A DNA stretch of 64,000 nt from assembly GCF_030866805.1 (NCBI RefSeq), contig NZ_CP133019.1:620001-684000 (forward strand), in the 5' to 3' direction. Origin of the DNA: Microbacterium terrisoli (GTDB lineage Bacteria; Actinomycetota; Actinomycetes; Actinomycetales; Microbacteriaceae). The notes beneath the pieces are model-generated. The model had not been told where the DNA came from. It searched no databases and worked only from the letters and a program-made list of their open reading frames with translations. The translations under genes were made by a program, and so were the position numbers. Below, piece after piece: positions 1 to 64,000 of the stretch. Numbering within the stretch: position 1 is the first letter of the stretch; the number at the start of each line of letters is the position of its first letter.

Positions 1-310
1 CGAGGCCGTCAAGACCTCCGGTCACGAGCACGCTGAGCACGACGTCCGCGACGCGGCCGCCCGCGGCTACCGCAAGTCCCGCCGTGGATACGTCGTCAGC
101 GACAAGATGGACAAGACGATCGTCGTCGAGGTCGAGGACCGCGTGAAGCACCCCCTCTACGGCAAGGTCCTCCGCCAGACCTCGAAGGTCAAGGTGCACG
201 ACGAGAACAACGCAGCCGGCACCGGCGACCTTGTTCTCATCCACGAGACCCGGCCGCTGAGCGCCACCAAGCGCTGGCGTCTGGTCGAGATTCTCGAGAA
301 GGCCAAGTAA
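1..310 (+). CDS. rpsQ: 30S ribosomal protein S17 (5' end cut by window)
   Basis: This is the C-terminal part of S17, a primary 16S rRNA-binding protein of the 30S subunit. The frame is already open at base 2, and the S17 core ([19 protein letters not shown], then [15 protein letters not shown]) runs through to the stop. The in-frame ATG at 107 lies inside the conserved core and is not the start; the true start is upstream of the window. An acidic, His-containing N-terminal stretch ([16 protein letters not shown]) precedes the core, as in other actinobacterial S17 proteins. rplN follows directly after the stop codon, so the two are co-transcribed. Confidence 0.96.
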
Positions 311-679
311 ATGATTCAGAACGAATCCCGACTCAAGGTCGCCGACAACACCGGCGCCAAGGAGCTGCTCACCATTCGGGTGCTCGGCGGCTCCAACCGC
401 CGCTATGCGGGCCTCGGCGATGTCATCGTCGCCACGGTGAAGGATGCCATCCCCGGCGGAAACGTCAAGAAGGGCGATGTCGTCAAGGCCGTGGTCGTGC
501 GCACCGTCAAGGAGACCCGTCGTGCCGACGGCTCGTACATCAAGTTCGACGAGAACGCCGCCGTGCTCCTGAAGAGCGACGGGGAGCCCCGCGGCACCCG
601 CATCTTCGGGCCGGTCGGCCGTGAGCTTCGCGACAAGAAGTTCATGAAGATCGTCTCGCTGGCACCGGAGGTCATCTGA
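311..679 (+). CDS. rplN: 50S ribosomal protein L14
   Basis: L14 binds 23S rRNA and contributes to the intersubunit bridge. The 122-residue product has the normal family length and starts with the hallmark [19 protein letters not shown], which continues into the conserved [14 protein letters not shown] segment. The ATG immediately follows the rpsQ stop codon, and rplX begins two bases after the L14 stop. This is tight translational coupling inside the spc operon. Nothing unusual was seen. Confidence 0.98.
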
Positions 680-681
680 TC

Positions 682-1023
682 ATGGCGAACATCAAGAAGG
701 ACGACCTGGTTCAGGTCCTGACCGGCACCGATCGCGGCAAGCAGGGCAAGGTCCTGGCCGTCATCGCCGAGCAGGACCGCGTGATCGTCGAGGGCGTGAA
801 CTTCGTCACGAAGCACTCCCGCGTCGGTCAGACCCAGCGCGGCACCAAGACCGGCGGCATCGAGACGATGGAGGCGCCGATCCACATCTCCAACGTCGCC
901 GTCGTGGACCCGTCGACCAAGAAGCCGACCCGCGTCGGCCACCGGGTCGATGAGAAGGTCAAGGACGGCACGAAGCGCACGGTTCGCGTGCGTTTTGCGA
1001 AGAAGAGCGGTAAGGACCTCTGA
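682..1023 (+). CDS. rplX: 50S ribosomal protein L24
   Basis: L24 is an early-assembly 23S rRNA-binding protein. The product is 113 residues with an N-terminal KOW motif ([20 protein letters not shown]) and the conserved segment [10 protein letters not shown]. Length and order (rplN-rplX-rplE) are typical. Its stop codon overlaps the rplE start in TGATG (1021-1025), indicating translational coupling. Confidence 0.98.
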
Positions 1024-1613
1024 TGAGCACCACCACTGCTGCGCCGGCTGGCAAGATCCAGCCGCGCCTGAAGCAGAAGTACCGGAGCGAGATCCAGCAG
1101 AAGCTGCAGGACGAGTTCGGCTACGCGAACGTCATGCAGATTCCCGGCCTGGTCAAGGTCGTGGTCAACACCGGTGTCGGCGAGGCAGCTCGCGACAGCA
1201 AGGTGATCGAAGGTGCGGTCGACGACCTCACCAAGATCACCGGCCAGAAGCCGATCGTGACCAAGGCACGCAAGTCGATCGCGCAGTTCAAGCTGCGCGA
1301 AGGCCAGCCGATCGGCGCCCACGTGACGCTGCGCGGCGACCGCGCCTGGGAGTTCCTGGACCGGCTGATCAGCCTCGCGCTGCCCCGCATCCGTGACTTC
1401 CGCGGCCTGTCGGGCGCACAGTTCGACGGTCACGGCAACTACACGTTCGGTCTCGAGGAGCAGTCGGTGTTCCACGAGATCGACCAGGACCGCATCGACC
1501 GCGTTCGCGGTTTCGACATCACGGTCGTCACGACCGCGGCGACGGATGCCGAGGGCCGGGCGCTGCTGCGTCACCTGGGCTTCCCGTTCCGCTCGGACGA
1601 CGCTCAGGCGTGA
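1023..1613 (+). CDS. rplE: 50S ribosomal protein L5
   Basis: L5 binds 5S rRNA and sits in the central protuberance of the 50S subunit. The 196-residue product shows the L5 signatures [27 protein letters not shown] and [17 protein letters not shown]. The first 15 or so residues ([15 protein letters not shown]) are a short flexible extension of the kind seen in actinobacteria. The ATG overlaps the rplX stop. Downstream there is no rpsN (S14) gene where many bacteria have one; a 160-base spacer with a strong hairpin leads to rpsH instead. Confidence 0.98.
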
Positions 1614-1662
1614 GCCGAGGCATCCGTCTAAACTGAACACTTCCGCCTTCGTCCACCGGACG

Positions 1663-1688
1663 CCGATCCCCCGACTTCGGGGGATCGG
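1663..1688 (+). terminator. Strong hairpin between rplE and rpsH
   Basis: The sequence forms a perfect 12-bp inverted repeat (arms 1663-1674 and 1677-1688) around two bases, in practice a 10-bp stem with a small loop. It is very GC-rich and has no following T-run. It lies mid-operon in the slot where rpsN often sits, so an attenuator or RNA-processing/stability element is more likely than a full terminator. That role is inferred from structure and position only. Confidence 0.6.
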
Positions 1689-1774
1689 GGCGGGATGCCT
1701 CGACAGAGGCACTCATAGAAGGTCGGCCGCGGGTGTACCCGTGTCCGAAACCTTATGAACAAAGGAAACAATCC

Positions 1775-2173
1775 ATGACAATGACAGACCCGGTCGCAGA
1801 TATGCTGACCCGTCTGCGCAACGCGAACTCGGCGCACCACGACTCCGTGGCACTGCCGAGCTCGAAGCTGAAGACGAACATCGCCGCGATCCTCAAGCAG
1901 GAGGGCTACATCGCCGACTGGGCCGTCTCCGACGCCCGCGTCGGTCAGACGCTGACCCTGACGCTGAAGTACGGCCCGAACCGCGAGCGGTCGATCGCCG
2001 GCATCAAGCGCGTCTCGAAGCCCGGTCTGCGCGTGTACGCACGCTCGACCGAGCTGCCCACGGTCCTCGGTGGCCTGGGCGTTGCCATCCTGTCCACCTC
2101 CTCTGGCCTCCTGACGGACCGCCAGGCCGAGCAGAAGGGCGTGGGCGGGGAAGTTCTCGCCTACGTGTGGTGA
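1775..2173 (+). CDS. rpsH: 30S ribosomal protein S8
   Basis: S8 is a primary 16S rRNA-binding protein and, in many bacteria, the translational repressor of the spc operon. From the ATG at 1775 the product is 132 residues, the usual S8 length, beginning [18 protein letters not shown]. That start is favoured over the longer in-frame opening at 1733 because AAAGGAAA (1761-1768) is a good Shine-Dalgarno at correct spacing and because the residues before it are not S8-like. The C-terminus keeps [20 protein letters not shown]. rplF starts six bases after the stop. Confidence 0.97.
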
Positions 2174-2179
2174 TCGACG

Positions 2180-2716
2180 ATGTCGCGTATCGGACGTCTT
2201 CCCATCGACATTCCCGCCGGAGTGACCGTCGAGGTCGCCGGGCAGGCAGTGCAGGTCAAGGGCCCCAAGGGTGAGTTGAACCTCACCGTGGCACGCCCGA
2301 TCGAGGTCACGGTGGAGGAGGGCCAGGTCCTGGTCTCCCGCCCCAATGACGAACGCGAGTCGCGGTCGTTGCACGGCCTGACCCGCACGCTCATCAACAA
2401 CAACATCATCGGTGTCACCCAGGGCTACACCAAGGGCCTCGAGGTCGTCGGCACCGGCTACCGCGTGCAGCAGAAGGGCGGCTCGATCGAGTTCGCGCTC
2501 GGCTTCTCGCACCCGGTGCTGGTCGAGCCGCCGGCAGGCATCACGTTTACGGTCGAAGGCAACAACAAGGTCACCGTGAGCGGCATCGACAAGCAGGCCG
2601 TCGGTGAGGCGGCCGCGAACATCCGCAAGATCCGCAAGCCCGAGCCGTACAAGGGCAAGGGCGTGCGTTACGCCGGCGAGGTCGTTCGGCGCAAGGCCGG
2701 AAAGGCTGGTAAGTAA
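2180..2716 (+). CDS. rplF: 50S ribosomal protein L6
   Basis: L6 lies near the sarcin-ricin loop and factor-binding site of the 50S subunit. The 178-residue product starts [15 protein letters not shown] and contains both alpha/beta repeats and the C-terminal signature [22 protein letters not shown]. Its stop codon overlaps the rplR start (TAATG, 2714-2718). Standard length and context. Confidence 0.98.
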
Positions 2717-3075
2717 TGGCTGTGAAGTCGAAGTCCGACGCCCGCGCGCGTCGCCACGCACGCCTTCGCAAGAAGGTCGTGGGCACCACCGAGCGTCCCC
2801 GCCTGGTCGTGACCCGTTCGGCCCGCCACGTCTTCGTGCAGGTCGTCGACGACAGCAATGGCCACACCGTGGCCAGCGCCTCGACGCTCGAGACCGATCT
2901 GCGCGCTTTCGACGGTGACAAGACCGCCAAGGCCCGCAAGGTCGGGGAGCTTGTCGCCGAGCGCGCCAAGACCGCCGGTGTCGACGAGGTCGTGTTCGAC
3001 CGCGGCGGCAACCGCTACGCCGGTCGCGTCGCCGCGATCGCCGAGGGTGCCCGCGAAGGAGGGCTGAACCTGTGA
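2716..3075 (+). CDS. rplR: 50S ribosomal protein L18
   Basis: L18 binds 5S rRNA together with L5. The 119-residue product shows the L18 pattern: a basic N-terminus ([16 protein letters not shown]), [20 protein letters not shown], and the C-terminal [20 protein letters not shown]. It overlaps rplF at its start and overlaps the GTG start of rpsE by four bases, consistent with coupled translation of the operon. Confidence 0.98.
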
Positions 3076-3794
3076 GTGACGCAACGCAGAACAAGAGTGT
3101 GGAGACCGAAGTGACCGCCGATCAGGCAGCGCCGGCCCAGGAGGCCGCGGCCACCACCGAGACGACGACCGAGCGCGAGCCGCGCCGCGGAGGGCGCGAC
3201 CGCAACTCGCGCGACCGCAACTCGCGTGACCGCAACTCGCGCGACCGTGGGGACAACCAGTTCCTCGAGCGCGTCGTGACGATCAATCGCGTGTCGAAGG
3301 TCGTCAAGGGCGGACGCCGGTTCAGCTTCACTGCTCTGGTGGTCGTCGGCGACGGCAACGGCGTTGTCGGTGTCGGCTACGGCAAGGCCCGTGAGGTGCC
3401 CCTGGCGATCTCCAAGGGCGTCGAAGAGGCCAAGCGCAACTTCTTCCGCGTGCCGCGCGTGAACAAGACGATCCCGCACCCGGTGCAGGGCGAGGCAGCC
3501 GCCGGTGTGGTGCTGCTGCGTCCGGCCGCAGCCGGTACCGGTGTCATCGCCGGTGGCCCGGTGCGTGCCGTGCTCGAGTGCGCCGGCATCCACGATGTCC
3601 TGTCGAAGTCGCTCGGCTCGTCGAACACGATCAACATCGTGCACGCGACCGTCGCGGCGCTGAAGCGTCTCGAAGAGCCGCGCGCCGTCGCCGCCCGTCG
3701 TGGCCTGGACTTCGATCAGGTCGCCCCGGCCCGTCTCATCCGTGCCGAAGCTGCGGATGCCGCAGCCGCCCGTGAGCAGAAGGTAGGTGCCTGA
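3072..3794 (+). CDS. rpsE: 30S ribosomal protein S5 with DRNSR-repeat N-terminal extension
   Basis: S5 shapes the mRNA entry channel and affects decoding fidelity. The 240-residue product starts at a GTG overlapping the rplR stop. The first 55 or so residues are a disordered extension: Ala/Glu/Thr-rich, then an Arg-rich stretch with three tandem DRNSR units. The S5 core follows ([23 protein letters not shown] through the dsRBD-like domain and the [12 protein letters not shown] segment). E. coli S5 is about 167 residues, so the extra length is almost all in the N-terminal extension. Actinobacterial S5 proteins commonly have such extensions; the repeat is the local peculiarity. Confidence 0.97.
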
Positions 3795-3979
3795 TGGCTG
3801 CCCGTCTGAAGGTCACCCAGGTCAAGTCCAAGGTGAGCGAGAAGCAGAACCAGCGCGACACGTTGCGCAGCCTCGGCCTCAAGCGGATCGGCGACACGGT
3901 CGTCCGTCCCGACGACGCGCAGACGCGCGGTTACGTCAAGGCCGTCGCCCACCTCGTGAAGGTTGAGGAGATCGACTAA
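3794..3979 (+). CDS. rpmD: 50S ribosomal protein L30
   Basis: L30 is a small peripheral 50S protein. The 61-residue product ([20 protein letters not shown], then [19 protein letters not shown]) has the normal length and the conserved core. Its ATG overlaps the rpsE stop and its stop overlaps the rplO start (TAATG), so it sits in the typical rpsE-rpmD-rplO order. Confidence 0.98.
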
Positions 3980-4509
3980 TGGCTGAGAAGGCCGAGAAGA
4001 ACGAGAAGGCGCCCGCGAAGAAGGCGGCGGTCAAGAAGGATGTCGTGGCCTCGCGTCCCGGTGTCCTGAAGGTCCACCACCTGCGTCCGGTCCCCGGCGC
4101 CAACACCGCGAAGACCCGTGTGGGTCGCGGTGAGGGCTCCAAGGGCAAGACCGCCGGTCGCGGCACCAAGGGCACCAAGGCCCGTTACCAGGTGCGTCCC
4201 GGCTTCCAGGGTGGCCAGCTGCCGCTGCACATGCGTGCACCGAAGCTGCGCGGCTTCAAGAACCCGTTCCGCGTCGAGTACCAGGTCGTGAACCTGGACA
4301 AGCTCGCGGAGCTGTACCCGTCCGGTGGCGAGGTCACCGTCAGCGACCTGGTCGCCAAGGGTGCGGTTCGCAAGAACGAGAAGGTCAAGGTGCTCGGCAC
4401 CGGCGACATCGCGGTCAAGCTCACCGTGTCGGTCGACAAGGTCTCCGGCTCGGCACAGCAGAAGATCGTCGCCGCCGGAGGTACCGTGGCTGTCGCTGCG
4501 GCGGAGTAA
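3979..4509 (+). CDS. rplO: 50S ribosomal protein L15
   Basis: L15 is a late-assembly 50S protein. The 176-residue product carries a Lys/Glu/Ala-rich extension of about 30 residues ([20 protein letters not shown]) before the canonical core [20 protein letters not shown]. The Gly-rich rRNA-binding segment [17 protein letters not shown] and the C-terminal [13 protein letters not shown] follow. It is the last gene before a strong terminator hairpin, so this operon segment probably ends here. Confidence 0.97.
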
Positions 4510-4515
4510 CCCCCA

Positions 4516-4553
4516 GCGAAACGGGGCCGGAGAAACCTCCGGCCCCGTTTCGC
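4516..4553 (+). terminator. Terminator hairpin after rplO
   Basis: A perfect 17-bp stem (4516-4532 pairs with 4537-4553) closes a four-base loop AAAC, starting seven bases after the rplO stop. No long T-run follows, which is usual for high-GC actinobacterial terminators. It separates the ribosomal operon from secY; a TAACCT hexamer at 4613-4618 is a possible -10 element for secY, without a clear -35. Confidence 0.85.
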
Positions 4554-4673
4554 ATCCGGCCATCCGGCGGCATCGCCGCACCGAAGCGTGCGACGCATCC
4601 CGGTGGCTGGGCTAACCTGGTTGTCTGTGTGCACTCCGTGTGCGCCGGCATCCCACTTTCTGGAGGATTCCCT

Positions 4674-5993
4674 TTGTTCAGCGCCATCCAGCGAGTCTTC
4701 CGTACACCCGACCTGAGACGGAAGATCGGCTTCAGCCTGGCGATCATCGTGATCTATCGGCTCGGGGCGCACGTGCCCACGCCGTTCGTCAGCTTCCCGA
4801 AGGTTCAGGAGTGTCTGCGCGAAGGCGGCGGCACCCAAGGCCTGCTCTCCATGGTCAACCTGTTCTCGGGCGGCGCTCTGCTGCAGCTATCGATCTTCGC
4901 GCTCGGCGTCATGCCGTACATCACCGCGGCGATCATCATCCAACTGCTGCGCGTGGTCATCCCGCACTTCGAGACGCTGTACCAAGAGGGTCAGTCCGGG
5001 CAGGCCAAGCTCACGCAGTACACCCGTTACCTCACGATCGCCCTCGCGCTGCTGCAGTCGACCACGCTGGTCACCGTCGCCAGCACAGGTCAGCTGTTCG
5101 GCTCGTCGGTGCAGGCGTGCCAGCAGGTGCTCACCAACGACGCGTGGTGGGCGCAGATGCTCATGGTGCTCGCGCTGACGGCCGGCACCGGTCTGATCAT
5201 GTGGATGGCCGAGCTGATGACAGAGAAGGGCGTCGGCAACGGCATGTCGATCCTGATCTTCATCTCGATCGTCGCCACGTTCCCTGCGGCCATGTGGACC
5301 ATCAAGCAGGCCCGCGGCTGGGACACGTTCTTCCTCGTGATCGTGGTGGGCATCGTCATCATCACCCTGATCGTGTTCGTCGAGCAGTCGGTGCGACGCA
5401 TCCCGGTGCAGTACGCCAAGCGCATCGTCGGGCGGCGCACGTACGGCGGCACCAGCACATACATCCCGATCAAGATGAACATGGCCAACGTGATCCCGGT
5501 CATCTTCGCCTCATCGCTGCTGTACATCCCCGCGCTGATCGCGCAGTTCAACCAGCCCGCCGCCGGCCAGCAGCCGGCGCAATGGGTCGTGTGGATCAAC
5601 AACTACCTCGTCAAGGGCGATCACCCGATCTACTGGCTGCTGTACTTCGTGCTGACGGTCGGCTTCACCTTCTTCTACGTCGCGATCACGTTCAACCCGG
5701 TCGAGATCTCCGACAACATGAAGAAGTACGGCGGATTCATCCCCGGTATCCGTGCGGGTCGGCCCACCGCCGAGTACCTGGATTACGTCATCAGTCGCAT
5801 CACCACGGTCGGCGCGCTGTACCTTGGTCTGGTCGCCCTGATACCGCTGGTCGCTCTGTCGACGGTGGCGGCGAACCAGAACTTCCCGTTCGGCGGTGCC
5901 TCGATCATCATCATGGTCGGTGTGGGGCTTGAGACGGTGAAGCAGATCGATGCGCAGCTTCAGCAGCGCCACTACGAAGGACTCCTGCGATGA
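4674..5993 (+). CDS. secY: Preprotein translocase subunit SecY
   Basis: SecY is the channel subunit of the Sec translocon in the cytoplasmic membrane. The TTG at 4674 is chosen as start because TGGAGGA (4661-4667) is a good Shine-Dalgarno in front of it, and the protein then begins as expected for the family (FSAIQRVFRTPDLRRKIGFS); the upstream in-frame ATG at 4629 has no such support. The product is 439 residues with ten predicted membrane segments and the family motifs GAHVPTPF, FSGGALLQLSIFALGVMPYI, TEKGVGNGMS and NPVEISDNMKKYGGFIPGIR. Its stop overlaps the adk start by four bases. Confidence 0.97.
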   Translation: MFSAIQRVFRTPDLRRKIGFSLAIIVIYRLGAHVPTPFVSFPKVQECLREGGGTQGLLSMVNLFSGGALLQLSIFALGVMPYITAAIIIQLLRVVIPHFETLYQEGQSGQAKLTQYTRYLTIALALLQSTTLVTVASTGQLFGSSVQACQQVLTNDAWWAQMLMVLALTAGTGLIMWMAELMTEKGVGNGMSILIFISIVATFPAAMWTIKQARGWDTFFLVIVVGIVIITLIVFVEQSVRRIPVQYAKRIVGRRTYGGTSTYIPIKMNMANVIPVIFASSLLYIPALIAQFNQPAAGQQPAQWVVWINNYLVKGDHPIYWLLYFVLTVGFTFFYVAITFNPVEISDNMKKYGGFIPGIRAGRPTAEYLDYVISRITTVGALYLGLVALIPLVALSTVAANQNFPFGGASIIIMVGVGLETVKQIDAQLQQRHYEGLLR

Positions 5994-6586
5994 CGTCAAC
6001 CGCCCGTCTGGTGATCGTCGGCCCTCAGGGTTCGGGCAAAGGCACCCAGGGTGCCCGTATCGCCGAGGCCCTCGGCATCCCGGCCATCTCGACCGGGGAC
6101 GTGTTCCGCGCCAACATCAAGGCCGGCACGCCCCTCGGCGAGCAGGTGAAGGCGATCACGGCGGCGGGCAACCTCGTCTCGGACGAGTTGACCGGTCGGA
6201 TCGTGCGCGACCGGCTGGCGCAGGACGACGCCGCGGGCGGTTTTCTTCTCGACGGCTACCCGCGCAACGTGCGGCAGGTCGAAGACCTCGACGGGTTCCT
6301 GGATGCGGCCGGTCTGGACGCGGTCATCGAGCTGTCCGTGCCGCGGGACGAATCCATGGCGCGCTTGGCGCTGCGGGCGAAAGAGCAGGGTCGCACCGAC
6401 GACACCGACGAGGCCATCGCCAAGCGACTGTCGATCTATGAGCGTGAGACTGCGCCGATCCTCGATGTGTATCGGGAGCGCGGCATCGTCGACACGATCG
6501 ACGGGGTCGGCAGCCTCGATGAGATCACCGCACGCATCACCGACGCACTGGCTGCGCGCGGCATCACCCGCCCGGCAGCCGTCTGA
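5990..6586 (+). CDS. adk: Adenylate kinase
   Basis: Adk interconverts ATP plus AMP with two ADP in the cytosol. The 198-residue product has the P-loop GPQGSGKGTQ near residue 10, the AMP-binding STGDVFRANIKAGTPLG region and the DGYPRN motif. The length and the short loop around EQGRTDDTDEAIAKRL show it is the short type without a zinc-binding LID insertion, as is usual in actinobacteria. It overlaps secY (ATGA) and is followed two bases later by map, the standard secY-adk-map order. Confidence 0.97.
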   Translation: MTSTARLVIVGPQGSGKGTQGARIAEALGIPAISTGDVFRANIKAGTPLGEQVKAITAAGNLVSDELTGRIVRDRLAQDDAAGGFLLDGYPRNVRQVEDLDGFLDAAGLDAVIELSVPRDESMARLALRAKEQGRTDDTDEAIAKRLSIYERETAPILDVYRERGIVDTIDGVGSLDEITARITDALAARGITRPAAV

Positions 6587-6588
6587 TC

Positions 6589-7422
6589 GTGGCGCTTCGC
6601 CGCGGCATCTACAAGAGCCCCGCGCAGCTGCGCGGCATGGTCGAGCCTGGCCGCATCACCGCGGCGATGCTCGAGGCGGTGCGTCCGCTGATCGTCGCGG
6701 GCACGACGACGCTGCAACTGGATGCCGCAGCAGCCGCGGTCGTGACCTCGAACAGGGCCCTCTCGAATTTCCAGATGGTGCGCGGGTACCGGCACACGGT
6801 GTGCGTCTCGGTCAACGACGAGGTCGTGCACGGGATCCCCGGCGATCGTGTGCTCGAGCCCGGTGACATCGTCTCGGTGGATGCCGGTGCCGAGTACCGC
6901 GGGTGGAACGGCGACTCGGCGATCACGGTCGTCGTGCCCGACGACGCGCGTCCCGACGTGGTCGCCGAGCGGCAGGAGCTGTCGCGGGTGACCGAGGGGT
7001 CGCTGTGGGCCGGGGTCGCCGCCCTTGCCTCTGCGACGCACCTTGCCGAGGTCGGAGCGGCCGTGCAGGGCTTCGTCGAGGCCTCCGGCCATGACTACGG
7101 CATCCTGCGCGACTACGTCGGCCACGGCATCGGACGCAAGATGCACGAATCGCCGGCGGTGTTCAATTATCGCGTGTCGGACCCCGGACCCGAGGTGCGC
7201 CCCGGCCTGGCCATCGCGATCGAGCCGATGGTCGTCATCGGCAGCGACGCGACGTACGTCGGCGACGACGGGTGGACCGTCTCGACCGTCGACGGTTCAG
7301 CCGGCTCACATTGGGAACATAGCGTCGCCGTGCATGATGATGGTGTCTGGGTGCTCACCGCGCCCGATGGGGGAGTCGCAGGACTTGCGCCGTTCGGCGT
7401 CGTCCCGGTTCCCCTCCCGTAG
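6589..7422 (+). CDS. map: Type I methionine aminopeptidase
   Basis: This enzyme removes the initiator methionine from nascent proteins using two divalent metals. The 277-residue product starts with GTG directly after adk. The metal ligands are visible in order: Asp in VSVDAGAEYRGWNGDSA (two Asp), His in GHGIGRKMHE, Glu in AIEPM, and Glu in SHWEHSVAVHDDG. The substrate His lies in YRHTVCVSVNDEVVHGIP. Position after adk in the secY cluster agrees with the assignment. Confidence 0.96.
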   Translation: MALRRGIYKSPAQLRGMVEPGRITAAMLEAVRPLIVAGTTTLQLDAAAAAVVTSNRALSNFQMVRGYRHTVCVSVNDEVVHGIPGDRVLEPGDIVSVDAGAEYRGWNGDSAITVVVPDDARPDVVAERQELSRVTEGSLWAGVAALASATHLAEVGAAVQGFVEASGHDYGILRDYVGHGIGRKMHESPAVFNYRVSDPGPEVRPGLAIAIEPMVVIGSDATYVGDDGWTVSTVDGSAGSHWEHSVAVHDDGVWVLTAPDGGVAGLAPFGVVPVPLP

Positions 7423-7449
7423 AACCCCCTTCGAGAGAACGAGGAAACA

Positions 7450-8121
7450 ATGGCTACCGCTGTGCGGAAGACGAACTGGTTCGCCATCTGGGTCAGCGTG
7501 GCGGCTGTTGTGGTGCTGGTCGTGGTGACCGGCATCGTGATCGCGATCAACAACTCCGCGTCGGCGCCCGGCTCAGAGCCGAAAGGCAGCATCGTGAACA
7601 CGGAGGCCGGGTCGGTGACCTTCGGTGACGGCACGAACACCATCGACACGTACGTCGACTTCCTGTGCCCCTATTGCAACCAGTTCGAGCAGAGCGAGGG
7701 CCCGGCGATCAAGCAGCTCGTCGATGCCGGCACCGTGAAGCTGAACGTGCACCCGGTGACGATCCTCGACGGCCGCTCGTCGCCTTCCGGCTACTCGAGC
7801 CGCGCGGCCGGCGCGTTCTACGCCGTCGCCGTCGCCGACCCTGACAACGCCTATGCATTCATGCAGGCGATGTACGCCAACCAGCCCGAAGAGGGCTCGG
7901 CCGGCCTGTCCGACGACCAGATCGTGCAGATCGCCAAGTCCGCCGGGGTGAAGATGACCAGTGACCTCGAGAAGGCGATCACGTCCAACGAGTACCAGAA
8001 GTACGCGCTGTCCAAGGGGCTGCCCAGCGACGCGACCGGAACTCCGGCGCTGTACGTCAATGGCAAGCAGGTCAACGTGACCATGGATGCGAAGACCGAC
8101 ATCACGCCGAACCTCAAGTAG
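7450..8121 (+). CDS. Membrane-anchored DsbA-family thioredoxin-fold protein
   Basis: Predicted extracytoplasmic thiol-disulfide oxidoreductase. The 223-residue protein has an N-terminal membrane anchor (about residues 10-34) and then a thioredoxin-like domain of the DsbA type with a CPYC active site (Cys73 and Cys76) and a cis-Pro motif GTPALYVNG near the C-terminus. Family members form or isomerise disulfides in secreted proteins; its precise partner is unknown. It starts 27 bases after map behind GAGAACGAGGAA and ends just before a strong terminator, so it is probably the last gene of the secY-adk-map unit. Confidence 0.9.
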   Translation: MATAVRKTNWFAIWVSVAAVVVLVVVTGIVIAINNSASAPGSEPKGSIVNTEAGSVTFGDGTNTIDTYVDFLCPYCNQFEQSEGPAIKQLVDAGTVKLNVHPVTILDGRSSPSGYSSRAAGAFYAVAVADPDNAYAFMQAMYANQPEEGSAGLSDDQIVQIAKSAGVKMTSDLEKAITSNEYQKYALSKGLPSDATGTPALYVNGKQVNVTMDAKTDITPNLK

Positions 8122-8130
8122 TTCGCGCCA

Positions 8131-8174
8131 GACGATGAGGGGTGGGATGCCGCGGCATCCCACCCCTCATCGTC
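8131..8174 (+). terminator. Terminator with 21-bp perfect stem
   Basis: Arms 8131-8151 and 8154-8174 are perfectly complementary over 21 bp around a two-base centre. The inner part is the palindrome GGGATGCCGCGGCATCCC. It begins nine bases after the stop of the DsbA-like gene and also faces the 3' end of the convergent secreted-protein gene, so it may serve both. Confidence 0.88.
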
Positions 8175-8271
8175 TGTGCGGTTGCGGTGGTTCTGCGGAA
8201 CTCACGTGTTGATGCCACAGGCGCATCAAGGGGTGAGTCACCGCGAACCGCCGGCCGGCCGCTGCCTCCGG

Positions 8272-9660
8272 CTACGGGCGGGGGATGCTGATCACCGTCC
8301 CGTTGCTGTCCCCGTCGAAGTCGCTGTTGGCGCTCGACAGGTACGTCGACGAGTCCGCGGTGACGTCAGTGACCGCGAATACCGTCGACTTGACCTTGTT
8401 CTTGAAGGAATCGCCGGCCAGAATGCACGCGCCGAATACGTCACTGGTGCAGGTCACCGTCGCGCTCTGTCCGCTGAACGTCCCGCTGACGGTCGCACCA
8501 GCGACGCCGAAACCGAGCGAGTTCCGGAGTGTGACGGCCACCTGCGGCTGCCATACGGCTGAGCCGACCGTGGTCACGTTCTCCAGGTTGAAGACGTGAT
8601 GCGTCACCGGTGCGGGTGTCGGTGTTGGGGCGGGCGTGGGCGTCGGAGTGGGCGTCGGTGTCGGTGTCGGCGTGGGCGCCGGCAGGTTCGGGTCGTAGAC
8701 AGTGACGCTCACACGTTCAGAACTCTCGAGCATCCCCAGCTTTGTTGCGTCGAACGCGACGAAAGACAGACTCGCCATGGAGTCGAAGGCGCTTCGCTCG
8801 CCCCCCATCAGACAGGTGCCGTCGGCGGAGGTGACGCAGTCCGTGAGATACGAGTAGCTGTCGGGGCCCTCGAAGTCACCGCGCACGCTGGCGCCGGAGA
8901 CGGGGGCTCCGGTCATGTCCGTGACCGTCACGGTCGCTCGCGGCACCCAGGCGCCGGCTCCGGTCGAGGTGATGCTGGCGTCGCTGGCACCGGCGATGTG
9001 AAGAGTCGACTCCGCGGGCGGGGCCGGGCACGTGACGCCGGTCTGGAAGAAGTTCGGAGCAGTCTCCGTGAGGCTGTACGCGAACCCCGTCGGGCCGAGC
9101 GGTTCGAGCGAGCCGGTGGCGTAGAGGAAGTTGCTGACAGGGTCGTACTCGACCAGGGGGCTGCCCTGCCCCGCGGTCCAATATGTGCACGTGAAGTAGT
9201 TGCCGGGCTTCATCACCAGCGCGGACTGTGTACGGCTGCCGAACACCGACGTGATGGTGTCGGGGCTGGAGACGGGGCCGGAGACCCGGTACGAGTGGGT
9301 GCTGCCGTCGGTGCCGGTGAAGGTCACCGAGGCGGTGCTCGTCGTGCTGAACTGGAAGGTGCCCGACGGTGCCGGACACCACGCGTCGGGATAGTCGGGG
9401 TAGACCTCGCACGTGGAGGTGTAGGTGCCGTCGGTGTTCATCGTGATCAGCCCGGTGCCGCCGTGCGCGACGGTCCATTGCCCGTCGATGCTGGTGATCG
9501 CCTGGGCAGGCTGCTGGGCGACCATCATGGCCACGCCGACAGCCAGGGCGGAGGCCAGAGCGAGTCCTGCGGCCAGTCGTCTGCGACCGAACCCGCGCCG
9601 TCCGGCGTCGGGGGGTTCGTCTTCGCCGGCGGTGCGGAGAGTGCGTGGTGCATTGAACAT
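8272..9660 (-). CDS. Secreted protein with Ig-like segments and Pro-Thr linker
   Basis: Function unknown. The 462-residue product starts at the ATG at 9660 behind AAGGGA. It has a signal peptide preceded by an unusually long basic N-region (GRRGFGRRRLAAGLALASAL...AQA, cleavage near residue 55). A domain starting SIDGQWTVAHGGTGLITMNTDGTYTSTC has many Cys and Thr/Ser residues. Two Ig-like segments (TGAPVSGASVRGDFEG and FGVAGATVSGTFSG) are separated by a Pro-Thr linker of about 20 residues. No LPXTG or C-terminal membrane anchor is seen, so it is probably released or loosely wall-bound. It is divergent from the regulator at 9798, with about 137 bases between them, so that regulator may control it. 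Confidence 0.75.
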   Translation of the reverse strand: MFNAPRTLRTAGEDEPPDAGRRGFGRRRLAAGLALASALAVGVAMMVAQQPAQAITSIDGQWTVAHGGTGLITMNTDGTYTSTCEVYPDYPDAWCPAPSGTFQFSTTSTASVTFTGTDGSTHSYRVSGPVSSPDTITSVFGSRTQSALVMKPGNYFTCTYWTAGQGSPLVEYDPVSNFLYATGSLEPLGPTGFAYSLTETAPNFFQTGVTCPAPPAESTLHIAGASDASITSTGAGAWVPRATVTVTDMTGAPVSGASVRGDFEGPDSYSYLTDCVTSADGTCLMGGERSAFDSMASLSFVAFDATKLGMLESSERVSVTVYDPNLPAPTPTPTPTPTPTPTPAPTPTPAPVTHHVFNLENVTTVGSAVWQPQVAVTLRNSLGFGVAGATVSGTFSGQSATVTCTSDVFGACILAGDSFKNKVKSTVFAVTDVTADSSTYLSSANSDFDGDSNGTVISIPRP

Positions 9661-9797
9661 GACGTTCCCTTCAGTCCTGGTCAGGAGCGGAGTGCCGCTG
9701 TGTGCGGGATCGCTTCTAATACCAACCAACTTGATTTTTAGAGTGTATTCCCTTTGAAGGTCCTGTCAATAGTGTTTGGTTATAGAATCTTGCCGTG

Positions 9798-10496
9798 ATG
9801 GGCGACGACTCTTCGCTGGATGCGGATGTGCTGGCCCGTCTGAGCGCTCTGGACGATCCGGTGCGTCAGCGTTTGTACGCCTACGTGCGCGACTGCGATC
9901 AGCCGCCGGGCAGAGACCAGGCCGCCGAAGCCGCGGGGATCAGTCGGAGTCTGGCCGCCTACCACTTGGACAAACTCGTGGATGCCGGTCTGTTGACCGT
10001 CGGCTACGCTCGACCGCCGGGACGCACCGGTCCGGGTGCCGGACGCCCCGCGAAGATCTACTTTCGCGCGGATCGAGATCTCGCGCTGACCGTGCCACCG
10101 CGCGACTATGAGCTGCTGGCGAGACTGCTGGTCTCCTCAGTCGGGCGAGATGCCACCGGAGCTGTGCGCGATGCCGTGAACCGGGCCGCATACGAAGCCG
10201 GCTGTGACGCCGGTGCCAGGTCTCCGGGCGACCTGCTCTCCGTCTTGAGCAGCTGCGGCTATCAGCCCCGCACCGCCGAAGACGACAGCATCGACCTGTG
10301 CAACTGCCCTTTCCATGCGCTCTCCGAAGAGCACAGAGACGTCGTATGCGGCCTCAACCTGCATCTGATCCAAGGCGTCCTCGACGGCGGGGACCATCAG
10401 CATGCGCATGCCGAAACCTCGTTCCGTCCTCATCGCTGCTGCGTCGTCATTCACAGCTCCCGACCCGACGAAGACCGAGCCGTCACCGAACCGTGA
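9798..10496 (+). CDS. HTH transcriptional regulator with C-terminal Cys cluster
   Basis: A 232-residue regulator resembling the COG2345/SufR-like group. The winged-helix domain is at the N-terminus (LDDPVRQRLYAYVRD through AAGISRSLAAYHLDKLVDAGLL and GAGRPAKIYF). The C-terminal part has the family's Cys pattern, DLCNCPFHAL, VVCGLNLHL and HRCCVVI, which in characterised relatives binds an Fe-S cluster; cluster binding here is inferred. GTG at 9795 or ATG at 9798 could be the start; neither has a clear Shine-Dalgarno. It is divergent from the secreted-protein gene. The C-terminal tail after RCCVVIHS is short. Confidence 0.8.
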   Translation: MGDDSSLDADVLARLSALDDPVRQRLYAYVRDCDQPPGRDQAAEAAGISRSLAAYHLDKLVDAGLLTVGYARPPGRTGPGAGRPAKIYFRADRDLALTVPPRDYELLARLLVSSVGRDATGAVRDAVNRAAYEAGCDAGARSPGDLLSVLSSCGYQPRTAEDDSIDLCNCPFHALSEEHRDVVCGLNLHLIQGVLDGGDHQHAHAETSFRPHRCCVVIHSSRPDEDRAVTEP

Positions 10497-10567
10497 GGGC
10501 GCCCGGCGCGGGTGGGTTGATGCGCCACGGTCGGGTGCGACGGCTGCCCAGGAGGGCACGTGTCTGG

Positions 10568-10596
10568 TTGCCGGGTGCTCACGGGTAACGTATACT
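10568..10596 (+). promoter_or_regulatory. Sigma70-type promoter of the infA/alpha operon
   Basis: TTGCCG (10568-10573), a 17-base spacer and TATACT (10591-10596) make a near-consensus housekeeping promoter. It lies about 130 bases upstream of the infA start, leaving a leader of roughly 120 nt. The position just before infA-rpmJ-rpsM-rpsK-rpoA-rplQ fits a strong growth-linked promoter. No experiment supports the exact transcription start. Confidence 0.8.
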
Positions 10597-10726
10597 AACT
10601 CTTTGGTGCCTTGCGCCTTTTTCGGCGTGTCTCCTTGCGGTGTCTCCTCTGGAGTTCCCCCGCAGAGCCGGCACCACTCAACCACCCACCGCAGACCGAC
10701 CGGTCTGCAGAATCGATAGCGAGGCT

Positions 10727-10948
10727 ATGGCCAAAAAAGACGGTGTCATCGAGATCGAGGGCACGATCTCCGAGGCTCTGCCCAACGCGATGTTCCGCGT
10801 CGAGCTGAGCAACGGACACAAGGTGCTCGCGACCATCTCGGGCAAGATGCGGCAGAACTACATCCGCATCATCCCCGAGGACCGCGTGGTCGTGGAGCTC
10901 AGCCCCTACGACCTGACCCGCGGCCGCATCGTCTACCGCTACCGCTAG
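10727..10948 (+). CDS. infA: Translation initiation factor IF-1
   Basis: IF-1 binds the 30S A site during initiation. The 73-residue OB-fold protein starts [19 protein letters not shown] and ends [13 protein letters not shown], the standard length and sequence pattern. The ATG at 10727 is preferred to the longer frame opening at 10640 because the upstream residues lie in the leader and IF-1 never extends that way. It is the first gene after the promoter at 10568-10596. Confidence 0.98.
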
Positions 10949-11017
10949 ACCGGTCGAGAAGTAACGCCCCGGGCACATCGCGTGCCCGCCCGGCGAAGAC
11001 AGCGAACAGGAAACACC

Positions 11018-11134
11018 ATGAAGGTTCAGCCCTCCGTCAAGCGCATCTGCGATCACTGCAAGGTGATCCGCCGCCACGGCCGCGTGATGGTCATCTGCAA
11101 GGCCAACCCGCGTCACAAGCAGCGCCAAGGTTGA
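11018..11134 (+). CDS. rpmJ: 50S ribosomal protein L36
   Basis: A 38-residue zinc-ribbon L36, read directly from the sequence: [19 protein letters not shown] and onward to PRHKQRQG. The four zinc ligands of the Cys-plus form are present (Cys11, Cys14, Cys27 and His32). A good Shine-Dalgarno (ACAGGAAAC) precedes the ATG. It lies in the usual infA-rpmJ-rpsM order, 69 bases after infA. Confidence 0.97.
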
Positions 11135-11139
11135 CGTGA

Positions 11140-11165
11140 CGGGATGCCGCGGCTGCGGCATCCCG
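11140..11165 (+). terminator. Hairpin between rpmJ and rpsM
   Basis: Arms 11140-11150 and 11155-11165 form a perfect 11-bp stem (CGGGATGCCGC) with a four-base loop, six bases after the rpmJ stop. There is no T-run. It is inside a conserved operon, so partial termination or mRNA processing is more likely than full termination. The 150-base rpmJ-rpsM spacer also holds a G/C-rich stretch (11206-11244) able to fold. Confidence 0.55.
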
Positions 11166-11285
11166 CGGATACAACTCAATAACACGACACAGGCAGGATC
11201 AGAACCCCGCGAGGGGGGACACCCCGGGGCGGAGGCCCGGGCACCGATCCTGCTCCACACCTCCACCAACTCCTAGGAGAGCCGC

Positions 11286-11660
11286 ATGGCACGTCTTGCC
11301 GGCGTTGACATCCCGCGCGATAAGCGCGTGGTGATCGCCCTGACCTACATCTACGGGATCGGCCGCACTCGCTCGAACGAGATCCTCAAGGCGACTGAGA
11401 TCGACGAGAACATCCGCGTCAAGGACTTGACCGACGACCAGCTCGTCGCGCTCCGCGACCACATCGAAGGCACCTACAAGGTGGAAGGCGACCTGCGCCG
11501 CGAGGTGGCCGCCGACATCCGCCGCAAGGTCGAAATCGGCTCGTACGAGGGTGTGCGCCACCGCCGTGGCCTGCCCGTGCGCGGCCAGCGCACCAAGACG
11601 AACGCGCGTACCCGCAAGGGCCCGAAGCGCACCGTCGCCGGCAAGAAGAAGGCGCGCTGA
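11286..11660 (+). CDS. rpsM: 30S ribosomal protein S13
   Basis: S13 lies in the 30S head and contacts L5 and tRNA. The 124-residue product starts [26 protein letters not shown] and ends with the basic tail [30 protein letters not shown]. Normal length. AGGAGAGCCGC before the ATG includes a strong Shine-Dalgarno. rpsK follows after 35 bases. Confidence 0.98.
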
Positions 11661-11695
11661 CAGGCGCCCGGGCAAAGGTTTAGGAGAACACACCC

Positions 11696-12094
11696 ATGGC
11701 ACAGGCCAAGTCCGCAGCGCGCAAGCCGCGCCGCAAGGAAAAGAAGAACATCGCGTTGGGCCAGGCCCACATCAAGTCGACGTTCAACAACACGATCGTC
11801 TCGATCACCGATCCGTCGGGCGCCGTCATCAGCTGGGCGTCGTCGGGCGGCGTGGGCTTCAAGGGCTCGCGCAAGTCGACCCCGTACGCGGCCGGCATGG
11901 CCGCCGAGTCGGCCGCCCGCCAGGCCGCCGACCACGGTGTCAAGAAGGTCGACGTATTCGTCAAGGGTCCGGGCTCGGGCCGCGAGACCGCGATCCGCTC
12001 GCTGCAGGCCGCAGGCCTCGAGGTGGGCTCGATCCAGGACGTGACGCCGCAGGCGCACAACGGCTGCCGCCCGCCGAAGCGCCGCCGGGTCTGA
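11696..12094 (+). CDS. rpsK: 30S ribosomal protein S11
   Basis: S11 sits on the 30S platform. The 132-residue product has a short basic N-terminus ([18 protein letters not shown]), then [28 protein letters not shown] and the C-terminal [10 protein letters not shown], all characteristic. TTTAGGAGAA supplies the Shine-Dalgarno. It lies between rpsM and rpoA; an rpsD gene, sometimes found here in other bacteria, is absent. Confidence 0.98.
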
Positions 12095-12100
12095 GAACGT

Positions 12101-12134
12101 GATGCCGGATGCCTCATGCGGGGCGTCCGGCATC
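12101..12134 (+). terminator. Hairpin between rpsK and rpoA
   Basis: Arms 12101-12113 and 12122-12134 pair over 13 bp with one G-U pair; the loop is eight bases. It lies six bases after the rpsK stop. It shares the GGATGCC/GGCATCC core with hairpins at 8131-8174 and 11140-11165. It sits inside the alpha operon, so probably modulates rather than ends transcription. Confidence 0.5.
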
Positions 12135-12240
12135 CCCGTGCTTTCCGGATGCCCGGGTTCGTGGCATCCCTCGGAGAAAACTCAATACCTACCCACTGCA
12201 CGTGTCATATAGCGGGCACGTCGCACGAAAGGAACACATA

Positions 12241-13239
12241 GTGCTCATTGCACAGCGTCCCACCCTGAACGAGGAGAAGCTCGGAGAGTTCCGTAGCCGC
12301 TTCGTGATCGAGCCGCTCGAGCCTGGCTTCGGCTACACGATCGGCAATGCGCTGCGTCGCAGCCTCCTGTCCTCGATTCCGGGAGCGGCCGTCACCAGCA
12401 TCCGCATCGACGGCGTCCTCCACGAGTTCAGCACCATCCCCGGTGTGAAAGAGGACGTCACCGAGATCATCCTGAACATCAAGCAGCTCGTCGTCTCGAG
12501 CGAGCGCGATGAGCCCATCACCGCGTACCTGCGCAAGACCGGTGCCGGCGAAGTCACCGCCGCCGACATCTCGGCCCCGGCTGGTGTCGAGGTGCACAAC
12601 CCTGAGCTGGTCATCGCGACGCTGAACGACACGGCGCGCTTCGAGCTGGAGCTGACGATCGAACGCGGCCGCGGCTATGTCTCGGCCACGCAGAACCGCA
12701 ACGAGTACGCCGAGGCCGGCCAGGTGCCGATCGACTCGATCTACTCGCCCGTGCTCAAGGTCAGCTACCGTGTCGACGCCACCCGCGCCGGCGAGCGCAC
12801 CGACTTCGACAAGCTGGTGCTGGATGTCGAGACGAAGCCGGCGATCTCGCCGCGCGACGCCGTGGCCTCTGCCGGCCGCACCCTGACCGAGCTGTTCGGT
12901 CTGGCGCGCGAGCTGAACGTCGACGCTGAAGGCATCGAGATCGGGGCCGCCCCGGTCGAGACCGTCGCGTCCACCGAGCTGTCGATGCCCATCGAGGACC
13001 TCGACCTGTCGGTGCGGTCGTACAACTGCCTGAAGCGCGAAGGCATCAACACCGTCTCGGAGCTGGTCGCCCTCTCTGAGACGCAGCTGATGAACATCCG
13101 CAACTTCGGTCAGAAGTCGGTCGACGAGGTGCGCGACAAGCTCGTCTCGCTCGGCCTGTCGCTGAAGGACTCCGTGCCCGGATTCGACGGTGCGCACTTC
13201 TACGGCGGGTATGACGACGAGTCGTCCGAGAACGCCTGA
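12241..13239 (+). CDS. rpoA: RNA polymerase alpha subunit
   Basis: The alpha dimer scaffolds RNA polymerase assembly, and its C-terminal domain contacts promoters and activators. The GTG at 12241 is chosen: AAAGGAACACATA precedes it and the product then begins [18 protein letters not shown] as expected; the longer in-frame opening at 12109 lies in the spacer. The product is 332 residues, with the N-terminal domain ([25 protein letters not shown]) and the alpha-CTD helix-hairpin-helix region ([19 protein letters not shown] through [16 protein letters not shown]). Confidence 0.98.
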
Positions 13240-13269
13240 TCTTCTTCTTTCACACTGGAGTAACTGAGA

Positions 13270-13872
13270 ATGCCTAAGCCCACCAAGGGACCCCGCCTCG
13301 GAGGCGGCCCCGCCCACGAGCGCCTGCTGCTTGCGAACCTCGCCGCCGCGCTGTTCACGCACAAATCGATCAAGACGACCGAGACGAAGGCCAAGCGCCT
13401 GCGCCCCCTCGCCGAGCGACTGATCACGTTCGCCAAGCGCGGCGACCTGCACGCCCGTCGCCGGGTGCTGTCGGTCATCGGTGACAAAGAGGTCGTGCAC
13501 GTCCTGTTCACCGAGATCGCGCCGCTGGTGGCCGACCGTGAGGGCGGCTACACCCGCATCACGAAGGTCGGCAACCGCAAGGGCGACAACGCTCCGATGG
13601 CCGTGATCGAGCTCGTGCTCGAGCCGGTCACGAAGAAGTCGACGCCGGTGAAGAAGTCTTCTGCGAAGAAGGCCGAGAAGCCGGCTGAAGAAGCACCTGC
13701 CGAGGAGGCTCCTGTCGAGGAGGCTCCCGCTGAGGAGGCTCCGGTCGAAGAGGCCGCCGCCGAGGAGGCTCCCGTCGAAGAGGCCGCCGCTGCTGAGGCG
13801 GCCGAGGCTCCGACAGAGGATGCCGCCGCCGACGCTCCCGCCGAGGAAGCCAAGGACGAGAAGGCCGAGTAA
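13270..13872 (+). CDS. rplQ: 50S ribosomal protein L17 with acidic Ala-Glu repeat tail
   Basis: L17 lies near the peptide exit tunnel. The first 120 or so residues are the conserved core ([21 protein letters not shown], then [23 protein letters not shown]). A tail of about 80 residues follows: a Lys-rich hinge and then tandem EEAP-V/A-type units, strongly acidic and low complexity. Most bacterial L17 proteins are about 120 residues; an acidic tail is known in actinobacteria, but the repetitive length suggests it varies between strains. A strong terminator follows 17 bases after the stop, closing the alpha operon. Confidence 0.97.
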
Positions 13873-13889
13873 GCCTCCCTCGCACCGCA

Positions 13890-13927
13890 GACGAGACCCG
13901 CGAGCCGAGAAGCTCGCGGGTCTCGTC
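13890..13927 (+). terminator. Terminator after rplQ
   Basis: Arms 13890-13905 and 13912-13927 form a perfect 16-bp GC-rich stem around a six-base loop. It lies between the 3' ends of rplQ (+) and the acyltransferase gene (-), so it can act as a bidirectional terminator. Confidence 0.87.
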
Positions 13928-13981
13928 ATTCCTGCTGGCGCGGCTGCAGGGGCCGTCTGCCGGTCGCCCCTGCCTGCGACG

Positions 13982-15952
13982 TCAGTCCACGGCCGCCAAC
14001 GCGTATGCGCGCAGGAGCATGTACTCGCGCTCCTGGGCCCTGCGCAGCTGCACCTGGGTGAGCGCGTCGGCCACGGTCTGCGCATAGATCTTGCCGCCGG
14101 CTTCGCCGGGGTGGATCTCATCGCCGGCGAGCAGGTCGCGGTGCGGGCGGATCGCCGCATCCCAATCGGCGACGACGACATCCGGGTGCGCCGCGGCATA
14201 CTTCTGCAGATCGCGGTTCACCCCGGGAATCCACGACCGCGGCGCCGATGCCGTGACGAGGATCAGTGTCCGCTGCGGGCCGAGCGTCTGTCGGACGAGA
14301 TCGAGCGAGTGCTCGTCGATGGCGCCGTTGGTGCCCAGCCCGATGACGACGTACGGCCGCAGCCGGCCACTGTCGGCCAACGCAGAGATGATTCTCGGTG
14401 CGGCATACATCGACCGAGACACCTTCGCGTCGATCAGGATGCCGGGAAAGCGCGCGACGAGGGCAGGAGCGGCCGCGAGCATCACCGAGTCGCCGATGGC
14501 GTCGATCTCACGCCCTTCGGTTGCCGTCGGGGTCGCCGACGCGCTCGTCTGGGCCGTTGACGCGTCGTCGTCGGCCAGCAGCGGGGGATGCGGTGAGGGC
14601 GCGGACTGTGCGAGTGCCTGCTGTCCGGCGCGCACGGCATCCTGCCCCGATGAGGCCTCGGGGGCGACGGCGATCGCCGCCGTCGTGCCGGCGATGACCA
14701 TGGCGGCCAGCGCCACGATTCCGACTCCGCGCAGCCGCGCTGCGGGTGCGCCGGCCAGTCTGGCCCCAAGCGCGCGCACACTCGGCCACAGCCCGAGCCG
14801 CCGGATCGGCTGCTCCACGAGACGGTACGACAGCGCTGCGATCACGAGGGTGAGCACGAACACGACCGGGCCGACCCACGGCGGCAGCGACTCTGAAGCC
14901 GCGCTCGTGCCGGTCATGGCCACGATGAGCACGAACAGGGGCCAGTGCCAGAGATAGATGCCGTACGAGCGATCGCCGATCCAGCGCAGCACCGGCGTGT
15001 CCAGGGCGCCGCCGATCCGTGACGCCGGCACCACCGAGACGGCGATCAGCAGGCCGGACAACCCCACCGCCAGCAGGAGCGTCCCCGGGAAGGTCGAGGC
15101 ATCCGCGTGCTCGGGCAGTGCCGCCGTCACCACGAGACCCACGATCGCGACGACACCCACGGCGGTGCCGGCGCGGCGGGTGACGGGATGCCGCAGCCAC
15201 GCGGCATCCGAGGTCACGACACGTTGCAGGCCGAACGCGAGCGCCACGCCCAGCAGCAGCCCGAACGCGTGGGAGTCGGTGCCGAAATACGCCCGGGTGA
15301 GACCGGAGCCGACGAGCGTCGACATCCACCAGGCTGACGCTGCGGCGCCCGCGATCGCGATCGCCGTGCGCACCCACCGATTCGGGATCAGCATCACCAG
15401 CAGGAACAGCAACGGCCACAGGGCGTAGAACTGCTCCTCGACGGCGAGCGACCAGAGATTGCGCAGCAGTTCGGGGGTGTCTGCGGTGAAGTAGTCGGCA
15501 CTGCCGGCGACCGACACCCAGTTGTAGCTGAAGGTGGCAGCCCCCAGCACCTGCCAGCCGAGGCGCACGAGCACGTCGCCGCCGATGATCCAGGCCCACG
15601 TCGCCGTCACGGTGACCACCAGTGCCAGAGCCGGCAGCAGGCGCCGCGCACGACGGCGCCAGAACCCCACCAGGGCGATGGATCCGGTGCGGTCGCGTTC
15701 TCGCAGCAGCAGCGAGGTGATGAGGAACCCACTGATGACGAAGAAGACGTCCACGCCCACGAATCCGGACTGCAGGATCCACCCGGGGAACAGGTGGTAG
15801 GCCAGCACGAGCAGCACCGCGATCGCTCGCAGTCCGTCCAGGCCCGTGAACCGGGCGCGCCCGACCTGCGCGGTCTCCGACGCGGATGCGGCCGGGCGCG
15901 CAGACAGAGCAGTGGCAGACTTCATCATGACGGGAGGCAGGTCGCCGCGCAC
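13982..15952 (-). CDS. Acyltransferase 3 family protein with SGNH domain (OatA-like)
   Basis: Predicted membrane O-acetyltransferase modifying a cell-envelope polymer. The 656-residue protein has about ten membrane segments in an acyltransferase-3 domain (GLDGLRAIAVLLVLAYHLFP with the catalytic His, FVISGFLIT, WSLAVEEQFYALWPLL). A low-complexity periplasmic linker leads to a C-terminal SGNH hydrolase-like domain with GDSVML (nucleophile Ser), GLGTNG and DEIHP (Asp/His). This two-part architecture matches peptidoglycan or polysaccharide O-acetyltransferases. The exact start is uncertain; internal ATGs at 15928 and 15925 are alternatives because no clear Shine-Dalgarno was seen. Confidence 0.88.
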   Translation of the reverse strand: MRGDLPPVMMKSATALSARPAASASETAQVGRARFTGLDGLRAIAVLLVLAYHLFPGWILQSGFVGVDVFFVISGFLITSLLLRERDRTGSIALVGFWRRRARRLLPALALVVTVTATWAWIIGGDVLVRLGWQVLGAATFSYNWVSVAGSADYFTADTPELLRNLWSLAVEEQFYALWPLLFLLVMLIPNRWVRTAIAIAGAAASAWWMSTLVGSGLTRAYFGTDSHAFGLLLGVALAFGLQRVVTSDAAWLRHPVTRRAGTAVGVVAIVGLVVTAALPEHADASTFPGTLLLAVGLSGLLIAVSVVPASRIGGALDTPVLRWIGDRSYGIYLWHWPLFVLIVAMTGTSAASESLPPWVGPVVFVLTLVIAALSYRLVEQPIRRLGLWPSVRALGARLAGAPAARLRGVGIVALAAMVIAGTTAAIAVAPEASSGQDAVRAGQQALAQSAPSPHPPLLADDDASTAQTSASATPTATEGREIDAIGDSVMLAAAPALVARFPGILIDAKVSRSMYAAPRIISALADSGRLRPYVVIGLGTNGAIDEHSLDLVRQTLGPQRTLILVTASAPRSWIPGVNRDLQKYAAAHPDVVVADWDAAIRPHRDLLAGDEIHPGEAGGKIYAQTVADALTQVQLRRAQEREYMLLRAYALAAVD

Positions 15953-16051
15953 CCCCGTGGCGGGACGTCCGAGTCGATTCTACGGGGGTCGGCTGAGTAC
16001 GGGAGGCGCGGCGGGCCGCGCCGTGTGAAGTCGATGAGAGAGCAGCGTGCG

Positions 16052-16645
16052 ATGTCGGCGAGCAGACCGCGCATCGTGAGAGGGGACACCGCCGTGGACG
16101 AGGCATCCGGCACGCTGATCAGGTTCGCCGAACGACCGGTGACCGCGTGGGCGAACGGCCAGGGCGAGACGGTCGTGCTCTGGCGTACGCCTGCCGAAGG
16201 TGACCCGGATGTGCGGCTGAGCATCGCGACCGTCAGCCGCAGCGGTCCGTTCTCGAGCCTGCCGGGCATCGACAGGATGCTGATGCCTCTCGCTGAACCG
16301 GGTCTGACGCTGCGTATCGGCGACTCGAGCCGTCACGTCGCACAGTACGATGCGGTCGCCTTCGCCGGAGAAGACGAGGTCGCGAGCGTCGAGGTGACCC
16401 AGCCGGGATTCGATCTGAATCTGATGGTGCGCCGCGGCGTCGGCGTACCACGACTGGCCGCTGTCCGCGTGGATGGCTCGGTTCGCGTCGACCTGCCGGG
16501 ATTGGTCGCTGTGATCGCCCTGGCCGGTGATGTTCATCGAGCGGGGCAGCACCTCGCCTTCGGCGACACTGTGCTCGCCGGTGCCGGCTCGGGCGCTGTC
16601 ACCCTGACCGGGGACGGCCGGGTGGCTGTCGCGAGCCTGGGCTGA
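16052..16645 (+). CDS. HutD/Ves family protein
   Basis: A cupin-like protein of the HutD/Ves family; members appear near histidine-utilisation or stress genes, but biochemical roles are poorly defined. From ATG 16052 the product is 197 residues, close to family length. The recognisable part is RFAERPVTAWANGQGETVVLWRTP followed by RLSIATVSRSGPFSSLPGIDRMLMPL, the HutD signature. Upstream ATG 16034 and GTG 16025 are in frame and cannot be excluded. No hut genes are nearby. It is divergent from the acyltransferase and ends 22 bases before truA. Confidence 0.8.
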   Translation: MSASRPRIVRGDTAVDEASGTLIRFAERPVTAWANGQGETVVLWRTPAEGDPDVRLSIATVSRSGPFSSLPGIDRMLMPLAEPGLTLRIGDSSRHVAQYDAVAFAGEDEVASVEVTQPGFDLNLMVRRGVGVPRLAAVRVDGSVRVDLPGLVAVIALAGDVHRAGQHLAFGDTVLAGAGSGAVTLTGDGRVAVASLG

Positions 16646-16667
16646 GGGCGCCGATAGGCTGAATGGC

Positions 16668-17513
16668 GTGCGCATCCGGCTCGACATCGCCTATGACGGC
16701 ACCCATTTTCGCGGGTGGGCCCGCCAGCCCGGTCTGCGCACGGTGCAGGGCACGATCGAGGCGGCGCTCGCGCGCATCCTCGGTGGGGATCCTCGCCTGG
16801 TCGTTGCCGGCCGCACCGACGCCGGGGTGCACGCCACGGGGCAGGTCGCGCATCTCGACCTCGCCGACGAGCAGCACGAGCGCCTGTTCACGAGCATCCG
16901 GCGGGATGCGGCATCCGACCCCGTCGACAGGCTCGCCTACCGGCTACGGGGAGTGCTGGGCGCGTATTCCGACGTGACCGTGCACCGCACGAGTGTCGCA
17001 CCCGACGGGTTCGACGCACGGTTCTCGGCTGTCTGGCGACGCTATGAATACCGCATCGCCGACGAGGTCAGCGGCTACGACCCGCTCGAACGCGCCCGCA
17101 CGACGACGGTGCGTGCACGGCTGGACGTCGAATCGATGGATGCCGCCGCCCGGTCGCTGATCGGGCTCTACGACTTCGCGGCCTATTGCAAGCCGCGCGA
17201 GGAGGCGACCACGATCCGCACGCTGCTCGAGTTCGACTGGCACCGGACCGACAGTGGGGTGCTGGTGGCCAACGTGCGCGCCGATGCCTTCTGCCATTCG
17301 ATGGTGCGCGCTCTGGTGGGCGTGTGCGTTGCGGTGGGCGAGGGGCGGCTCACGGTGCGGGATGCTGCAGCCCTGCGCGATGCGCGAGAGCGGACGAGCG
17401 CGTTCACGGTGCTCGCCGGCCGCGGGCTCACCCTGGCAGAGGTCGGCTATCCCGCCGACGACCTCCTGGCCGCGCGGGCCGAGCAGACCCGCGCCCGCCG
17501 CGACGCAGAGTAG
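16668..17513 (+). CDS. truA: tRNA pseudouridine synthase A
   Basis: TruA makes pseudouridine at positions 38-40 of tRNA anticodon arms. The 281-residue product starts with GTG (MRIRLDIAYDGTHFRGWARQ) and has the catalytic Asp51 in GRTDAGVHA, plus the conserved FDARFSAVWRRYEYRI and FCHSMVRALVGVCVAVGEG segments. In many actinobacteria truA follows rplQ and precedes rplM-rpsI. Here rplQ is separated from it by two genes, and rplM lies 35 kb downstream. Confidence 0.96.
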   Translation: MRIRLDIAYDGTHFRGWARQPGLRTVQGTIEAALARILGGDPRLVVAGRTDAGVHATGQVAHLDLADEQHERLFTSIRRDAASDPVDRLAYRLRGVLGAYSDVTVHRTSVAPDGFDARFSAVWRRYEYRIADEVSGYDPLERARTTTVRARLDVESMDAAARSLIGLYDFAAYCKPREEATTIRTLLEFDWHRTDSGVLVANVRADAFCHSMVRALVGVCVAVGEGRLTVRDAAALRDARERTSAFTVLAGRGLTLAEVGYPADDLLAARAEQTRARRDAE

Positions 17514-17519
17514 CCGACA

Positions 17520-17576
17520 CTGGCCGACGTAGCTGCCGCTGGCCGACGTGGCTGCCGCTGGCCGACGTGGTTGCCG
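17520..17576. repeat. Three tandem 19-bp repeats downstream of truA
   Basis: Units 17520-17538, 17539-17557 and 17558-17576 share the pattern CTGGCCGACGTGGCTGCCG with one or two substitutions. They begin seven bases after the truA stop. No function is evident. The following 130 bases (17577-17706) are GC-rich with no supported gene. Confidence 0.85.
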
Positions 17577-17724
17577 GCGGCTCTCGCTGTCGCGCCGCGC
17601 CCGCCCCTGGCGCGCTCCGCACGGCCCTCGCCCGGCCGCTGCACGCGAGTGGCCCGCGCTCCGGACCCGCTGCGCCAGCGGTCCGCGCTCCGCGCGCGCC
17701 AGCCAGAGGATTCTTGGTGACGCA

Positions 17725-17777
17725 GGGGATTCTCGGTGAGACAGGGGACGTGGGCCTCTGTCTCACCGAGCATCCCC
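17725..17777. repeat. Palindromic repeat element, copy A
   Basis: Arms 17725-17744 and 17758-17777 are complementary over 20 bp with one mismatch, around a 13-base loop containing GGGGACGTGG at its left edge. The arm core is GGGGATTCTCGGTGAGACAG. A related palindrome lies at 19133-19201 on the other side of the AbiEi-like gene, with the same arm core and the same GGGGACGTGG in the same orientation. Confidence 0.85.
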
Positions 17778-17888
17778 TGCGTTCGGCGAGCGGGCTCGGC
17801 GTGTTCGCCTGTTTCACCGAGAATCCCCTGGGTTCGGTGAGCGGGCTCGGCGTGTTCGCCTCTCTCACCGAGAATCGCCTCGCTCGGC
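17763..17888. repeat. 51-bp tandem repeat running into the 3' end of the AbiEi-like gene
   Basis: Two full units (17763-17813 and 17814-17864) start TCACCGAG and share nearly all bases, including GGGCTCGGCGTGTTCGCC; a third, diverged partial unit starts at 17865. The third unit begins exactly on the stop codon of the minus-strand gene and encodes its last residues (ERGDSR). The 51-base period is a multiple of three, so all minus-strand frames through it repeat every 17 residues. Confidence 0.85.
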
Positions 17889-18899
17889 GTGCCGGCGTCG
17901 GTTCCGGCGATCCGACTCGGCCTTGTCGCGCTGCCGGAGCTGCTCGCGCGTGAACGACCGGGGACTCTGCGCGAGAGTCGCGAGCATCGCCACGTTGCGG
18001 GGGCGCACACGGGGGATGCCGCCCAGTTTCAGCTTCTTGTCGAGCGCCGCGTGGCGCATGGTGTCGGGCCAATCCCACCGGATGAAGCCCTTCTCGTATC
18101 GGCGCAGCCGGTCCTCGCGCTTCTTCTCATTGACGAAGTGCTGCTTCATCTTCGCGGCGTTGTCGGCGTCGTACTTTCCGTATCCGTCGGACTCGCCGAT
18201 GGTGCGCACACCTCGCCAGTAGAAGTCGGCGCGGTCGAGGCATCCTTCGTATTCGAACTCGACTTGCAGGTCGGGGTCTGCATATCCCAGCCAGCGGATG
18301 ACCGCTCGGCTGACGGACTCACCCACGGACTCGGCGCGAGCGTCGGCGAAGTCGTCCAACCAATCGAGTTGCCGTCGACCGCGACGGTCGGCCTGTTGCC
18401 GGCCCAGGGCACCGAAGCCGAGTTTCTTGTCAGAGGCGCGGAGCATTCGCAGTGCGGTGTCGGCCACTGCCAGCGCGAAGGCGGGCGGCAGCACGCGGCA
18501 GAGGTCGATCGCGGTCTCGTCGGCGGACGTGACGGTGCGTCCGTCGACGGTTGTGGTGCTTCGGCCGCCTTTCGCTCCGTGGACGATGACGTCCCCCTCC
18601 CGCCAGGATGTGCCGCCCGGGTTGAACAGGTGGATGAATCGGGGCTCATCGAACACCGGCAGGCCATGCGACCGCGCCGCCGATTCGAAGCAGAAGATCG
18701 GGTCGGTCCACGTGCGCTGGACCGCTTCGACGCGGAGTTCGTATCGGTCCCACGGCGCGAGCGCCGCCCACTCCTCGGTGCGGACGTAGACGCCGGGACG
18801 GACGCGGCGCAACTCCTTGCTGCGGTCGAGGCGGGCGACCCGGTCAGGTTGCTCGCGTGTGAGCAGCAGAGTGGCCTTGGGCGCGGTGACGGTCGACAT
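17865..18899 (-). CDS. AbiEi-like antitoxin/HTH domain fused to PD-(D/E)XK-type nuclease-like domain
   Basis: A 344-residue protein. The N-terminal 100 residues resemble AbiEi-family antitoxin winged-helix domains: LTREQPDRVARLDRSKELRR, then VRPGVYVRTEEWAAL. The C-terminal half has a restriction-endonuclease-like pattern seen in DUF559/Vsr-type proteins: Glu190/Glu194 in AESVGESVSR, Asp225 in RADFYW and the ESDGYGKY motif (Glu236, Lys242). Such genes are common and often solitary in actinobacteria; catalytic activity is inferred. No AbiEii toxin gene (nucleotidyltransferase) lies beside it. Related palindromes flank it on both sides and its stop codon lies in a tandem repeat, which suggests insertion or shuffling of the cassette. 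Confidence 0.78.
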   Translation of the reverse strand: MSTVTAPKATLLLTREQPDRVARLDRSKELRRVRPGVYVRTEEWAALAPWDRYELRVEAVQRTWTDPIFCFESAARSHGLPVFDEPRFIHLFNPGGTSWREGDVIVHGAKGGRSTTTVDGRTVTSADETAIDLCRVLPPAFALAVADTALRMLRASDKKLGFGALGRQQADRRGRRQLDWLDDFADARAESVGESVSRAVIRWLGYADPDLQVEFEYEGCLDRADFYWRGVRTIGESDGYGKYDADNAAKMKQHFVNEKKREDRLRRYEKGFIRWDWPDTMRHAALDKKLKLGGIPRVRPRNVAMLATLAQSPRSFTREQLRQRDKAESDRRNRRRHAERGDSR

Positions 18900-19020
18900 A
18901 GGTTCGAGGATGCCGGGTGCCGCGCACCCGTCGCCCGCTGCGCCGCGAACTGTGGATAACCATGGCCTGTGCAGGAGGCGGTGGCGTGAGGGCTGCGGCG
19001 AGCGTGCGCCGGGCGCGGCG

Positions 19021-19099
19021 TCGGCGGGCGGAGCGGGCGGGCGGAGCGGGCGGAGCGGGCGGGCGGGGCGTCAGCGGGCGGAGCGGGCGGGCGGGGCAT
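19021..19099. repeat. GC-only tandem array of GGGCGGAGC-type units
   Basis: This stretch is almost pure G/C and repeats GGGCGGAGC and GGGCGGGGC units. It lies between the AbiEi-like gene start (18899) and palindrome copy B. Frames through it give only Gly/Ala/Arg-rich sequence, so no coding region is supported between 18900 and 19502. Confidence 0.75.
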
Positions 19100-19132
19100 G
19101 GTCGCTGAGCCGGGCGAGGCAGGGGATTCTTG

Positions 19133-19201
19133 GCGAGCGAGGGGATTCGCGGTGAGACGGGGGACGTGGTCATGGGTTTCACCGGGAATCCCCTCGCTCG
19201 C
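19133..19201. repeat. Palindromic repeat element, copy B
   Basis: Arms 19133-19155 and 19179-19201 are complementary over 23 bp with one mismatch; the loop is 23 bases and begins GACGGGGGACGTGG. The arm core GGGGATTC.CGGTGA matches copy A at 17725-17777, in the same orientation. An extra half-copy (AGGGGATTCTTGG) lies at 19121-19133. It probably forms a cruciform or a stable RNA hairpin. Confidence 0.85.
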
Positions 19202-19313
19202 GGTTGGCGAGGGGCTCGCGGTCGGCGGGGGGCGCGCGGTCGGCGGGGGGTCTCGCGGCCGGCAGGGGGGTCTCGCGGTCGGCGGGGGGTCTCGCGGTCG
19301 GCGGAGGACGCGG
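19201..19313. repeat. Tandem array of about 20-bp GGGGTCTCGCGGTCGGCGG units
   Basis: At least four imperfect units (GGGG plus TCTCGCGGTCGGCGG or variants) follow palindrome copy B directly. All frames are low complexity. From 19314 to 19502 I see nothing recognisable; the alpha/beta hydrolase gene ends at 19503 on the minus strand. Confidence 0.75.
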
Positions 19314-19502
19314 GGACGCGCGGTCGCGGGCGATGGATACCAAGGCGGCCGCCCCGTCGCATCCACCGCAAGGCGCCCCGCAGCCAGCCGACGTCAACGC
19401 AAACTACTTCTTCGGCAGTCTCCTAGGTATGTCGTAGGAACCGGCGGTCCCGCTTCAGTTCGTCCGGCGTCGCCGAGAACTACGCAGTGATGGCGCGCGC
19501 GT

Positions 19503-20243
19503 CTAGGCCAGGAGGTGATTGGCGAGGAATCGGGCGGAGTCCTCGGCCTCGTAGGTGGGAACTCGCTGGTGCGGTCCCGGGAAGACGTGAAGCGACTTCT
19601 CCTCTGAGCCGATCGCGTCCCATAGGGCGATTCCCGATTCCCGATCGATCTCAAGGTCATCCCACGGCAGCAGGAACTGCACCGGCGCGGTGACACCCCG
19701 TGCAACCTCCATGAGCCCTTCGGAGGCGAACGCCGCTCCGAGCCCAGCGGCGCCAATGCGGGGGTCGGCCAGCATCAGCCGAAATCCGATTTCGGTCGCC
19801 AGCGTCATCCCGCTGTAGCCGACGAGCCGATCGGCATCGATATCGGGCAGCGTTTGGAGGGCATCCAAGGTCATCTGCCACTCGGGGACTGCACGCTCGG
19901 CGATGGAGGCGTTGAACTCCGCGACGATCGCACCCAGGGGCTCCCCCGCTTTGCGGGCGCGCTGCATCTCGTCGACCCAGTCGGCGTCGGCTGCCGACCG
20001 CGCCCGGTCGCCGTGACCGGGTGCGTCGATCGCGACCGCATGGAAGCCGTACACCGTTACCAGATGGGCGGCCCGAGCGACCATCCCGACCGCCCTCTTG
20101 TGCAGGCCGCCTGGATGCCCCATGAGCACAAGGGGCGCTGGATCGGTGCTGCCTGCCGGCGACCAGAGAACGCCGGGAAGATCGCCGATAGTGAAGGAGC
20201 GTTCGATGACGTCGTCCGACGTCGTCTGAGAGAAAAATTCCAT
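19503..20243 (-). CDS. Alpha/beta hydrolase
   Basis: Predicted cytosolic serine hydrolase of unknown substrate. The 246-residue protein starts at ATG 20243 behind GAAAGG, in preference to an upstream in-frame start at 20264. Fold markers: oxyanion region MGHPGGLHKRAVG, strand-turn AVAIDAPGHGDR, nucleophile Ser in VGYSGMT (a variant elbow with Met in the last position instead of Gly), acid candidate in LLPWDDLEI, and catalytic His in FPGPHQRVP. It has no signal peptide. Its own promoter probably lies in the 20244-20426 spacer behind the response regulator gene. Confidence 0.85.
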   Translation of the reverse strand: MEFFSQTTSDDVIERSFTIGDLPGVLWSPAGSTDPAPLVLMGHPGGLHKRAVGMVARAAHLVTVYGFHAVAIDAPGHGDRARSAADADWVDEMQRARKAGEPLGAIVAEFNASIAERAVPEWQMTLDALQTLPDIDADRLVGYSGMTLATEIGFRLMLADPRIGAAGLGAAFASEGLMEVARGVTAPVQFLLPWDDLEIDRESGIALWDAIGSEEKSLHVFPGPHQRVPTYEAEDSARFLANHLLA

Positions 20244-20426
20244 GAGTAGTGCCTTTCGGGTCACCTCGAAACGGTGCTCCCGACGACACTCAGGTCAGTC
20301 AGCCGCCCGTCGCACAGACGAGGAGCACCCAATGGATACGACGTTCACCGGGCATCACCTCCCTACTCGCTCATACGAACCGGGCGACTCTACCAAGTCA
20401 CAGGTCCTGCCGCAATACCGCCGCGG

Positions 20427-21089
20427 CTACACAGCCGCATCCGACGGCCCGTTGAGGTACGCGAGCACGGCGCGCACGCGACGGTTCGTGTTGCTGTCTT
20501 CGCCGATGCCGAGTTTGTCGAACGTCGACGTCGTGTATTTGCTGATGGCGCTTTCGCTGAGGAACAGCCGCTTGCCGATCGCGCCGTTCGATAGCCCTTC
20601 CGCCATCAGGGCGAGCACGGACCGTTCGCGTTCTGTAAGGTGTGCGAGATGCCCGGCGGATGAGGTGCCCGCCAAGAGCTTCGCAATGACCGCCGGGTCC
20701 ATCGCAGTTCCGCCACCCGCCACACGCTGCAGCGCGTCCATGAACTGGTCGGCGTCGAAAACGCTGGATTTGAGCATGTAGCCGATTCCGCCGCCGTGAT
20801 CGGCCAGGAGCTCTCTCGCATACAGCTGCTCGACGTGCTGTGACAGGATCAGCACGGGCAGGCCGGGCACTGCACGGCGGGCGTCGAGCGCGGACTTCAA
20901 GCCCTCGTCTGTGTGCGTCGGAGGCATGCGGACGTCGACGATGGCGACATCCGGTCGCCATTTCAGCAGCGCATCCAGGGTCTCGGGGCCGGTGGTGGCT
21001 GTGGCTACGACCTCGTGCCCGTATGCCTCGAGCAGGCGCACGATCCCGTCGCGCAGCAGGTAGAGGTCTTCGGCTACGACGATTCGCAT
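20427..21089 (-). CDS. NarL/LuxR-family response regulator
   Basis: A two-component output regulator of 220 residues. The receiver domain has acidic residues at 7-8, phospho-acceptor Asp52 in AIVDVRMPP, Ser83 and Lys107 in GYMLKSSV. The C-terminal LuxR HTH is LTERERSVLALMAEGLSNGAIGKRLFLSESAISKYTTSTFDKLGI. It is transcribed after the histidine kinase gene, overlapping it by 16 bases, so the pair forms one operon. Targets are unknown; the membrane-protein gene at 22609, divergent from the kinase, is a candidate. Confidence 0.95.
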   Translation of the reverse strand: MRIVVAEDLYLLRDGIVRLLEAYGHEVVATATTGPETLDALLKWRPDVAIVDVRMPPTHTDEGLKSALDARRAVPGLPVLILSQHVEQLYARELLADHGGGIGYMLKSSVFDADQFMDALQRVAGGGTAMDPAVIAKLLAGTSSAGHLAHLTERERSVLALMAEGLSNGAIGKRLFLSESAISKYTTSTFDKLGIGEDSNTNRRVRAVLAYLNGPSDAAV

Positions 21090-22342
21090 GGCACCATCAT
21101 TGTCACTCGCGTCGGCCCGCCGGCAGGGCTGGAGACCACAAGCGTCCCGTCGAAAACCGCCAGCCGCCGACGCAGGCCTGCGAGTCCTCCGCCGTCCGAG
21201 ACAGCAGCACCGCCGTGACCGTTGTCCTCGATTTCGACCACGATGGCCAGAGCATCCCGACGAATGCGTATCCGTGCGCGGGTCGCCGCCGCGTGCTTGA
21301 TCGTGTTTGTGAGAACTTCGGACGCGCCGAAGTACAGTGCCGACTCGATCGGCGCGTCCGCCGGCGTCGACACATCGGAGCTGACCTCGACGTCGAGCGG
21401 GCTGTCCAAAGCGAGAGCGCGGAGGGCGTCGACGAGTCCGCGTTCGTTGAGCACGGGTGGAGTGATGCCGCGCACGAGTTCGCGCAGTTCGTCCAGCGAG
21501 GTGGATGCTCCCTCGCGCGCCTCACGGAGCAGGCGTTTGGCGGCATCCGGGTCCGTCTCCATCAGCTTCTCGGCCGTCGCGAGCGACAGACCGAGCGCCA
21601 CCAGCCGGGCCTGGGCGCCGTCGTGGAGGTCGCGCTCGATGCGTCGGATCTCGGCCGCCTGTGCGACGGTCGCATCCGCTCGCTGTTCCGTCAGTTCGCG
21701 CACGCGGTCCGAAAGCTCGGCGTTCGGCGACGGCTGCAGCCACCTCGTGGCCACCGGTTCGAGGATGCGCCACGCGTACGGCGCCGTGCCGATTCCGATG
21801 ACCAGCAGCGGCCACCCGATCGCGATCGCGAGTGGGAAGGGCTGCACGAACGCGATGATCGCGCCGACGATGCCGGCCAGCGGAACGGCGGCGACCGCCC
21901 CGACGGTCACCGGCGCGATCGCGAGCCATCGCAGGTCACGCCAGACGGCAGGGTCGCTGAATCGCAGACGCATCTGCAGATCTTCTTTGGCGCGGCGCTG
22001 GGTGCGCTCGTATGAGTGGCCGTTCCACCAGTAGCCGGTCGCCATCTGGGTCACCGGCCCGACTTCGCGATACGCGGAGCGGATGACGGTGCCCGTCCAG
22101 CGGCCGACGAGAAAGCGGAACAGGCGACCGATCGGACGGGATAACCAGAGGCCCAACAAGACGGCGAACACGATCGGCGCGATCCACGACCACGGGTTGG
22201 TCCTCCATAGGACGCACACCGCCGCGAGCGTGGCCCAGATCGCCGGCACGATCATGCTCGCGATGACAAGCACGACCGCCCGGATGAGTCCTTTCACCGC
22301 GTCGATCGCCCATGACGTCGCACCAGGCAGCGGTCGTTGCAT
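21074..22342 (-). CDS. NarL-family (HisKA_3) sensor histidine kinase
   Basis: A 422-residue membrane sensor kinase. Membrane segments occur near residues 15-45 and 50-75 and again around 145-190. The dimerisation/phosphotransfer motif EIRRIERDLHDGAQARLVALGLSL carries the phospho-accepting His, and the HATPase domain shows EVLTNTIKHA (N box), VEIEDNGHGG (G1) and GGGLAGLRRRLAVFDGTL (G2). There is no large extracytoplasmic loop, which suggests sensing within the membrane or via a partner, as in DesK/LiaS-like kinases. It is divergent from the small membrane protein at 22609 across about 265 bases that should hold both promoters. Confidence 0.93.
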   Translation of the reverse strand: MQRPLPGATSWAIDAVKGLIRAVVLVIASMIVPAIWATLAAVCVLWRTNPWSWIAPIVFAVLLGLWLSRPIGRLFRFLVGRWTGTVIRSAYREVGPVTQMATGYWWNGHSYERTQRRAKEDLQMRLRFSDPAVWRDLRWLAIAPVTVGAVAAVPLAGIVGAIIAFVQPFPLAIAIGWPLLVIGIGTAPYAWRILEPVATRWLQPSPNAELSDRVRELTEQRADATVAQAAEIRRIERDLHDGAQARLVALGLSLATAEKLMETDPDAAKRLLREAREGASTSLDELRELVRGITPPVLNERGLVDALRALALDSPLDVEVSSDVSTPADAPIESALYFGASEVLTNTIKHAAATRARIRIRRDALAIVVEIEDNGHGGAAVSDGGGLAGLRRRLAVFDGTLVVSSPAGGPTRVTMMVPCESS

Positions 22343-22608
22343 TGCACGTTCCTTTCGATTTCATTGTTCCTACTCGGCGCCGGGACCGAAACCCGGTCAC
22401 CGCAACCCCCCGAGCCATTCACCCCGAGGAAAGTTGCCGAGTTCCACTCTGCGCGGACCGATCTGCGATGTGCGAGCGATTCCGGCCAATAGTGGGTCTG
22501 CCCCCACCCCGCTGTGGGTTTGGGCCCATACCGGCAGGATGCGGCCTTTCGTAGCGTCGAATCACCGGCAGAAAAGCCGCGTCACTCAACCCAAAGGAAT
22601 CATTCTTG

Positions 22609-23061
22609 ATGCACAAGACAGACAACATGTCAACGGAGGATGCGCACGTCGCGCCGATCGATCGGCCAGGCACGCGAGCCGCGTTCACGCGCGTGAAGTT
22701 ATTCGTCGCACTCTACGGAGCACTGAGTGTTCTCGTGCTGCTCGCGAACGGGGCGATCGCTACGACTGGTCACGGCAACGAGGTGAGCACGTTCATGTGG
22801 ACGCGCTCGAGCATCATCGTCGCCAGTGCCGTGCTCATCTACTGGCTCGCGGTCCGCGCCTCGCGTGGCCTGCGTTCGGCGTACGCGCGTGTGCGCATCC
22901 TCTCGATCATCCTGCCGGTTGCGATCGTCGCGGTCGACCTGATCCCGGGAGTGTGCCCACTGTGGTTCTCGCTCGCTCAGGTGGTGTGCGCGCTGGCGCT
23001 CGCGCCGGTTGCGTTCATCATCAACGGCCGCCGCCTGCGCGCGGTGTTCGCTCCGCGCTAG
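22609..23061 (+). CDS. Small membrane protein divergent from the two-component genes
   Basis: A 150-residue protein with four predicted membrane helices (LFVALYGALSVLVLLANGAIA, IIVASAVLIYWLAV, ILSIILPVAIVAVDLIPG, WFSLAQVVCALALAPVAFII) after a polar 30-residue N-terminus. No family is recognised. AAAGGA (22593-22598) is the likely Shine-Dalgarno; ATG 22609 is preferred, TTG 22606 is possible. Divergence from the histidine kinase suggests it is the regulated target or an accessory sensor; that is inference. Confidence 0.75.
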   Translation: MHKTDNMSTEDAHVAPIDRPGTRAAFTRVKLFVALYGALSVLVLLANGAIATTGHGNEVSTFMWTRSSIIVASAVLIYWLAVRASRGLRSAYARVRILSIILPVAIVAVDLIPGVCPLWFSLAQVVCALALAPVAFIINGRRLRAVFAPR

Positions 23062-23258
23062 ATGATATGGGTGCGGTTCACCGTAGAGGTGCCGTATCGT
23101 CAGGGGGTGCGCCTGCGATTTGGTTTCGACTCGTGCGCCGCGCACCTGCCCGGCGAGCGCGACTACGTCTCGTTCTGCAAGAAGCGCAGTGGCGCCAACA
23201 CGATCCGTACCTCGCGGTCGCCCTCGCGGTCGCCGAGGGCACGTCCGGGGTGCGACGA

Positions 23259-23762
23259 GTGAACCTACGACTGGTGGATTTGCCGCACGCGGTCCTGCTT
23301 GCCCTCCGCGACGGCGATGTGCGCAACGCCGAGACAGCCGTCGGGCTCCCCATCCCTGACGAGTTCGCGCGCCAGACCGACATCTGGAGGTTCATGCTCG
23401 ACCGCCTCTCAGAGCGTCCCGAGAACGCAGGCTGGACGATGCAAGCACTGGTCCGCGACGACGAGATCGTCGGCAATGCCGGGTTCAAGGGCGCGCCCGA
23501 TGGCCGCGGCGTCGTCGAAATCGGCTACGGTGTCTTGGCCACGCACCGCCGACAGGGACTAGCGGTCGCCGCCTGCCGCCTCCTGCTTGACCGTGCTGCC
23601 CGGGAGCGGGCGGTCACCCAGGTGGTCGCCATTATCGACCCGGATAACACCGCATCCATGGCTGTCATCGACCGGGCTGGATTTCGGCCCGACGGTGAGA
23701 GTGTGCACGAGCGTTGGGGGCGCCGGCTACGTTTCGTCTGGTCCGCTGCGGTGGTGGATTGA
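23259..23762 (+). CDS. GNAT family N-acetyltransferase
   Basis: A 167-residue GNAT enzyme resembling RimJ/RimL-type acetyltransferases. Core motifs: WTMQALVRDDEIVGNAGFKG, then VVEIGYGVLATHRRQGLAVAACRLLLDRA containing the acetyl-CoA loop (RRQGLA), then VVAIIDPDNTASMAVIDRAGF. GTG 23259 is taken as start; GTG 23250 is also possible, and no strong Shine-Dalgarno decides. The 200 bases before it have open frames but no supported gene. It converges on the LAL regulator gene. Confidence 0.85.
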   Translation: MNLRLVDLPHAVLLALRDGDVRNAETAVGLPIPDEFARQTDIWRFMLDRLSERPENAGWTMQALVRDDEIVGNAGFKGAPDGRGVVEIGYGVLATHRRQGLAVAACRLLLDRAARERAVTQVVAIIDPDNTASMAVIDRAGFRPDGESVHERWGRRLRFVWSAAVVD

Positions 23763-23858
23763 TGTCGTGAACACACGCGACACTTTCGGATCGCTCAATC
23801 TTGATTGCACCAGACCCGAAGCGCGAAACGTCAAGCCGACGGCGGCGGAACGCGGGGA

Positions 23859-26786
23859 TCAGCCCGTGGGCTGGGCCGCGAGCTCGGCCTCGCGCGCGGC
23901 GAGGGCGGCTTCGGTGCGGGATGCCACACCCAGCTTGCGCAGGATCGCCGAGACATGCACGCTCACCGTCTTGACGCTGATCACGAGCCGGTCGGCGATC
24001 TGACGGTTGGTCAACCCCTCGGCCAGCAGGTTCAACACCTGCGCTTCACGCGCGGTAAAGCCGGCCGCGGCGATCGCACGAGTGCCGCCGTCGTCGCTGG
24101 GCAGGAGCCCGGTGCCGATCCCTGCCTGCAGGCCGAATGCGGCCACAGACCGCTGAAGCTGCTCGTGCTGGAGCTGTCGGGCGATGTCGGCGGCCTGTGT
24201 CAGTACGGATGCCGCTGCCGAGCGGTCGCGCTCGCCGACGTGCAGGCGGGCTGATTCGAGTCGGGTGATCACCCGGAAGATCGCGGGCGCGCCGCCGTTG
24301 TCGGCCGTCGCCACCGCCTCGCACAGGCTGTCGACAGTGGGATGCAGCAGCGCGCGCAGAATCGTCGCCCAGGCGGGGCTCGTCCAGGCGGAAGGGAAGG
24401 CGTTCCACGCGTCTTCGATGCGTTGCGCCATCGCCGCAGCATCCGTTCGCGAACCGGTTGCACGCAGCGCAGCCACATCCGCCGAGGCCTGCAGCAGGAT
24501 CCGCACAGCGTGCAGCGTCACCGGTGCCTCGTCGTCGAGCATGCGCTGCACGGCCGCGAGCGCCGTGGCCGGGTCGTCGGATGCTTCTGCGATCGCGACC
24601 TGCATCTCGAGCAGCCCGTACCAGACCTGCCGTTCGGTCTGCGCGGCGGTCTCGAAGGCCGGTCGCTCGTCGCGCAGCACCGCCTCGGCCTCGTGCCGCC
24701 GATCGTGCCAGGCCAGCACGCGCACGCGCGAGGCCGCGAGGTACGCGCGCACCACGGGGAAGGTGCGTCGCTCGAGGCTGCGCCTGAGCAGGGCCTCAGC
24801 CCGCGAGATATCACCGAGCTCGATGAGCGGGTCGACCATGTTCTGCATGAGCATCGAACCTGAGGTGCGTTCGACCCCGGACGCCCGCGCCCGCTGGAGG
24901 CCCTCGTCGGCGACGTCGACGGCTTCGCGGTACCAGCCGAGCAGGGTGAGCGTGTCGGAGTAGTTCACGAAGTAGCGCAGGGCGGCCGACGGGTCGCTCG
25001 CGTGAGCGCGGGCGGCGGCGAAGTCCTCGAGACCGGCATCGATCTCGCCCTTGTGAACGCGGCTTGCTCCGCGCATGTTGCGCGCGATGGACATCTGCGC
25101 CTCGTCGTCGGCGCGCACCGCGTATTCCCAGGCCTCATCGGCGGCCGCCATCGCAGCGTCGGTGTCACCGGCCACCATGTGCCTGCCGGCGAGGGTGTTC
25201 AGCACCACCGCCCACAGATGGTCGTCGTGCACGTCGCGCTCGTCGAGCACCTGCAACGCCTGCTGCAGTGCTTCAGCCGCCCCGGGCCGACCGAGGTTCG
25301 CCAGGTACTGCGCCTTGTCTCGCAGCAGCTTGGCGTGCAGTGTCGGCCGGTCGGTGAGCGCCTCGTCGGCCAGCGCGGCCGTCACGGTCGCCAGCGCCCG
25401 GTCGCTGCGCCCAGCGTTGCGCAGAGCGGAGCCCACTCGCAGCGTGAGGGTCATCCGGTCGATGCCGACGGCGGCGTCGGGGTCGGGGACCTGGTCCCAC
25501 AACTCCAGCGCGACCTCGCCGAACCGCGCCGCGGTGCCGAACGCATAGCGCGCCTTGGCGGCCTCCATGGCCGCGAGAGAAGAGATCAACGCCCGGCGCT
25601 GATCGTGCGCGCCACGCCAATGGTGGGCGAGCTCGGCGTGCAGCTGACGCCGTGGATCGGCTTCGAGCTCTGCCTGCAGCTGTTCGGCGTACGCGCGGTG
25701 CAGCCGCACCCGTTCGCCCGGCAGCAGCTCATCGTGGACGGCGTCGCGCAGCAGTGCGTGGCGGAACGCGTACCCGTTGCCTTCGACCAGCAGCACCCCG
25801 GCGTCCACGGCTTCGCGGGCGGCAGCATCCAATCGCCGTCCGTCGAGGCCCGACACCAGTGCCAGCAGCTCGTGGCCGGGTGGCTCGGCGGCGACCGCCG
25901 CGACGCGTGTGACGTGCGCCGCATCATCGCTGAGCGTCGCATAGCCGCCCAGAAGCGTGTCACGCAGCGTTTCGGGCAGTGGCGCCGGGACGAGGCACTG
26001 CCGCGACAGCTCTTCGACGAACAGCGGCACACCGTCGGCCCGCTCGGTGAGTCGCTCGATCGCCTCGTCGTCGCTGTCGCCGGACAGCGCGAGCGCGAGC
26101 TCTCGCGCGGCACCCGGCTCGAGCCGTTCGAGCTCGATCTGCTCGAGCATTCCCGCCCGCTGCGCCTCGCGCACGAACAACCGCACCGGATCGCGCAATC
26201 GCGATTGCACGATGCGCCAGCTGAGCAGGACCAGGAGCCGTCCGTGCGTGGCGATGCTGAGCAGGAACGACAGCAGATGCAGCGTTCCCTCGTCGGCCCA
26301 TTGGATGTCTTCGATCACGAGCACGATCGGCCGTTCCGTAGACAGCGTCTCCATCAGGGTGACGAAGGCCTCGCGCATGCGCTCGGGCGTCTGCGAGTCC
26401 GCCGTGACATCGGTGCCGGCCTCGGCCTGATCGGCCAGCTCAGGCATGAGACGCAACAGCGCCGCTCGCCCGGGACCGGCGGCTCGCCACACCTCCGACG
26501 CGCCGCGCATGCCCGTGAGCGCCCGCAGCAGTCCCAGGATCGCGCCGTAGGGTGCCGCGGCAGAGCCCAGGTCGACATTGCGGCCGGTCACGACATCGGC
26601 GGCGTCGTGCACCGAACTCGCGAACTCGCGCAGCAGCCGGGACTTGCCGATGCCGGCCTCGCCCGATATCACCGCAGCTGTCGGTGCGCCCCGCAGCGCA
26701 CGCTCGCACAGCGTCTGCAGGCGCGCGAGTTCGGCATCGCGGCCGATCATCGCCGCCGATGTGGCGAAGCTGGTGGAAAAGGGCAT
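23859..26786 (-). CDS. Large ATP-binding LuxR-family regulator (LAL/MalT-like)
   Basis: A 975-residue STAND-type transcriptional regulator. From ATG 26786 the protein opens MPFSTSFATSAAMIGRDAEL; an NTPase domain follows with Walker A GEAGIGKS (42-49) and Walker B IVLVIEDIQWAD, then a long helical TPR-like middle region and a C-terminal LuxR HTH (FTAREAQVLNLLAEGLTNRQIADRLVISVKTVSVHVSAILRKLG). Such proteins bind a ligand, hydrolyse ATP and activate catabolic or secondary-metabolite genes. The open frame extends upstream to 27026, but those residues are antisense to a small gene with a good Shine-Dalgarno. No target operon is obvious nearby. Confidence 0.92.
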   Translation of the reverse strand: MPFSTSFATSAAMIGRDAELARLQTLCERALRGAPTAAVISGEAGIGKSRLLREFASSVHDAADVVTGRNVDLGSAAAPYGAILGLLRALTGMRGASEVWRAAGPGRAALLRLMPELADQAEAGTDVTADSQTPERMREAFVTLMETLSTERPIVLVIEDIQWADEGTLHLLSFLLSIATHGRLLVLLSWRIVQSRLRDPVRLFVREAQRAGMLEQIELERLEPGAARELALALSGDSDDEAIERLTERADGVPLFVEELSRQCLVPAPLPETLRDTLLGGYATLSDDAAHVTRVAAVAAEPPGHELLALVSGLDGRRLDAAAREAVDAGVLLVEGNGYAFRHALLRDAVHDELLPGERVRLHRAYAEQLQAELEADPRRQLHAELAHHWRGAHDQRRALISSLAAMEAAKARYAFGTAARFGEVALELWDQVPDPDAAVGIDRMTLTLRVGSALRNAGRSDRALATVTAALADEALTDRPTLHAKLLRDKAQYLANLGRPGAAEALQQALQVLDERDVHDDHLWAVVLNTLAGRHMVAGDTDAAMAAADEAWEYAVRADDEAQMSIARNMRGASRVHKGEIDAGLEDFAAARAHASDPSAALRYFVNYSDTLTLLGWYREAVDVADEGLQRARASGVERTSGSMLMQNMVDPLIELGDISRAEALLRRSLERRTFPVVRAYLAASRVRVLAWHDRRHEAEAVLRDERPAFETAAQTERQVWYGLLEMQVAIAEASDDPATALAAVQRMLDDEAPVTLHAVRILLQASADVAALRATGSRTDAAAMAQRIEDAWNAFPSAWTSPAWATILRALLHPTVDSLCEAVATADNGGAPAIFRVITRLESARLHVGERDRSAAASVLTQAADIARQLQHEQLQRSVAAFGLQAGIGTGLLPSDDGGTRAIAAAGFTAREAQVLNLLAEGLTNRQIADRLVISVKTVSVHVSAILRKLGVASRTEAALAAREAELAAQPTG

Positions 26787-26893
26787 ATACCCATGGTGCC
26801 AGCTGCCTCCGACATCGGCAGGGGCCGGGCGCACACGGCTGTCCGCAGCATCCGCCCGGGGGCTGTGGATGCCGCGGACAGCGCGTTGGGTCG

Positions 26894-27157
26894 CTATGCG
26901 CACGTGGGGCAGTCGGCCGTGGAGCGAGCGATGCCGGGCACCGACCGTGGGGCCAGTGCCGCCGCCGTCGTGCCCGCAGCAGTGCCCGCAGTGCGCGCAG
27001 TGCGCGCGGCGCTGCGGTGGAACCACGAGCGCCAGCCGCGGCGCGGTCGGATCTGGTCGGCGTTCGCGCGGGCGAACCGCGCACGTTCGGCCGCCTCTCG
27101 TGCGTCGTCGAGTTCTTGTGCGGTCAGTCGGTAGGCGATGTCAGGGTGCGGATACAT
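26894..27157 (-). CDS. Small basic protein upstream of the LAL regulator
   Basis: An 87-residue protein of unknown function, supported mainly by an excellent Shine-Dalgarno (AAAGGAG, five bases before the ATG at 27157) and a structured start: MYPHPDIAYRLTAQELDDAREAAERARFARANAD, an amphipathic helix likely to form a coiled coil. The rest is Arg/Ala/Thr-rich. It is co-oriented with the LAL gene 107 bases downstream and may be its leader or partner. Confidence 0.65.
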   Translation of the reverse strand: MYPHPDIAYRLTAQELDDAREAAERARFARANADQIRPRRGWRSWFHRSAARTARTAGTAAGTTAAALAPRSVPGIARSTADCPTCA

Positions 27158-27354
27158 GGCGACTCCTTTGGATTTCGTCCCTCAGTTTTCGCTCTGAGGC
27201 ACCCCCGCCACATCGGACGCATTCCCTATCTTTCGTCGGCTCCGCCTTAGTCGCCGCCTCTAGACTGGCGGAGCCGGCCGACCGTCGGCGCCGGCCGACC
27301 AGCAGGCGATCGTGGTCGGATCGGCCGCCGTGAACGAAGGAGGACAGGGGCAGG

Positions 27355-27780
27355 ATGCCGCAGCCGCGAGATGATCGTCGCCCTCGCTTGGTGCGCGATC
27401 CGCGCGCGTGGCTTGCCCCCTACGTCGTCGCGCTGGCACTGATCGCGTTCTGGCCCTCGCACGTCGACGAGGGCATGGGGCCGTTCCTGCGTGCATTGAC
27501 CCGGGCGCTGCCGGTGCTGACCTATGCGCGCGTCGAGTTCGCAGCCAACATCGCGCTGTTCGTGCCGCTGGGGGTGCTGCCGATGATGATCTTGCGCCGT
27601 CGTTACCTGATCGTGCCGATCGCCCTGGTGGCCACCGTCACCATCGAGGCCGTGCAGTCGCTCATGGGCGGGCAGCGCACGTCGAGTGTGCTGGACGTCA
27701 TTGCGAACCTCACCGGCGCTTGTGTCGGGATGCTGGTGGTCGCGCTCGTCGAGTGGTGGCGGGCGCGGTCGGCTGGATGA
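27355..27780 (+). CDS. VanZ family membrane protein
   Basis: A 141-residue protein with four membrane segments and the VanZ pattern: ALIAFWPSHVDEG, FAANIALFVPLGVLPMM, ATVTIEAVQSLMGGQRTSSVLDVIANLTGACVG. The namesake lowers teicoplanin susceptibility, but most homologues have unknown roles in the envelope. AAGGAGG about 11 bases before the ATG is a possible Shine-Dalgarno. It converges on ugd. One gene does not indicate a glycopeptide-resistance cluster. Confidence 0.85.
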   Translation: MPQPRDDRRPRLVRDPRAWLAPYVVALALIAFWPSHVDEGMGPFLRALTRALPVLTYARVEFAANIALFVPLGVLPMMILRRRYLIVPIALVATVTIEAVQSLMGGQRTSSVLDVIANLTGACVGMLVVALVEWWRARSAG

Positions 27781-27851
27781 CGCGGTGCGTCAGCCCTGCA
27801 ACGAATCCAGAATCGGGCCCGGATCGTTCCAGGTGACGCCCGTGTGCGACG

Positions 27852-29177
27852 TTACGGGCGCCCCATGCCGTAATACGTCCACCCGGCCGCACGCCAGGCC
27901 ACCGGGTCATAGCTGTTGCGGCCGTCGACCACGACGCGCTGGGCCACCAGCGACCCGGCGTGCTCGGGGGTGAGCTGCCGGCGATATTCGTCCCATTCCG
28001 TGACGAGCACGACCACGTCGGCGTCGCGAAGCGTCTCATCGAGCGACGGCTCATAGGTCAGCTGCGGGTGCACGCGCGCCGCGTTCTCGAGGGCCTGCGG
28101 GTCGGTGACCACGACGTCGGCGCCGAGTCCCTTCAAGCGTGCAGCGACGTCGAGGGCGGGAGAGTCGCGAATGTCGTCGCTGTGCGGCTTGAACGCCGCG
28201 CCGAGCACGGCGACCTTCTTCTGGAACACGACTCCGTCGAGGGCGTTCACGACGAGGTCGACGGCGCGATCCCGCCGGCGCAGGTTGATGGCGTCGATCT
28301 CGCGCAAGAACGCGACCGACTCGGCGCGGCCGAGCTCTTCGGCGCGCGCCGTGAACGCGCGGATGTCTTTGGGCAGACACCCGCCGCCGAAGCCGAGGCC
28401 GGCGCCGAGGAATCGACGCCCGATGCGCCCGTCGTAGCCGATCGCGTCGGCGAGCTGGGTGACGTCCGCGCCCGTGGCCTCAGCGATCTCGGCCATGGCG
28501 TTGATGAACGAGATCTTCGTCGCCAAGAAGGCGTTGGCTGCGACCTTCACCAGTTCGGCCGTGGCGTAGTCGGTGACGATGAACGGCGTGTCCTTGGCCA
28601 CGGCGGTGTGGTACACGTCCTTCATGGTCTGTATGACATCGGTCGTCGAGCGAGCGCCGCGAGACGAAGCGTCGCCCGTTCCGACGACCAGCCGGTCGGG
28701 ATCGATGGTGTCTTCGACGGCCCAGCCCTCACGCAAGAACTCGGGGTTCCACACGAGAGTGGCCCCGGTCGGCTCGATCAGCTCGGCGAGCCGCGCGGCC
28801 GTGCCCACCGGCACGGTCGACTTGCCGGCCACGATGTCGCCCGGGCGCAGGTGAGGCAGCAGCTGCTCGACGGCGGAGTTCACGTACGTGAGGTCGGCCG
28901 CGTGCGCGCCGGCGGTCTGCGGGGTCCCGACAGCGAGAAAGTGCACCGATGAGCCGGATGCCGCAGCCATATCGGTCGTGAACGACAAGCGCCCCGACGC
29001 CACCCCCTCGCTGAGCAGCTCGGGCAGGCCCGGCTCGAAGAACGGTGCAGAGCCCGATCGCAGCGCGGTGACTTTGGCCTCGTCGACGTCGATGCCCACG
29101 ACGTCATGTCCGATGGATGCCATGGCCGCCGCATGCACGGCGCCGAGGTAGCCGCAGCCGATCACCGAGAGTCTCAT
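27852..29177 (-). CDS. ugd: UDP-glucose 6-dehydrogenase
   Basis: Oxidises UDP-glucose to UDP-glucuronate using two NAD+. The 441-residue product has the N-terminal Rossmann motif SVIGCGYLGAVHAAAMASIGH, the conserved VPVGTA and NPEFLREG segments, and the catalytic Cys in GFGGGCLPKD followed by the C-terminal UDP-binding domain (AVLGAAFKPHSDDIRDSPAL). It is the last gene of a minus-strand run behind the DUF4012 gene (24 bases apart). UDP-glucuronate is a precursor of acidic polysaccharides, which fits the exopolysaccharide locus. Confidence 0.94.
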   Translation of the reverse strand: MRLSVIGCGYLGAVHAAAMASIGHDVVGIDVDEAKVTALRSGSAPFFEPGLPELLSEGVASGRLSFTTDMAAASGSSVHFLAVGTPQTAGAHAADLTYVNSAVEQLLPHLRPGDIVAGKSTVPVGTAARLAELIEPTGATLVWNPEFLREGWAVEDTIDPDRLVVGTGDASSRGARSTTDVIQTMKDVYHTAVAKDTPFIVTDYATAELVKVAANAFLATKISFINAMAEIAEATGADVTQLADAIGYDGRIGRRFLGAGLGFGGGCLPKDIRAFTARAEELGRAESVAFLREIDAINLRRRDRAVDLVVNALDGVVFQKKVAVLGAAFKPHSDDIRDSPALDVAARLKGLGADVVVTDPQALENAARVHPQLTYEPSLDETLRDADVVVLVTEWDEYRRQLTPEHAGSLVAQRVVVDGRNSYDPVAWRAAGWTYYGMGRP

Positions 29178-29201
29178 TCAGATTCCGTTCTTACACGTCG
29201 G

Positions 29202-31274
29202 TCAGTGGACGAGTTGAGCGCAGTTCTCGGCGATCGACACGGGGGTCGTGGTCGCTGTGGGGGAGTAGCGCACGCTCAACGGCGCTGTCGCTCGCTCAGG
29301 CAGTGCCGTCGTGTACGACACCGTCTCAGTCTGTCCCTTCGGGACCGCGACTGTCACACTGGTCACATTACGCCCGTCCTCCTGGCCCGATCGTGCCAGG
29401 CTCGGGATGAGCGACGACGCAGCCGCCTTCGCCGGGGCCGCCTTCGCGCCCGGCGGGGCGAAGTACAGAACGTCCAGCAGCATGGTCGTGCGAGCCCGGC
29501 CGAAGCGCGGGGACCGCAGTCCCAGCACGTAATCCACGAAGTCGCTGCTCGGCATCCTGTTCTTCATCGAGATCTTCGTGGTCACCGTGCGCTTGGAGAC
29601 GTTGCAGGTCAGGTCGATCTTGGTGCTCAGCCAGTACTCCTGCTTGCCGACGGCGTAGTCGTTCAAGAAGATGCCGACCTGCGTGCCGGCGGTGTTGTTC
29701 TGCGGCAGCTGGCCGTCCACGTTCCACTGGACCGCGAGGGCCTGCTCGGTCTTCTTCGGGAACCACAGATAGACCCGCTGCTCTTTCGCCGACTGCACGA
29801 AGGCGTCGATCATGGCGGTGGGGTCCCAGTCGCCGGCGGCGATCTTCGTGAACACGGCCGACGCGACTTTCGCGAAGTAAGCGTCGGAGTCCGGCCCGCG
29901 CGGGAAGCGTGCGTACGCGTCGCTGAGCACGGTCTTCACGACGTTGGCTGCGGTGAGCCTGTCGCCGTCGACGCTGACGGGACCGGTGACCTTGAGCAGA
30001 TGCGAGAGCACGACCGGGTCGACCGAGATGACGCCGTCCAGCGGCCGATCCGTGGTGGCTTTCCACAGATCGCGGAACATCTTGGCGGTGGTGGGGAAGT
30101 TCGGCGTGCGCGAGTAGTTCTGCGAGTACCAGGGGGTGTCTTGCGGGTAGATCTTCAGCATGTTCTTCGGCAGCTTCGTGTACGTGTGTCGCACGGTGCC
30201 CGCCTGATAGAACGTCTCGGAGCTGGCCTGGTCGACCAGCGTGACCTTGCCGTGGTCGACCTTGACCTCGGCAGACGATGCGGGGTTGCCGCCGGTCGCC
30301 CGGATCTCGGCGTTGTTCTGGAACACCAGCAGATAATGACGCGCGCCGTCGGAGCCGAGCATCGGCAGCACTACCGGCAGCACACGCTGCGCGTTCTCGA
30401 CCGTCGGCGTGTTCTCGTCGATGACGCTGACCATGCCGCCGATCGCGTCGCGGATCGGTGACAGGAGTCCGTCCAGCTCGATGCCCGACACCTTGGCCGA
30501 CGCCCGGTGGAATGCGTCGGCGATGCCCGGCAGCGCCTTGTTGGCCGCCTCGAACGGCTTGAGGTTGATGCCGCCGCCCTTGAGCTTGAGGTTCTTGGCC
30601 TGCAGGCCGGTGATGACCTTGATCCCCTGTGGCAGTGCGTCGTCGACCAGGATGTGCGCTGCCACCGTCGTGTTCTGCACGGCTGCGACGTTCTTGCCGA
30701 CCCAGGGCACTTTGGCGGCGATGTCCCACAGCGGGCCCTGCACAGTCTTGTATGCGGCGTCGGTGTGCGTCTTGATCTGGGCGGCGGCCTGGTCCAGACG
30801 GGCGACGTCGCCCTTCTCGAGCAGGGCCGGCACCGCCGCGATCTGCGTCTTGGCTGCCATCAGATCGTCGCGCGCACTGGTTGCCTGCTTCACGAACGTG
30901 ACACCCAGCACCGCGCCGACACCGATGATCACGATGAGCACGCCCAGGATGCTGAGGCTCCAGATCAGTGCGCGACGTTTGCGGTTCTTGCGGCGACGGT
31001 GATGGCGGTGGTGACCCTGGCCGTGCCCCGACCCCGAGCCGCCGCTCGAGGAACGTACGCCGCCGGCTGTCGACCCGCCTGAGGCCGGCACATCACCGGA
31101 ATCGGCGGCGGCGAACAGCTGAGCGAGTGCCTCACGGTCGACCATCGCATCGGTCTGGTCGGCCACGCGCCGCGGCATTGCCGCACGGGTGTCATCGGCG
31201 GGGACGCCGGCCCCGTCGGCGGGCGCGTCCGCATCGGGCTGGGCAGCGTCCCCAGAAGGCTGCTCGGGTTGCAC
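29202..31274 (-). CDS. DUF4012 membrane protein
   Basis: A 690-residue single-pass protein. Residues 1-100 are disordered and cytoplasmic (Ala/Asp-rich, then Gly/Ser/His/Arg-rich), residues 102-128 form the membrane helix, and the remainder is a large extracytoplasmic DUF4012 region (LLVFQNNAEIRATGGNPASSAEV, DGVISVDPVVLSHLLKVTGPV, VGIFLNDYAVGKQEYWL). DUF4012 proteins are found in exopolysaccharide loci of actinobacteria, but no activity is established. It is clearly paralogous to the C-terminal 580 residues of the gene at 34107. It starts with GTG and has no phosphatase domain. Confidence 0.88.
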   Translation of the reverse strand: MQPEQPSGDAAQPDADAPADGAGVPADDTRAAMPRRVADQTDAMVDREALAQLFAAADSGDVPASGGSTAGGVRSSSGGSGSGHGQGHHRHHRRRKNRKRRALIWSLSILGVLIVIIGVGAVLGVTFVKQATSARDDLMAAKTQIAAVPALLEKGDVARLDQAAAQIKTHTDAAYKTVQGPLWDIAAKVPWVGKNVAAVQNTTVAAHILVDDALPQGIKVITGLQAKNLKLKGGGINLKPFEAANKALPGIADAFHRASAKVSGIELDGLLSPIRDAIGGMVSVIDENTPTVENAQRVLPVVLPMLGSDGARHYLLVFQNNAEIRATGGNPASSAEVKVDHGKVTLVDQASSETFYQAGTVRHTYTKLPKNMLKIYPQDTPWYSQNYSRTPNFPTTAKMFRDLWKATTDRPLDGVISVDPVVLSHLLKVTGPVSVDGDRLTAANVVKTVLSDAYARFPRGPDSDAYFAKVASAVFTKIAAGDWDPTAMIDAFVQSAKEQRVYLWFPKKTEQALAVQWNVDGQLPQNNTAGTQVGIFLNDYAVGKQEYWLSTKIDLTCNVSKRTVTTKISMKNRMPSSDFVDYVLGLRSPRFGRARTTMLLDVLYFAPPGAKAAPAKAAASSLIPSLARSGQEDGRNVTSVTVAVPKGQTETVSYTTALPERATAPLSVRYSPTATTTPVSIAENCAQLVH

Positions 31275-31371
31275 CTCTGCATCGTACCGGCACCTGATCG
31301 GAACGGCATCAGCAGGTCATCCGTGCGGGCCGCAGACGAGGGATGCCGCAGACGAGGGATGCCGCGGTGCG

Positions 31372-32271
31372 TCAGCGCGGGACGCGGGTCAGGGCGTTAC
31401 CGGCCCAGACATATGTGCGGCTCGCCGTCGTGGTGATGGCCACGGGTCCGGTGGTCGCGGCATCCTTCGCACAACCGGCAGGCGCGCCCTCGCCCGCGGC
31501 GCCGGTGAATCGGGTGAGGGCGATGCCCGAGCAACCCGCGACGTCGGTCTGTGCGACGAACAGATCGCCCGAAGCGATCGCCAGGGCGACCGCATGCGGG
31601 GCGTCGAGCTTCGTCCAGTCACTGCCGATGCGCACATAAGGCGTCTCGTCGCAGATGACGGCGACGACAGCGCCAGACGCGCGCAGTCCGCGCGCATCGG
31701 CGCACGGTGCGGCGAAGTCGTCGCCGGGCGAGACCACCGTGCCGGCGTCGTCGAATGCCAGGTAGCGGGACTTTGCGAGCGAAGTCTTGTCGGGCTCCCA
31801 GAACTTGCCGCCGGTGAAGCTGCGCAAGCCGGTCGGGGTGCAGTCGGCGCCGGTCGCGGCGACCGCCGCGGCGCCGTCCTGCCCGAGGGGGTCGAGCGAG
31901 GCGACCTGGGCGATGCCGCGGTAGTGGGGCGTGATGTCTTTCCACGATGCGCCACCGTCGACCGAGCGTTCGAGGAGTGGTTCGGTGCCGCCGCATGCCC
32001 CGGCAGTCGCACGCCACAGTGAGTCGGTCGACGCGACGATGAACCGCTGGTCGGCTCGCGGCAGCGCTGACACGGCGGGTGTCGGCGTTTGCGTCGGCGT
32101 CGCGGTCGTCGTGAACGTCGCCGCAGGCACGTTGGGCTGTTCCAGTGCCGTTGTGCTGTCGTCGCGCAGCAGTGCCAACGATGACACGATCGCCACGACG
32201 ATCGCGAGCAGGATGAGTCCGATGATCGCCCAGCCCCTCCGAGACATGGGATGTCGGGTGTGAGGTGACAT
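31372..32271 (-). CDS. Membrane-anchored extracytoplasmic protein with BNR-like repeat
   Basis: A 299-residue protein of unknown function. A membrane segment near residues 14-35 anchors it, a Thr/Pro-rich linker follows (TTTATPTQTPTP), and the rest resembles a small beta-propeller, with a BNR/Asp-box-like motif SVDGGASWKDITP and several Cys residues. No catalytic sialidase residues were identified. It starts two bases after the BY-kinase stop, so it is coupled to it and probably acts in polymer export or sensing. Confidence 0.75.
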   Translation of the reverse strand: MSPHTRHPMSRRGWAIIGLILLAIVVAIVSSLALLRDDSTTALEQPNVPAATFTTTATPTQTPTPAVSALPRADQRFIVASTDSLWRATAGACGGTEPLLERSVDGGASWKDITPHYRGIAQVASLDPLGQDGAAAVAATGADCTPTGLRSFTGGKFWEPDKTSLAKSRYLAFDDAGTVVSPGDDFAAPCADARGLRASGAVVAVICDETPYVRIGSDWTKLDAPHAVALAIASGDLFVAQTDVAGCSGIALTRFTGAAGEGAPAGCAKDAATTGPVAITTTASRTYVWAGNALTRVPR

Positions 32272-32273
32272 GC

Positions 32274-33998
32274 CTAGCGGCCGGGTCCTCCCGCATCGGG
32301 CGGGGAGTACTGCGAACGGGTGGGCGGGGTGGCGGCGACGCGGTGATCGGCGCGCAGGGGCAGCGGCTTCTCGGCATCGAAGATGCCGAGAAGCTCTTCG
32401 AGCTCAGACGACGACGTCGACCGTGCAGGCGCGGCCGCCGGCGCGACGCCCTGCGCGGGAGCGGCAGGTCGCGGCGCCATTGTTCCCGGTGCCACCGGTG
32501 CCACCGTGCCTGGTGCCGCTGGCCCCGGCTGCGCCGGCTGCCATCGTGGCTGCTCCGCCGCCTTCGCGAGCGGTGTCTGCGGCGGCAGCGCCGATGTCGG
32601 ACTGTGCCGCCGATGCGCGGGCCGCACCGCCTGCGCGTGGGCAGTCTCGTCTTGCATGTAGCCGTAGCCGTAGGTGTAATAGGCATCCGGCCCGCGCGTG
32701 GGCACCTTGGTCAGCACGACGCCGGCGGTCTTCGCGTCCACCGTGTCGAGCGCGTCGATGGCGTTGGACAGCTGGTTGCGGGTGGTCGTACCGGCGGCGG
32801 CGATCACGATCGCCCCGCTGGTCGCCTTGGCCAGAATCGCGCCGTCGGTCACCGGCAGCAGCGGCGGCGCGTCGCACAGCACGACGTCGAAGTCGCGCTC
32901 GAGCGCGGCCAGCAACGTGTGCATCTGCTGCGACCCCAGCAGCTCGCTGGGGTTCGGCGGCACCTTGCCGGCGGGCATGACATAGAGGCTACGCCCACCC
33001 CACGGCAGCATCACATCGCCCACGCGCACGTGCCCGATGAGCACGTCGGTCAGACCCACGCCGCCCTCGATGCCCAGGTACTCGGCGACCTTCGGCTTGC
33101 GCAGATCGGTGTCGAGCAGCGCGACCTTCTTGCCCGCGTCGGCCAGCGCGATCGCCAGGTTGATCGCCGTGGTCGACTTGCCCTCTGACGGCATGCTCGA
33201 GGTGATGACGAAGCTCGCGCGGCCCCCCATGTCGAGAAACTGCAGGTTCGTGCGCAGCGTGCGGAACGACTCGGCCCGGGGGCTGAGTGGGTCGGCGTGC
33301 ACGATCAGCGGCCGTTCGGGCGCCTTGGGGTCGTCGGCGATCGCACCGATCAGCGGAGCGTCGGTGACCTGCGCCACGTCGCGCGGGGTGCGCACACGCG
33401 TGTCGAGCACCGAGCGCATCACGGCGAAACCGATGCCCAGGGCCAAGCCGATCAGCAGACCCAGCGCGAGGTTCAGCAGCACCTTGGGGCTCGACGGGGC
33501 ACTGGGTGCCTGGGCCTCTGCGACGGTGGTGAGCCGCACCGGGCTCTCCTTCGCACCGGACGGCGACTCGATCTTCTCGACGGTGGCCGTCAGGCTCGCC
33601 GCCAGCGCGTTCGCGATGTTCGCCGCCTGCATGGGGCTCGGGTCGGTGGCGGTGATCGTGATCAGCGTGGTGTTCAGGGGGCTCGTGGCCGACACGCGGT
33701 CGGTCAGCTTCGTGACCGTCGTGTTGAGCTTGAGCTTGTCGATCACGGGAACCATCACCGACGGTGTCGTCACGAGGTTCGTGTAGGTGTTCACGCGGGC
33801 GAGCGTGAACGAGTTGCCCTGTTGCAGATCCGCGATCGAATCACCGGTCTGCGTCGAGACGACGACCGTGCTGGATGCCTCGTACTGCGGTGTACGGGTC
33901 AGCGAATATCCCGCAGCCACACCGATGCCGAGCAGCGTGATGAGCGCGATCGCTATCCAGTGCTTGCGCAGGATATGAATGTAATCGCTGAGCTCCAT
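32274..33998 (-). CDS. Wzz-like chain-length regulator fused to BY-kinase (CpsC/CpsD type)
   Basis: A 574-residue polysaccharide co-polymerase and bacterial tyrosine kinase. It starts at ATG 33998 behind AAAGG. The Wzz domain has membrane helices at about 15-33 and 173-194. The cytoplasmic kinase has Walker A SSMPSEGKST (267-276), Walker A' LLDTDLRKP (294-302) and Walker B VVLCDAPPL (372-380). A tyrosine cluster (Tyr440, 441, 443, 445, 447) follows, and a long Pro/Ala-rich tail after it is unusual. The cluster is the expected autophosphorylation site controlling polymer length. It lies next to a phosphatase-DUF4012 fusion that could reverse this. Confidence 0.92.
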   Translation of the reverse strand: MELSDYIHILRKHWIAIALITLLGIGVAAGYSLTRTPQYEASSTVVVSTQTGDSIADLQQGNSFTLARVNTYTNLVTTPSVMVPVIDKLKLNTTVTKLTDRVSATSPLNTTLITITATDPSPMQAANIANALAASLTATVEKIESPSGAKESPVRLTTVAEAQAPSAPSSPKVLLNLALGLLIGLALGIGFAVMRSVLDTRVRTPRDVAQVTDAPLIGAIADDPKAPERPLIVHADPLSPRAESFRTLRTNLQFLDMGGRASFVITSSMPSEGKSTTAINLAIALADAGKKVALLDTDLRKPKVAEYLGIEGGVGLTDVLIGHVRVGDVMLPWGGRSLYVMPAGKVPPNPSELLGSQQMHTLLAALERDFDVVLCDAPPLLPVTDGAILAKATSGAIVIAAAGTTTRNQLSNAIDALDTVDAKTAGVVLTKVPTRGPDAYYTYGYGYMQDETAHAQAVRPAHRRHSPTSALPPQTPLAKAAEQPRWQPAQPGPAAPGTVAPVAPGTMAPRPAAPAQGVAPAAAPARSTSSSELEELLGIFDAEKPLPLRADHRVAATPPTRSQYSPPDAGGPGR

Positions 33999-34106
33999 AC
34001 AAGCCTTTCGCGGTTGGCCCCCCGGCCACGTGTTTCCCAGATGTCCAGCCCAATCCTGCCACACCGAGTGCCTCGCACCCTGTGAGAAACAGACGTGGAT
34101 CGGGCC

Positions 34107-36632
34107 TCAGAATCCGTCGCACGAGTGCGCGATGGTCACGGGCGTGTCGGTCACGGTGGGGGTGTGCCGCACCGAGATCGGCGAGACGGCGCCCTTGGCG
34201 AGCGTGCTCGTGAACGACACGGTGCGCGTCTGCCCCTTCGGCACGATCACCGTCACGCTCTTCGCGGCGTGTCCCTTCTCGATGCCAGAACGCGCAAGTG
34301 ACGGAATCTGATCTCCAGTAGTCTGAGCCTTGCTGATCGAGGCGCCGGGCGGCGCGAAGAACAGCACGTCCATGAGCATGGTCGTCCGCGGCTGGCCGTA
34401 GCGGCCATCGCGCCAGCCGAGCGTGTAATTCGAGAAGTCGGCGCTCGGAATGCGATTAGAAATGTCGATCGAGGTGGTCACGGTGCGTTTGTCGGCGTCG
34501 CACGTGACGTTGACCTTGCTGGTCAGCCAGTACTGCAGCTTGCCGACGGTGTAGTCGTTCAAGAAGATGCCGACCTGGGTGTGTTGCGCGTTGGTGGTGG
34601 TCAGCGCACCGTCGATTCCCGCTTCCGCCGCGAGCGCCTGCTCGCTCTTGGCCGGGAACCACGCGTACAGGCGCTGCTCCTGAGCGGACTCCTGCAGCTG
34701 TGTGAGCATCGCCGCGGGATCCCAGTCGCCTGAGGTGACCTTTGCGAACACGGCGGAGGCGACCTCGGCGAAGTACGCGTCTGAGTCGGTGCCTTTCGGG
34801 AACCGTTCGTACGCATCGCTGAGCACCTTCTTCACGACGTTCTTCGCCGTGAGCCTGTCACCGGCCACGGTGACAGGACCGGTCACGTGCAGCACGTGCG
34901 AGAGCACCACCGGGTCTACCGAGATCACTCCGTCGAGCTTCTGGTGCGTCGTGGCCCGCCACAATCCGTCGAAGAGCTTCGCGGTCGTAGGAAAATCGGG
35001 TGTTCGTGTGTAGTTCTGCGGATACCACGTGGTGTCTGCTTGGTATATCTGACGCATCTTCTGCGGGAGATCGACGTATTCGTGGCGCACTGTCCCGGCA
35101 TTGCTGAATGTGGCCGTGCTCGCTTGTGCACCCAATGTGATGCGTCCGTGGTCTACGCGGATCTGTGCCGATGCCGATGGGTTGCCGCCCGTGGCGCGCA
35201 TCTCGGCGTTGTTCTGGAAAATCAGCAGGTAGTTGCGTGGTCCGTCAGAGCCTGCCATCGGCAGCAGTGTCGGCAGAATGCGCTGCACGGTCTTCAGCGT
35301 CGGCGTGGCCTCGTCGATGATGTCGAGCAGGCCGCCGATGGCGTCGCGCACCGGCGGTAGCAGGCTGTCGCGGTCGATGCCGCCGACGGTGGACTGCGCC
35401 TGAGCGAACGCAGCGTTGATGCCGGGCAGGTCCTTCTGGGCCTGTTCGAAGGGCTTCAGACTGATGCCGCCGCCCTTGAGCTTGAGCTGCTTGGCCTGCA
35501 TAGTCGACATCAGTCTGACCGCCGGCGGTAATGCGCCGTCGACCAGGATGTCAGCGGCCTCAGTCGTCTTCTGCACGGCGCTGATGTTCACGCCCACGAA
35601 CGGGACGGCCGCGGCGATGTTCCACAGCGGTCCGCTCGTCGTCTTCAACGCGCGCTTGGTCAGCGTCTGCACGTCGGCGGCGACCTGCTGCAGCCCGGCC
35701 GAGTCGTCGGCTTTCATCAGGGTCGTGACCTGCCCGATCTTGGCTTTCGCCGCCATCAGATCTGCCTGTGCGCTCTGCGCTTGCTTGAGAAAGAGCACGC
35801 CCATGACCGCGGCGACGGCGACGAGCAGCACGACGCCGCCCACGGCCCCGATGATCCAGGGCACCCACCGCCGGCGACGCCGGCGGCCGGCGTCGCCGTG
35901 CGGATGAGAGTGCGAGGACGAGCGACGCCTGCGCGTGCGGTGGCTTGTCGGAACCTCGGGAGTGGCTTCGGCGGCGGGCGCCTGTACGACCGTCCCGCCG
36001 ATGAGCTCTTCTGCCTCGGCCGGGTCGCCCTCGTGTGCCGGTGTCAGAGCGATGCGCAGCACCCGCACGACCACCTCGAGCGCCGAGGTCAGCTGCTGGG
36101 TCGCGAGCTCGTACGTCTCGGCTGACCGGCGGTAGGGGTCGACGACGTCATCGTCCGACAGCTCGTGCGGCGTCGGGCTCAGCCCGCGGCGAGAGGCGAC
36201 CAGCGCAGAGACTGCGCGTACGCGGGCTCCGGCATCCGTGCCCGCGGCGGCAGCCGCGTCGCGGATCTGCCCGTGGGTCAGCTCGGACGCGAGGCGGGCG
36301 AATTCGCGCAGCGTGAACGCCTCGCTCACGCGGATCGGCGCGAGGCGGGCGATCTTGCGGCGGTGGTTGCGCGACATGCCCAGGATCAGATCCGGGGTGA
36401 CCAGGTCGTCGGCGGTCAGCACGTGCGAGCGGTGCGCAGCGGCGGCATCCGCGCCGACGCCCAAACGCACGGCGATGGCCTGCATCTCGTCGGGCATCGG
36501 CATATCGGCCAGCGGGGCCGTGCCGGCACTGGACGCGTGTGCGCCCAGATCTGCCAGGGCATCGGTCAGCAGCAGTTCCGCAAGCGGGGATCGGCAGATG
36601 TTGCCGGTGCAGACGGTGAGGATCTCGAACAT
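34107..36632 (-). CDS. Low-molecular-weight protein tyrosine phosphatase fused to DUF4012 membrane protein
   Basis: One uninterrupted 841-residue frame. Residues 1-195 are a cytoplasmic LMW-PTP domain: P-loop VCTGNICRSP (Cys8, Arg14) and the acid Asp165 in DPYRRS. Residues 196-256 are a linker ending in an Arg-rich stretch; 257-283 is a membrane helix; the rest is an extracytoplasmic DUF4012 region (LLIFQNNAEMRATGGNPSASAQI, DGVISVDPVVLSHVLHVTGPV) paralogous to the protein at 29202. LMW-PTPs normally are separate proteins that dephosphorylate BY-kinases such as the one encoded 108 bases downstream. The fusion would place the phosphatase at the membrane on the same molecule as the DUF4012 module. 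Start MFEILTVC at 36632 is the natural LMW-PTP start. Confidence 0.9.
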   Translation of the reverse strand: MFEILTVCTGNICRSPLAELLLTDALADLGAHASSAGTAPLADMPMPDEMQAIAVRLGVGADAAAAHRSHVLTADDLVTPDLILGMSRNHRRKIARLAPIRVSEAFTLREFARLASELTHGQIRDAAAAAGTDAGARVRAVSALVASRRGLSPTPHELSDDDVVDPYRRSAETYELATQQLTSALEVVVRVLRIALTPAHEGDPAEAEELIGGTVVQAPAAEATPEVPTSHRTRRRRSSSHSHPHGDAGRRRRRRWVPWIIGAVGGVVLLVAVAAVMGVLFLKQAQSAQADLMAAKAKIGQVTTLMKADDSAGLQQVAADVQTLTKRALKTTSGPLWNIAAAVPFVGVNISAVQKTTEAADILVDGALPPAVRLMSTMQAKQLKLKGGGISLKPFEQAQKDLPGINAAFAQAQSTVGGIDRDSLLPPVRDAIGGLLDIIDEATPTLKTVQRILPTLLPMAGSDGPRNYLLIFQNNAEMRATGGNPSASAQIRVDHGRITLGAQASTATFSNAGTVRHEYVDLPQKMRQIYQADTTWYPQNYTRTPDFPTTAKLFDGLWRATTHQKLDGVISVDPVVLSHVLHVTGPVTVAGDRLTAKNVVKKVLSDAYERFPKGTDSDAYFAEVASAVFAKVTSGDWDPAAMLTQLQESAQEQRLYAWFPAKSEQALAAEAGIDGALTTTNAQHTQVGIFLNDYTVGKLQYWLTSKVNVTCDADKRTVTTSIDISNRIPSADFSNYTLGWRDGRYGQPRTTMLMDVLFFAPPGASISKAQTTGDQIPSLARSGIEKGHAAKSVTVIVPKGQTRTVSFTSTLAKGAVSPISVRHTPTVTDTPVTIAHSCDGF

Positions 36633-36748
36633 GCAGGGGGTGTCTCTGAAGAAGCGGGTGCTTTGGGCATCCCGAGGCTGTGGGGAGCAGTCGGGGGGCG
36701 AGCCTGTCACACCCCGCACCGAGGTTACAACCTTATGCTGAGGGCACG

Positions 36749-37456
36749 ATGAAGCTCATCTCGTACAACCTGCGCAAGCACCGGGCCGCCAGTGAGCTCG
36801 ACACGCTCGTTGACACGTACGGCGCGGACCTGCTGTGTCTGCAGGAGTGCGACACCGCCGACATCCCCGCCCAGATCGGGGGCCTGCGCCTGGCCGACGT
36901 GACCCATCGCAACAGGCTGGGACTTGCCGTCTATTTCCGGATGAGCATGTACCGGCCGCTCGAGGTCCGCTCGCTCGGTGTGAAGAAGTCGCTGCACGAC
37001 CGTGTTCTCAAGCCGGCAGAGGAGAGGATGCTGGGGGTCCGACTGCACGACATCGACCAGGGACGCGACCTGGTCGTCGCGTCGTTCCACGCGGCCCCGC
37101 TCACAGCGCTGAACTCACTGCGCCGCACTCAGATCCACGCGGCGCTCACCGAGATCGCGGCGATTGGTCCCGGACTGCCGGCGCTTATGGTGGGGGACTA
37201 CAACTACCCGGTGTTCAAAGAGAACCTCAGCCAGAAGGTGCGTGAGCAGGGGTACGAGCTGACGCTGAGCGACCGTCGCACGTACACGCGCTACCGCTAC
37301 TTCCGCGGGCATTACGACTTCGCGACGTCGGCCGGATTCGAGATCGACCGCATCCGCACCCTGCCGCAGGGACGCAGCGATCATCTGCCGATCCTGATCA
37401 CTGCGCACATGTCGCATCCCGCGGGTCGCGGCGCCCTGTCAGAGGCGGTAGCCTGA
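36749..37456 (+). CDS. Endonuclease/exonuclease/phosphatase-fold protein
   Basis: A 235-residue EEP-superfamily protein starting MKLISYNLRKH at ATG 36749 behind GAGGG. Motifs: Asn in SYNLRKHRA, metal-binding Glu in LLCLQECDT, His in VASFHAAPL, Asp/Asn in MVGDYNYP, and the final Asp-His in GRSDHLPILI. Members hydrolyse phosphodiester or phosphomonoester bonds of nucleic acids, lipids or sugars; the substrate is unknown. No signal peptide. It is divergent from the phosphatase-DUF4012 gene and four bases upstream of a tiny membrane-protein gene. Confidence 0.85.
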   Translation: MKLISYNLRKHRAASELDTLVDTYGADLLCLQECDTADIPAQIGGLRLADVTHRNRLGLAVYFRMSMYRPLEVRSLGVKKSLHDRVLKPAEERMLGVRLHDIDQGRDLVVASFHAAPLTALNSLRRTQIHAALTEIAAIGPGLPALMVGDYNYPVFKENLSQKVREQGYELTLSDRRTYTRYRYFRGHYDFATSAGFEIDRIRTLPQGRSDHLPILITAHMSHPAGRGALSEAVA

Positions 37457-37460
37457 GAGC

Positions 37461-37637
37461 ATGTTCATCCTCTGCTTCCTGCTCTTCGTGGCTGGGTTCG
37501 CCTGCTTCGGCTACGCTCCCTTCATCGACGGGTGGCAGTCGCTGGTGTTCGTGCTCGGCCTGCTGCTCGTCTCCACGGCCATCGGCATTCCGATGCACAA
37601 GTCGCGTCACGACCACAAGAGCAGCCAGCTGCCTTGA
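37461..37637 (+). CDS. 58-residue two-helix membrane protein
   Basis: A short frame read directly from the sequence: start MFILCFLLFVAGFACFGYAP, then a short loop and a second hydrophobic helix (SLVFVLGLLLVSTAIG), ending with a His/Lys-rich polar tail (MHKSRHDHKSSQLP). GCCTGAGAGC before the ATG gives a weak Shine-Dalgarno (GAGAG). It follows the EEP gene by four bases and precedes a strong terminator, so it is likely the second gene of that unit. Function unknown. Confidence 0.7.
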   Translation: MFILCFLLFVAGFACFGYAPFIDGWQSLVFVLGLLLVSTAIGIPMHKSRHDHKSSQLP

Positions 37638-37685
37638 TTTCTTGCGGCATGCGTGGCCTCTGCCGCATTTTGTAGCCCCCGAATT

Positions 37686-37730
37686 CAGTGAGGCCCGGGT
37701 TCGCTGACGATGTGAACCCGGGCCTCACTG
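37686..37730 (+). terminator. Bidirectional terminator between the EEP unit and the fcl gene
   Basis: Arms 37686-37702 and 37714-37730 are perfectly complementary over 17 bp around an 11-base loop. It lies between two convergent genes (stop codons at 37637 and 37733), so it can terminate both. Confidence 0.9.
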
Positions 37731-37732
37731 CG

Positions 37733-38713
37733 CTATTCGCGGATCGTGTTGACGTGATCGCGGTACCAGGCGACTGTTCGCTCGAGTCCTTCGTGCAGGC
37801 TGATTTTCGACGTCCAGCCTGCATCGGCAAGCTTCGATACATCCAGCAGCTTCTGCGGGGTGCCATCGGGCTTGGTCGCATCCCACGCGGTTTCGCCCTC
37901 GTAGCCGACGACGTGCGCGATCGTCTCGGCTATCTCTCGGATCGTTGCGTCGCGGCCCGTGCCGACGTTTACCTGCTCAGGCCCGTCGTAATGCTCCATC
38001 AGGTGCAGTACAGCGTCGGCCATGTCGTCGGAGTGGAGGAACTCACGACGTGGCGTACCAGTGCCCCAGTTGGTGACCGATGCGGTCTTCGATCGGGCGG
38101 CATCGTCGTAGCGTCGAATGAGTGCGGGGAGCACGTGCGACCCCTTGGGTGAGAAGTTGTCGTTCGGACCGTACAGGTTGGTCGGCATCGCTGAGATCCA
38201 CGGCAGGCCGTACTGTCGACGGACTGCCTGTACGTTCAGAATCCCCGCGATCTTGGCGATCGCGTAGGCGTCGTTCGTTGGCTCGAGGTGGCCGGTGAGC
38301 AGCGACTCCTCGCGGATGGGCTGTTCGGCGAACTTCGGGTAGATACACGACGAACCCAGGAACGCCACCCGCTCCACGTCGTTTGCCAGTGCGGCGTCGA
38401 GAACGTTCGTCTGAATGCGCAGATTCTCGCTGAGAAAATCTACCGGATAGGTGCTGTTTGCCAGAATGCCGCCGACTTTCGCCGCTGCGAGTACGAGATA
38501 CTTCGGCTTGATGTCGGCCATGTACGCGAAGACGGCGTCGCGATCTTTGAGATCGAGTTCAGCGGAGGTCTTTCCGACGAGGCGTGAGAACCCGGACGAC
38601 TCGAGCTTGCGCACGATCGCCGAGCCGACGAGGCCGCGGTGGCCGGCGACGTAGAACGTCGCGTCGCGGTCGAGCTCTGTGGGCGTGTACTCGACCCCGT
38701 CGTCGGCGGTCAC
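37733..38713 (-). CDS. fcl: GDP-L-fucose synthase
   Basis: Epimerises and reduces GDP-4-keto-6-deoxymannose to GDP-L-fucose with NADPH. GTG 38713 is taken as start because it overlaps the gmd stop (GTGA) and gives a 326-residue protein close to family length; an upstream in-frame start at 38752 would run 42 bases into gmd. Motifs: [15 protein letters not shown] (Rossmann), [30 protein letters not shown] and YAIAKIAG (Tyr-Lys). It forms an operon with gmd. Confidence 0.94.
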
Positions 38714-39741
38714 TTCGTGCCCCACGAGTCGAGATGGACTGTATCGATCCACGGATCCCCCGCGTGTTCAAGCGCCGTGATGTCAGCGTCGACCATGATC
38801 TTCGCGAGTTGACGACCGTCGATCGTGGGTGTCCATCCCAGCTTCTCGCGCGCCTTGCTTGGGTCGCCAATGAGGGCGTCGACCTCGGTGGGGCGCAGGT
38901 ACCTCTCATCGAATCGGACGTGATCTTCCCAGTTCAGGCCTGCATGCCCAAAAGAAATCTCGATGAACTCGCGCACAGTGATTCCCGTTCCGGTCGCGAG
39001 CACATAGTCGTCAGGGACGTCGGCTTGCAACATTCGCCACATTCCCTCGACGTATTCGGCCGCGTAACCCCAGTCGCGAACGGCGTCCAGGTTGCCCATA
39101 TACACGAACTCCTGCCTGCCTGCTTTGATCGCCGCAACTGCGCGTGTGATCTTGCGGGTCACGAAAGTTTCGCCACGGCGAGGTGACTCATGGTTGAAGA
39201 GGATGCCGTTGACCGCGAACATGTCATATGCCTCGCGGTAGTTCTTCGTAATCCAGTAGCTGTACAGCTTCGCGGCTGCGTATGGCGAGCGTGGATAAAA
39301 GCGCGTCTCTTCATTCTGCGGGGGCGGAGTGGCTCCATACAGCTCGGACGACGAGGCCTGGTAGAAGCGGGTCTCGATACCGGACAGTCGCACCGCCTCG
39401 AGGAGTCGGACCGTTCCGGTCCCTGTCGTGTCGGCGGTGTGTTCAGGCTCATCGAACGAGACCCGGACATGTGACTGGGCGGCGAGGTTGTAGACCTCGT
39501 CAGGGTTGATGCTCGCGAGCAGAGTGACGAGTCGGGCCCCGTCACTCAGGTCGCCATAGTGCAGGAACAGTTTCGCGTCAGGATCGTGCGGATCGACGTA
39601 GAGGTGGTCGATGCGCGCTGTGTTAAACGTCGAAGCGCGGCGGATGAGGCCATGGACTTCGTATCCCTTGGCGAGCAGCAACTCGGCGAGGTATGAGCCG
39701 TCTTGGCCGGTGACCCCAGTAATCAGGGCGCGTTTCTTCAT
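38710..39741 (-). CDS. gmd: GDP-mannose 4,6-dehydratase
   Basis: Converts GDP-D-mannose to GDP-4-keto-6-deoxymannose, the first step to GDP-L-fucose. The 343-residue product starts [23 protein letters not shown] and carries [29 protein letters not shown] and the Tyr-X3-Lys motif [12 protein letters not shown], plus the family tail [21 protein letters not shown]. It overlaps fcl by four bases. No genes for GDP-mannose supply (manA, manB, manC) are in the window, so these must lie elsewhere. Confidence 0.96.
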
Positions 39742-39776
39742 GAGAACTCCGTATCATCGCGGGCGGCGTTTGTGGC

Positions 39777-41039
39777 CTAAGGCCTCGGGGCAGGGTGGTT
39801 ATCATCGCCGTCGATGACGTCCGAAAGTAACTCGACGAATGCGTCGATCGCAACGCTTTCAGTAAGCACACTATCGCGGAACGCTCGACCGTTCCGGCCA
39901 AGTGCTTCGGCGGCATCCGGGTTGGAAGTCAGCTTCAGCACGGCCTCAAGCAGCGAACGAGGATTCCCGGCGGGGACTACTATCCCCGCTCGGGCGCGCA
40001 GGATCTCTTCGGCAGTGATGCCCGCCGGATCAGTCGCGGCCAGCACCGGACGCCCGGCAGCGAAGTAGGACGTGAGTTTGCTCGGAACGGCCATCTCTGC
40101 AACGCCCTGCTTCTCGTTCACCAGCAGTACGTCGGCTGTCTGCAATGCTTTGCTGAACTGATCAGCCTCCAGAGGATCCATGAACGTAACGGTACTCACG
40201 CCGTCTGCCAGGTTCTCGAGGTGCATCCGCTCAGAGCCTTCTCCGAGCAGGACAAAATGAATCGGGACACCGTCCAGCTGGGCAAGTCGGGCCGCATCGA
40301 TAACGTTTGCGAGCCCCTGTTTGACGCCCATGTTGCCGGCATGAAGGACTATCCACTCGTGACCGGACCAGCCGAGTTCGTGACGGACAGTGTCGCGGTC
40401 GATCTCTCGCGGTGCCGGCACATGGCTCCAATTTCGGACCACCGTGATGCGCTCCTTCGGAATCTTGAAGTCATGTTCGACGCGAGACGCAAAACGTTCG
40501 TGGATGACGATGACTCGAGTGGCGTGGCGGAGAACCCATCCCTCGAACCGCAGCATCGCGCGAACAGTTAAGCCTGACGCCTGTCCGGTCTCACTGAGTC
40601 CGAGACTGTACAGATCCTGCACCCAAACGATGAATGGGACGCGGCGGTGCGTGATCGCGGCGCGGAACCGTGCGATGGCAGTTGATAGCAACGCAGGCGA
40701 CACCGCGATAATCACGTCTGGCCGACCCCAGCGATGGAACGCCTGCCGCAGTCCGAACGAAATCTCTGAGATCGCCCGCCGGGTTGCGGATGGCCGCGCG
40801 GGTATGTAGTGACGCAGTCTCGTGATGGACACGCCATCCTCCGAGTCATGACGTGTCCACTGCCCATAGCCGCTACGCAGCTTCCACTCGGGATAATGGG
40901 GATGCGCAGTCAGTACTCGGACCTCGTAGCCGTGACCGGCGATACCACGTGCCATGCCACCCGTATAAGGTGAGATTCCAGTGTGCTCAGGCGGGTAGTT
41001 GATGCCTAGGACAAGGGCTTGGGGAGACTGACGAGGCAC
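39777..41039 (-). CDS. GT4 family glycosyltransferase (WbuB/WcaI-like)
   Basis: A 420-residue GT-B retaining glycosyltransferase. The N-terminal donor-acceptor loop LGINYPPEHTGISPYTGGMA and the segment WVQDLYSLGLSETG resemble WbuB/WcaI fucosyl- or related transferases in colanic-acid-like loci; the C-terminal part has LHAGNMGVKQGLANVIDAA and the nucleotide-sugar EX7E-type region VPSKLTSYFAAGRPVLA. It starts with GTG at 41039, the only plausible initiator upstream of the conserved start. It follows the direction of gmd-fcl (36 bases apart), so the three may form one operon. Use of GDP-fucose is a plausible guess only. Confidence 0.85.
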   Translation of the reverse strand: MPRQSPQALVLGINYPPEHTGISPYTGGMARGIAGHGYEVRVLTAHPHYPEWKLRSGYGQWTRHDSEDGVSITRLRHYIPARPSATRRAISEISFGLRQAFHRWGRPDVIIAVSPALLSTAIARFRAAITHRRVPFIVWVQDLYSLGLSETGQASGLTVRAMLRFEGWVLRHATRVIVIHERFASRVEHDFKIPKERITVVRNWSHVPAPREIDRDTVRHELGWSGHEWIVLHAGNMGVKQGLANVIDAARLAQLDGVPIHFVLLGEGSERMHLENLADGVSTVTFMDPLEADQFSKALQTADVLLVNEKQGVAEMAVPSKLTSYFAAGRPVLAATDPAGITAEEILRARAGIVVPAGNPRSLLEAVLKLTSNPDAAEALGRNGRAFRDSVLTESVAIDAFVELLSDVIDGDDNHPAPRP

Positions 41040-41072
41040 TAGATGAGGGTATCGCGAAGGAGACGCACGATC

Positions 41073-41690
41073 GTGGATGCTGTGAGAGCTGTACCCGTCA
41101 TCGATCTCTCGAAGGCGCCGGGTGCGCGGGTTGCGTGGGATCGTCCCGGGTGGATCGTGTACTTGTGGTCCGTGTGTGAGTTGCTATTTCTCACTAACCC
41201 CTGGCAAGTTAGTTCATCGCTTCGGGTCGCTGTGCTGCGAGCCTTTGGAGCAGATATCGGACGCGGCGTAGTTTTTCGCCCACGCACGCGTGTCAAGTTT
41301 CCGTGGAAGCTGCACATTGGTGATAATTCGTGGATCGGCGAGGGCGTGTGGTTCCATAACCAGGAACATGTCTATGTCGGTCATGACGTTGTGATATCTC
41401 AGGAAACGTTTCTGACGACCGGAAGTCACGCACATCGTCGCGATATGGCGCTAATTACACGTCCGATTCACATTGACAACGGTGCATGGATCACTTCGCG
41501 TTGCATGGTTCTTGGCGGCGCGACGGTGGGGCGTTCTGCATTGGCTCACCCAATGACGGTGCTGTCGGGAACCATCGCAGCGAATACGATCGTGGCTGGA
41601 CCGCTCTGCGAGCCTATCGGGTTGCGCTTCACTGACGGCAATAATGGCGCGGACGCCCGCGCCCACAGGCGTTCAGGCCCGAACGCATGA
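41073..41690 (+). CDS. WcaF-like left-handed-beta-helix acetyltransferase
   Basis: A 205-residue hexapeptide-repeat acetyltransferase of the colanic-acid WcaF type: DLSKAPGARVAWDRPGW near the start, then WQVSSSLRVAVLRAFGADIGRGVVFRPRTRVKFPWKLHIGD, HNQEHVYVGHDVVISQETFLTTGSH and IDNGAWITSRCMVLGGATVG. GTG 41073 is preferred because GAAGGAGA lies about nine bases upstream; ATG 41043 is in frame but has no Shine-Dalgarno and almost abuts the divergent GT4 start. It likely O-acetylates a sugar of the repeat unit. It overlaps the next gene by four bases. Confidence 0.86.
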   Translation: MDAVRAVPVIDLSKAPGARVAWDRPGWIVYLWSVCELLFLTNPWQVSSSLRVAVLRAFGADIGRGVVFRPRTRVKFPWKLHIGDNSWIGEGVWFHNQEHVYVGHDVVISQETFLTTGSHAHRRDMALITRPIHIDNGAWITSRCMVLGGATVGRSALAHPMTVLSGTIAANTIVAGPLCEPIGLRFTDGNNGADARAHRRSGPNA

Positions 41691-42799
41691 AGGTAGCTCG
41701 GATCGTCGCGCTACGCAGTGCGTCGGGGGTGTATGGCGGCCCTGCCGATACGGCACTCAATCAATCCAGGCTTGTTGTCGAGGCCGGGCACGAGGTCGCC
41801 CTTGTCTCCGGAGCGTTGAAGGGCGATGCGCCGACTGATGAATGCGCCACCGGATTGCGTCCGGTGATGGCTGTTGCGCGAGTGTGGTTTCCGAGGATTG
41901 GGCTGGCTAGCCTCGCGTCCTGGAAACTCGTGCGGACCATCTGGGCCGAAGTCAGAGTCGCGGACATCGTACATGTGTCATACGCACGGGAGTTCGTGCC
42001 GCTTTGGGCATCTATGGCGAGCCTCATTACGCGGACGCCGCTGGTTCTGCAGCCACATGGCATGCTGACGGCGCGCAGAGGCTTCCGACAACGGGCACTC
42101 GACTTCGTCACGAAACCGCTCTTCCGCAGGGCCGCAGCAGTGATCGCCCTAACAAAGGTTGAGTCTGCGCGGTTGAGCGAATGGTGTGGACCGCACACAC
42201 CGCCAATCGTTGAGATCGGGAACCCAGTATTGCGAGCCGCATCGGACCCAGCGAAGAATCGTGCGAGAGAGGCGATCTTTCTTGCGCGTCTCGAGCCTCG
42301 GAAGCGGGTGCTCGACTTCGCTCGAGCAGCCGAGATCCTTCGGGCGCGCGGTAGCGATGTGGACTTTCGGATCGTGGGACCGGATCAAGGCGACCTTAAG
42401 ACGGTCGAGCCGTTGATCCATCGCTTAAGCAGCCTCAGCTATGAAGGTGCAATCCCGGCTGCGCAGGTCCCCATCCGACTGGCGCGCAGCGGTGTATTCG
42501 TCCTCCCGTCATGGGAGGAACCATGGGGCAACGTTCTAGTCTCTGCCATCCAGATCGGGTTGCCGGTGGTCGTGACCGAATCGGCGGCCCTGTCAGAAAC
42601 AATTTGCAAATATGGAGCAGGCATAATTGTCGCAGATCGCTCCCCTGACGCGATTGCGGACGCGGTGGAGGAGCTAATGACCGACGAGTCTCGCTACCAA
42701 CGAGCTGAGTTTGGGGCGAGGGCCATGAGGGATGAGTTTCTATCCAATGACCGGATAGCGGATCGAATTCTGAAGACGTATGAGCTAGCGAGCAACTGA
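41687..42799 (+). CDS. GT4 family glycosyltransferase
   Basis: A 370-residue glycosyltransferase with a GT-B fold. N-terminal RSASGVYGGPADTALNQ matches the Gly-rich loop of GT4 enzymes; VLQPHGMLTARRGFRQRALDF is typical of transferases in polysaccharide loci. In the donor domain, LARLEPRKRVLDFARAAEIL and PSWEEPWGNVLVSAIQIGLPVV carry the EX7E-like motif. Donor and acceptor cannot be deduced. Coupled by ATGA overlap to the upstream acetyltransferase. Confidence 0.87.
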   Translation: MKVARIVALRSASGVYGGPADTALNQSRLVVEAGHEVALVSGALKGDAPTDECATGLRPVMAVARVWFPRIGLASLASWKLVRTIWAEVRVADIVHVSYAREFVPLWASMASLITRTPLVLQPHGMLTARRGFRQRALDFVTKPLFRRAAAVIALTKVESARLSEWCGPHTPPIVEIGNPVLRAASDPAKNRAREAIFLARLEPRKRVLDFARAAEILRARGSDVDFRIVGPDQGDLKTVEPLIHRLSSLSYEGAIPAAQVPIRLARSGVFVLPSWEEPWGNVLVSAIQIGLPVVVTESAALSETICKYGAGIIVADRSPDAIADAVEELMTDESRYQRAEFGARAMRDEFLSNDRIADRILKTYELASN

Positions 42800-42811
42800 G
42801 AGATTGTCGCG

Positions 42812-44107
42812 TTGCTGCCCTTTTCAATTAGAGATGTTCTGCTCGCAATCGGTGCGCGGATTGCCACGGCGCCACTGACAGCCGTGGCAGCTATCGCTAC
42901 TACTTACATAGCGATCGCGTACGCCGGTGCCGTGACCTTTGGGTTTATATCCTTGCTCGGCACACTGTTCATGCTCATCCCGTTCTCGGATCTCGGTCTC
43001 GGTGCGGCGGTCGTGAATAGTGTTTCACGTCGCGCGGAAGATGCAGAGCGCGAGGAGATAGCTCTCGACGTCACTAGACGCGCTCTTCGTGCCCTTATTG
43101 TTGTCGGTATTGTGGTTGTGGTCGTTGCTGGCATCCTATCCGCATTCTCTCTATGGCCTTCCTTGCTCGGCATCCCACAGGAATTCGCTGGCGACGCAAA
43201 TCTTGCCGCGTTCGGGGTATTCTGCTGTGTTGGAGCTGGAATCCCGTTTGGGCTTGGCCAGCGGTTACTTGTTGCCGACAATAGGACGCACCTTTCTACG
43301 CTGATCTCGGCAATTACCTCAATTGTGTCAGTCGGGTTCACTTCCGCTATTGCGCTCGTCGCGGGACCGGCACTGCTGATGGCCATCGCGACCCCCGCGG
43401 GCATCCTCGTGGCAGGCATCATCGCGACGTTCGTTGCCCGCAAGCGGCTTGGCTGGACGTGGCGTCAACTTTTTGCAGGGCCCCCAACTCGTCAAACCCT
43501 GACTGAGAGTCTTTGGAAGCCAGCCGTTCCAATGCTGATCGTCATGATTGGCGCGCCGCTTGCCCTTCAATCGCATCGTTTGATCCTCGCGCATGTTGGT
43601 TCTTCGGCTGAACTCTCGGAATACGCCGTTGCAGCACAGTTTTACGTCCCAGCTCTGTCGATCGTGACGACTGGTGCTTTGGCGTTATGGCCGCAATTCG
43701 CACGCGGGCGGGGCCAACAAGGTCGCAATTGGGGAGTAAGTCTTCTATTAATGGCTCTGTTCGGTATTCTGGGCGGGGTGGCATTAGCTCTCCTTCTCGC
43801 ACCTGTATCGCTGCTCGTCAGTGGAGGTCGCGTGATCGTTGGATTTCCGCTCGCGATCAGCTTCGCGATACTTCTGCTTGTGATGAGCCTGCATCAGCCA
43901 TCAGCGATGCTCTTGACGTCAACGAGGGGTCTCTGGTTTCAAGCTGTATGCATGGTGGCCTTGGCGGCCACATCCATTCCTCTCGGGGTACTGACTACTC
44001 CTCTTCTTGGAGCGGTGGGTCCGGTTGCATCGACGGCGGCGGCCGTGGCGATCACCACACTCATCCCGTGCATCATGTATGCCCGATGTGTAGTCCTTCG
44101 GGGCTGA
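42812..44107 (+). CDS. wzx: Polysaccharide flippase (Wzx-like)
   Basis: A 431-residue integral membrane protein with 12 or so predicted helices, of the MOP exporter type: early segment AVTFGFISLLGTLFMLIPFSDLGLGAAVVNSVSRR is characteristic of Wzx proteins. It would flip the undecaprenyl-linked repeat unit across the membrane. It starts with TTG at 42812, 12 bases after the glycosyltransferase; the Shine-Dalgarno is weak. Base composition is lower in GC than the ribosomal genes. A decayed transposase lies directly downstream. Confidence 0.86.
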   Translation: MLPFSIRDVLLAIGARIATAPLTAVAAIATTYIAIAYAGAVTFGFISLLGTLFMLIPFSDLGLGAAVVNSVSRRAEDAEREEIALDVTRRALRALIVVGIVVVVVAGILSAFSLWPSLLGIPQEFAGDANLAAFGVFCCVGAGIPFGLGQRLLVADNRTHLSTLISAITSIVSVGFTSAIALVAGPALLMAIATPAGILVAGIIATFVARKRLGWTWRQLFAGPPTRQTLTESLWKPAVPMLIVMIGAPLALQSHRLILAHVGSSAELSEYAVAAQFYVPALSIVTTGALALWPQFARGRGQQGRNWGVSLLLMALFGILGGVALALLLAPVSLLVSGGRVIVGFPLAISFAILLLVMSLHQPSAMLLTSTRGLWFQAVCMVALAATSIPLGVLTTPLLGAVGPVASTAAAVAITTLIPCIMYARCVVLRG

Positions 44108-44214
44108 GTTGGTAGTCTCGATGACGCTCGGGACTGTTAGGAAAGGGGGATCTGGGACTGGTCTGACCGAAAGGAACCGCAACGAGTCAGACCATCGAAG
44201 ATGATCGATCTTGT

Positions 44215-44505
44215 GATGGGAGAGATCATCTTGGTGAAGTTTCGCAACGTGCAGGTGCGCAACAAGTCGTTTTACGTCGCAATCGGCGTCACCACCGCTG
44301 GGGAATAGGAGATCCTCGGCATCTGGGCCAGCGAAGGCGGAGAAGATGCTGAGTTCTGGCTCGGGGTGCTCAGGAGATCAAGAATCGCGGCGTTGAGCAC
44401 CTGTGCATCGTAGTGTGCGACAGGCTGAAGGGATTCCCGGATGCGATCAGACACTACGTGGGAGTTCGCGACGGGCAGACGGCAGACGTGCATCGTCCAC
44501 CTGAA
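44215..44505 (+). pseudogene. IS256-family transposase remnant
   Basis: A decayed middle part of an IS256 (mutator-type) transposase. The pieces are VRNKSFYVAIGVTTAGE, then an in-frame TAG, then EILGIWASEGGEDAEFWLGVL, a frameshift, QEIKNRGVEHLCIVVCDRLKGFPDAI (with a catalytic-type Asp in VVCD), another shift, and QTCIVHLNR. Neither N- nor C-terminus nor terminal inverted repeats are recognisable. It cannot make an active enzyme. Confidence 0.8.
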
Positions 44506-44744
44506 TCGCATTGTCGTCCTCGCCGGCGATCTGACAGCCTGGGCGGGTGTGGCTCACCCGCCCGCAGCACGAGGCCCGGCGGTGGGAGCCGAAACGCCTC
44601 CGGCACCGGCTATTCACCATCCCGGCGACCATCGCCCGGCATGGACGGCGGACCCTCCTGCGCCTCTCCAAGCGATCACCATGGGCCACCATCGCGCTGA
44701 CCGCAATCAACACTGCCGGGACCCTGCCCGCGCCCAGCCGCTGA
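44506..44744 (+). pseudogene. IS1380-family transposase C-terminal remnant
   Basis: The sequence joins directly to the IS256 fragment. It reads IVVLAGDLTAW, then after a shift LTRPQHEARRWEPKRLRHRLF, continuing to GRRTLLRLSKRSPWATIAL and a stop at 44742-44744. This matches the C-terminal end of IS1380-type transposases (the RWEPKRLR and GRR.LLRL pattern). It is one insertion sequence broken by, or recombined with, another. The remaining bases to 44927 show no gene. Confidence 0.65.
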
Positions 44745-44927
44745 ACCGTCGCCCCCGGCTGACCGCCACGACCAGGACTCGGAGACCCGCCACCGCAGCG
44801 CAACGCGGCCAACGTCGCACCCTTCTGCAAAAATCAGCAGCACGAGCCCGACAAGAACGTCGAACACGACCCATCACGCCGCCGATGGAAGATCGAGGCT
44901 AATCTGATACGCCCGGCGCGACAGGTT

Positions 44928-46328
44928 GTGCTACATCGTGTATCCAGCGAAGTTCCAGTGGAAAGTTACTACGATAGACGGGTGCAGACAGTGGCGGAGC
45001 GACCAAGGTTGGCGCTCGCGATCCCGGCCGAGCGGTGGTTGCTCGGCATTGTCGTGATGCTGCTCCCCTTGCGAGAACTTTCGCCTGTGCTCCGTAGCGT
45101 TCTCTCGCCTGGAGTGATTCTCTCGGCACCCCTGCTTGTGGTAGCAGTTTCGCGCCTCGGTCGGTACAAGTACGGGTGGATGCTTGGCATCACCTACTTG
45201 GCTGTATTGGTCACTGCACCGCTCCTTTGGATCACGCCGGGTGGGCGTGAAATCCAATGGGGCTACGGTTGGCTCGCGATACTGACGCTCTTCGTCTCTT
45301 TCGTGCATCTCGTTGTACTGCTGTGGGCGCGCGATCGGATTGGGACGCGATTGACACTTGCGCTTTACGCAATCGGCATGATCTGTCAGGTGATTCTGAC
45401 GCTCGACCATACAAACGACAACGCATGGAAGTTTGGGCTTGCGGTTCCGATTACGTTGTTGGGACTCGTGATCGCGTCGCGGGGGCGGCCATTCTGGTCC
45501 GTACTCGTCTTGCTTGCGGTGGCGTACGTGTCGATCCTCTGCGGGTTCCGAAGCTTCGTGGCTTTTGCAATCGTCGCGGTCATCGGGTGGGTGTGGAATG
45601 CGCGGTCAAACTTGCGGTCCGGCTGGAAGCTCGTTGGGTTCGCCGCGGTTGGTGTCCTCGCATACTGGGCGGGCACTCAAGCCGCACTTGCAGGCTGGTT
45701 GGGTGAGCGCAACCGGATTGTCACCGAACAGCAGATCGAGGCTGCCGGTTCGGTTATCGCTGGTGGGCGTGTCGAGTCGACCGCGTCCTTTGCGCTCTTC
45801 GCGGCGAGGCCAATCGGGATAGGACCGGGAGTGTTGCCGCTCCCGAGTGATATCGCGGTTGGCGAGACTGCACTTGTCGGTCGTGGCGTGAACATCGATG
45901 GGCAGTACGTTAACGACTACCTATTTGGTGCAGGCGTGAAACTTCATTCGATCGTCGCTGATCTGTGGGTGAACTACGGTCTCATTGGCCTTGCCCTTGC
46001 GCTGCTGCTCGCCTGGATCACGATTCGCGCATTGGTGCGAGCTCTCTCTGATCGAGCAACACCCATAATCACCTTCTTTCTCATCGTGGTCGTTTTGTGG
46101 GACCTTGCCTTCTCGCCGATCGGCACGAACTTGTGGGAGACAATTCTTGCGCTGGCGATGTTGCTTCCCATGTCATTGACACGGAACGGAATCGACGAGT
46201 CTGTTCCTGCTCCGAACCACATGTCGGCTTCCTTCGATGAGAGTGCAATCAACCAGCACGCGACTGCGACGAAGGTTCAGTTTTCGGTGAACTCTCAACC
46301 ACGTGTGAAGCTGAACGCGGATTACTGA
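44928..46328 (+). CDS. wzy: O-antigen/exopolysaccharide polymerase (Wzy-like)
   Basis: A hydrophobic protein of up to 466 residues with about 11-12 membrane helices and one larger extracytoplasmic loop (GERNRIVTEQQIEAAGSVIAGGRVESTASF through IGPGVLPLPSDIAVGE and HSIVADLWVNYGLIGLALALLL), the layout of Wzy/O-antigen ligase-fold polymerases. It would polymerise flipped repeat units. Start is uncertain: GTG 44928 gives the longest form, while GTG 44982 or 44991 would start nearer the first helix (AERPRLALAIPAERW). The C-terminal 50 residues are polar. GC content is clearly lower than in the core genes. Confidence 0.82.
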   Translation: MLHRVSSEVPVESYYDRRVQTVAERPRLALAIPAERWLLGIVVMLLPLRELSPVLRSVLSPGVILSAPLLVVAVSRLGRYKYGWMLGITYLAVLVTAPLLWITPGGREIQWGYGWLAILTLFVSFVHLVVLLWARDRIGTRLTLALYAIGMICQVILTLDHTNDNAWKFGLAVPITLLGLVIASRGRPFWSVLVLLAVAYVSILCGFRSFVAFAIVAVIGWVWNARSNLRSGWKLVGFAAVGVLAYWAGTQAALAGWLGERNRIVTEQQIEAAGSVIAGGRVESTASFALFAARPIGIGPGVLPLPSDIAVGETALVGRGVNIDGQYVNDYLFGAGVKLHSIVADLWVNYGLIGLALALLLAWITIRALVRALSDRATPIITFFLIVVVLWDLAFSPIGTNLWETILALAMLLPMSLTRNGIDESVPAPNHMSASFDESAINQHATATKVQFSVNSQPRVKLNADY

Positions 46329-46342
46329 TCTAGCATCGCCAT

Positions 46343-46867
46343 ATGCACGTTCTGCCTGTACTGCGAGACAACGTCCAACATCTGAGTCGCGATATGGTGG
46401 GAATCCTGGTCAACAGTCGCCTCTTTCCGCGAGCGCTTCGCTCGCGCGCGTGGCGCTTGATGGGGCACAGGGTGGATCCAAGCGCCTTGGTCAACCCAGA
46501 CGGCTTTCTGGGAGCGCGATCGGGCCTCACCGTCGGAGCTCGGACCTTTCTCAATTACGGTTGCTTCTTTGACCTCGCGGCACCGACGGTTATCGGGGAG
46601 CGCTGCGACATCGGTTATCAGGTGATGTTCGTGACAGCTACCCATGTGGTGGGTGACGCAACTCGTCGCGCGGCCGCTGCTACGTCGGCCCCCATCGTTG
46701 TCGGCGACGGCGTTTGGATTGGTGCTCGTGCCATCATTCTTCCTGGCGTCTCGATCGGTGATGGATGTGTGATAGCGGCAGGCGCCGTCGTCGCACGCGA
46801 CTGTGAGCCTCACGGCTTGTACGGTGGCGTGCCCGCGATGCGGATTCGTTCATATGAGAGCTTGTAA
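46343..46867 (+). CDS. Hexapeptide-repeat acyltransferase
   Basis: A 174-residue left-handed-beta-helix acetyltransferase (maltose/galactoside acetyltransferase-like): hexads in LTVGARTFLNYGCFFDLAAPTVIG, IGYQVMFVTATHVVGDATRR with a catalytic-type His, and IVVGDGVWIGARAIILPGVSIGDGCVIAAGAVV followed by GGVPAMRIRS. Likely O-acetylates a sugar of the polymer. It follows the polymerase by 14 bases, so they are co-transcribed. Confidence 0.86.
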   Translation: MHVLPVLRDNVQHLSRDMVGILVNSRLFPRALRSRAWRLMGHRVDPSALVNPDGFLGARSGLTVGARTFLNYGCFFDLAAPTVIGERCDIGYQVMFVTATHVVGDATRRAAAATSAPIVVGDGVWIGARAIILPGVSIGDGCVIAAGAVVARDCEPHGLYGGVPAMRIRSYESL

Positions 46868-46890
46868 GCGCTTCGCGAAGGAGGGTACTT

Positions 46891-47190
46891 CTATATCCCC
46901 CAGGCGGCGTGAGGGAGCCGGTGTTCGCGGGTGGTGAGCCAGTTGCGGTAGGTCGTCATGAACTGGCGGTTCCGTGTTAGCCCGCGCTCAAGGTAGGAGA
47001 GCTTCTGGATGCTACGTCGAGGACCGTGGCTGCTCGCTGAAGCGTGACCCCTGCCGCCTGTCGTAGCTCTCGCAGCGTCTGCCCACACCAGACGCCGATC
47101 GATGAACTCATCGACCTTCCGACGCTCCCATCCCATCGACGACATGCGACCACAACACAACCGGATCGTCTGCATCGTCCGACCGCCACA
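46891..47190 (-). pseudogene. Frameshifted HTH (XRE-like) gene remnant
   Basis: Two minus-strand pieces in different frames combine into one HTH-like protein: QTLRELRQAAGVTLQRAATVLDVASRS, then after a single-base shift LSYLERGLTRNRQFMTTYRNWL and onward to a stop at 46891-46893. The LSYLERG segment looks like the recognition-helix region of XRE-type regulators. Broken by frameshift; family assignment is moderate. Confidence 0.5.
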
Positions 47191-47244
47191 ACATCCGCTC
47201 GAAACGGATATTGGCCACCGCAAATCTTCCCGCGCCCCCCGCCG

Positions 47245-47523
47245 TCAATGTGGGAGACACGCTCGAGTCAGTGTCTGATACGACCCGGCGTAGACGAGCG
47301 GGTGCAGCTCGTCCTGCAGCGTGATGACCCGTAGGCGCGGGTCCCCAACGAGCCGCGCGGTCGCGTACGCGACGTACGCGTCGAACGCGCCTGTGGTAGT
47401 GCGCTCACGCACCCGGGGTACGCTGTCCGGACAGATACGCCCGGACCGTCTGGCGGTAATGGTCGGTGCGGCGGGCCAGTCGCTGCTCCGGCTCCACTCA
47501 CGTGTGACGCCTGGAGCTAGCAT
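47245..47523 (-). pseudogene. IS21-like transposase (IstA) remnant
   Basis: Minus-strand pieces read HYRQTVRAYLSGQRTPG in one frame and, after a one-base shift, RERTTTGAFDAYVAYATARL and LQDELHPLVYAGSYQTLTR in the next. This resembles the N-terminal HTH/linker of IS21-type IstA transposases. The catalytic domain is missing. The fragment ends three bases from the acetyltransferase gene at 47526. Confidence 0.6.
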
Positions 47524-47525
47524 GG

Positions 47526-48080
47526 CTACCTTCGTCCGATTGAACGTGCTGGTACGCCGGCCACAGTATCATGTGGGAGCACATTGTGCGTTACGACGGC
47601 GTTCGCACCGATCGTCGCATTGTCACCTACGGACACATTTCCGAGAACCTTTGCACCAGTGCCGAGGGTGACGCTGTTGCCGATCAATGGATAGGCTTGC
47701 TTTCCGTAGAAACTTGCATCAGAAGCGCCGATCGTGACCTGTTGAAGTATGGTGCAGTTCTTCCCAATGACAGCTCCTGAGCCTATTACGATGCCGTTGG
47801 CATGTCGAATAAGAAGACCACCGCCGATCTTGCAGCCGGGCAATAGATCCGCCCCCGTCACAGCAAGGTTGACAAGGTAGGCAACCTGTCCCCTCTTTCC
47901 GTGTCCACGGGAGTGAGCCTCGTCAGCAACCCGGAACAGGTAGCAGGCGAGAAAGCCCGGCTGCCGAAACGCGGTAGAGAGCACAATCCGAACTGAAAGT
48001 CTGCGTGCGCCGGGCACATAGCGTCGGAGGTCTTCAAGAAGTCTCGTCTTTCGTACAGACACCTGCACTCCCTCAATCAC
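47526..48080 (-). CDS. Serine O-acetyltransferase-like (CysE-type) acetyltransferase
   Basis: A 184-residue left-handed-beta-helix protein of the CysE/LbH_SAT type: HANGIVIGSGAVIGKNCTILQQVTIGAS, YPLIGNSVTLGTGAKVLGNVSVGDNATIGANAVV and the tail HDTVAGVPARSIGRR. The N-terminal region is shorter than in true CysE. In polysaccharide loci such proteins usually acetylate sugars, so a cysteine-biosynthesis role is doubtful. It starts with GTG at 48080 without a clear Shine-Dalgarno. 48081-48260 shows no gene. Confidence 0.82.
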   Translation of the reverse strand: MIEGVQVSVRKTRLLEDLRRYVPGARRLSVRIVLSTAFRQPGFLACYLFRVADEAHSRGHGKRGQVAYLVNLAVTGADLLPGCKIGGGLLIRHANGIVIGSGAVIGKNCTILQQVTIGASDASFYGKQAYPLIGNSVTLGTGAKVLGNVSVGDNATIGANAVVTHNVLPHDTVAGVPARSIGRR

Positions 48081-48260
48081 AATTTTCCGTCACACTGTGT
48101 CTTGATCATTTGGTCAGCGCCTTGTCGCCTTGAGCGCTAGGAGCTTTGTGGCTGGCGGTCCGACAATAGGCAGGTCTGTGTCACCGTAGGTTGAATGCAT
48201 ATCCCTCCTGTATGACCGCTTACTTATATGACCTCTTCGCACCAGGTGACTCTGGTCCAT

Positions 48261-49046
48261 CTAGCGTCGGCGCATCCGGCCTAGTTGAATTCGCGCGCGT
48301 AACATCAGTTGGCTTAGGTGTACCCACAGCGTATCGAAACTTGAACCAACGTGGCCGAGTTGCATGCGATCCACCCGGCTGCGGTGTTGTCCCTCACCGC
48401 TCGCATGCCACGCTCCGTCGGAGAGGCCGCCGCCAAGATAATTGATGCATACTCGATCAATCGGGAGCGGTTCTGACGTCAGTCCAATACGGAGGATTAG
48501 GTCGAAGTCCCCAGCTGTCCCATATTTCAACGAATGGCCGCCGAGTTCGTGGAATGTCTTCCTTCTGAAGAAGGTCGCTTGGTGGCAATGAGGTTGCAGC
48601 CCGAGAGCGTGTCTCCACCACGTATGGGGAACGGAAGGAATTCTTCTGACTGGAGCATTCCCACCGCCGAGATTGACCGCACGGCAGATCGCCCAGTTAT
48701 GGCGGTTCAGGCGAAGACGATTAGTAATCGCAGCCAAAGACTCTGCATCTGTGAAGGCGTCGCCTGCGTTGAGGAAATGAAGCCATTCGCCTCGGGCGAC
48801 TTCCGCTCCCTTGTTCATGGCGTCGTAGATTCCTGCATCGGGCTCGGAAATGACGTTCGTGAACATTCCAGAATCCTTGGCGATCTTCACTGTGTTATCA
48901 TTCGATTCGCCATCGATGAGAATGACTTCGACGTCAGCTAGGCCCGCCGACTGCTCACGAACGGACTCGATCGTTCGCGGGAGGAAACTTGCGGCATTGT
49001 ATGTCGCGATGATTATTGAAAGTAGGGGGTTATCGTCCCGTGGCAA
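48261..49046 (-). CDS. GT2 family glycosyltransferase
   Basis: A GT-A inverting glycosyltransferase: LSIIIATYNAASFLPRTIESVREQ, VILIDGESNDNTV, ISEPDAGIYDAMNKG (DXD-like acidic motif region) and ARGEWLHFLNAGD. TTG 49046 is taken as start because GGAGA lies seven bases upstream; GTG 49088 is in frame but lacks a Shine-Dalgarno and overlaps the preceding gene by 59 bases. The product is then 261 residues. It overlaps the upstream glycosyltransferase by 17 bases. Confidence 0.85.
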   Translation of the reverse strand: MPRDDNPLLSIIIATYNAASFLPRTIESVREQSAGLADVEVILIDGESNDNTVKIAKDSGMFTNVISEPDAGIYDAMNKGAEVARGEWLHFLNAGDAFTDAESLAAITNRLRLNRHNWAICRAVNLGGGNAPVRRIPSVPHTWWRHALGLQPHCHQATFFRRKTFHELGGHSLKYGTAGDFDLILRIGLTSEPLPIDRVCINYLGGGLSDGAWHASGEGQHRSRVDRMQLGHVGSSFDTLWVHLSQLMLRARIQLGRMRRR

Positions 49047-50115
49047 GAGCGCGTCTCCAGGCGTGGACCGCGAGCGACTGACGATCACTCGGAGTGAAAT
49101 AGTAGGTGGACCATGGGTGCTGAAGGAACCGGCCTAACAGTATGCCGAGATGGGACGGGTCGTCGGCGAGCGCGCTGCTACGGATTGTGCGCTCGAGCGC
49201 AGATGAGCGAAGCGCAAGTGTAGGAACTCCAAGGGTATGAGCCAATATAACGCTTCCACTCTCAGTGACGGAGGTGTATGGCGCGAGCATGACCGCGCAT
49301 GAGGAGAGTGCGTCCTGGAGTTCATGATCAGTAGGAGGCGCAGAAAATGGCTGAACAATCGTCACGTCGGCCCTTTGTAATTCTTCGGCGCACAGTTCCG
49401 GTATTCGATCGGGGCCCAAGACGATGCAGTCCCAGCCCCCGTTTGAGCTTGCGCTGACCGACGGGAGATTCGCTATGCCCTTGTCGGGACGAAGGGAGCC
49501 GAGGATCGCGACCCGTGGGCGTGACAATGCTTGGTTAAGTGACGTACCTGCGATCGGACTCTGTGGATGTGAGTTTGCGGGAGTAGATTGGGTAGTCTGG
49601 CGACCCGCACCCGTTGTGACATAGTACGACGGGTGCGGTGTGACGATCACCCGTCGTGGAGTATGTGAGAGCTTGAGCGCGAGTTCCTCGGAATGGACGC
49701 ATACGATTGCTCGGCGTGCCAACATTCGCTCGCCCGCGCCGCCGAAGCCAGGCCGTCGTCGGATATTCGGAGGATTGTGGTAGATGAAGAATGTTGGATA
49801 CCCAAACGCGGCACGTATGTAGAAGACAAATGCATCGAAGACATCGCGTGTCCATACAATAACGAGCGGCCGTCGGCCGGATGACCGCCAAGCTCTGAAT
49901 GGCGCGAGTAAGCGCCGCACTAGCTTGGTGACTAGACCATCCCGGCTACCCGCGAGGACTCTCACGTAGCTGACACGTTGCACCGGGACGGTCGTGCGGT
50001 CGGCGGGTAGCACTAAGGAGACGTTCTCTGCAGCCGCGTCGACGAGTGTGGCTGCAAGCTCTATCCCATACGGGTTTAAGTGGTTCGGATCGTATATTGT
50101 CAGAGTGTGGGACAT
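49030..50115 (-). CDS. GT4-like glycosyltransferase
   Basis: A 361-residue protein with a GT-B-like pattern: MSHTLTIYDPNHLNPYGIELA, then VWTRDVFDAFVFYIRAAFGYPTFFIYHNPP, and in the C-terminal half RVAILGSLRPDKGIANLP, VILAHTLGVPTLALRSSALE. The EX7E motif is poorly conserved (VTESGSVILAHTLGVP), so family placement is tentative. It lies directly between an acyltransferase gene (12 bases upstream) and the GT2 gene (overlapping), forming one minus-strand operon. Confidence 0.75.
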   Translation of the reverse strand: MSHTLTIYDPNHLNPYGIELAATLVDAAAENVSLVLPADRTTVPVQRVSYVRVLAGSRDGLVTKLVRRLLAPFRAWRSSGRRPLVIVWTRDVFDAFVFYIRAAFGYPTFFIYHNPPNIRRRPGFGGAGERMLARRAIVCVHSEELALKLSHTPRRVIVTPHPSYYVTTGAGRQTTQSTPANSHPQSPIAGTSLNQALSRPRVAILGSLRPDKGIANLPSVSASSNGGWDCIVLGPDRIPELCAEELQRADVTIVQPFSAPPTDHELQDALSSCAVMLAPYTSVTESGSVILAHTLGVPTLALRSSALERTIRSSALADDPSHLGILLGRFLQHPWSTYYFTPSDRQSLAVHAWRRALATGR

Positions 50116-50127
50116 GTCAAACCCTGA

Positions 50128-50676
50128 TCACCACCATAGTGTCTTCGCTCGTTTCGGCGCCAATTTGTAGGTCAGGTCGCGGGGGCGATCCGCAATCTTG
50201 GAAGCTGGCACTCCACCGACCAGAGTGTACGGTGGGATATCGCCTTTGACGACGGCTCCTGCAGCAACGACAGCGCCGTCGCCAATGTTGCTCCCCGGGA
50301 GAATGATTGCTCTCGGACCTATCCACACTTGGTCTCCTATTTGCACGGGCGTAGCCACATACGCAAAGTCTGGCGCTCGCCAGTCATGCTGCGCGGTCCA
50401 AATCTGAACCTCCGTGGACAGGTTGACGTCCGCGCCAATCGTTAGCCCTCCGCGGGCGTCGAGCGTTGCGCGGTCTCCGATCGATGTGCGCTCACCCACG
50501 GTCAAGCGGCGTGCGCAGCGGACCTCGAAACCGTGGTACACGGTCGCTGTTGAAGCGACCTTGGCGCCAAGAATCTTGAGAGTGGTCGTTCTCAGAATGT
50601 GGATCGGGGCATAAGAGATGAGGTTTAGGAGAACGAGTTCCCCCGCGGTGTAGAGCCTAACTAGCCACCGGCGCAT
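50128..50676 (-). CDS. Hexapeptide-repeat acyltransferase
   Basis: A 182-residue left-handed-beta-helix acetyltransferase of the WcaF/maltose-acetyltransferase type: LKILGAKVASTATVYHGFEV, IGDRATLDARGGLTIGADVNLSTEVQIWTAQHD with a catalytic-type His, VQIGDQVWIGPRAIILPGSNIGDGAVVAAGAVV and GGVPASKIADRP. It is the fourth such enzyme in the locus, pointing to a heavily O-acylated polymer. Confidence 0.86.
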   Translation of the reverse strand: MRRWLVRLYTAGELVLLNLISYAPIHILRTTTLKILGAKVASTATVYHGFEVRCARRLTVGERTSIGDRATLDARGGLTIGADVNLSTEVQIWTAQHDWRAPDFAYVATPVQIGDQVWIGPRAIILPGSNIGDGAVVAAGAVVKGDIPPYTLVGGVPASKIADRPRDLTYKLAPKRAKTLWW

Positions 50677-50997
50677 CTACCTCATCCAATCAGCTTGGGG
50701 AGCGAGGCCGCCACGAAGCTTCCATCGGCAATACGGCGGCGGATTCAGCGTCCTGGTCAGTTGTCCGCCTTCAGGGTACGGCTGGGTCGACGAGGGATGG
50801 GTCATGATCGCTGAGCCTAGTCGCCCTCAATCCTCCCACGGAGATTGCATTGAGGATCTCGACCTGGCTGATCGGTATTAGCCGAACGAACTGAGGTTGC
50901 AGATCTAGTGCGGGATGGTCGCAGCCTGCACCCCAGGCCGAGCTGGGTCCTATGCCAGCGCCGGCCTCCCTTGGCTTTCCAAGACGGATAGCTCCGG
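50677..50997. other. Intergenic region with no recognisable gene
   Basis: These 321 bases separate the acyltransferase gene from the phosphoglycosyltransferase gene. Frames are short and have no recognisable protein pattern. It may hold the promoter of the minus-strand operon 50676-47526, and possibly fragments of an older gene; nothing specific is supported. Confidence 0.5.
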
Positions 50998-52539
50998 TCA
51001 GTATGCTCCATCCTTCCCTAGAACAGCGCGGGCCGTTCGCCACAGTACGATGAGATCTGTTGTCATCGACCAGTTTTCGACGTAGTAGAGGTCCAAGCGA
51101 ACGCTGTCGTCCCACGATAGATTGCTGCGTCCGCTGACCTGCCACAGTCCTGTGATCCCGGGCTTCACGAGCAGGCGGCGATGGACCCACTGGTCATATG
51201 TATGGACCTCGCTGGCCAGAGGTGGCCGCGGGCCGACGAGCGACATCTCGCCCTTGAGCACGTTCCAGAGTTGGGGCAGCTCGTCGAGGCTGTAACGGCG
51301 CAGGAACCGGCCGAGCGGGGTGATGCGCGGGTCGTTCTTCATCTTGAAGAGCACGCCGTTGCCTTCTGATGCGTCGAGGAGCGAAGAGAGCTGTTTCTCG
51401 GCATCTGCCACCATCGAACGGAACTTGAGCATGCGGAACGGGCGGCCCCGAAGGCCGACGCGCTCCTGCCGAAAGAACGCAGGGCCCGGGCTGCTCATCT
51501 GTACGCAAATGCCGATTACAAGGAACACGGGGGAGAGGAGGATGAGTCCTAACCCGCTTGCGACGATGTCGGTGGCACGTTTGAGCATGCGTTTGCCGCC
51601 CGTGAGCTCCGGGTAGTCCACGTGGATCAACGGTAGGCCGGCAACCGGCCGCGAGTGCAGGCGAGGGCCCGCGACGTCGGTGAGAGCCGGGGCCACGATG
51701 AGAGTCGCTTTGCGCGTCTCGAGACCCCAGCCCAGTTCACGAAGCTGGCGGGGCGTCAGGGAGTGGTTGCCGGTGACGATCACGGTGTCTGCGCGCACTC
51801 GGTCGACGTGGTCAAGAAGGCGGTCCCATTCTCCGAGGACGGGAATCGTATCGGTGAGTGAGCGTGAAGTCGTGCCCCGCTCGGTGATGGCTCCGATGAT
51901 CTTGATGCCGGCCGACGGCGTCGACTGGATCTGCTTCGCGACGTGCCTGGCGCTGACGCGGTCGCCGACCAGCACGGCGTGGCTCATCAGCCGTCCTCTG
52001 ACACGGCGGCTGATCAGCCATTTGCGCCACAGCCAGCGCGAGAGCATCAGCAGCACCCAGCCGAGCGGCAGCGACATCAGTAGGTAACCGCGGCCGATCT
52101 GGGCTTTCAGAAGGAATGCCATGATCGCGAAGAAGCCGAAGAACCCGAACGTCGCGTTCGTCAGACGCTTGTACTCGTCGGTGCCGCTGCCGATGGTGCG
52201 GTAGTCGCGGCTGCCGACCAGACGCAGTGAAAGCAACCAGCCGACGATGATGATGACAGAAACCACGATGTACGCGATGTCGACGCCGAGACTCGTGCCC
52301 CAACTGACGTCGCTGCCACTGACGCCGAACCTCAGGAACTGTGCGCAGAGTACCGCCGTGGCGACGACAATCGTGTCGGTCGTGGCAAGCAGGGTCGCGA
52401 ATGCACGCTGCCAGCGGTGCACGCGCGCGGCGGGCGAGGCGAAGCGCGGTTGTGCCGGGGCGGCGGCCGACGGGTCAACTGTGTGCGCACGGGCCGGCTG
52501 CGTACGACGAGAGGAACGCGCTCGTTCTTCGATCGTCAT
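50998..52539 (-). CDS. Undecaprenyl-phosphate sugar-1-phosphate transferase (WbaP/CpsE-like)
   Basis: The initiating polyisoprenyl-phosphate hexose-1-phosphate transferase. The 513-residue protein has an Ala/Arg-rich N-terminus, four membrane helices (about residues 45-180), a cytoplasmic Rossmann-like CoA-binding-type domain (LMSHAVLVGDRVSARHVAKQI) and a C-terminal catalytic domain: KRMLKRATDIVASGLGLILLSP, FFRQERVGLRGRPFRMLKFRSM, RRYSLDELPQLWNVLKGEMSLVGPRPPL and VKPGITGLWQVSGRS. It loads the first sugar phosphate (usually Glc or Gal) on undecaprenyl phosphate. It is the outermost gene of the locus, divergent from rplM. Confidence 0.93.
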   Translation of the reverse strand: MTIEERARSSRRTQPARAHTVDPSAAAPAQPRFASPAARVHRWQRAFATLLATTDTIVVATAVLCAQFLRFGVSGSDVSWGTSLGVDIAYIVVSVIIIVGWLLSLRLVGSRDYRTIGSGTDEYKRLTNATFGFFGFFAIMAFLLKAQIGRGYLLMSLPLGWVLLMLSRWLWRKWLISRRVRGRLMSHAVLVGDRVSARHVAKQIQSTPSAGIKIIGAITERGTTSRSLTDTIPVLGEWDRLLDHVDRVRADTVIVTGNHSLTPRQLRELGWGLETRKATLIVAPALTDVAGPRLHSRPVAGLPLIHVDYPELTGGKRMLKRATDIVASGLGLILLSPVFLVIGICVQMSSPGPAFFRQERVGLRGRPFRMLKFRSMVADAEKQLSSLLDASEGNGVLFKMKNDPRITPLGRFLRRYSLDELPQLWNVLKGEMSLVGPRPPLASEVHTYDQWVHRRLLVKPGITGLWQVSGRSNLSWDDSVRLDLYYVENWSMTTDLIVLWRTARAVLGKDGAY

Positions 52540-52767
52540 ATGTCGCTACCCGTTATGGTGAACTCGTCGTATCTCACGTACTGGCTCTCCCCGATGCCCA
52601 ACCGTCCCCAACGGAGCCCAGCCGTCAAGAACCGCGGATCGCCCTCGCTGTGAGGACGTCCTCAACGAGAGTAGCAACCGCTGAGTGCTGCGGATGAGAA
52701 TCCACTCATGTTTCTTCCAGATTTCTACTACTTCCTATAAGAACGTCGCTCTCGATCCGGCAATGGT

Positions 52768-52796
52768 TTGGCTGCGGCATCCTGATGCCTTAGACT
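52768..52796 (+). promoter_or_regulatory. Promoter of rplM-rpsI
   Basis: TTGGCT (52768-52773), a 17-base spacer and TAGACT (52791-52796) form a good actinobacterial housekeeping promoter about 130 bases before rplM, leaving a leader of about 125 nt. The leader has a short G/C-rich stem candidate around 52857-52870. The 52540-52767 stretch upstream shows no gene and should also contain the promoter of the divergent sugar-phosphate transferase. Confidence 0.75.
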
Positions 52797-52928
52797 CAAT
52801 CGTTGGTGCGTCCACTGCGGGCGCATGCGAACGTGAGCCCTCCACTGGCGTGTTCGGTCCTGTCGGACAGAACCACCCCGGAGTGGGATTCACGAACCTC
52901 TCCGTTCGATCAAGAAAGCAGCACTACT

Positions 52929-53375
52929 GTGACGCGCACTTTCACTCCCAAGGCTGGCGAAATCCAGCGCGAATGGCTGGTCATCGACGCCACTGACGTC
53001 GTGCTCGGCCGACTGGCCTCGCACGCCGCCGCACTTCTGCGGGGCAAGCACAAGCCGACCTTCGCCAACCACCTCGACACCGGCGACTTCGTCGTCATCG
53101 TCAACGCCGGCAAGGTGGCCCTCACCGGCCAGAAGCTCGAGAAGAAGATCGCCTATCGCCACTCGGGCTACCCGGGTGGTCTGAAGGCGGTCTCGTACTC
53201 CGAGCTGCTCGAGAAGAACCCGGTGCGCGCGGTGGAGAAGGCCGTGCGCGGCATGCTCCCCAAGAACAGCCTGGGCGCACAGCAGCTGAAGAAGCTGAAG
53301 GTCTATGCCGGTGCCGAGCACCCGCACGCCGCACAGCAGCCCAAGACGTACACCTTCGACCAGGTCGCCCAGTAA
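52929..53375 (+). CDS. rplM: 50S ribosomal protein L13
   Basis: L13 is an early-assembly 50S protein. GTG 52929 begins [30 protein letters not shown], the normal actinobacterial start; the longer open frame from 52803 crosses the leader. The product is 148 residues with [20 protein letters not shown] and the C-terminal [16 protein letters not shown]. It is followed 26 bases later by rpsI, the universal pair. Confidence 0.97.
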
Positions 53376-53401
53376 GCGCCGCAGACAATAAGGACATACT
53401 C

Positions 53402-53881
53402 GTGGCGAACAACGACTCCACCGAACTGACCAACTACTCGACCGAGAGCACGGCCGAGCAGGCCGCAGAGACGACCCCTCGTCCGGTGCTCAGCGTTCCG
53501 GGCGCGGCTGTCGGCCGTCGCAAGCAGGCCATCGCGCGTGTGCGCCTGGTTCCCGGCAGCGGCACCATCACCATCAACGGCCGCACGTTCGAGGACTTCT
53601 TCCCGAACAAGCTGCACCAGCAGCTGGTCACCGACCCGTTCACCGTGCTGAACCTCACCGGCGCCTACGACGTCATCGCCCGCATCCACGGCGGCGGCGA
53701 CTCGGGCCAGGCCGGCGCGCTGCGCCTGGGCATCGCCCGTGCGCTCAACGAGATCGACGCCGAAAACAACCGCCCGGCACTGAAGAAGGCCGGCTTCCTC
53801 TCACGCGACGCGCGTGTGAAGGAGCGCAAGAAGGCCGGTCTCAAGAAGGCCCGCAAGGCTCCTCAGTACTCGAAGCGCTGA
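53402..53881 (+). CDS. rpsI: 30S ribosomal protein S9
   Basis: S9 reaches the P-site tRNA with its C-terminal tail. The 159-residue product has a Thr/Ser/Glu-rich N-terminal extension of about 35 residues, then [24 protein letters not shown] and the conserved end [29 protein letters not shown] start after AATAAGGACATACTC. glmM follows eight bases after the stop. Confidence 0.97.
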
Positions 53882-53889
53882 TCGGCTCC

Positions 53890-55251
53890 GTGGCTCTGTT
53901 CGGCACGGACGGTGTGCGGGGGCTGGCCAACGGCCCCCTCACCGCCGATCTTGCACTCACCCTGGCCCAGGCGACCGCGGTCGTTCTGGGCCAGGGCCGT
54001 TCTGCCGACGCGCGGCGCGCCGCCGGCAAGCGCCTCACTGCCGTGGTCGCGCGCGACCCGCGTGTCTCGGGCGAATTCCTCGCCGCCGCGGTGGCGGCGG
54101 GACTTGCCGCCTCCGGCGTCGACGTGCTCGACGCGGGAGTCATCCCGACGCCGGCCGCCGCGTTCCTGATCGGCTCGATCGACGCGGACTTCGGCGTCAT
54201 GGTCTCGGCATCCCACAACCCGGCACCCGACAACGGCATCAAGATCTTCGCCCGCGGAGGTGTCAAGCTGCCCGATGTCGTCGAGCGACGCATCGAGGCG
54301 GCGATGGCCGGCCCGATGCTGCTGCCCACCGGTGCGGCCGTCGGCCGGATCCGCCGGTTCGCCGACGCTGAGGACCGCTACGTCGTGCACCTGCTGGCGT
54401 CGCTGCCGCACCGGCTGGAGGGCATCCACGTGGTGCTCGACTGCGCGAACGGCGCCGCGTCGGGGGTCTCTCCCGACGCGTTCCGGGATGCCGGGGCCCT
54501 GGTGACGGTGGTCGGCGCCGATCCCGACGGGGTCAACATCAACGACGGCGTCGGCTCGACTCACATCGACAAGCTCGCCGCCGAAGTGGTGCGGCTGGGG
54601 GCCGACGTCGGGATCGCCCACGACGGCGACGCCGACCGGTGCCTGGCGGTGGATGCCACAGGCGCTGTCATCGACGGCGACCAGATCATGGCGATCCTGG
54701 CCGTGGCGATGAAAGAGCGCGGTGCGCTCATCTCGAACACGCTCGTGGCCACCGTGATGAGCAACCTCGGCCTGCATCGTGCGATGACCGAGCACGGCAT
54801 CCTCGTCGAGCAGACGGCGGTCGGAGACCGGTACGTGCTGGAACGGATGAACGAGGGCGGCTACTCGCTCGGCGGTGAGCAGTCCGGCCACGTGATCATG
54901 AGCGAGTTCGCCACCACAGGCGACGGTCTGCTCACGGGGCTGCACCTGCTGGCGCGCATGGCCGAGACCGGCTCGTCTCTGGCCGAGCTGGCCTCGGTGA
55001 TGACCGTGTATCCGCAGGTCCTGGTGAACGTGAAGGGCGTCGACCGCGAGGGCGTGGACCACCCCGCCGTGGCCGCGGCGGTGGCTTCGGCCACCGCGGT
55101 GCTGGGGGACTCGGGCCGCGTGCTGCTGCGCGCATCGGGCACCGAGCAGCTGGTGCGCGTCATGGTCGAGGCAGCAGACGTCGATCGCGCCTCGCAGATC
55201 GCCGGCGAGCTGGCCGACGTCGTGCGCGCTCACCTGGCTCTTCCGGCGTAG
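53890..55251 (+). CDS. glmM: Phosphoglucosamine mutase
   Basis: Interconverts glucosamine-6-phosphate and glucosamine-1-phosphate for UDP-GlcNAc and cell-wall synthesis. The 453-residue product starts with GTG ([15 protein letters not shown]). The phosphoserine loop [14 protein letters not shown] has the active Ser108; the metal loop is DGDADRC; the sugar loop GGEQSGHVI and the phosphate loop [14 protein letters not shown] are intact. The rplM-rpsI-glmM order is typical of actinobacteria. Confidence 0.97.
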
Positions 55252-55300
55252 GTCTCCGGCTTCTCTCCCGCCCGGCCGAAGTTCCTGACCCGCCTGCGCT

Positions 55301-55346
55301 CCGATCACGCAGACAGCCGATCACGCGAACAGCCGGTCACGAAAAG
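55301..55346. repeat. 16-bp direct repeats upstream of the ABC transporter genes
   Basis: CCGATCACGCAGACAG (55301-55316), CCGATCACGCGAACAG (55317-55332) and a partial third unit beginning CCGGTCACG (55333) are arranged in tandem. They lie about 145-190 bases before the substrate-binding protein gene, where regulator sites would be expected. Two TTTCCGG-containing stretches follow (near 55356 and 55429). A regulatory role is inferred only from position. Confidence 0.55.
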
Positions 55347-55489
55347 GCCACGCCGTTTCCGGCTATCGAAAATGACGCCCACGGGCCACGCTCGGCTGTG
55401 CACCATCGAGGGTAACCGCGGACGTCTTTCCGGTATCCGGTCACGACCTGCGGACAGGACTGCAACCTGAAGCCGCGAAGGAGCGAGCA

Positions 55490-56572
55490 ATGATGCTGGA
55501 AACCCCGAGGTTGAGAAGTTCTTGGCAGAAGCGCGTCGGCCGGACGCTGACCGTTCTGGCCGCGGCCGGCGCCTTGGCGCTGAGCGGCTGTGCGTCCACC
55601 GGAGGCGATACCTCCGGCGCGGGTGGCGACGCGCAGCTGAAGAAGGTGACGATCACCACCTTCCTGCCGCTGGAGTCTCTGACGTTCACGCCCGAGATGG
55701 TCGCCCAGGCCGGCGGCTACTTCGAGAAGCACGGGTTGGATGTCACGATCCAGCCGGTGCAGGGTGCCCCGGCCGCCGTGCAATCGGTGCTCGGCGGTGC
55801 CGCGCTGACCACTCGTGTCAGCAGCATCGACATCCAGCCGGCTATGGACCAGGGACAGAAGGTGCAGGGCATCGGCACGATGTCGTACGGCACCTCGCTG
55901 CGCCTGGTGTCGGTCGACAAGCATCCGCTGCGCACCCCCGCCGACCTCAAGAACGCCACCATCGGCATGGGCTCCACCGGCGGCACGAGTGAGCGCACCC
56001 TTGACCTGACCCTGGACAGCGCGGGCATCCCACGCGACTCGGTCAAGCGTGAAGTGGTCCCGGTCAGCGCCGCGACGATCGAACTGGTCCGCCAGGGCAA
56101 GCTCGACGGCTACATCGTGAGCATGGACACCGCGGCCGCCTTGAAGAGCCAGAACAAGGATGTCATCGTCGGCGGCGCCGATCTGCTCAGCGCACCCGAC
56201 ATGCAGGTGTGGATCGCGATGACGGACAGCGTCAACGACCCCACCAAAGCGGATGAGCTCAAGCGGCTGCTGGCAAGCATCCGCGACGCAGTCGAGTTCG
56301 TGAAGGGCGACGCCGCCAACGGCTACAAGAACGTCATCGCGACGATGAAGAAGAAGTGGACATTCCCGTCGATCGAGGGCGACAGCCCCATCGCACCCAG
56401 CGTGCTGGACGAATACGTGGCGTCGGGCTGGTTCGACGCCGACGGCAACCCGCTCAAGAACGCCGATTCCACCTGGCAGGATGCATACGAGCTGTACACC
56501 TCCAGCGGCCTGGTCAGCGGCAAGAACAAGCCGATGGACTGGCTGACCGACAAGCTGCTCCCCGCCAACTGA
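55490..56572 (+). CDS. ABC transporter substrate-binding lipoprotein (SsuA/TauA/NMT1 type)
   Basis: A 360-residue periplasmic-binding-type lipoprotein. The signal peptide carries a lipobox (LALSGC, Cys about residue 34); the mature part resembles SsuA/NMT1-family proteins (VTITTFLPLESLTFTPEMVAQAGGYFEKHGLDV, AVQSVLGGAALTT, TIGMGSTGGTSERTLDL). Family members bind sulfonates, nitrate, pyrimidine precursors or aromatic/organic acids, so the ligand is open. AAGGAG before the ATG is a good Shine-Dalgarno. It is the first gene of the cluster; a hairpin separates it from the ATPase gene. Confidence 0.9.
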   Translation: MMLETPRLRSSWQKRVGRTLTVLAAAGALALSGCASTGGDTSGAGGDAQLKKVTITTFLPLESLTFTPEMVAQAGGYFEKHGLDVTIQPVQGAPAAVQSVLGGAALTTRVSSIDIQPAMDQGQKVQGIGTMSYGTSLRLVSVDKHPLRTPADLKNATIGMGSTGGTSERTLDLTLDSAGIPRDSVKREVVPVSAATIELVRQGKLDGYIVSMDTAAALKSQNKDVIVGGADLLSAPDMQVWIAMTDSVNDPTKADELKRLLASIRDAVEFVKGDAANGYKNVIATMKKKWTFPSIEGDSPIAPSVLDEYVASGWFDADGNPLKNADSTWQDAYELYTSSGLVSGKNKPMDWLTDKLLPAN

Positions 56573-56585
56573 GGAACGACGCGCT

Positions 56586-56615
56586 GCCGCGCCCCGGGAT
56601 GATCCGGGGCGCGGC
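56586..56615 (+). terminator. Hairpin between binding-protein and ATPase genes
   Basis: Arms 56586-56597 and 56604-56615 form a perfect 12-bp all-GC stem with loop GATGAT, 13 bases after the stop. In ABC operons such hairpins commonly raise the level of the binding protein relative to the membrane parts by partial termination or 3'-end protection of mRNA. Confidence 0.7.
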
Positions 56616-56647
56616 GGCGCACACCGATACCCAGGAGGGCACAACGC

Positions 56648-57487
56648 ATGAATCAGATCAAGGGCGACATCATGGATGCCTCATCGTCGGTTGCAATCCC
56701 AGACCGGCCCATCCGCGTCAAGACCGACAGCCTCAGCAAGGAGTTCCGCACCGCCAAAGGCGTGACCACAGCGGTGCACAGCGTGGATCTCGAGATCCTG
56801 CGCGGCGAGTTCATCACCGTCGTCGGCCGTTCGGGCTGCGGCAAGACCACGCTGCTGCGCATGATCGGCGGGCTGCTGGCACCCACCAGCGGATCCGTGC
56901 AGGTCGATGACAAGGAGCTCTGGAACGGTGGCCGCGTCGACAGCGCGGCGATCGCCCGGCTGGGCTTCGTGTTCCAAGAGAGCAATCTTCTGCCCTGGTT
57001 CAACGTCGTCGACAACATCGCGCTGCCGCTGAAGCTGCACGGCGTCTCGAAATCGGCGCGCCGTGCGAGGGCCGCAGAGCTGGCGGACCTCGTGGGTCTG
57101 GCGGGCTTCGAGAGCGCCTACCCGCGTCAGCTGTCGGGCGGCATGCGCCAGCGCGTGGCGATCGCCCGGGCGCTGAGCACCGAGCCGGACCTGCTGCTGA
57201 TGGACGAGCCGTTCGGCGCGCTGGACGCACTGACCCGAGAGCGCATGAACCTCGAGCTGCAGCGGATCGTCGGCGAGACCGAATCGACTGTCGTGTTCGT
57301 CACGCACGACATCCCAGAAGCGGTGTTCCTCGGCGACCGCATCGTGCACATGACGCCGCGGCCCGGGCGTGTCAGCCAGGTGCTGTCGATCGAGATCCCC
57401 AAACCGCGCGAGATCGTGGTGCAGACCGAACCCGAATTCAACGAGATCGTGCGTGACCTGCGCACCAAACTCGATCAGGACGATTGA
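56648..57487 (+). CDS. ABC transporter ATP-binding protein (SsuB/TauB type)
   Basis: A 279-residue ATPase. Walker A VGRSGCGKTTLL, Q-loop FVFQESNLLPWFNV, signature QLSGGMRQRVAIARALST, Walker B LLLMDEPFGALD and the H-loop VTHDIPEAV are intact. The sequence type matches the SsuB/TauB group, consistent with the neighbours. AGGAGG precedes the ATG. The permease gene follows after nine bases. Confidence 0.94.
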   Translation: MNQIKGDIMDASSSVAIPDRPIRVKTDSLSKEFRTAKGVTTAVHSVDLEILRGEFITVVGRSGCGKTTLLRMIGGLLAPTSGSVQVDDKELWNGGRVDSAAIARLGFVFQESNLLPWFNVVDNIALPLKLHGVSKSARRARAAELADLVGLAGFESAYPRQLSGGMRQRVAIARALSTEPDLLLMDEPFGALDALTRERMNLELQRIVGETESTVVFVTHDIPEAVFLGDRIVHMTPRPGRVSQVLSIEIPKPREIVVQTEPEFNEIVRDLRTKLDQDD

Positions 57488-57496
57488 GAGGCAGCG

Positions 57497-58279
57497 ATGA
57501 ACCGCTCCAAAGCACTTCCCTGGATCGTCACCCCGTCGATCATCCTCGTTCTTCTGGTCGTCTGGCAGGCATGGGTCGTCCTGCTGGACGTCAACCCGTT
57601 CATCATGCCGTCGCCGATCGACCTGGGCAAGCAGTTCGGCGTGCTGCTGGCCGAGCCCGACACCTGGGTGCAGATGGGTGTGACGCTGAGCGAGGTGCTC
57701 GTCGGCTTCGCCGTCGGTGTGCTCTCAGGCCTGGCCGTAGGCGTCCTCCTCGGCAAGATCCCGTGGCTGGAGACCAGTCTGCGTCCCCTGATCATCATCG
57801 CCCAGGTCGCTCCGAAGGTCGCCTTCATCCCGCTGTTCGTCATCTGGTTCGGTTTCGGGATGACCTCGAAGGTGGTGCTCGCTGCGATTCTGGCGTTCTT
57901 CCCGGTGATGCTCAACGCCCTGCTCGGCGTGCGCTCGGTGGAGCTCGGCCAGCGTGAACTCATGCAGAGCCTGAACGCCACGCGCGGTCAGACCTTCGTG
58001 CAGCTCGAACTGCGCAGCGTGCTGCCCTACCTGTTCGCCGGGATGGAGGTGGCCATCGTGTTGGCGATGACCGGTGCGATCGTCGGTGAATTCTTGGGGG
58101 GCAGTTCTGGGCTCGGGGCCATGGTGGTCAGCGCGATGAACTCGCTGAACGCGGCGCGAACATTCGCCCTGATCTTGCTGCTGTCGCTGGTCGGGCTCAT
58201 CCTCTATGTCATCGTCAACGGGTCCAAGCGCTGGTTCATCCCCTGGCACGAATCGGTCTATGCCCTGCAGGAGGCATGA
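57497..58279 (+). CDS. ABC transporter permease (SsuC/TauC type)
   Basis: A 260-residue inner-membrane permease with six or so helices and the BPD_transp_1 pattern; the coupling-helix region is ELMQSLNATRGQTFVQLELRSVLPYLFAGMEVA. The segment FIPLFVIWFGFGMTSKVVLAAI is typical of SsuC/TauC proteins. It overlaps the ligase gene by four bases (ATGA), so transport and activation are translated together. Confidence 0.93.
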   Translation: MNRSKALPWIVTPSIILVLLVVWQAWVVLLDVNPFIMPSPIDLGKQFGVLLAEPDTWVQMGVTLSEVLVGFAVGVLSGLAVGVLLGKIPWLETSLRPLIIIAQVAPKVAFIPLFVIWFGFGMTSKVVLAAILAFFPVMLNALLGVRSVELGQRELMQSLNATRGQTFVQLELRSVLPYLFAGMEVAIVLAMTGAIVGEFLGGSSGLGAMVVSAMNSLNAARTFALILLLSLVGLILYVIVNGSKRWFIPWHESVYALQEA

Positions 58280-59937
58280 CGACGATGTTCGAGGAGACCT
58301 TCTCGGACGTCTGGCAGGCCATCGCCCGAGTGTCACCGGCGCGAACCGCGCTGGTGACACCGTCCGGGCACCGCTGGACGTTCGAGCGATTCGCCCGTGA
58401 GGCGGCCGGACTCGGCGCCCACCTGCACGAGCGCGGGCTGCGCAGCGGTGATCGCGTCGGGATCGTGCTGCACAACCGGCCCGAATTTCTCATCACCATG
58501 TTCGCGTGCCTGGCGCACGGATTCACACCCGTGCCGATGAACTTCCGCTACCGGAACGTCGAATTGGCCGAGCTGCTGACCGACTCGGGTCCTCGCGCGC
58601 TGGTGTTCGCCCGTTCGTATCGCGCCGTCATCGACGATGCGCTCGCGATCTCGGGCGGCACCGTGGAGCTGGTCGAGGTCGTCGACGACGTCGACCGCGG
58701 CGCGGATGGCCGGATGCCGGCGCCGTACGCCGCTGAGTGGGATCACGCCGTCGGCACTCCCGGCACTCTGCCTGATCGGGCACCCGCCGACGGCGAGATG
58801 TGGATCTATACCGGCGGCACCACCGCGCGGCCCAAGGCCGTGCGCTGGCGGGTCGCCGACATGTTCCGCTCGAAGCTGTTCAGCATCTACGACATGAACG
58901 GGCTGGCGCAGCCGACTTCGCTTGCGCAGGCGGTGGCTGTCACCGAGCACTATCAGCGGCCGCAGCTGGTGAACCTGCCGTTGGCGCCGTTCATGCACGG
59001 CACTGCACTCTCCCTGGCGATCAACGCGCTCACCGTCGGTGGTCAGGTGGTGGTCACAGCGGCGGCGAGCTTCGACGCGGATGCTGCCGTTCGGCTGGCG
59101 CTCCGCTTCGGCGCCACGCAGATCGTGGTGGCCGGTGACGCGGTCGCCATCCCATTCGCCGACGCGGCCGAGCGACTGGGCGTGCGCCTGCCGTTGGTGA
59201 CGTCGATCGTCAGCTCGGGAATGCGCTTCAGCGCCGGCACCAAGCGGCGGCTGCACGTGTTGGGTCGGCTGGCGATCCAAGACATCATCGCGTCGTCCGA
59301 AGGTGGCGGCTTCGCCGTCACGGTGACCAACAGCGCCGATGAGCTGCCCGGACGGGCGCGACTGTACCCGGACGCGGCCGTCCTCGATGCGGACGGTCGG
59401 CCTGTGCACGACGTCGTCGGTGCGCGGGGGATGCTGGCACGCTCGGGCACGATCCCCCTGGGCTACTTCCGCGACGAGGAGAAGACCGCCGCGACGTTCC
59501 CTGACATCGACGGCGTGCGCTACGTCATGCCCGGCGACTGGGTCACTGTGGAAGAGGACCGGCACGTCGAGTTCCTCGGCCGCGGCAACGCGGTGATCAA
59601 CACCGGTGGTGAGAAGGTCTACCCGGACGAGGTTGAAGAGGTGCTGCTCTCGCACGCGGCGGTGCAGGACGCCGTCGTCGTCGGCGTGCCCGATGACCGG
59701 TTCGGAGAGATCGTCGCGGCGATGGTCGTGCTGCGTGCCGGGCAGACCCCCGGTGATGCGCACCTGGCCACCTATGTCGGCGATCGGATCGCCGCTTACA
59801 AGAAGCCCCGCGCAATCGTCTTCCGCGACGCGATAACACGGGGCGCCTCCGGCAAGATCGACCTCGCGCGGGTGCGCGCCGAGCTGGTCGACGACCTGCA
59901 TCACAGCGAGCGCCATTCGCCACCTTCCGCTGAGTGA
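58276..59937 (+). CDS. AMP-dependent acyl-CoA synthetase/ligase family protein
   Basis: A 553-residue ANL-superfamily enzyme that should adenylate a carboxylic acid and transfer it to CoA. Motifs: IYTGGTTARPKAVRW (A3 P-loop), IASSEGGG (A5 region), PGDWVTVEEDRHVEFLGRGNAVINTGGEKVYPDEVEEVLLSH (A7-A8) and the catalytic Lys in TRGASGKIDLARV (A10). The substrate is unknown; it is presumably the imported compound or a derivative. Translationally coupled to the permease. Confidence 0.9.
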   Translation: MTTMFEETFSDVWQAIARVSPARTALVTPSGHRWTFERFAREAAGLGAHLHERGLRSGDRVGIVLHNRPEFLITMFACLAHGFTPVPMNFRYRNVELAELLTDSGPRALVFARSYRAVIDDALAISGGTVELVEVVDDVDRGADGRMPAPYAAEWDHAVGTPGTLPDRAPADGEMWIYTGGTTARPKAVRWRVADMFRSKLFSIYDMNGLAQPTSLAQAVAVTEHYQRPQLVNLPLAPFMHGTALSLAINALTVGGQVVVTAAASFDADAAVRLALRFGATQIVVAGDAVAIPFADAAERLGVRLPLVTSIVSSGMRFSAGTKRRLHVLGRLAIQDIIASSEGGGFAVTVTNSADELPGRARLYPDAAVLDADGRPVHDVVGARGMLARSGTIPLGYFRDEEKTAATFPDIDGVRYVMPGDWVTVEEDRHVEFLGRGNAVINTGGEKVYPDEVEEVLLSHAAVQDAVVVGVPDDRFGEIVAAMVVLRAGQTPGDAHLATYVGDRIAAYKKPRAIVFRDAITRGASGKIDLARVRAELVDDLHHSERHSPPSAE

Positions 59938-60032
59938 AAAGCCGCCCGAGACGCTCGGTGACCGCTGGGTACAGTTGCCGACACCGAGATGCAGCGGCAT
60001 CCCGTACGCGACAGTGAAGTTGTGGAGGCGCG

Positions 60033-61718
60033 ATGACCACCATGCTCGTCTCACAGGCGATCGGGCAGACGCTGGCCGGGATGGGCGTGGCCCACGTGTT
60101 CGGCGTGGTCGGCAGCGGAAACTTCCAGATCACCAATGCAATGATCGCCGCCGGCGTGCCGTTCACGGCGGCGCGGCACGAGATGGGCGCGACCGTCATG
60201 GCTGACGCCTACACACGCACGACCGGTCGGGTGGCCGCGGTCTCGCTGCATCAGGGAGGCGGCCTGAGCAATGCGCTGACCGGCATCGCCGAAGCGGCGA
60301 AGTGCCACTCGCCGATCATCGTCATCACAGGCGATACCGCGGTCGGCGATCTGAACTCGAACTTCAACATCGACCAAGACGGCGCCGTCGCCGCGATGGG
60401 CGCCACCCCGGCCCGGGTGCACACCCCGCAGACGGCCGTCGCCGACACGACCCGGGCTCTCACCCGCGCGGTGATCGAGCGCGAGACGGTCGTGCTGTCG
60501 GTGCCTGCCGACATCCAGGACTATCTCATCGAGGTGGATGCTCGGCCGCCGGTGACGCCGCGGCCGCAGCGCACGGCGCCGGCGGCCGAGCAACTCGCCG
60601 AATTGGTGCGCCTGCTCGGCGAGGCCGACCGCCCGGTGCTCGTCGCCGGGCGCGGAGCCTGGCACGCGAAGGCCGAACTCGTGCGCCTGTCCGCGGCGAC
60701 CGGTGCGCTGCTGGTCACCTCGGCGGGCGGGCGCGGACTGTTCGCCGACCAGGACTGGGCGCTGGATGTCATGGGCGGATTCTCGACCGAGGGTGCGGCG
60801 GACCTGATCGCGGCCGCAGACGTGATCGTGGGGTTCGGCGTCTCGTTCAACAAGTGGACGGCGCGCGACGGTGCGCTGCTGCGCACCGCCACGGTCGCGC
60901 AGGTCGATGACCGCCCTGCGGCCATCGGCAGGCACCGCGACGTCGATCTGGCCGTCATCGGCGACACCGCGATCGTCGCCGGGCGCGTCGCCGACGCACT
61001 GGCCGCACGCACCGCGTCGCCGGTCGGCTACCGCACCCCAGACGTGCGCGAGCGCGTGCGCGAGGCGCGGTATTGGCGCGACCAGGCGTTCGAGCCGCTG
61101 CGCGAGAACGGCTGCATCGACCCGCGCGAGCTGACCAACAGACTCGACGACCTGCTGCCGATCGAACGTGTCGTGATCCCCGACGGCGGCAACGTCAACT
61201 GCTACCCTGCCGGGCACCTGCGGGTGCCCGACGAGCGGGGGTTCTGCTTCCCGCTCGGGTTCCAGGCGGTCGGGATGGGGCTGGCGGCCGGCATCGGCGC
61301 GGCAATCGCGCAGCCCGACCGGGTGGCCGTGGTCGGCACCGGAGACGGCTCGTTCATGATGTCGCTCGCCGAGCTCGACACCGCGGTGCGCTGCGGGCTC
61401 GGCCTGGTCGTGATCGTCTACAACGACTCGGCGTACGGCGCCGAGATCAATCTGTTCCAGCCCTACACAGACGACTTGGACATCGTGCGGTTCCCCGACA
61501 CCGACATCGCGCGCGTGGCGCGCGGGATCGGCGCCGACGGTGCCACCGTCCGCGGGCTCGACGACCTCGGCCCGGTGGTGGAGTGGATCGACGGGCCGCG
61601 CACGCGCCCGTTGGTGATCGACGCGAAGGTGGCCACGTTCCCCTCGTGGCTGATGGCGCAGCGGTATGTGCACGCTGACGACGCGCCGCAGGACGATCTG
61701 GTCGGTGAGATCCTGTGA
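60033..61718 (+). CDS. Thiamine-diphosphate-dependent enzyme (acetolactate synthase/decarboxylase-like)
   Basis: A 561-residue ThDP enzyme with the three-domain POX/ALS layout. The activating Glu is in ARHEMGA (about residue 51), followed by MADAYTRTTGRVAAVSLHQGGGLSNALTGIAEA; the C-terminal ThDP motif runs from GDGSFMMSLAELDTAVRCG to NDSAYG. Relatives include acetolactate synthase, benzoylformate decarboxylase, oxalyl-CoA decarboxylase and sulfoacetaldehyde acetyltransferase; the sequence alone does not decide. It lies 95 bases after the ligase gene, in the same direction. Confidence 0.9.
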   Translation: MTTMLVSQAIGQTLAGMGVAHVFGVVGSGNFQITNAMIAAGVPFTAARHEMGATVMADAYTRTTGRVAAVSLHQGGGLSNALTGIAEAAKCHSPIIVITGDTAVGDLNSNFNIDQDGAVAAMGATPARVHTPQTAVADTTRALTRAVIERETVVLSVPADIQDYLIEVDARPPVTPRPQRTAPAAEQLAELVRLLGEADRPVLVAGRGAWHAKAELVRLSAATGALLVTSAGGRGLFADQDWALDVMGGFSTEGAADLIAAADVIVGFGVSFNKWTARDGALLRTATVAQVDDRPAAIGRHRDVDLAVIGDTAIVAGRVADALAARTASPVGYRTPDVRERVREARYWRDQAFEPLRENGCIDPRELTNRLDDLLPIERVVIPDGGNVNCYPAGHLRVPDERGFCFPLGFQAVGMGLAAGIGAAIAQPDRVAVVGTGDGSFMMSLAELDTAVRCGLGLVVIVYNDSAYGAEINLFQPYTDDLDIVRFPDTDIARVARGIGADGATVRGLDDLGPVVEWIDGPRTRPLVIDAKVATFPSWLMAQRYVHADDAPQDDLVGEIL

Positions 61719-61775
61719 CCTCTCGGCCACAGCTTTTCACTCACCGGAAGCGTGCAAGAGTGAGGCGATAAGATC

Positions 61776-62597
61776 ATGGTGATGGGCGAGGTCACAGACG
61801 ACCGCATCGATGCGGAGGAACCGGCCGATCTGCCACGCTCGATGGTCGATCGGACCCTGCTGATCCTCGGCACGTTCCAGAACAAGCAACGCCGTCAGAC
61901 GCTGTCTGAGATCAGTCGCGCCACGGGGCTGCCGATCGCCACCAGCTACCGGATCGTGCAGCGGCTCGCCGAATGGGGCGCGCTGGAGAAGGACGCGAAC
62001 GGCCGCTACTACATCGGTCTGCGGCTGTGGGAGGTCGCGGCCCTCGCGCCGCAGCCCTCCCAGCTGCAGCGGGTCGCACGGTCGTACATGCAGGATCTGT
62101 TCGAGGCCACGGGGCATGCGGTGCACCTGGCGATCCGCGATGGGCTCGACCTGGTCTCGGTGGAGCGTTTCCACGCCGGGCGCCGGCCCGCGCCGCGGCC
62201 GATCGTCGGCGGACGGTATCCCATGCACGCCAGCGCCATCGGGCACGTACTGCTGGCCTACGCCCCCTACAAGGTGCGCGAAGAGGTGCTCAGCCAGCCC
62301 TTCGAGCGCTTCACCAGCCGAACCCTCACCCGTCGCGCCGATGTCGAGAGCGTCATCGAGCGGGTGCGGCACGTCGGCTATGCCATCTGTGACCGACACG
62401 TCGACGAACTGCACTGCAGCGTCGCGGTGCCCGTCTACGGACAGAGCGGTGCGGTGATCGCGGCGCTGTCGGTGGCGTTCACCGATCGCGAGGTCAACCC
62501 GCTGGCTCAGGTCGACCTGGTGATGGTCACTGCACGCCGGATCTCGCTGCTGATGAAATCGGGCGGCAAGATGCGCGGCGTGCCCGGCGCTCTCTGA
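61776..62597 (+). CDS. IclR-family transcriptional regulator
   Basis: A 273-residue regulator. After a polar N-terminus, the winged HTH is RTLLILGTFQNKQRRQTLSEISRATGLPIATSYRIVQRLAEWGAL, followed by YIGLRLWEVAAL and the IclR effector domain (SVERFHAGRRPAPRPIVGGRYPMHASAIGHVLLAY). IclR proteins usually control adjacent catabolic genes and respond to a pathway acid. It starts 57 bases after the ThDP gene, and a palindrome overlaps its stop, so it may control aconitase X and itself. Confidence 0.92.
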   Translation: MVMGEVTDDRIDAEEPADLPRSMVDRTLLILGTFQNKQRRQTLSEISRATGLPIATSYRIVQRLAEWGALEKDANGRYYIGLRLWEVAALAPQPSQLQRVARSYMQDLFEATGHAVHLAIRDGLDLVSVERFHAGRRPAPRPIVGGRYPMHASAIGHVLLAYAPYKVREEVLSQPFERFTSRTLTRRADVESVIERVRHVGYAICDRHVDELHCSVAVPVYGQSGAVIAALSVAFTDREVNPLAQVDLVMVTARRISLLMKSGGKMRGVPGAL

Positions 62598-62620
62598 CGC
62601 TTTCGACAGGTGGAAAGCGT
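62597..62620. promoter_or_regulatory. Palindrome, candidate IclR operator
   Basis: ACGCTTTC (62597-62604), eight bases, and GAAAGCGT (62613-62620) form a perfect inverted repeat directly at the IclR stop codon and 104 bases before the aconitase X start. The size and symmetry suit a dimeric regulator. A degenerate relative, AGCTTTTC...GGAAGCGT (61731-61753), lies before the iclR gene. Binding is inferred. Confidence 0.5.
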
Positions 62621-62723
62621 CTTCGTCGGGCGCGAAGCCGGTGCCAGACTCGTGCCGAACACGCGCCCCACCCCTCGTGGACGGGCCGCGAAGCCGCGAT
62701 GGTGCGCAGAGGTGAGGGTGACG

Positions 62724-64000
62724 ATGTTTCTGACCGATGAAGAGAAGAGCATGCACGCGGGCGACGAGGGCGATGCCGTCGCCGCCGCGATGGACCTGCT
62801 CATCCGCTACGGCGATGCGCTCGGCGCCGAGCGGCTGTGCGAGACACGGAATGTCGCCGGCACCATGACCCAGCCCTCGCCGGCGAAGGCGAAGCTGTTC
62901 GCCGAAGGGGGCTGGGCCAAGTCCTACGCCGTCATCAATCTGGACTGCGACGCCGACATCGAGATCCCGCGAATGAAGGTGCCGACGTGCCAGTTGCAGC
63001 ACGGCTTCACCGAAGAGGTCAAAGGGCTCTCCGAATACCCGCTGCGCAACATCGAGCTGCAGGGCGATGCCGAGTCGTTCTTCAGCCAGCGCGGCGTGAA
63101 CGTGCTGGCCACCTGCACCCCCTATCAAGTGGGCAACCTGCCCGTGCGCGGCGAGCACTGCGCATGGATGGAATCTTCCGCCGTGGTGTACTGCAACTCG
63201 GTGCTCGGGGCCCGCACGAACTGCGAGGGCGCGGCATCCACCGGTGCGGCCAGCCTCACCGGCAAGATCCCGTACTGGGGCAACCATGTGCCCGAGAATC
63301 GCCATGCGACCCGACTGGTCCGCGCGCGGACGCGGGTGGAGTCGATGCAGGACTGGGGGATGTTCGGCTACTTCGTCGGCGACGTGGTGCAGGAGGAGCG
63401 CCCCGCCGTGGTGGGCGATCTCGGCCAGCCGGTCCTGGACGAGCTGAAGCACTTCGGTGCGGCAACGGCCACCTCGGGCGGCGTCGAGATCTACCACATC
63501 CCCGGGATCACCCCGGAGGCTCCCACGCTCGAGGCAGCGTTCGGCGGCGGACCGGTTCCCGCGGCGATCGACTACGGGCCCGACGAGCGGAAGAGCGTCT
63601 ATGAGTCGCTCAACTCGCAGGGGCAGAGCGACGATGTCGACTTCATCCTGCTGGGGTGCCCTCACGCGTCGCTGTCGCAGCTCGCCGAGATCGCTCAGCT
63701 GCTCGACGGCAAGCGGCTGAGCTCATCCACCGAACTGTGGATCATGACCCCACGCGCGTTGCGCTCGGTGGCCGACCGCAACGGCTACACCGCCGTGATC
63801 GAGGCAGCAGGCGGAAAGCTGCTCACCGACTCGTGTCCGGCGATGTCGCGCACCGCCCCGCCCGGAACCCGCGTGTTCGCCACCGATTCGGCGAAGCAGG
63901 CGCACTACCTGCCGGCGATCCTCGGCATCGAGGCGTGGTTCGGCACGCTCGACGAGTGCATCCAGGCCGCGCTGACCGGGCGCTGGCGCGGCGAACTGGC
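62724..64000 (+). CDS. Aconitase X family dehydratase, large domain (3' end cut by window)
   Basis: The frame is open from ATG 62724 to the window end, giving 425 residues and no stop. It begins MFLTDEEKSMHAGDEGDAVA, the classic AcnX start, and continues with GDALGAERL, the motif CTPYQVGN, the segment ESSAVVYCNSVLGARTNCEGA and LGCPHASLSQL, whose Cys residues are the expected Fe-S ligands. Characterised members are cis-3-hydroxy-L-proline dehydratases or archaeal mevalonate-5-phosphate dehydratase. Whether the small swivel domain is fused or separate is beyond the window. GAGGTGAGGG precedes the ATG. Confidence 0.9.
   Translation, partial: MFLTDEEKSMHAGDEGDAVAAAMDLLIRYGDALGAERLCETRNVAGTMTQPSPAKAKLFAEGGWAKSYAVINLDCDADIEIPRMKVPTCQLQHGFTEEVKGLSEYPLRNIELQGDAESFFSQRGVNVLATCTPYQVGNLPVRGEHCAWMESSAVVYCNSVLGARTNCEGAASTGAASLTGKIPYWGNHVPENRHATRLVRARTRVESMQDWGMFGYFVGDVVQEERPAVVGDLGQPVLDELKHFGAATATSGGVEIYHIPGITPEAPTLEAAFGGGPVPAAIDYGPDERKSVYESLNSQGQSDDVDFILLGCPHASLSQLAEIAQLLDGKRLSSSTELWIMTPRALRSVADRNGYTAVIEAAGGKLLTDSCPAMSRTAPPGTRVFATDSAKQAHYLPAILGIEAWFGTLDECIQAALTGRWRGEL

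Follow-up and report, generated by a model that had tools for sequence, protein, structure and literature searches.

LMW tyrosine phosphatases (LMW-PTPs) of capsule loci, such as those of the Wzb and VpsU type, are separate soluble proteins encoded beside a BY-kinase; VpsU is reported to dephosphorylate VpsO, its activity stimulating polymer production (PMC7485978). Pneumococcus is described as carrying, in the conserved part of its cps locus (wzg, wzh, wzd and wze), a LytR-CpsA-Psr (LCP) gene, a phosphatase gene and two BY-kinase genes; the LCP protein Wzg interacts with the BY-kinase partner Wzd, and recruitment of the LCP protein by the kinase complex has been proposed (PMC9216600). The same source cites a report that the pneumococcal capsule level depends neither on phosphorylation of the kinase nor on phosphatase activity (PMC9216600). 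LCP ligases are further reported to retain the capsule in Gram-positive bacteria (PMC12220298). As for DUF4012, one such protein is placed in an exopolysaccharide locus of B. longum 105-A (PMC5412050), and another source gives Gram-positive bacteria, Cyanobacteria and Chloroflexi as groups in which the domain is enriched (PMC6744442). LytR-CpsA-Psr or LytR was not found in the available text of the literature naming DUF4012 that was searched, nor were LMWPc and DUF4012 found named together in the literature searched. No account of an LMW-PTP fused to DUF4012 was found there either, in line with a preliminary description of this DNA that knew of none.

In the window (the whole 64,000-nucleotide stretch of Microbacterium terrisoli DNA analysed here), a phosphatase shares with the Wzb and VpsU-type enzymes its catalytic motifs, its fold and a gene beside a BY-kinase, but it is carried by a membrane protein (Table 1). 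The frame runs uninterrupted from the ATG at 36632 (MFEILTVCTGNICRSPLAE) to the stop at 34107, with a start shared by standalone relatives such as P0039. PF01451 matches residues 4-125 at 57.9 bits (cut-off 23.2) and PF13196 residues 463-608 at 148.5 bits (cut-off 28), which makes the protein a DUF4012 member; a chance match is excluded because both scores lie far above their cut-offs. The preliminary description had proposed an unbroken frame joining a phosphatase, a membrane helix and DUF4012, with Cys8, Arg14 and Asp165 as catalytic residues, and hence a complete LMW-PTP tethered to a membrane protein 108 bases from a BY-kinase. The reading frame, the Pfam matches and the motifs bear this out: all three residues are where they were placed, and the fusion stop and the BY-kinase ATG are 108 bases apart.

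Table 1. Features of the fusion protein and of neighbouring genes, in window coordinates.
Feature	Position	Strand	Basis or remark
Fusion protein LMW-PTP - linker - TM - DUF4012, 841 aa	34107..36632	(-)	ORF and Pfam
LMW-PTP domain, residues 1-196	36045..36632	(-)	
P-loop CTGNICRS, residues 8-15 (Cys8, Arg14)	36588..36611	(-)	motif inspection
General acid Asp165 in VVDPY	36138..36140	(-)	motif inspection and alignment
Linker, residues 197-256, Arg-rich end	35865..36044	(-)	start-codon scan, GC3, predicted disorder 213-257
Hydrophobic membrane segment, residues 255-287	35772..35870	(-)	single such segment
Extracytoplasmic helical stalk, residues 288-459	35256..35771	(-)	structure model
LCP-like alpha/beta core, residues ~459-672 (PF13196 = 463-608)	34617..35258	(-)	predicted fold
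Conserved loop NNAEMRATGG, residues 474-483	35184..35213	(-)	47 sequences
C-terminal beta sandwich, residues 685-841	34110..34580	(-)	
BY-kinase with Wzz part, 574 aa	32274..33998	(-)	TIGR01007 157.5 bits, PF02706, Walker motifs
Tyrosine cluster DAYYTYGYGY, BY-kinase tail	32658..32687	(-)	inferred substrate
299-aa protein between BY-kinase and second DUF4012	31372..32271	(-)	no Pfam/NCBIfam match
Second DUF4012 protein, 690 aa, without phosphatase	29202..31274	(-)	60% identical to fused DUF4012

The N-terminal half combines a CX5R(S/T) P-loop near its N-terminus, an Asp in a DP motif towards its end, the family profile and the predicted LMW-PTP fold. The signature C[TS]GN[IV]CRS is present in 120/120 homologues among the matches listed and VVDP in 24/24 rows of the standalone alignment; a stricter general-acid pattern, which overlooks variants such as IVDPY of P0040, is matched by 108 of the 120 homologues listed. 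The top single fold matches are YwlE-type arginine phosphatases, members of the same superfamily, whereas Ile12 of the fusion phosphatase points to tyrosine specificity. Its catalytic motifs are intact, with phosphotyrosine hydrolysis as the putative activity. That such phosphatases are standalone as a rule, as previously stated, is seen in the lengths of the homologues (196-266 aa in 120/120 of the matches listed, in a search that admitted only ~107-341 aa). Two longer chains, P0036 and P0038, also join an LMW-PTP to another domain, but their partners belong to soluble-enzyme families, unlike the membrane partner found here: P0036 (819 aa, source label Acidimicrobiales MAG) combines LMW-PTP, RpiB and serine hydroxymethyltransferase, and P0038 is a 607-aa chain with an ATP-grasp part and a C-terminal LMW-PTP.

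The single hydrophobic segment, where the structure model has a helix (257-299), is preceded by 8 Arg/Lys within 20 residues, a cluster that suggests an N-in, C-out orientation, with the phosphatase predicted on the cytoplasmic side and DUF4012 on the outer side of the membrane. The preliminary description saw here a sensor-effector, with the ectodomain reading polymer or wall state and altering phosphatase activity inside. The topology does place the two domains on opposite membrane sides, but the 45 residues between phosphatase and helix (213-257) are modelled with pLDDT <50 and Pfam detects no module besides PF01451 and PF13196, thus no signalling module, leaving a transmembrane sensor without support and, in our opinion, improbable. 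A disordered linker favours tethering and disfavours a signal through the membrane, and tethering accounts for the anatomy with no signalling involved.

Even less probable is that two genes only appear fused because of a sequencing or assembly error near the phosphatase stop. A TGA does lie at codon 196 of the +1 frame, close to the position where a standalone phosphatase stops, and is a weak hint as to how the stop was lost. However, GC3 is even over the linker (0.80-0.88 across three windows), giving no sign of a frame change, and the two other frames contain no ATG, GTG or TTG over codons 171-254. The fusion frame itself has none over codons 192-256, so a separate DUF4012 protein, startless before the membrane segment, would need GTG257, which is within that segment, or GTG187/189/191, within the phosphatase. 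GTG191 has GAGGTG a few bases upstream, making internal initiation possible; free DUF4012 would then also arise. The protein cluster of the fusion holds 2 member sequences from 1 contig and hence provides no independent second genome.

A fold search with the whole 841-aa model returned phosphatase matches only, for which reason the ectodomain was folded alone; in this prediction the DUF4012 core has the fold of the LCP phosphotransferases (PF03816), and the ectodomain is accordingly described here as predicted LCP-like. The ectodomain differs from LCP proteins in an additional helical stalk and a C-terminal beta sandwich, and sequence similarity is weak or absent. The PF03816 profile does not match the ectodomain, PF13196 alone being reported at E <= 10 with search filters that drop most matches above ~0.1. 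Local hhalign of DUF4012 against an LCP set, of which a motif filter had kept 8/26 (18 dropped, including L230), gave E 0.085 vs 0.19 and 0.15 for the unrelated BY-kinase and phosphatase controls, and the global mode gave nothing useful. A cleaner set of 7 LCP domains, cut at the match ranges of the search tool, gave E 0.0066 at a probability of 5.7% over 41 columns. A PDB sequence search yielded no DUF4012 relative; five rows at E 0.006-0.09 were four sc-apCC entries, presumably designed coiled coils, and one NccX.

The residues invariant in 7 LCP proteins (Asp3, Arg24-Asp25, Arg126, Arg128, Arg138 and Gln142-143 in LCP alignment numbering) mostly have no counterpart in order in DUF4012 when the sequences are compared by eye; the canonical LCP site is probably not kept, and the role of DUF4012 may be a non-catalytic one. 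DUF4012 has conserved positions of its own: in the loop NNAEMRATGG, Glu477 and Gly483 are invariant and Asn474 and Arg479 are conserved in at least 90% of 47 sequences. The confirmed LCP identity of the matches and the probable absence of the canonical site cut both ways for the LCP-like reading. The earlier hint at a function for DUF4012 thus holds, on the predicted LCP-like ectodomain: the fold match to LCP ligases makes binding or transfer of lipid-linked polymer by DUF4012 testable, and would lift the fusion above the ordinary. We suggest only tentatively, as a rather unlikely idea, that DUF4012 is an unrecognised LCP-like family, in actinobacteria and beyond, that binds, transfers or releases lipid-carried exopolysaccharide, and that in the fusion this action is physically coupled to BY-kinase dephosphorylation; a single protein would then terminate the chain outside and reset the kinase inside.

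The surroundings are those of an exopolysaccharide locus, as indicated by genes for a UDP-glucose dehydrogenase, a second DUF4012 protein, a GDP-mannose dehydratase with a related epimerase, several glycosyltransferases and the priming sugar transferase; 42812-44107 and 44928-46328, both without Pfam match, look by eye like the flippase and the polymerase. The BY-kinase has Walker motifs, the tyrosine cluster and a Wzz-type membrane part, and it is followed by this second DUF4012 protein; the 299-aa protein in between has, by eye, a membrane segment near its N-terminus. Three LCP genes are present in the genome, none within the window. A canonical LCP gene was not found in the stretch covered for 79/80 of the named loci compared, with or without DUF4012; LCP absence from the window is therefore no special argument, and a substitution of DUF4012 for a canonical LCP protein in these loci is not supported. 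Among 55 loci of at least 20 kb with phosphatase and BY-kinase, 21 have DUF4012 and 34 do not; DUF4012 occurs in 0/34 loci fetched by phosphatase, a biased zero, since a locus with both genes would have entered the set through its DUF4012.

How far does the fusion extend? The protein-database search called for by the preliminary description, run with the whole protein, found no other chain with LMW-PTP and DUF4012. Nor did a search for longer chains (residues 1-195 as query; lengths ~463-1471 aa; 7994 candidates scored), which missed the P0036 chain found by the whole-protein search, so that a relative of the fusion could be missed too. In the genus, 364 of 366 genomes have a match to the fusion (at most two candidates scored per genome), and among the matches listed only the M. 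terrisoli genome spans 1-841 without a stop; G078 matches 4-830 with 2 TGA, and G164 matches 116-838 without stop, with no phosphatase in frame by HMM. In the family, 315 of 398 genomes have a match, an unbroken match to both halves again being confined to the M. terrisoli genome among the matches listed, and G388 matching 2-833 with 1 TGA. Four frames in 171 loci hold both domains, all of them in loci of this genome. The profile used on 396 genomes of the order lacked the phosphatase columns and was blind to fusions; in 40 hand-picked stretches with long open frames (among the matches listed) plus 10 loci, a phosphatase in the DUF4012 frame was found in the M. terrisoli locus only (L179), and eight of the long frames contain DUF4012 alone by Pfam. 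In genus g35 (L188-L194), the DUF4012 frames are consistently long, at about 920-945 aa or 1190-1200 aa, and the four of these seven that were scanned have no known domain ahead of DUF4012; this is an extension or a chance open frame. What stands of the preliminary interpretation is thus the tethered LMW-PTP beside a BY-kinase; its general reach is smaller, the fusion being found in one genome only.

The closest relatives of both halves are in Microbacterium kribbense, at 63% for the phosphatase (197 aa) and 69% for DUF4012 (577 aa). For each of the two proteins the longest contig on record measures 254450 bases, and they are probably encoded on the same contig; the recorded start of the DUF4012 protein (P0002) falls inside the expected membrane helix, and its real N-terminus may be longer. 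Each half is sister to its M. kribbense counterpart in trees, with support of 82/81 for one and 91/73 for the other (neither starred); next to the DUF4012 half comes the second DUF4012 protein of the window (100/100). The fusion therefore either arose later than this split or was reversed in M. kribbense. A different genus of the family (G388, L156) has phosphatase, DUF4012 and BY-kinase one after another on one strand, the first two in register as in the fusion but separated by a stop codon, and by its 3 nt only, whereas the fusion has none. Co-oriented phosphatase and DUF4012 genes also occur in G078, G047 and G146, these four genomes being picked from matches, not sampled. More broadly, DUF4012 is within 1200 bp of a phosphatase in 14/79 named loci with a phosphatase (loci fetched by similarity to the fusion), 12 of the 14 on opposite strands, and a phosphatase followed directly by a BY-kinase is seen in 17/29 genus loci fetched by phosphatase. 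Such adjacency in relatives indicates that the fusion joins gene neighbours; judged from sequence, it is a private join.

The join could be a neutral accident, the halves acting separately as before, which we hold to be nearly as likely as a useful fusion, at a little under an even chance. This alternative shares the identities of the halves with our best explanation and differs only on whether the join matters. It draws on the single genome, on the separate 197- and 577-aa proteins of the nearest relative found, on another standalone LMW-PTP and another BY-kinase elsewhere in the genome and on the predicted disorder of the linker. However, without an in-frame start in the linker and with both domains intact, the fused protein is evidently tolerated, and it may be the sole product.

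We somewhat favor a fusion that matters, in which a capsule-locus LMW tyrosine phosphatase with the role of Wzb or CpsB, continuous with a DUF4012 protein at its C-terminal end, is tethered near the BY-kinase and the site of polymer hand-over. One frame, the catalytic motifs, the charge topology and a BY-kinase with a tyrosine cluster form its basis, together with a relative in which the genes stand in this order without being fused, and with the predicted LCP-like core of DUF4012. The cytoplasmic phosphatase would dephosphorylate the BY-kinase tail and the ectodomain would bind or transfer lipid-linked polymer outside, the flexible linker of ~60 residues holding the phosphatase where polymer is made and handed over and thereby keeping it beside the kinase complex. 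By analogy, the protein would work like pneumococcal Wzg/CpsA (LCP) and Wzh/CpsB (phosphatase) in one chain beside a BY-kinase. The pneumococcal locus likewise combines an ectodomain of LCP fold, which in the fusion is a prediction, with a tyrosine phosphatase and a BY-kinase; it differs in that Wzh is described as PHP-type and Wzg as having three membrane spans, with no fusion (PMC9216600). The capsule-level report from pneumococcus, the single genome, the weak LCP likeness in sequence, the mostly missing LCP-invariant residues, the YwlE-type fold matches and the possible internal initiation at GTG191 count against this best explanation. The fusion is a Rosetta-stone link from a DUF4012 protein to the phosphatase resetting a chain-length kinase, and a covalent union of phosphatase and LCP-like part would fit the idea that kinase cycling is coupled to polymer hand-over.

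Elsewhere in the genome, a third DUF4012 protein is encoded near C1:1042021, outside the window, and an apparent second polysaccharide locus (L258, G000:C1:585000-604500) has a standalone LMW-PTP in the frame 585859-586611 and, at 602556-604490, a BY-kinase of its own.
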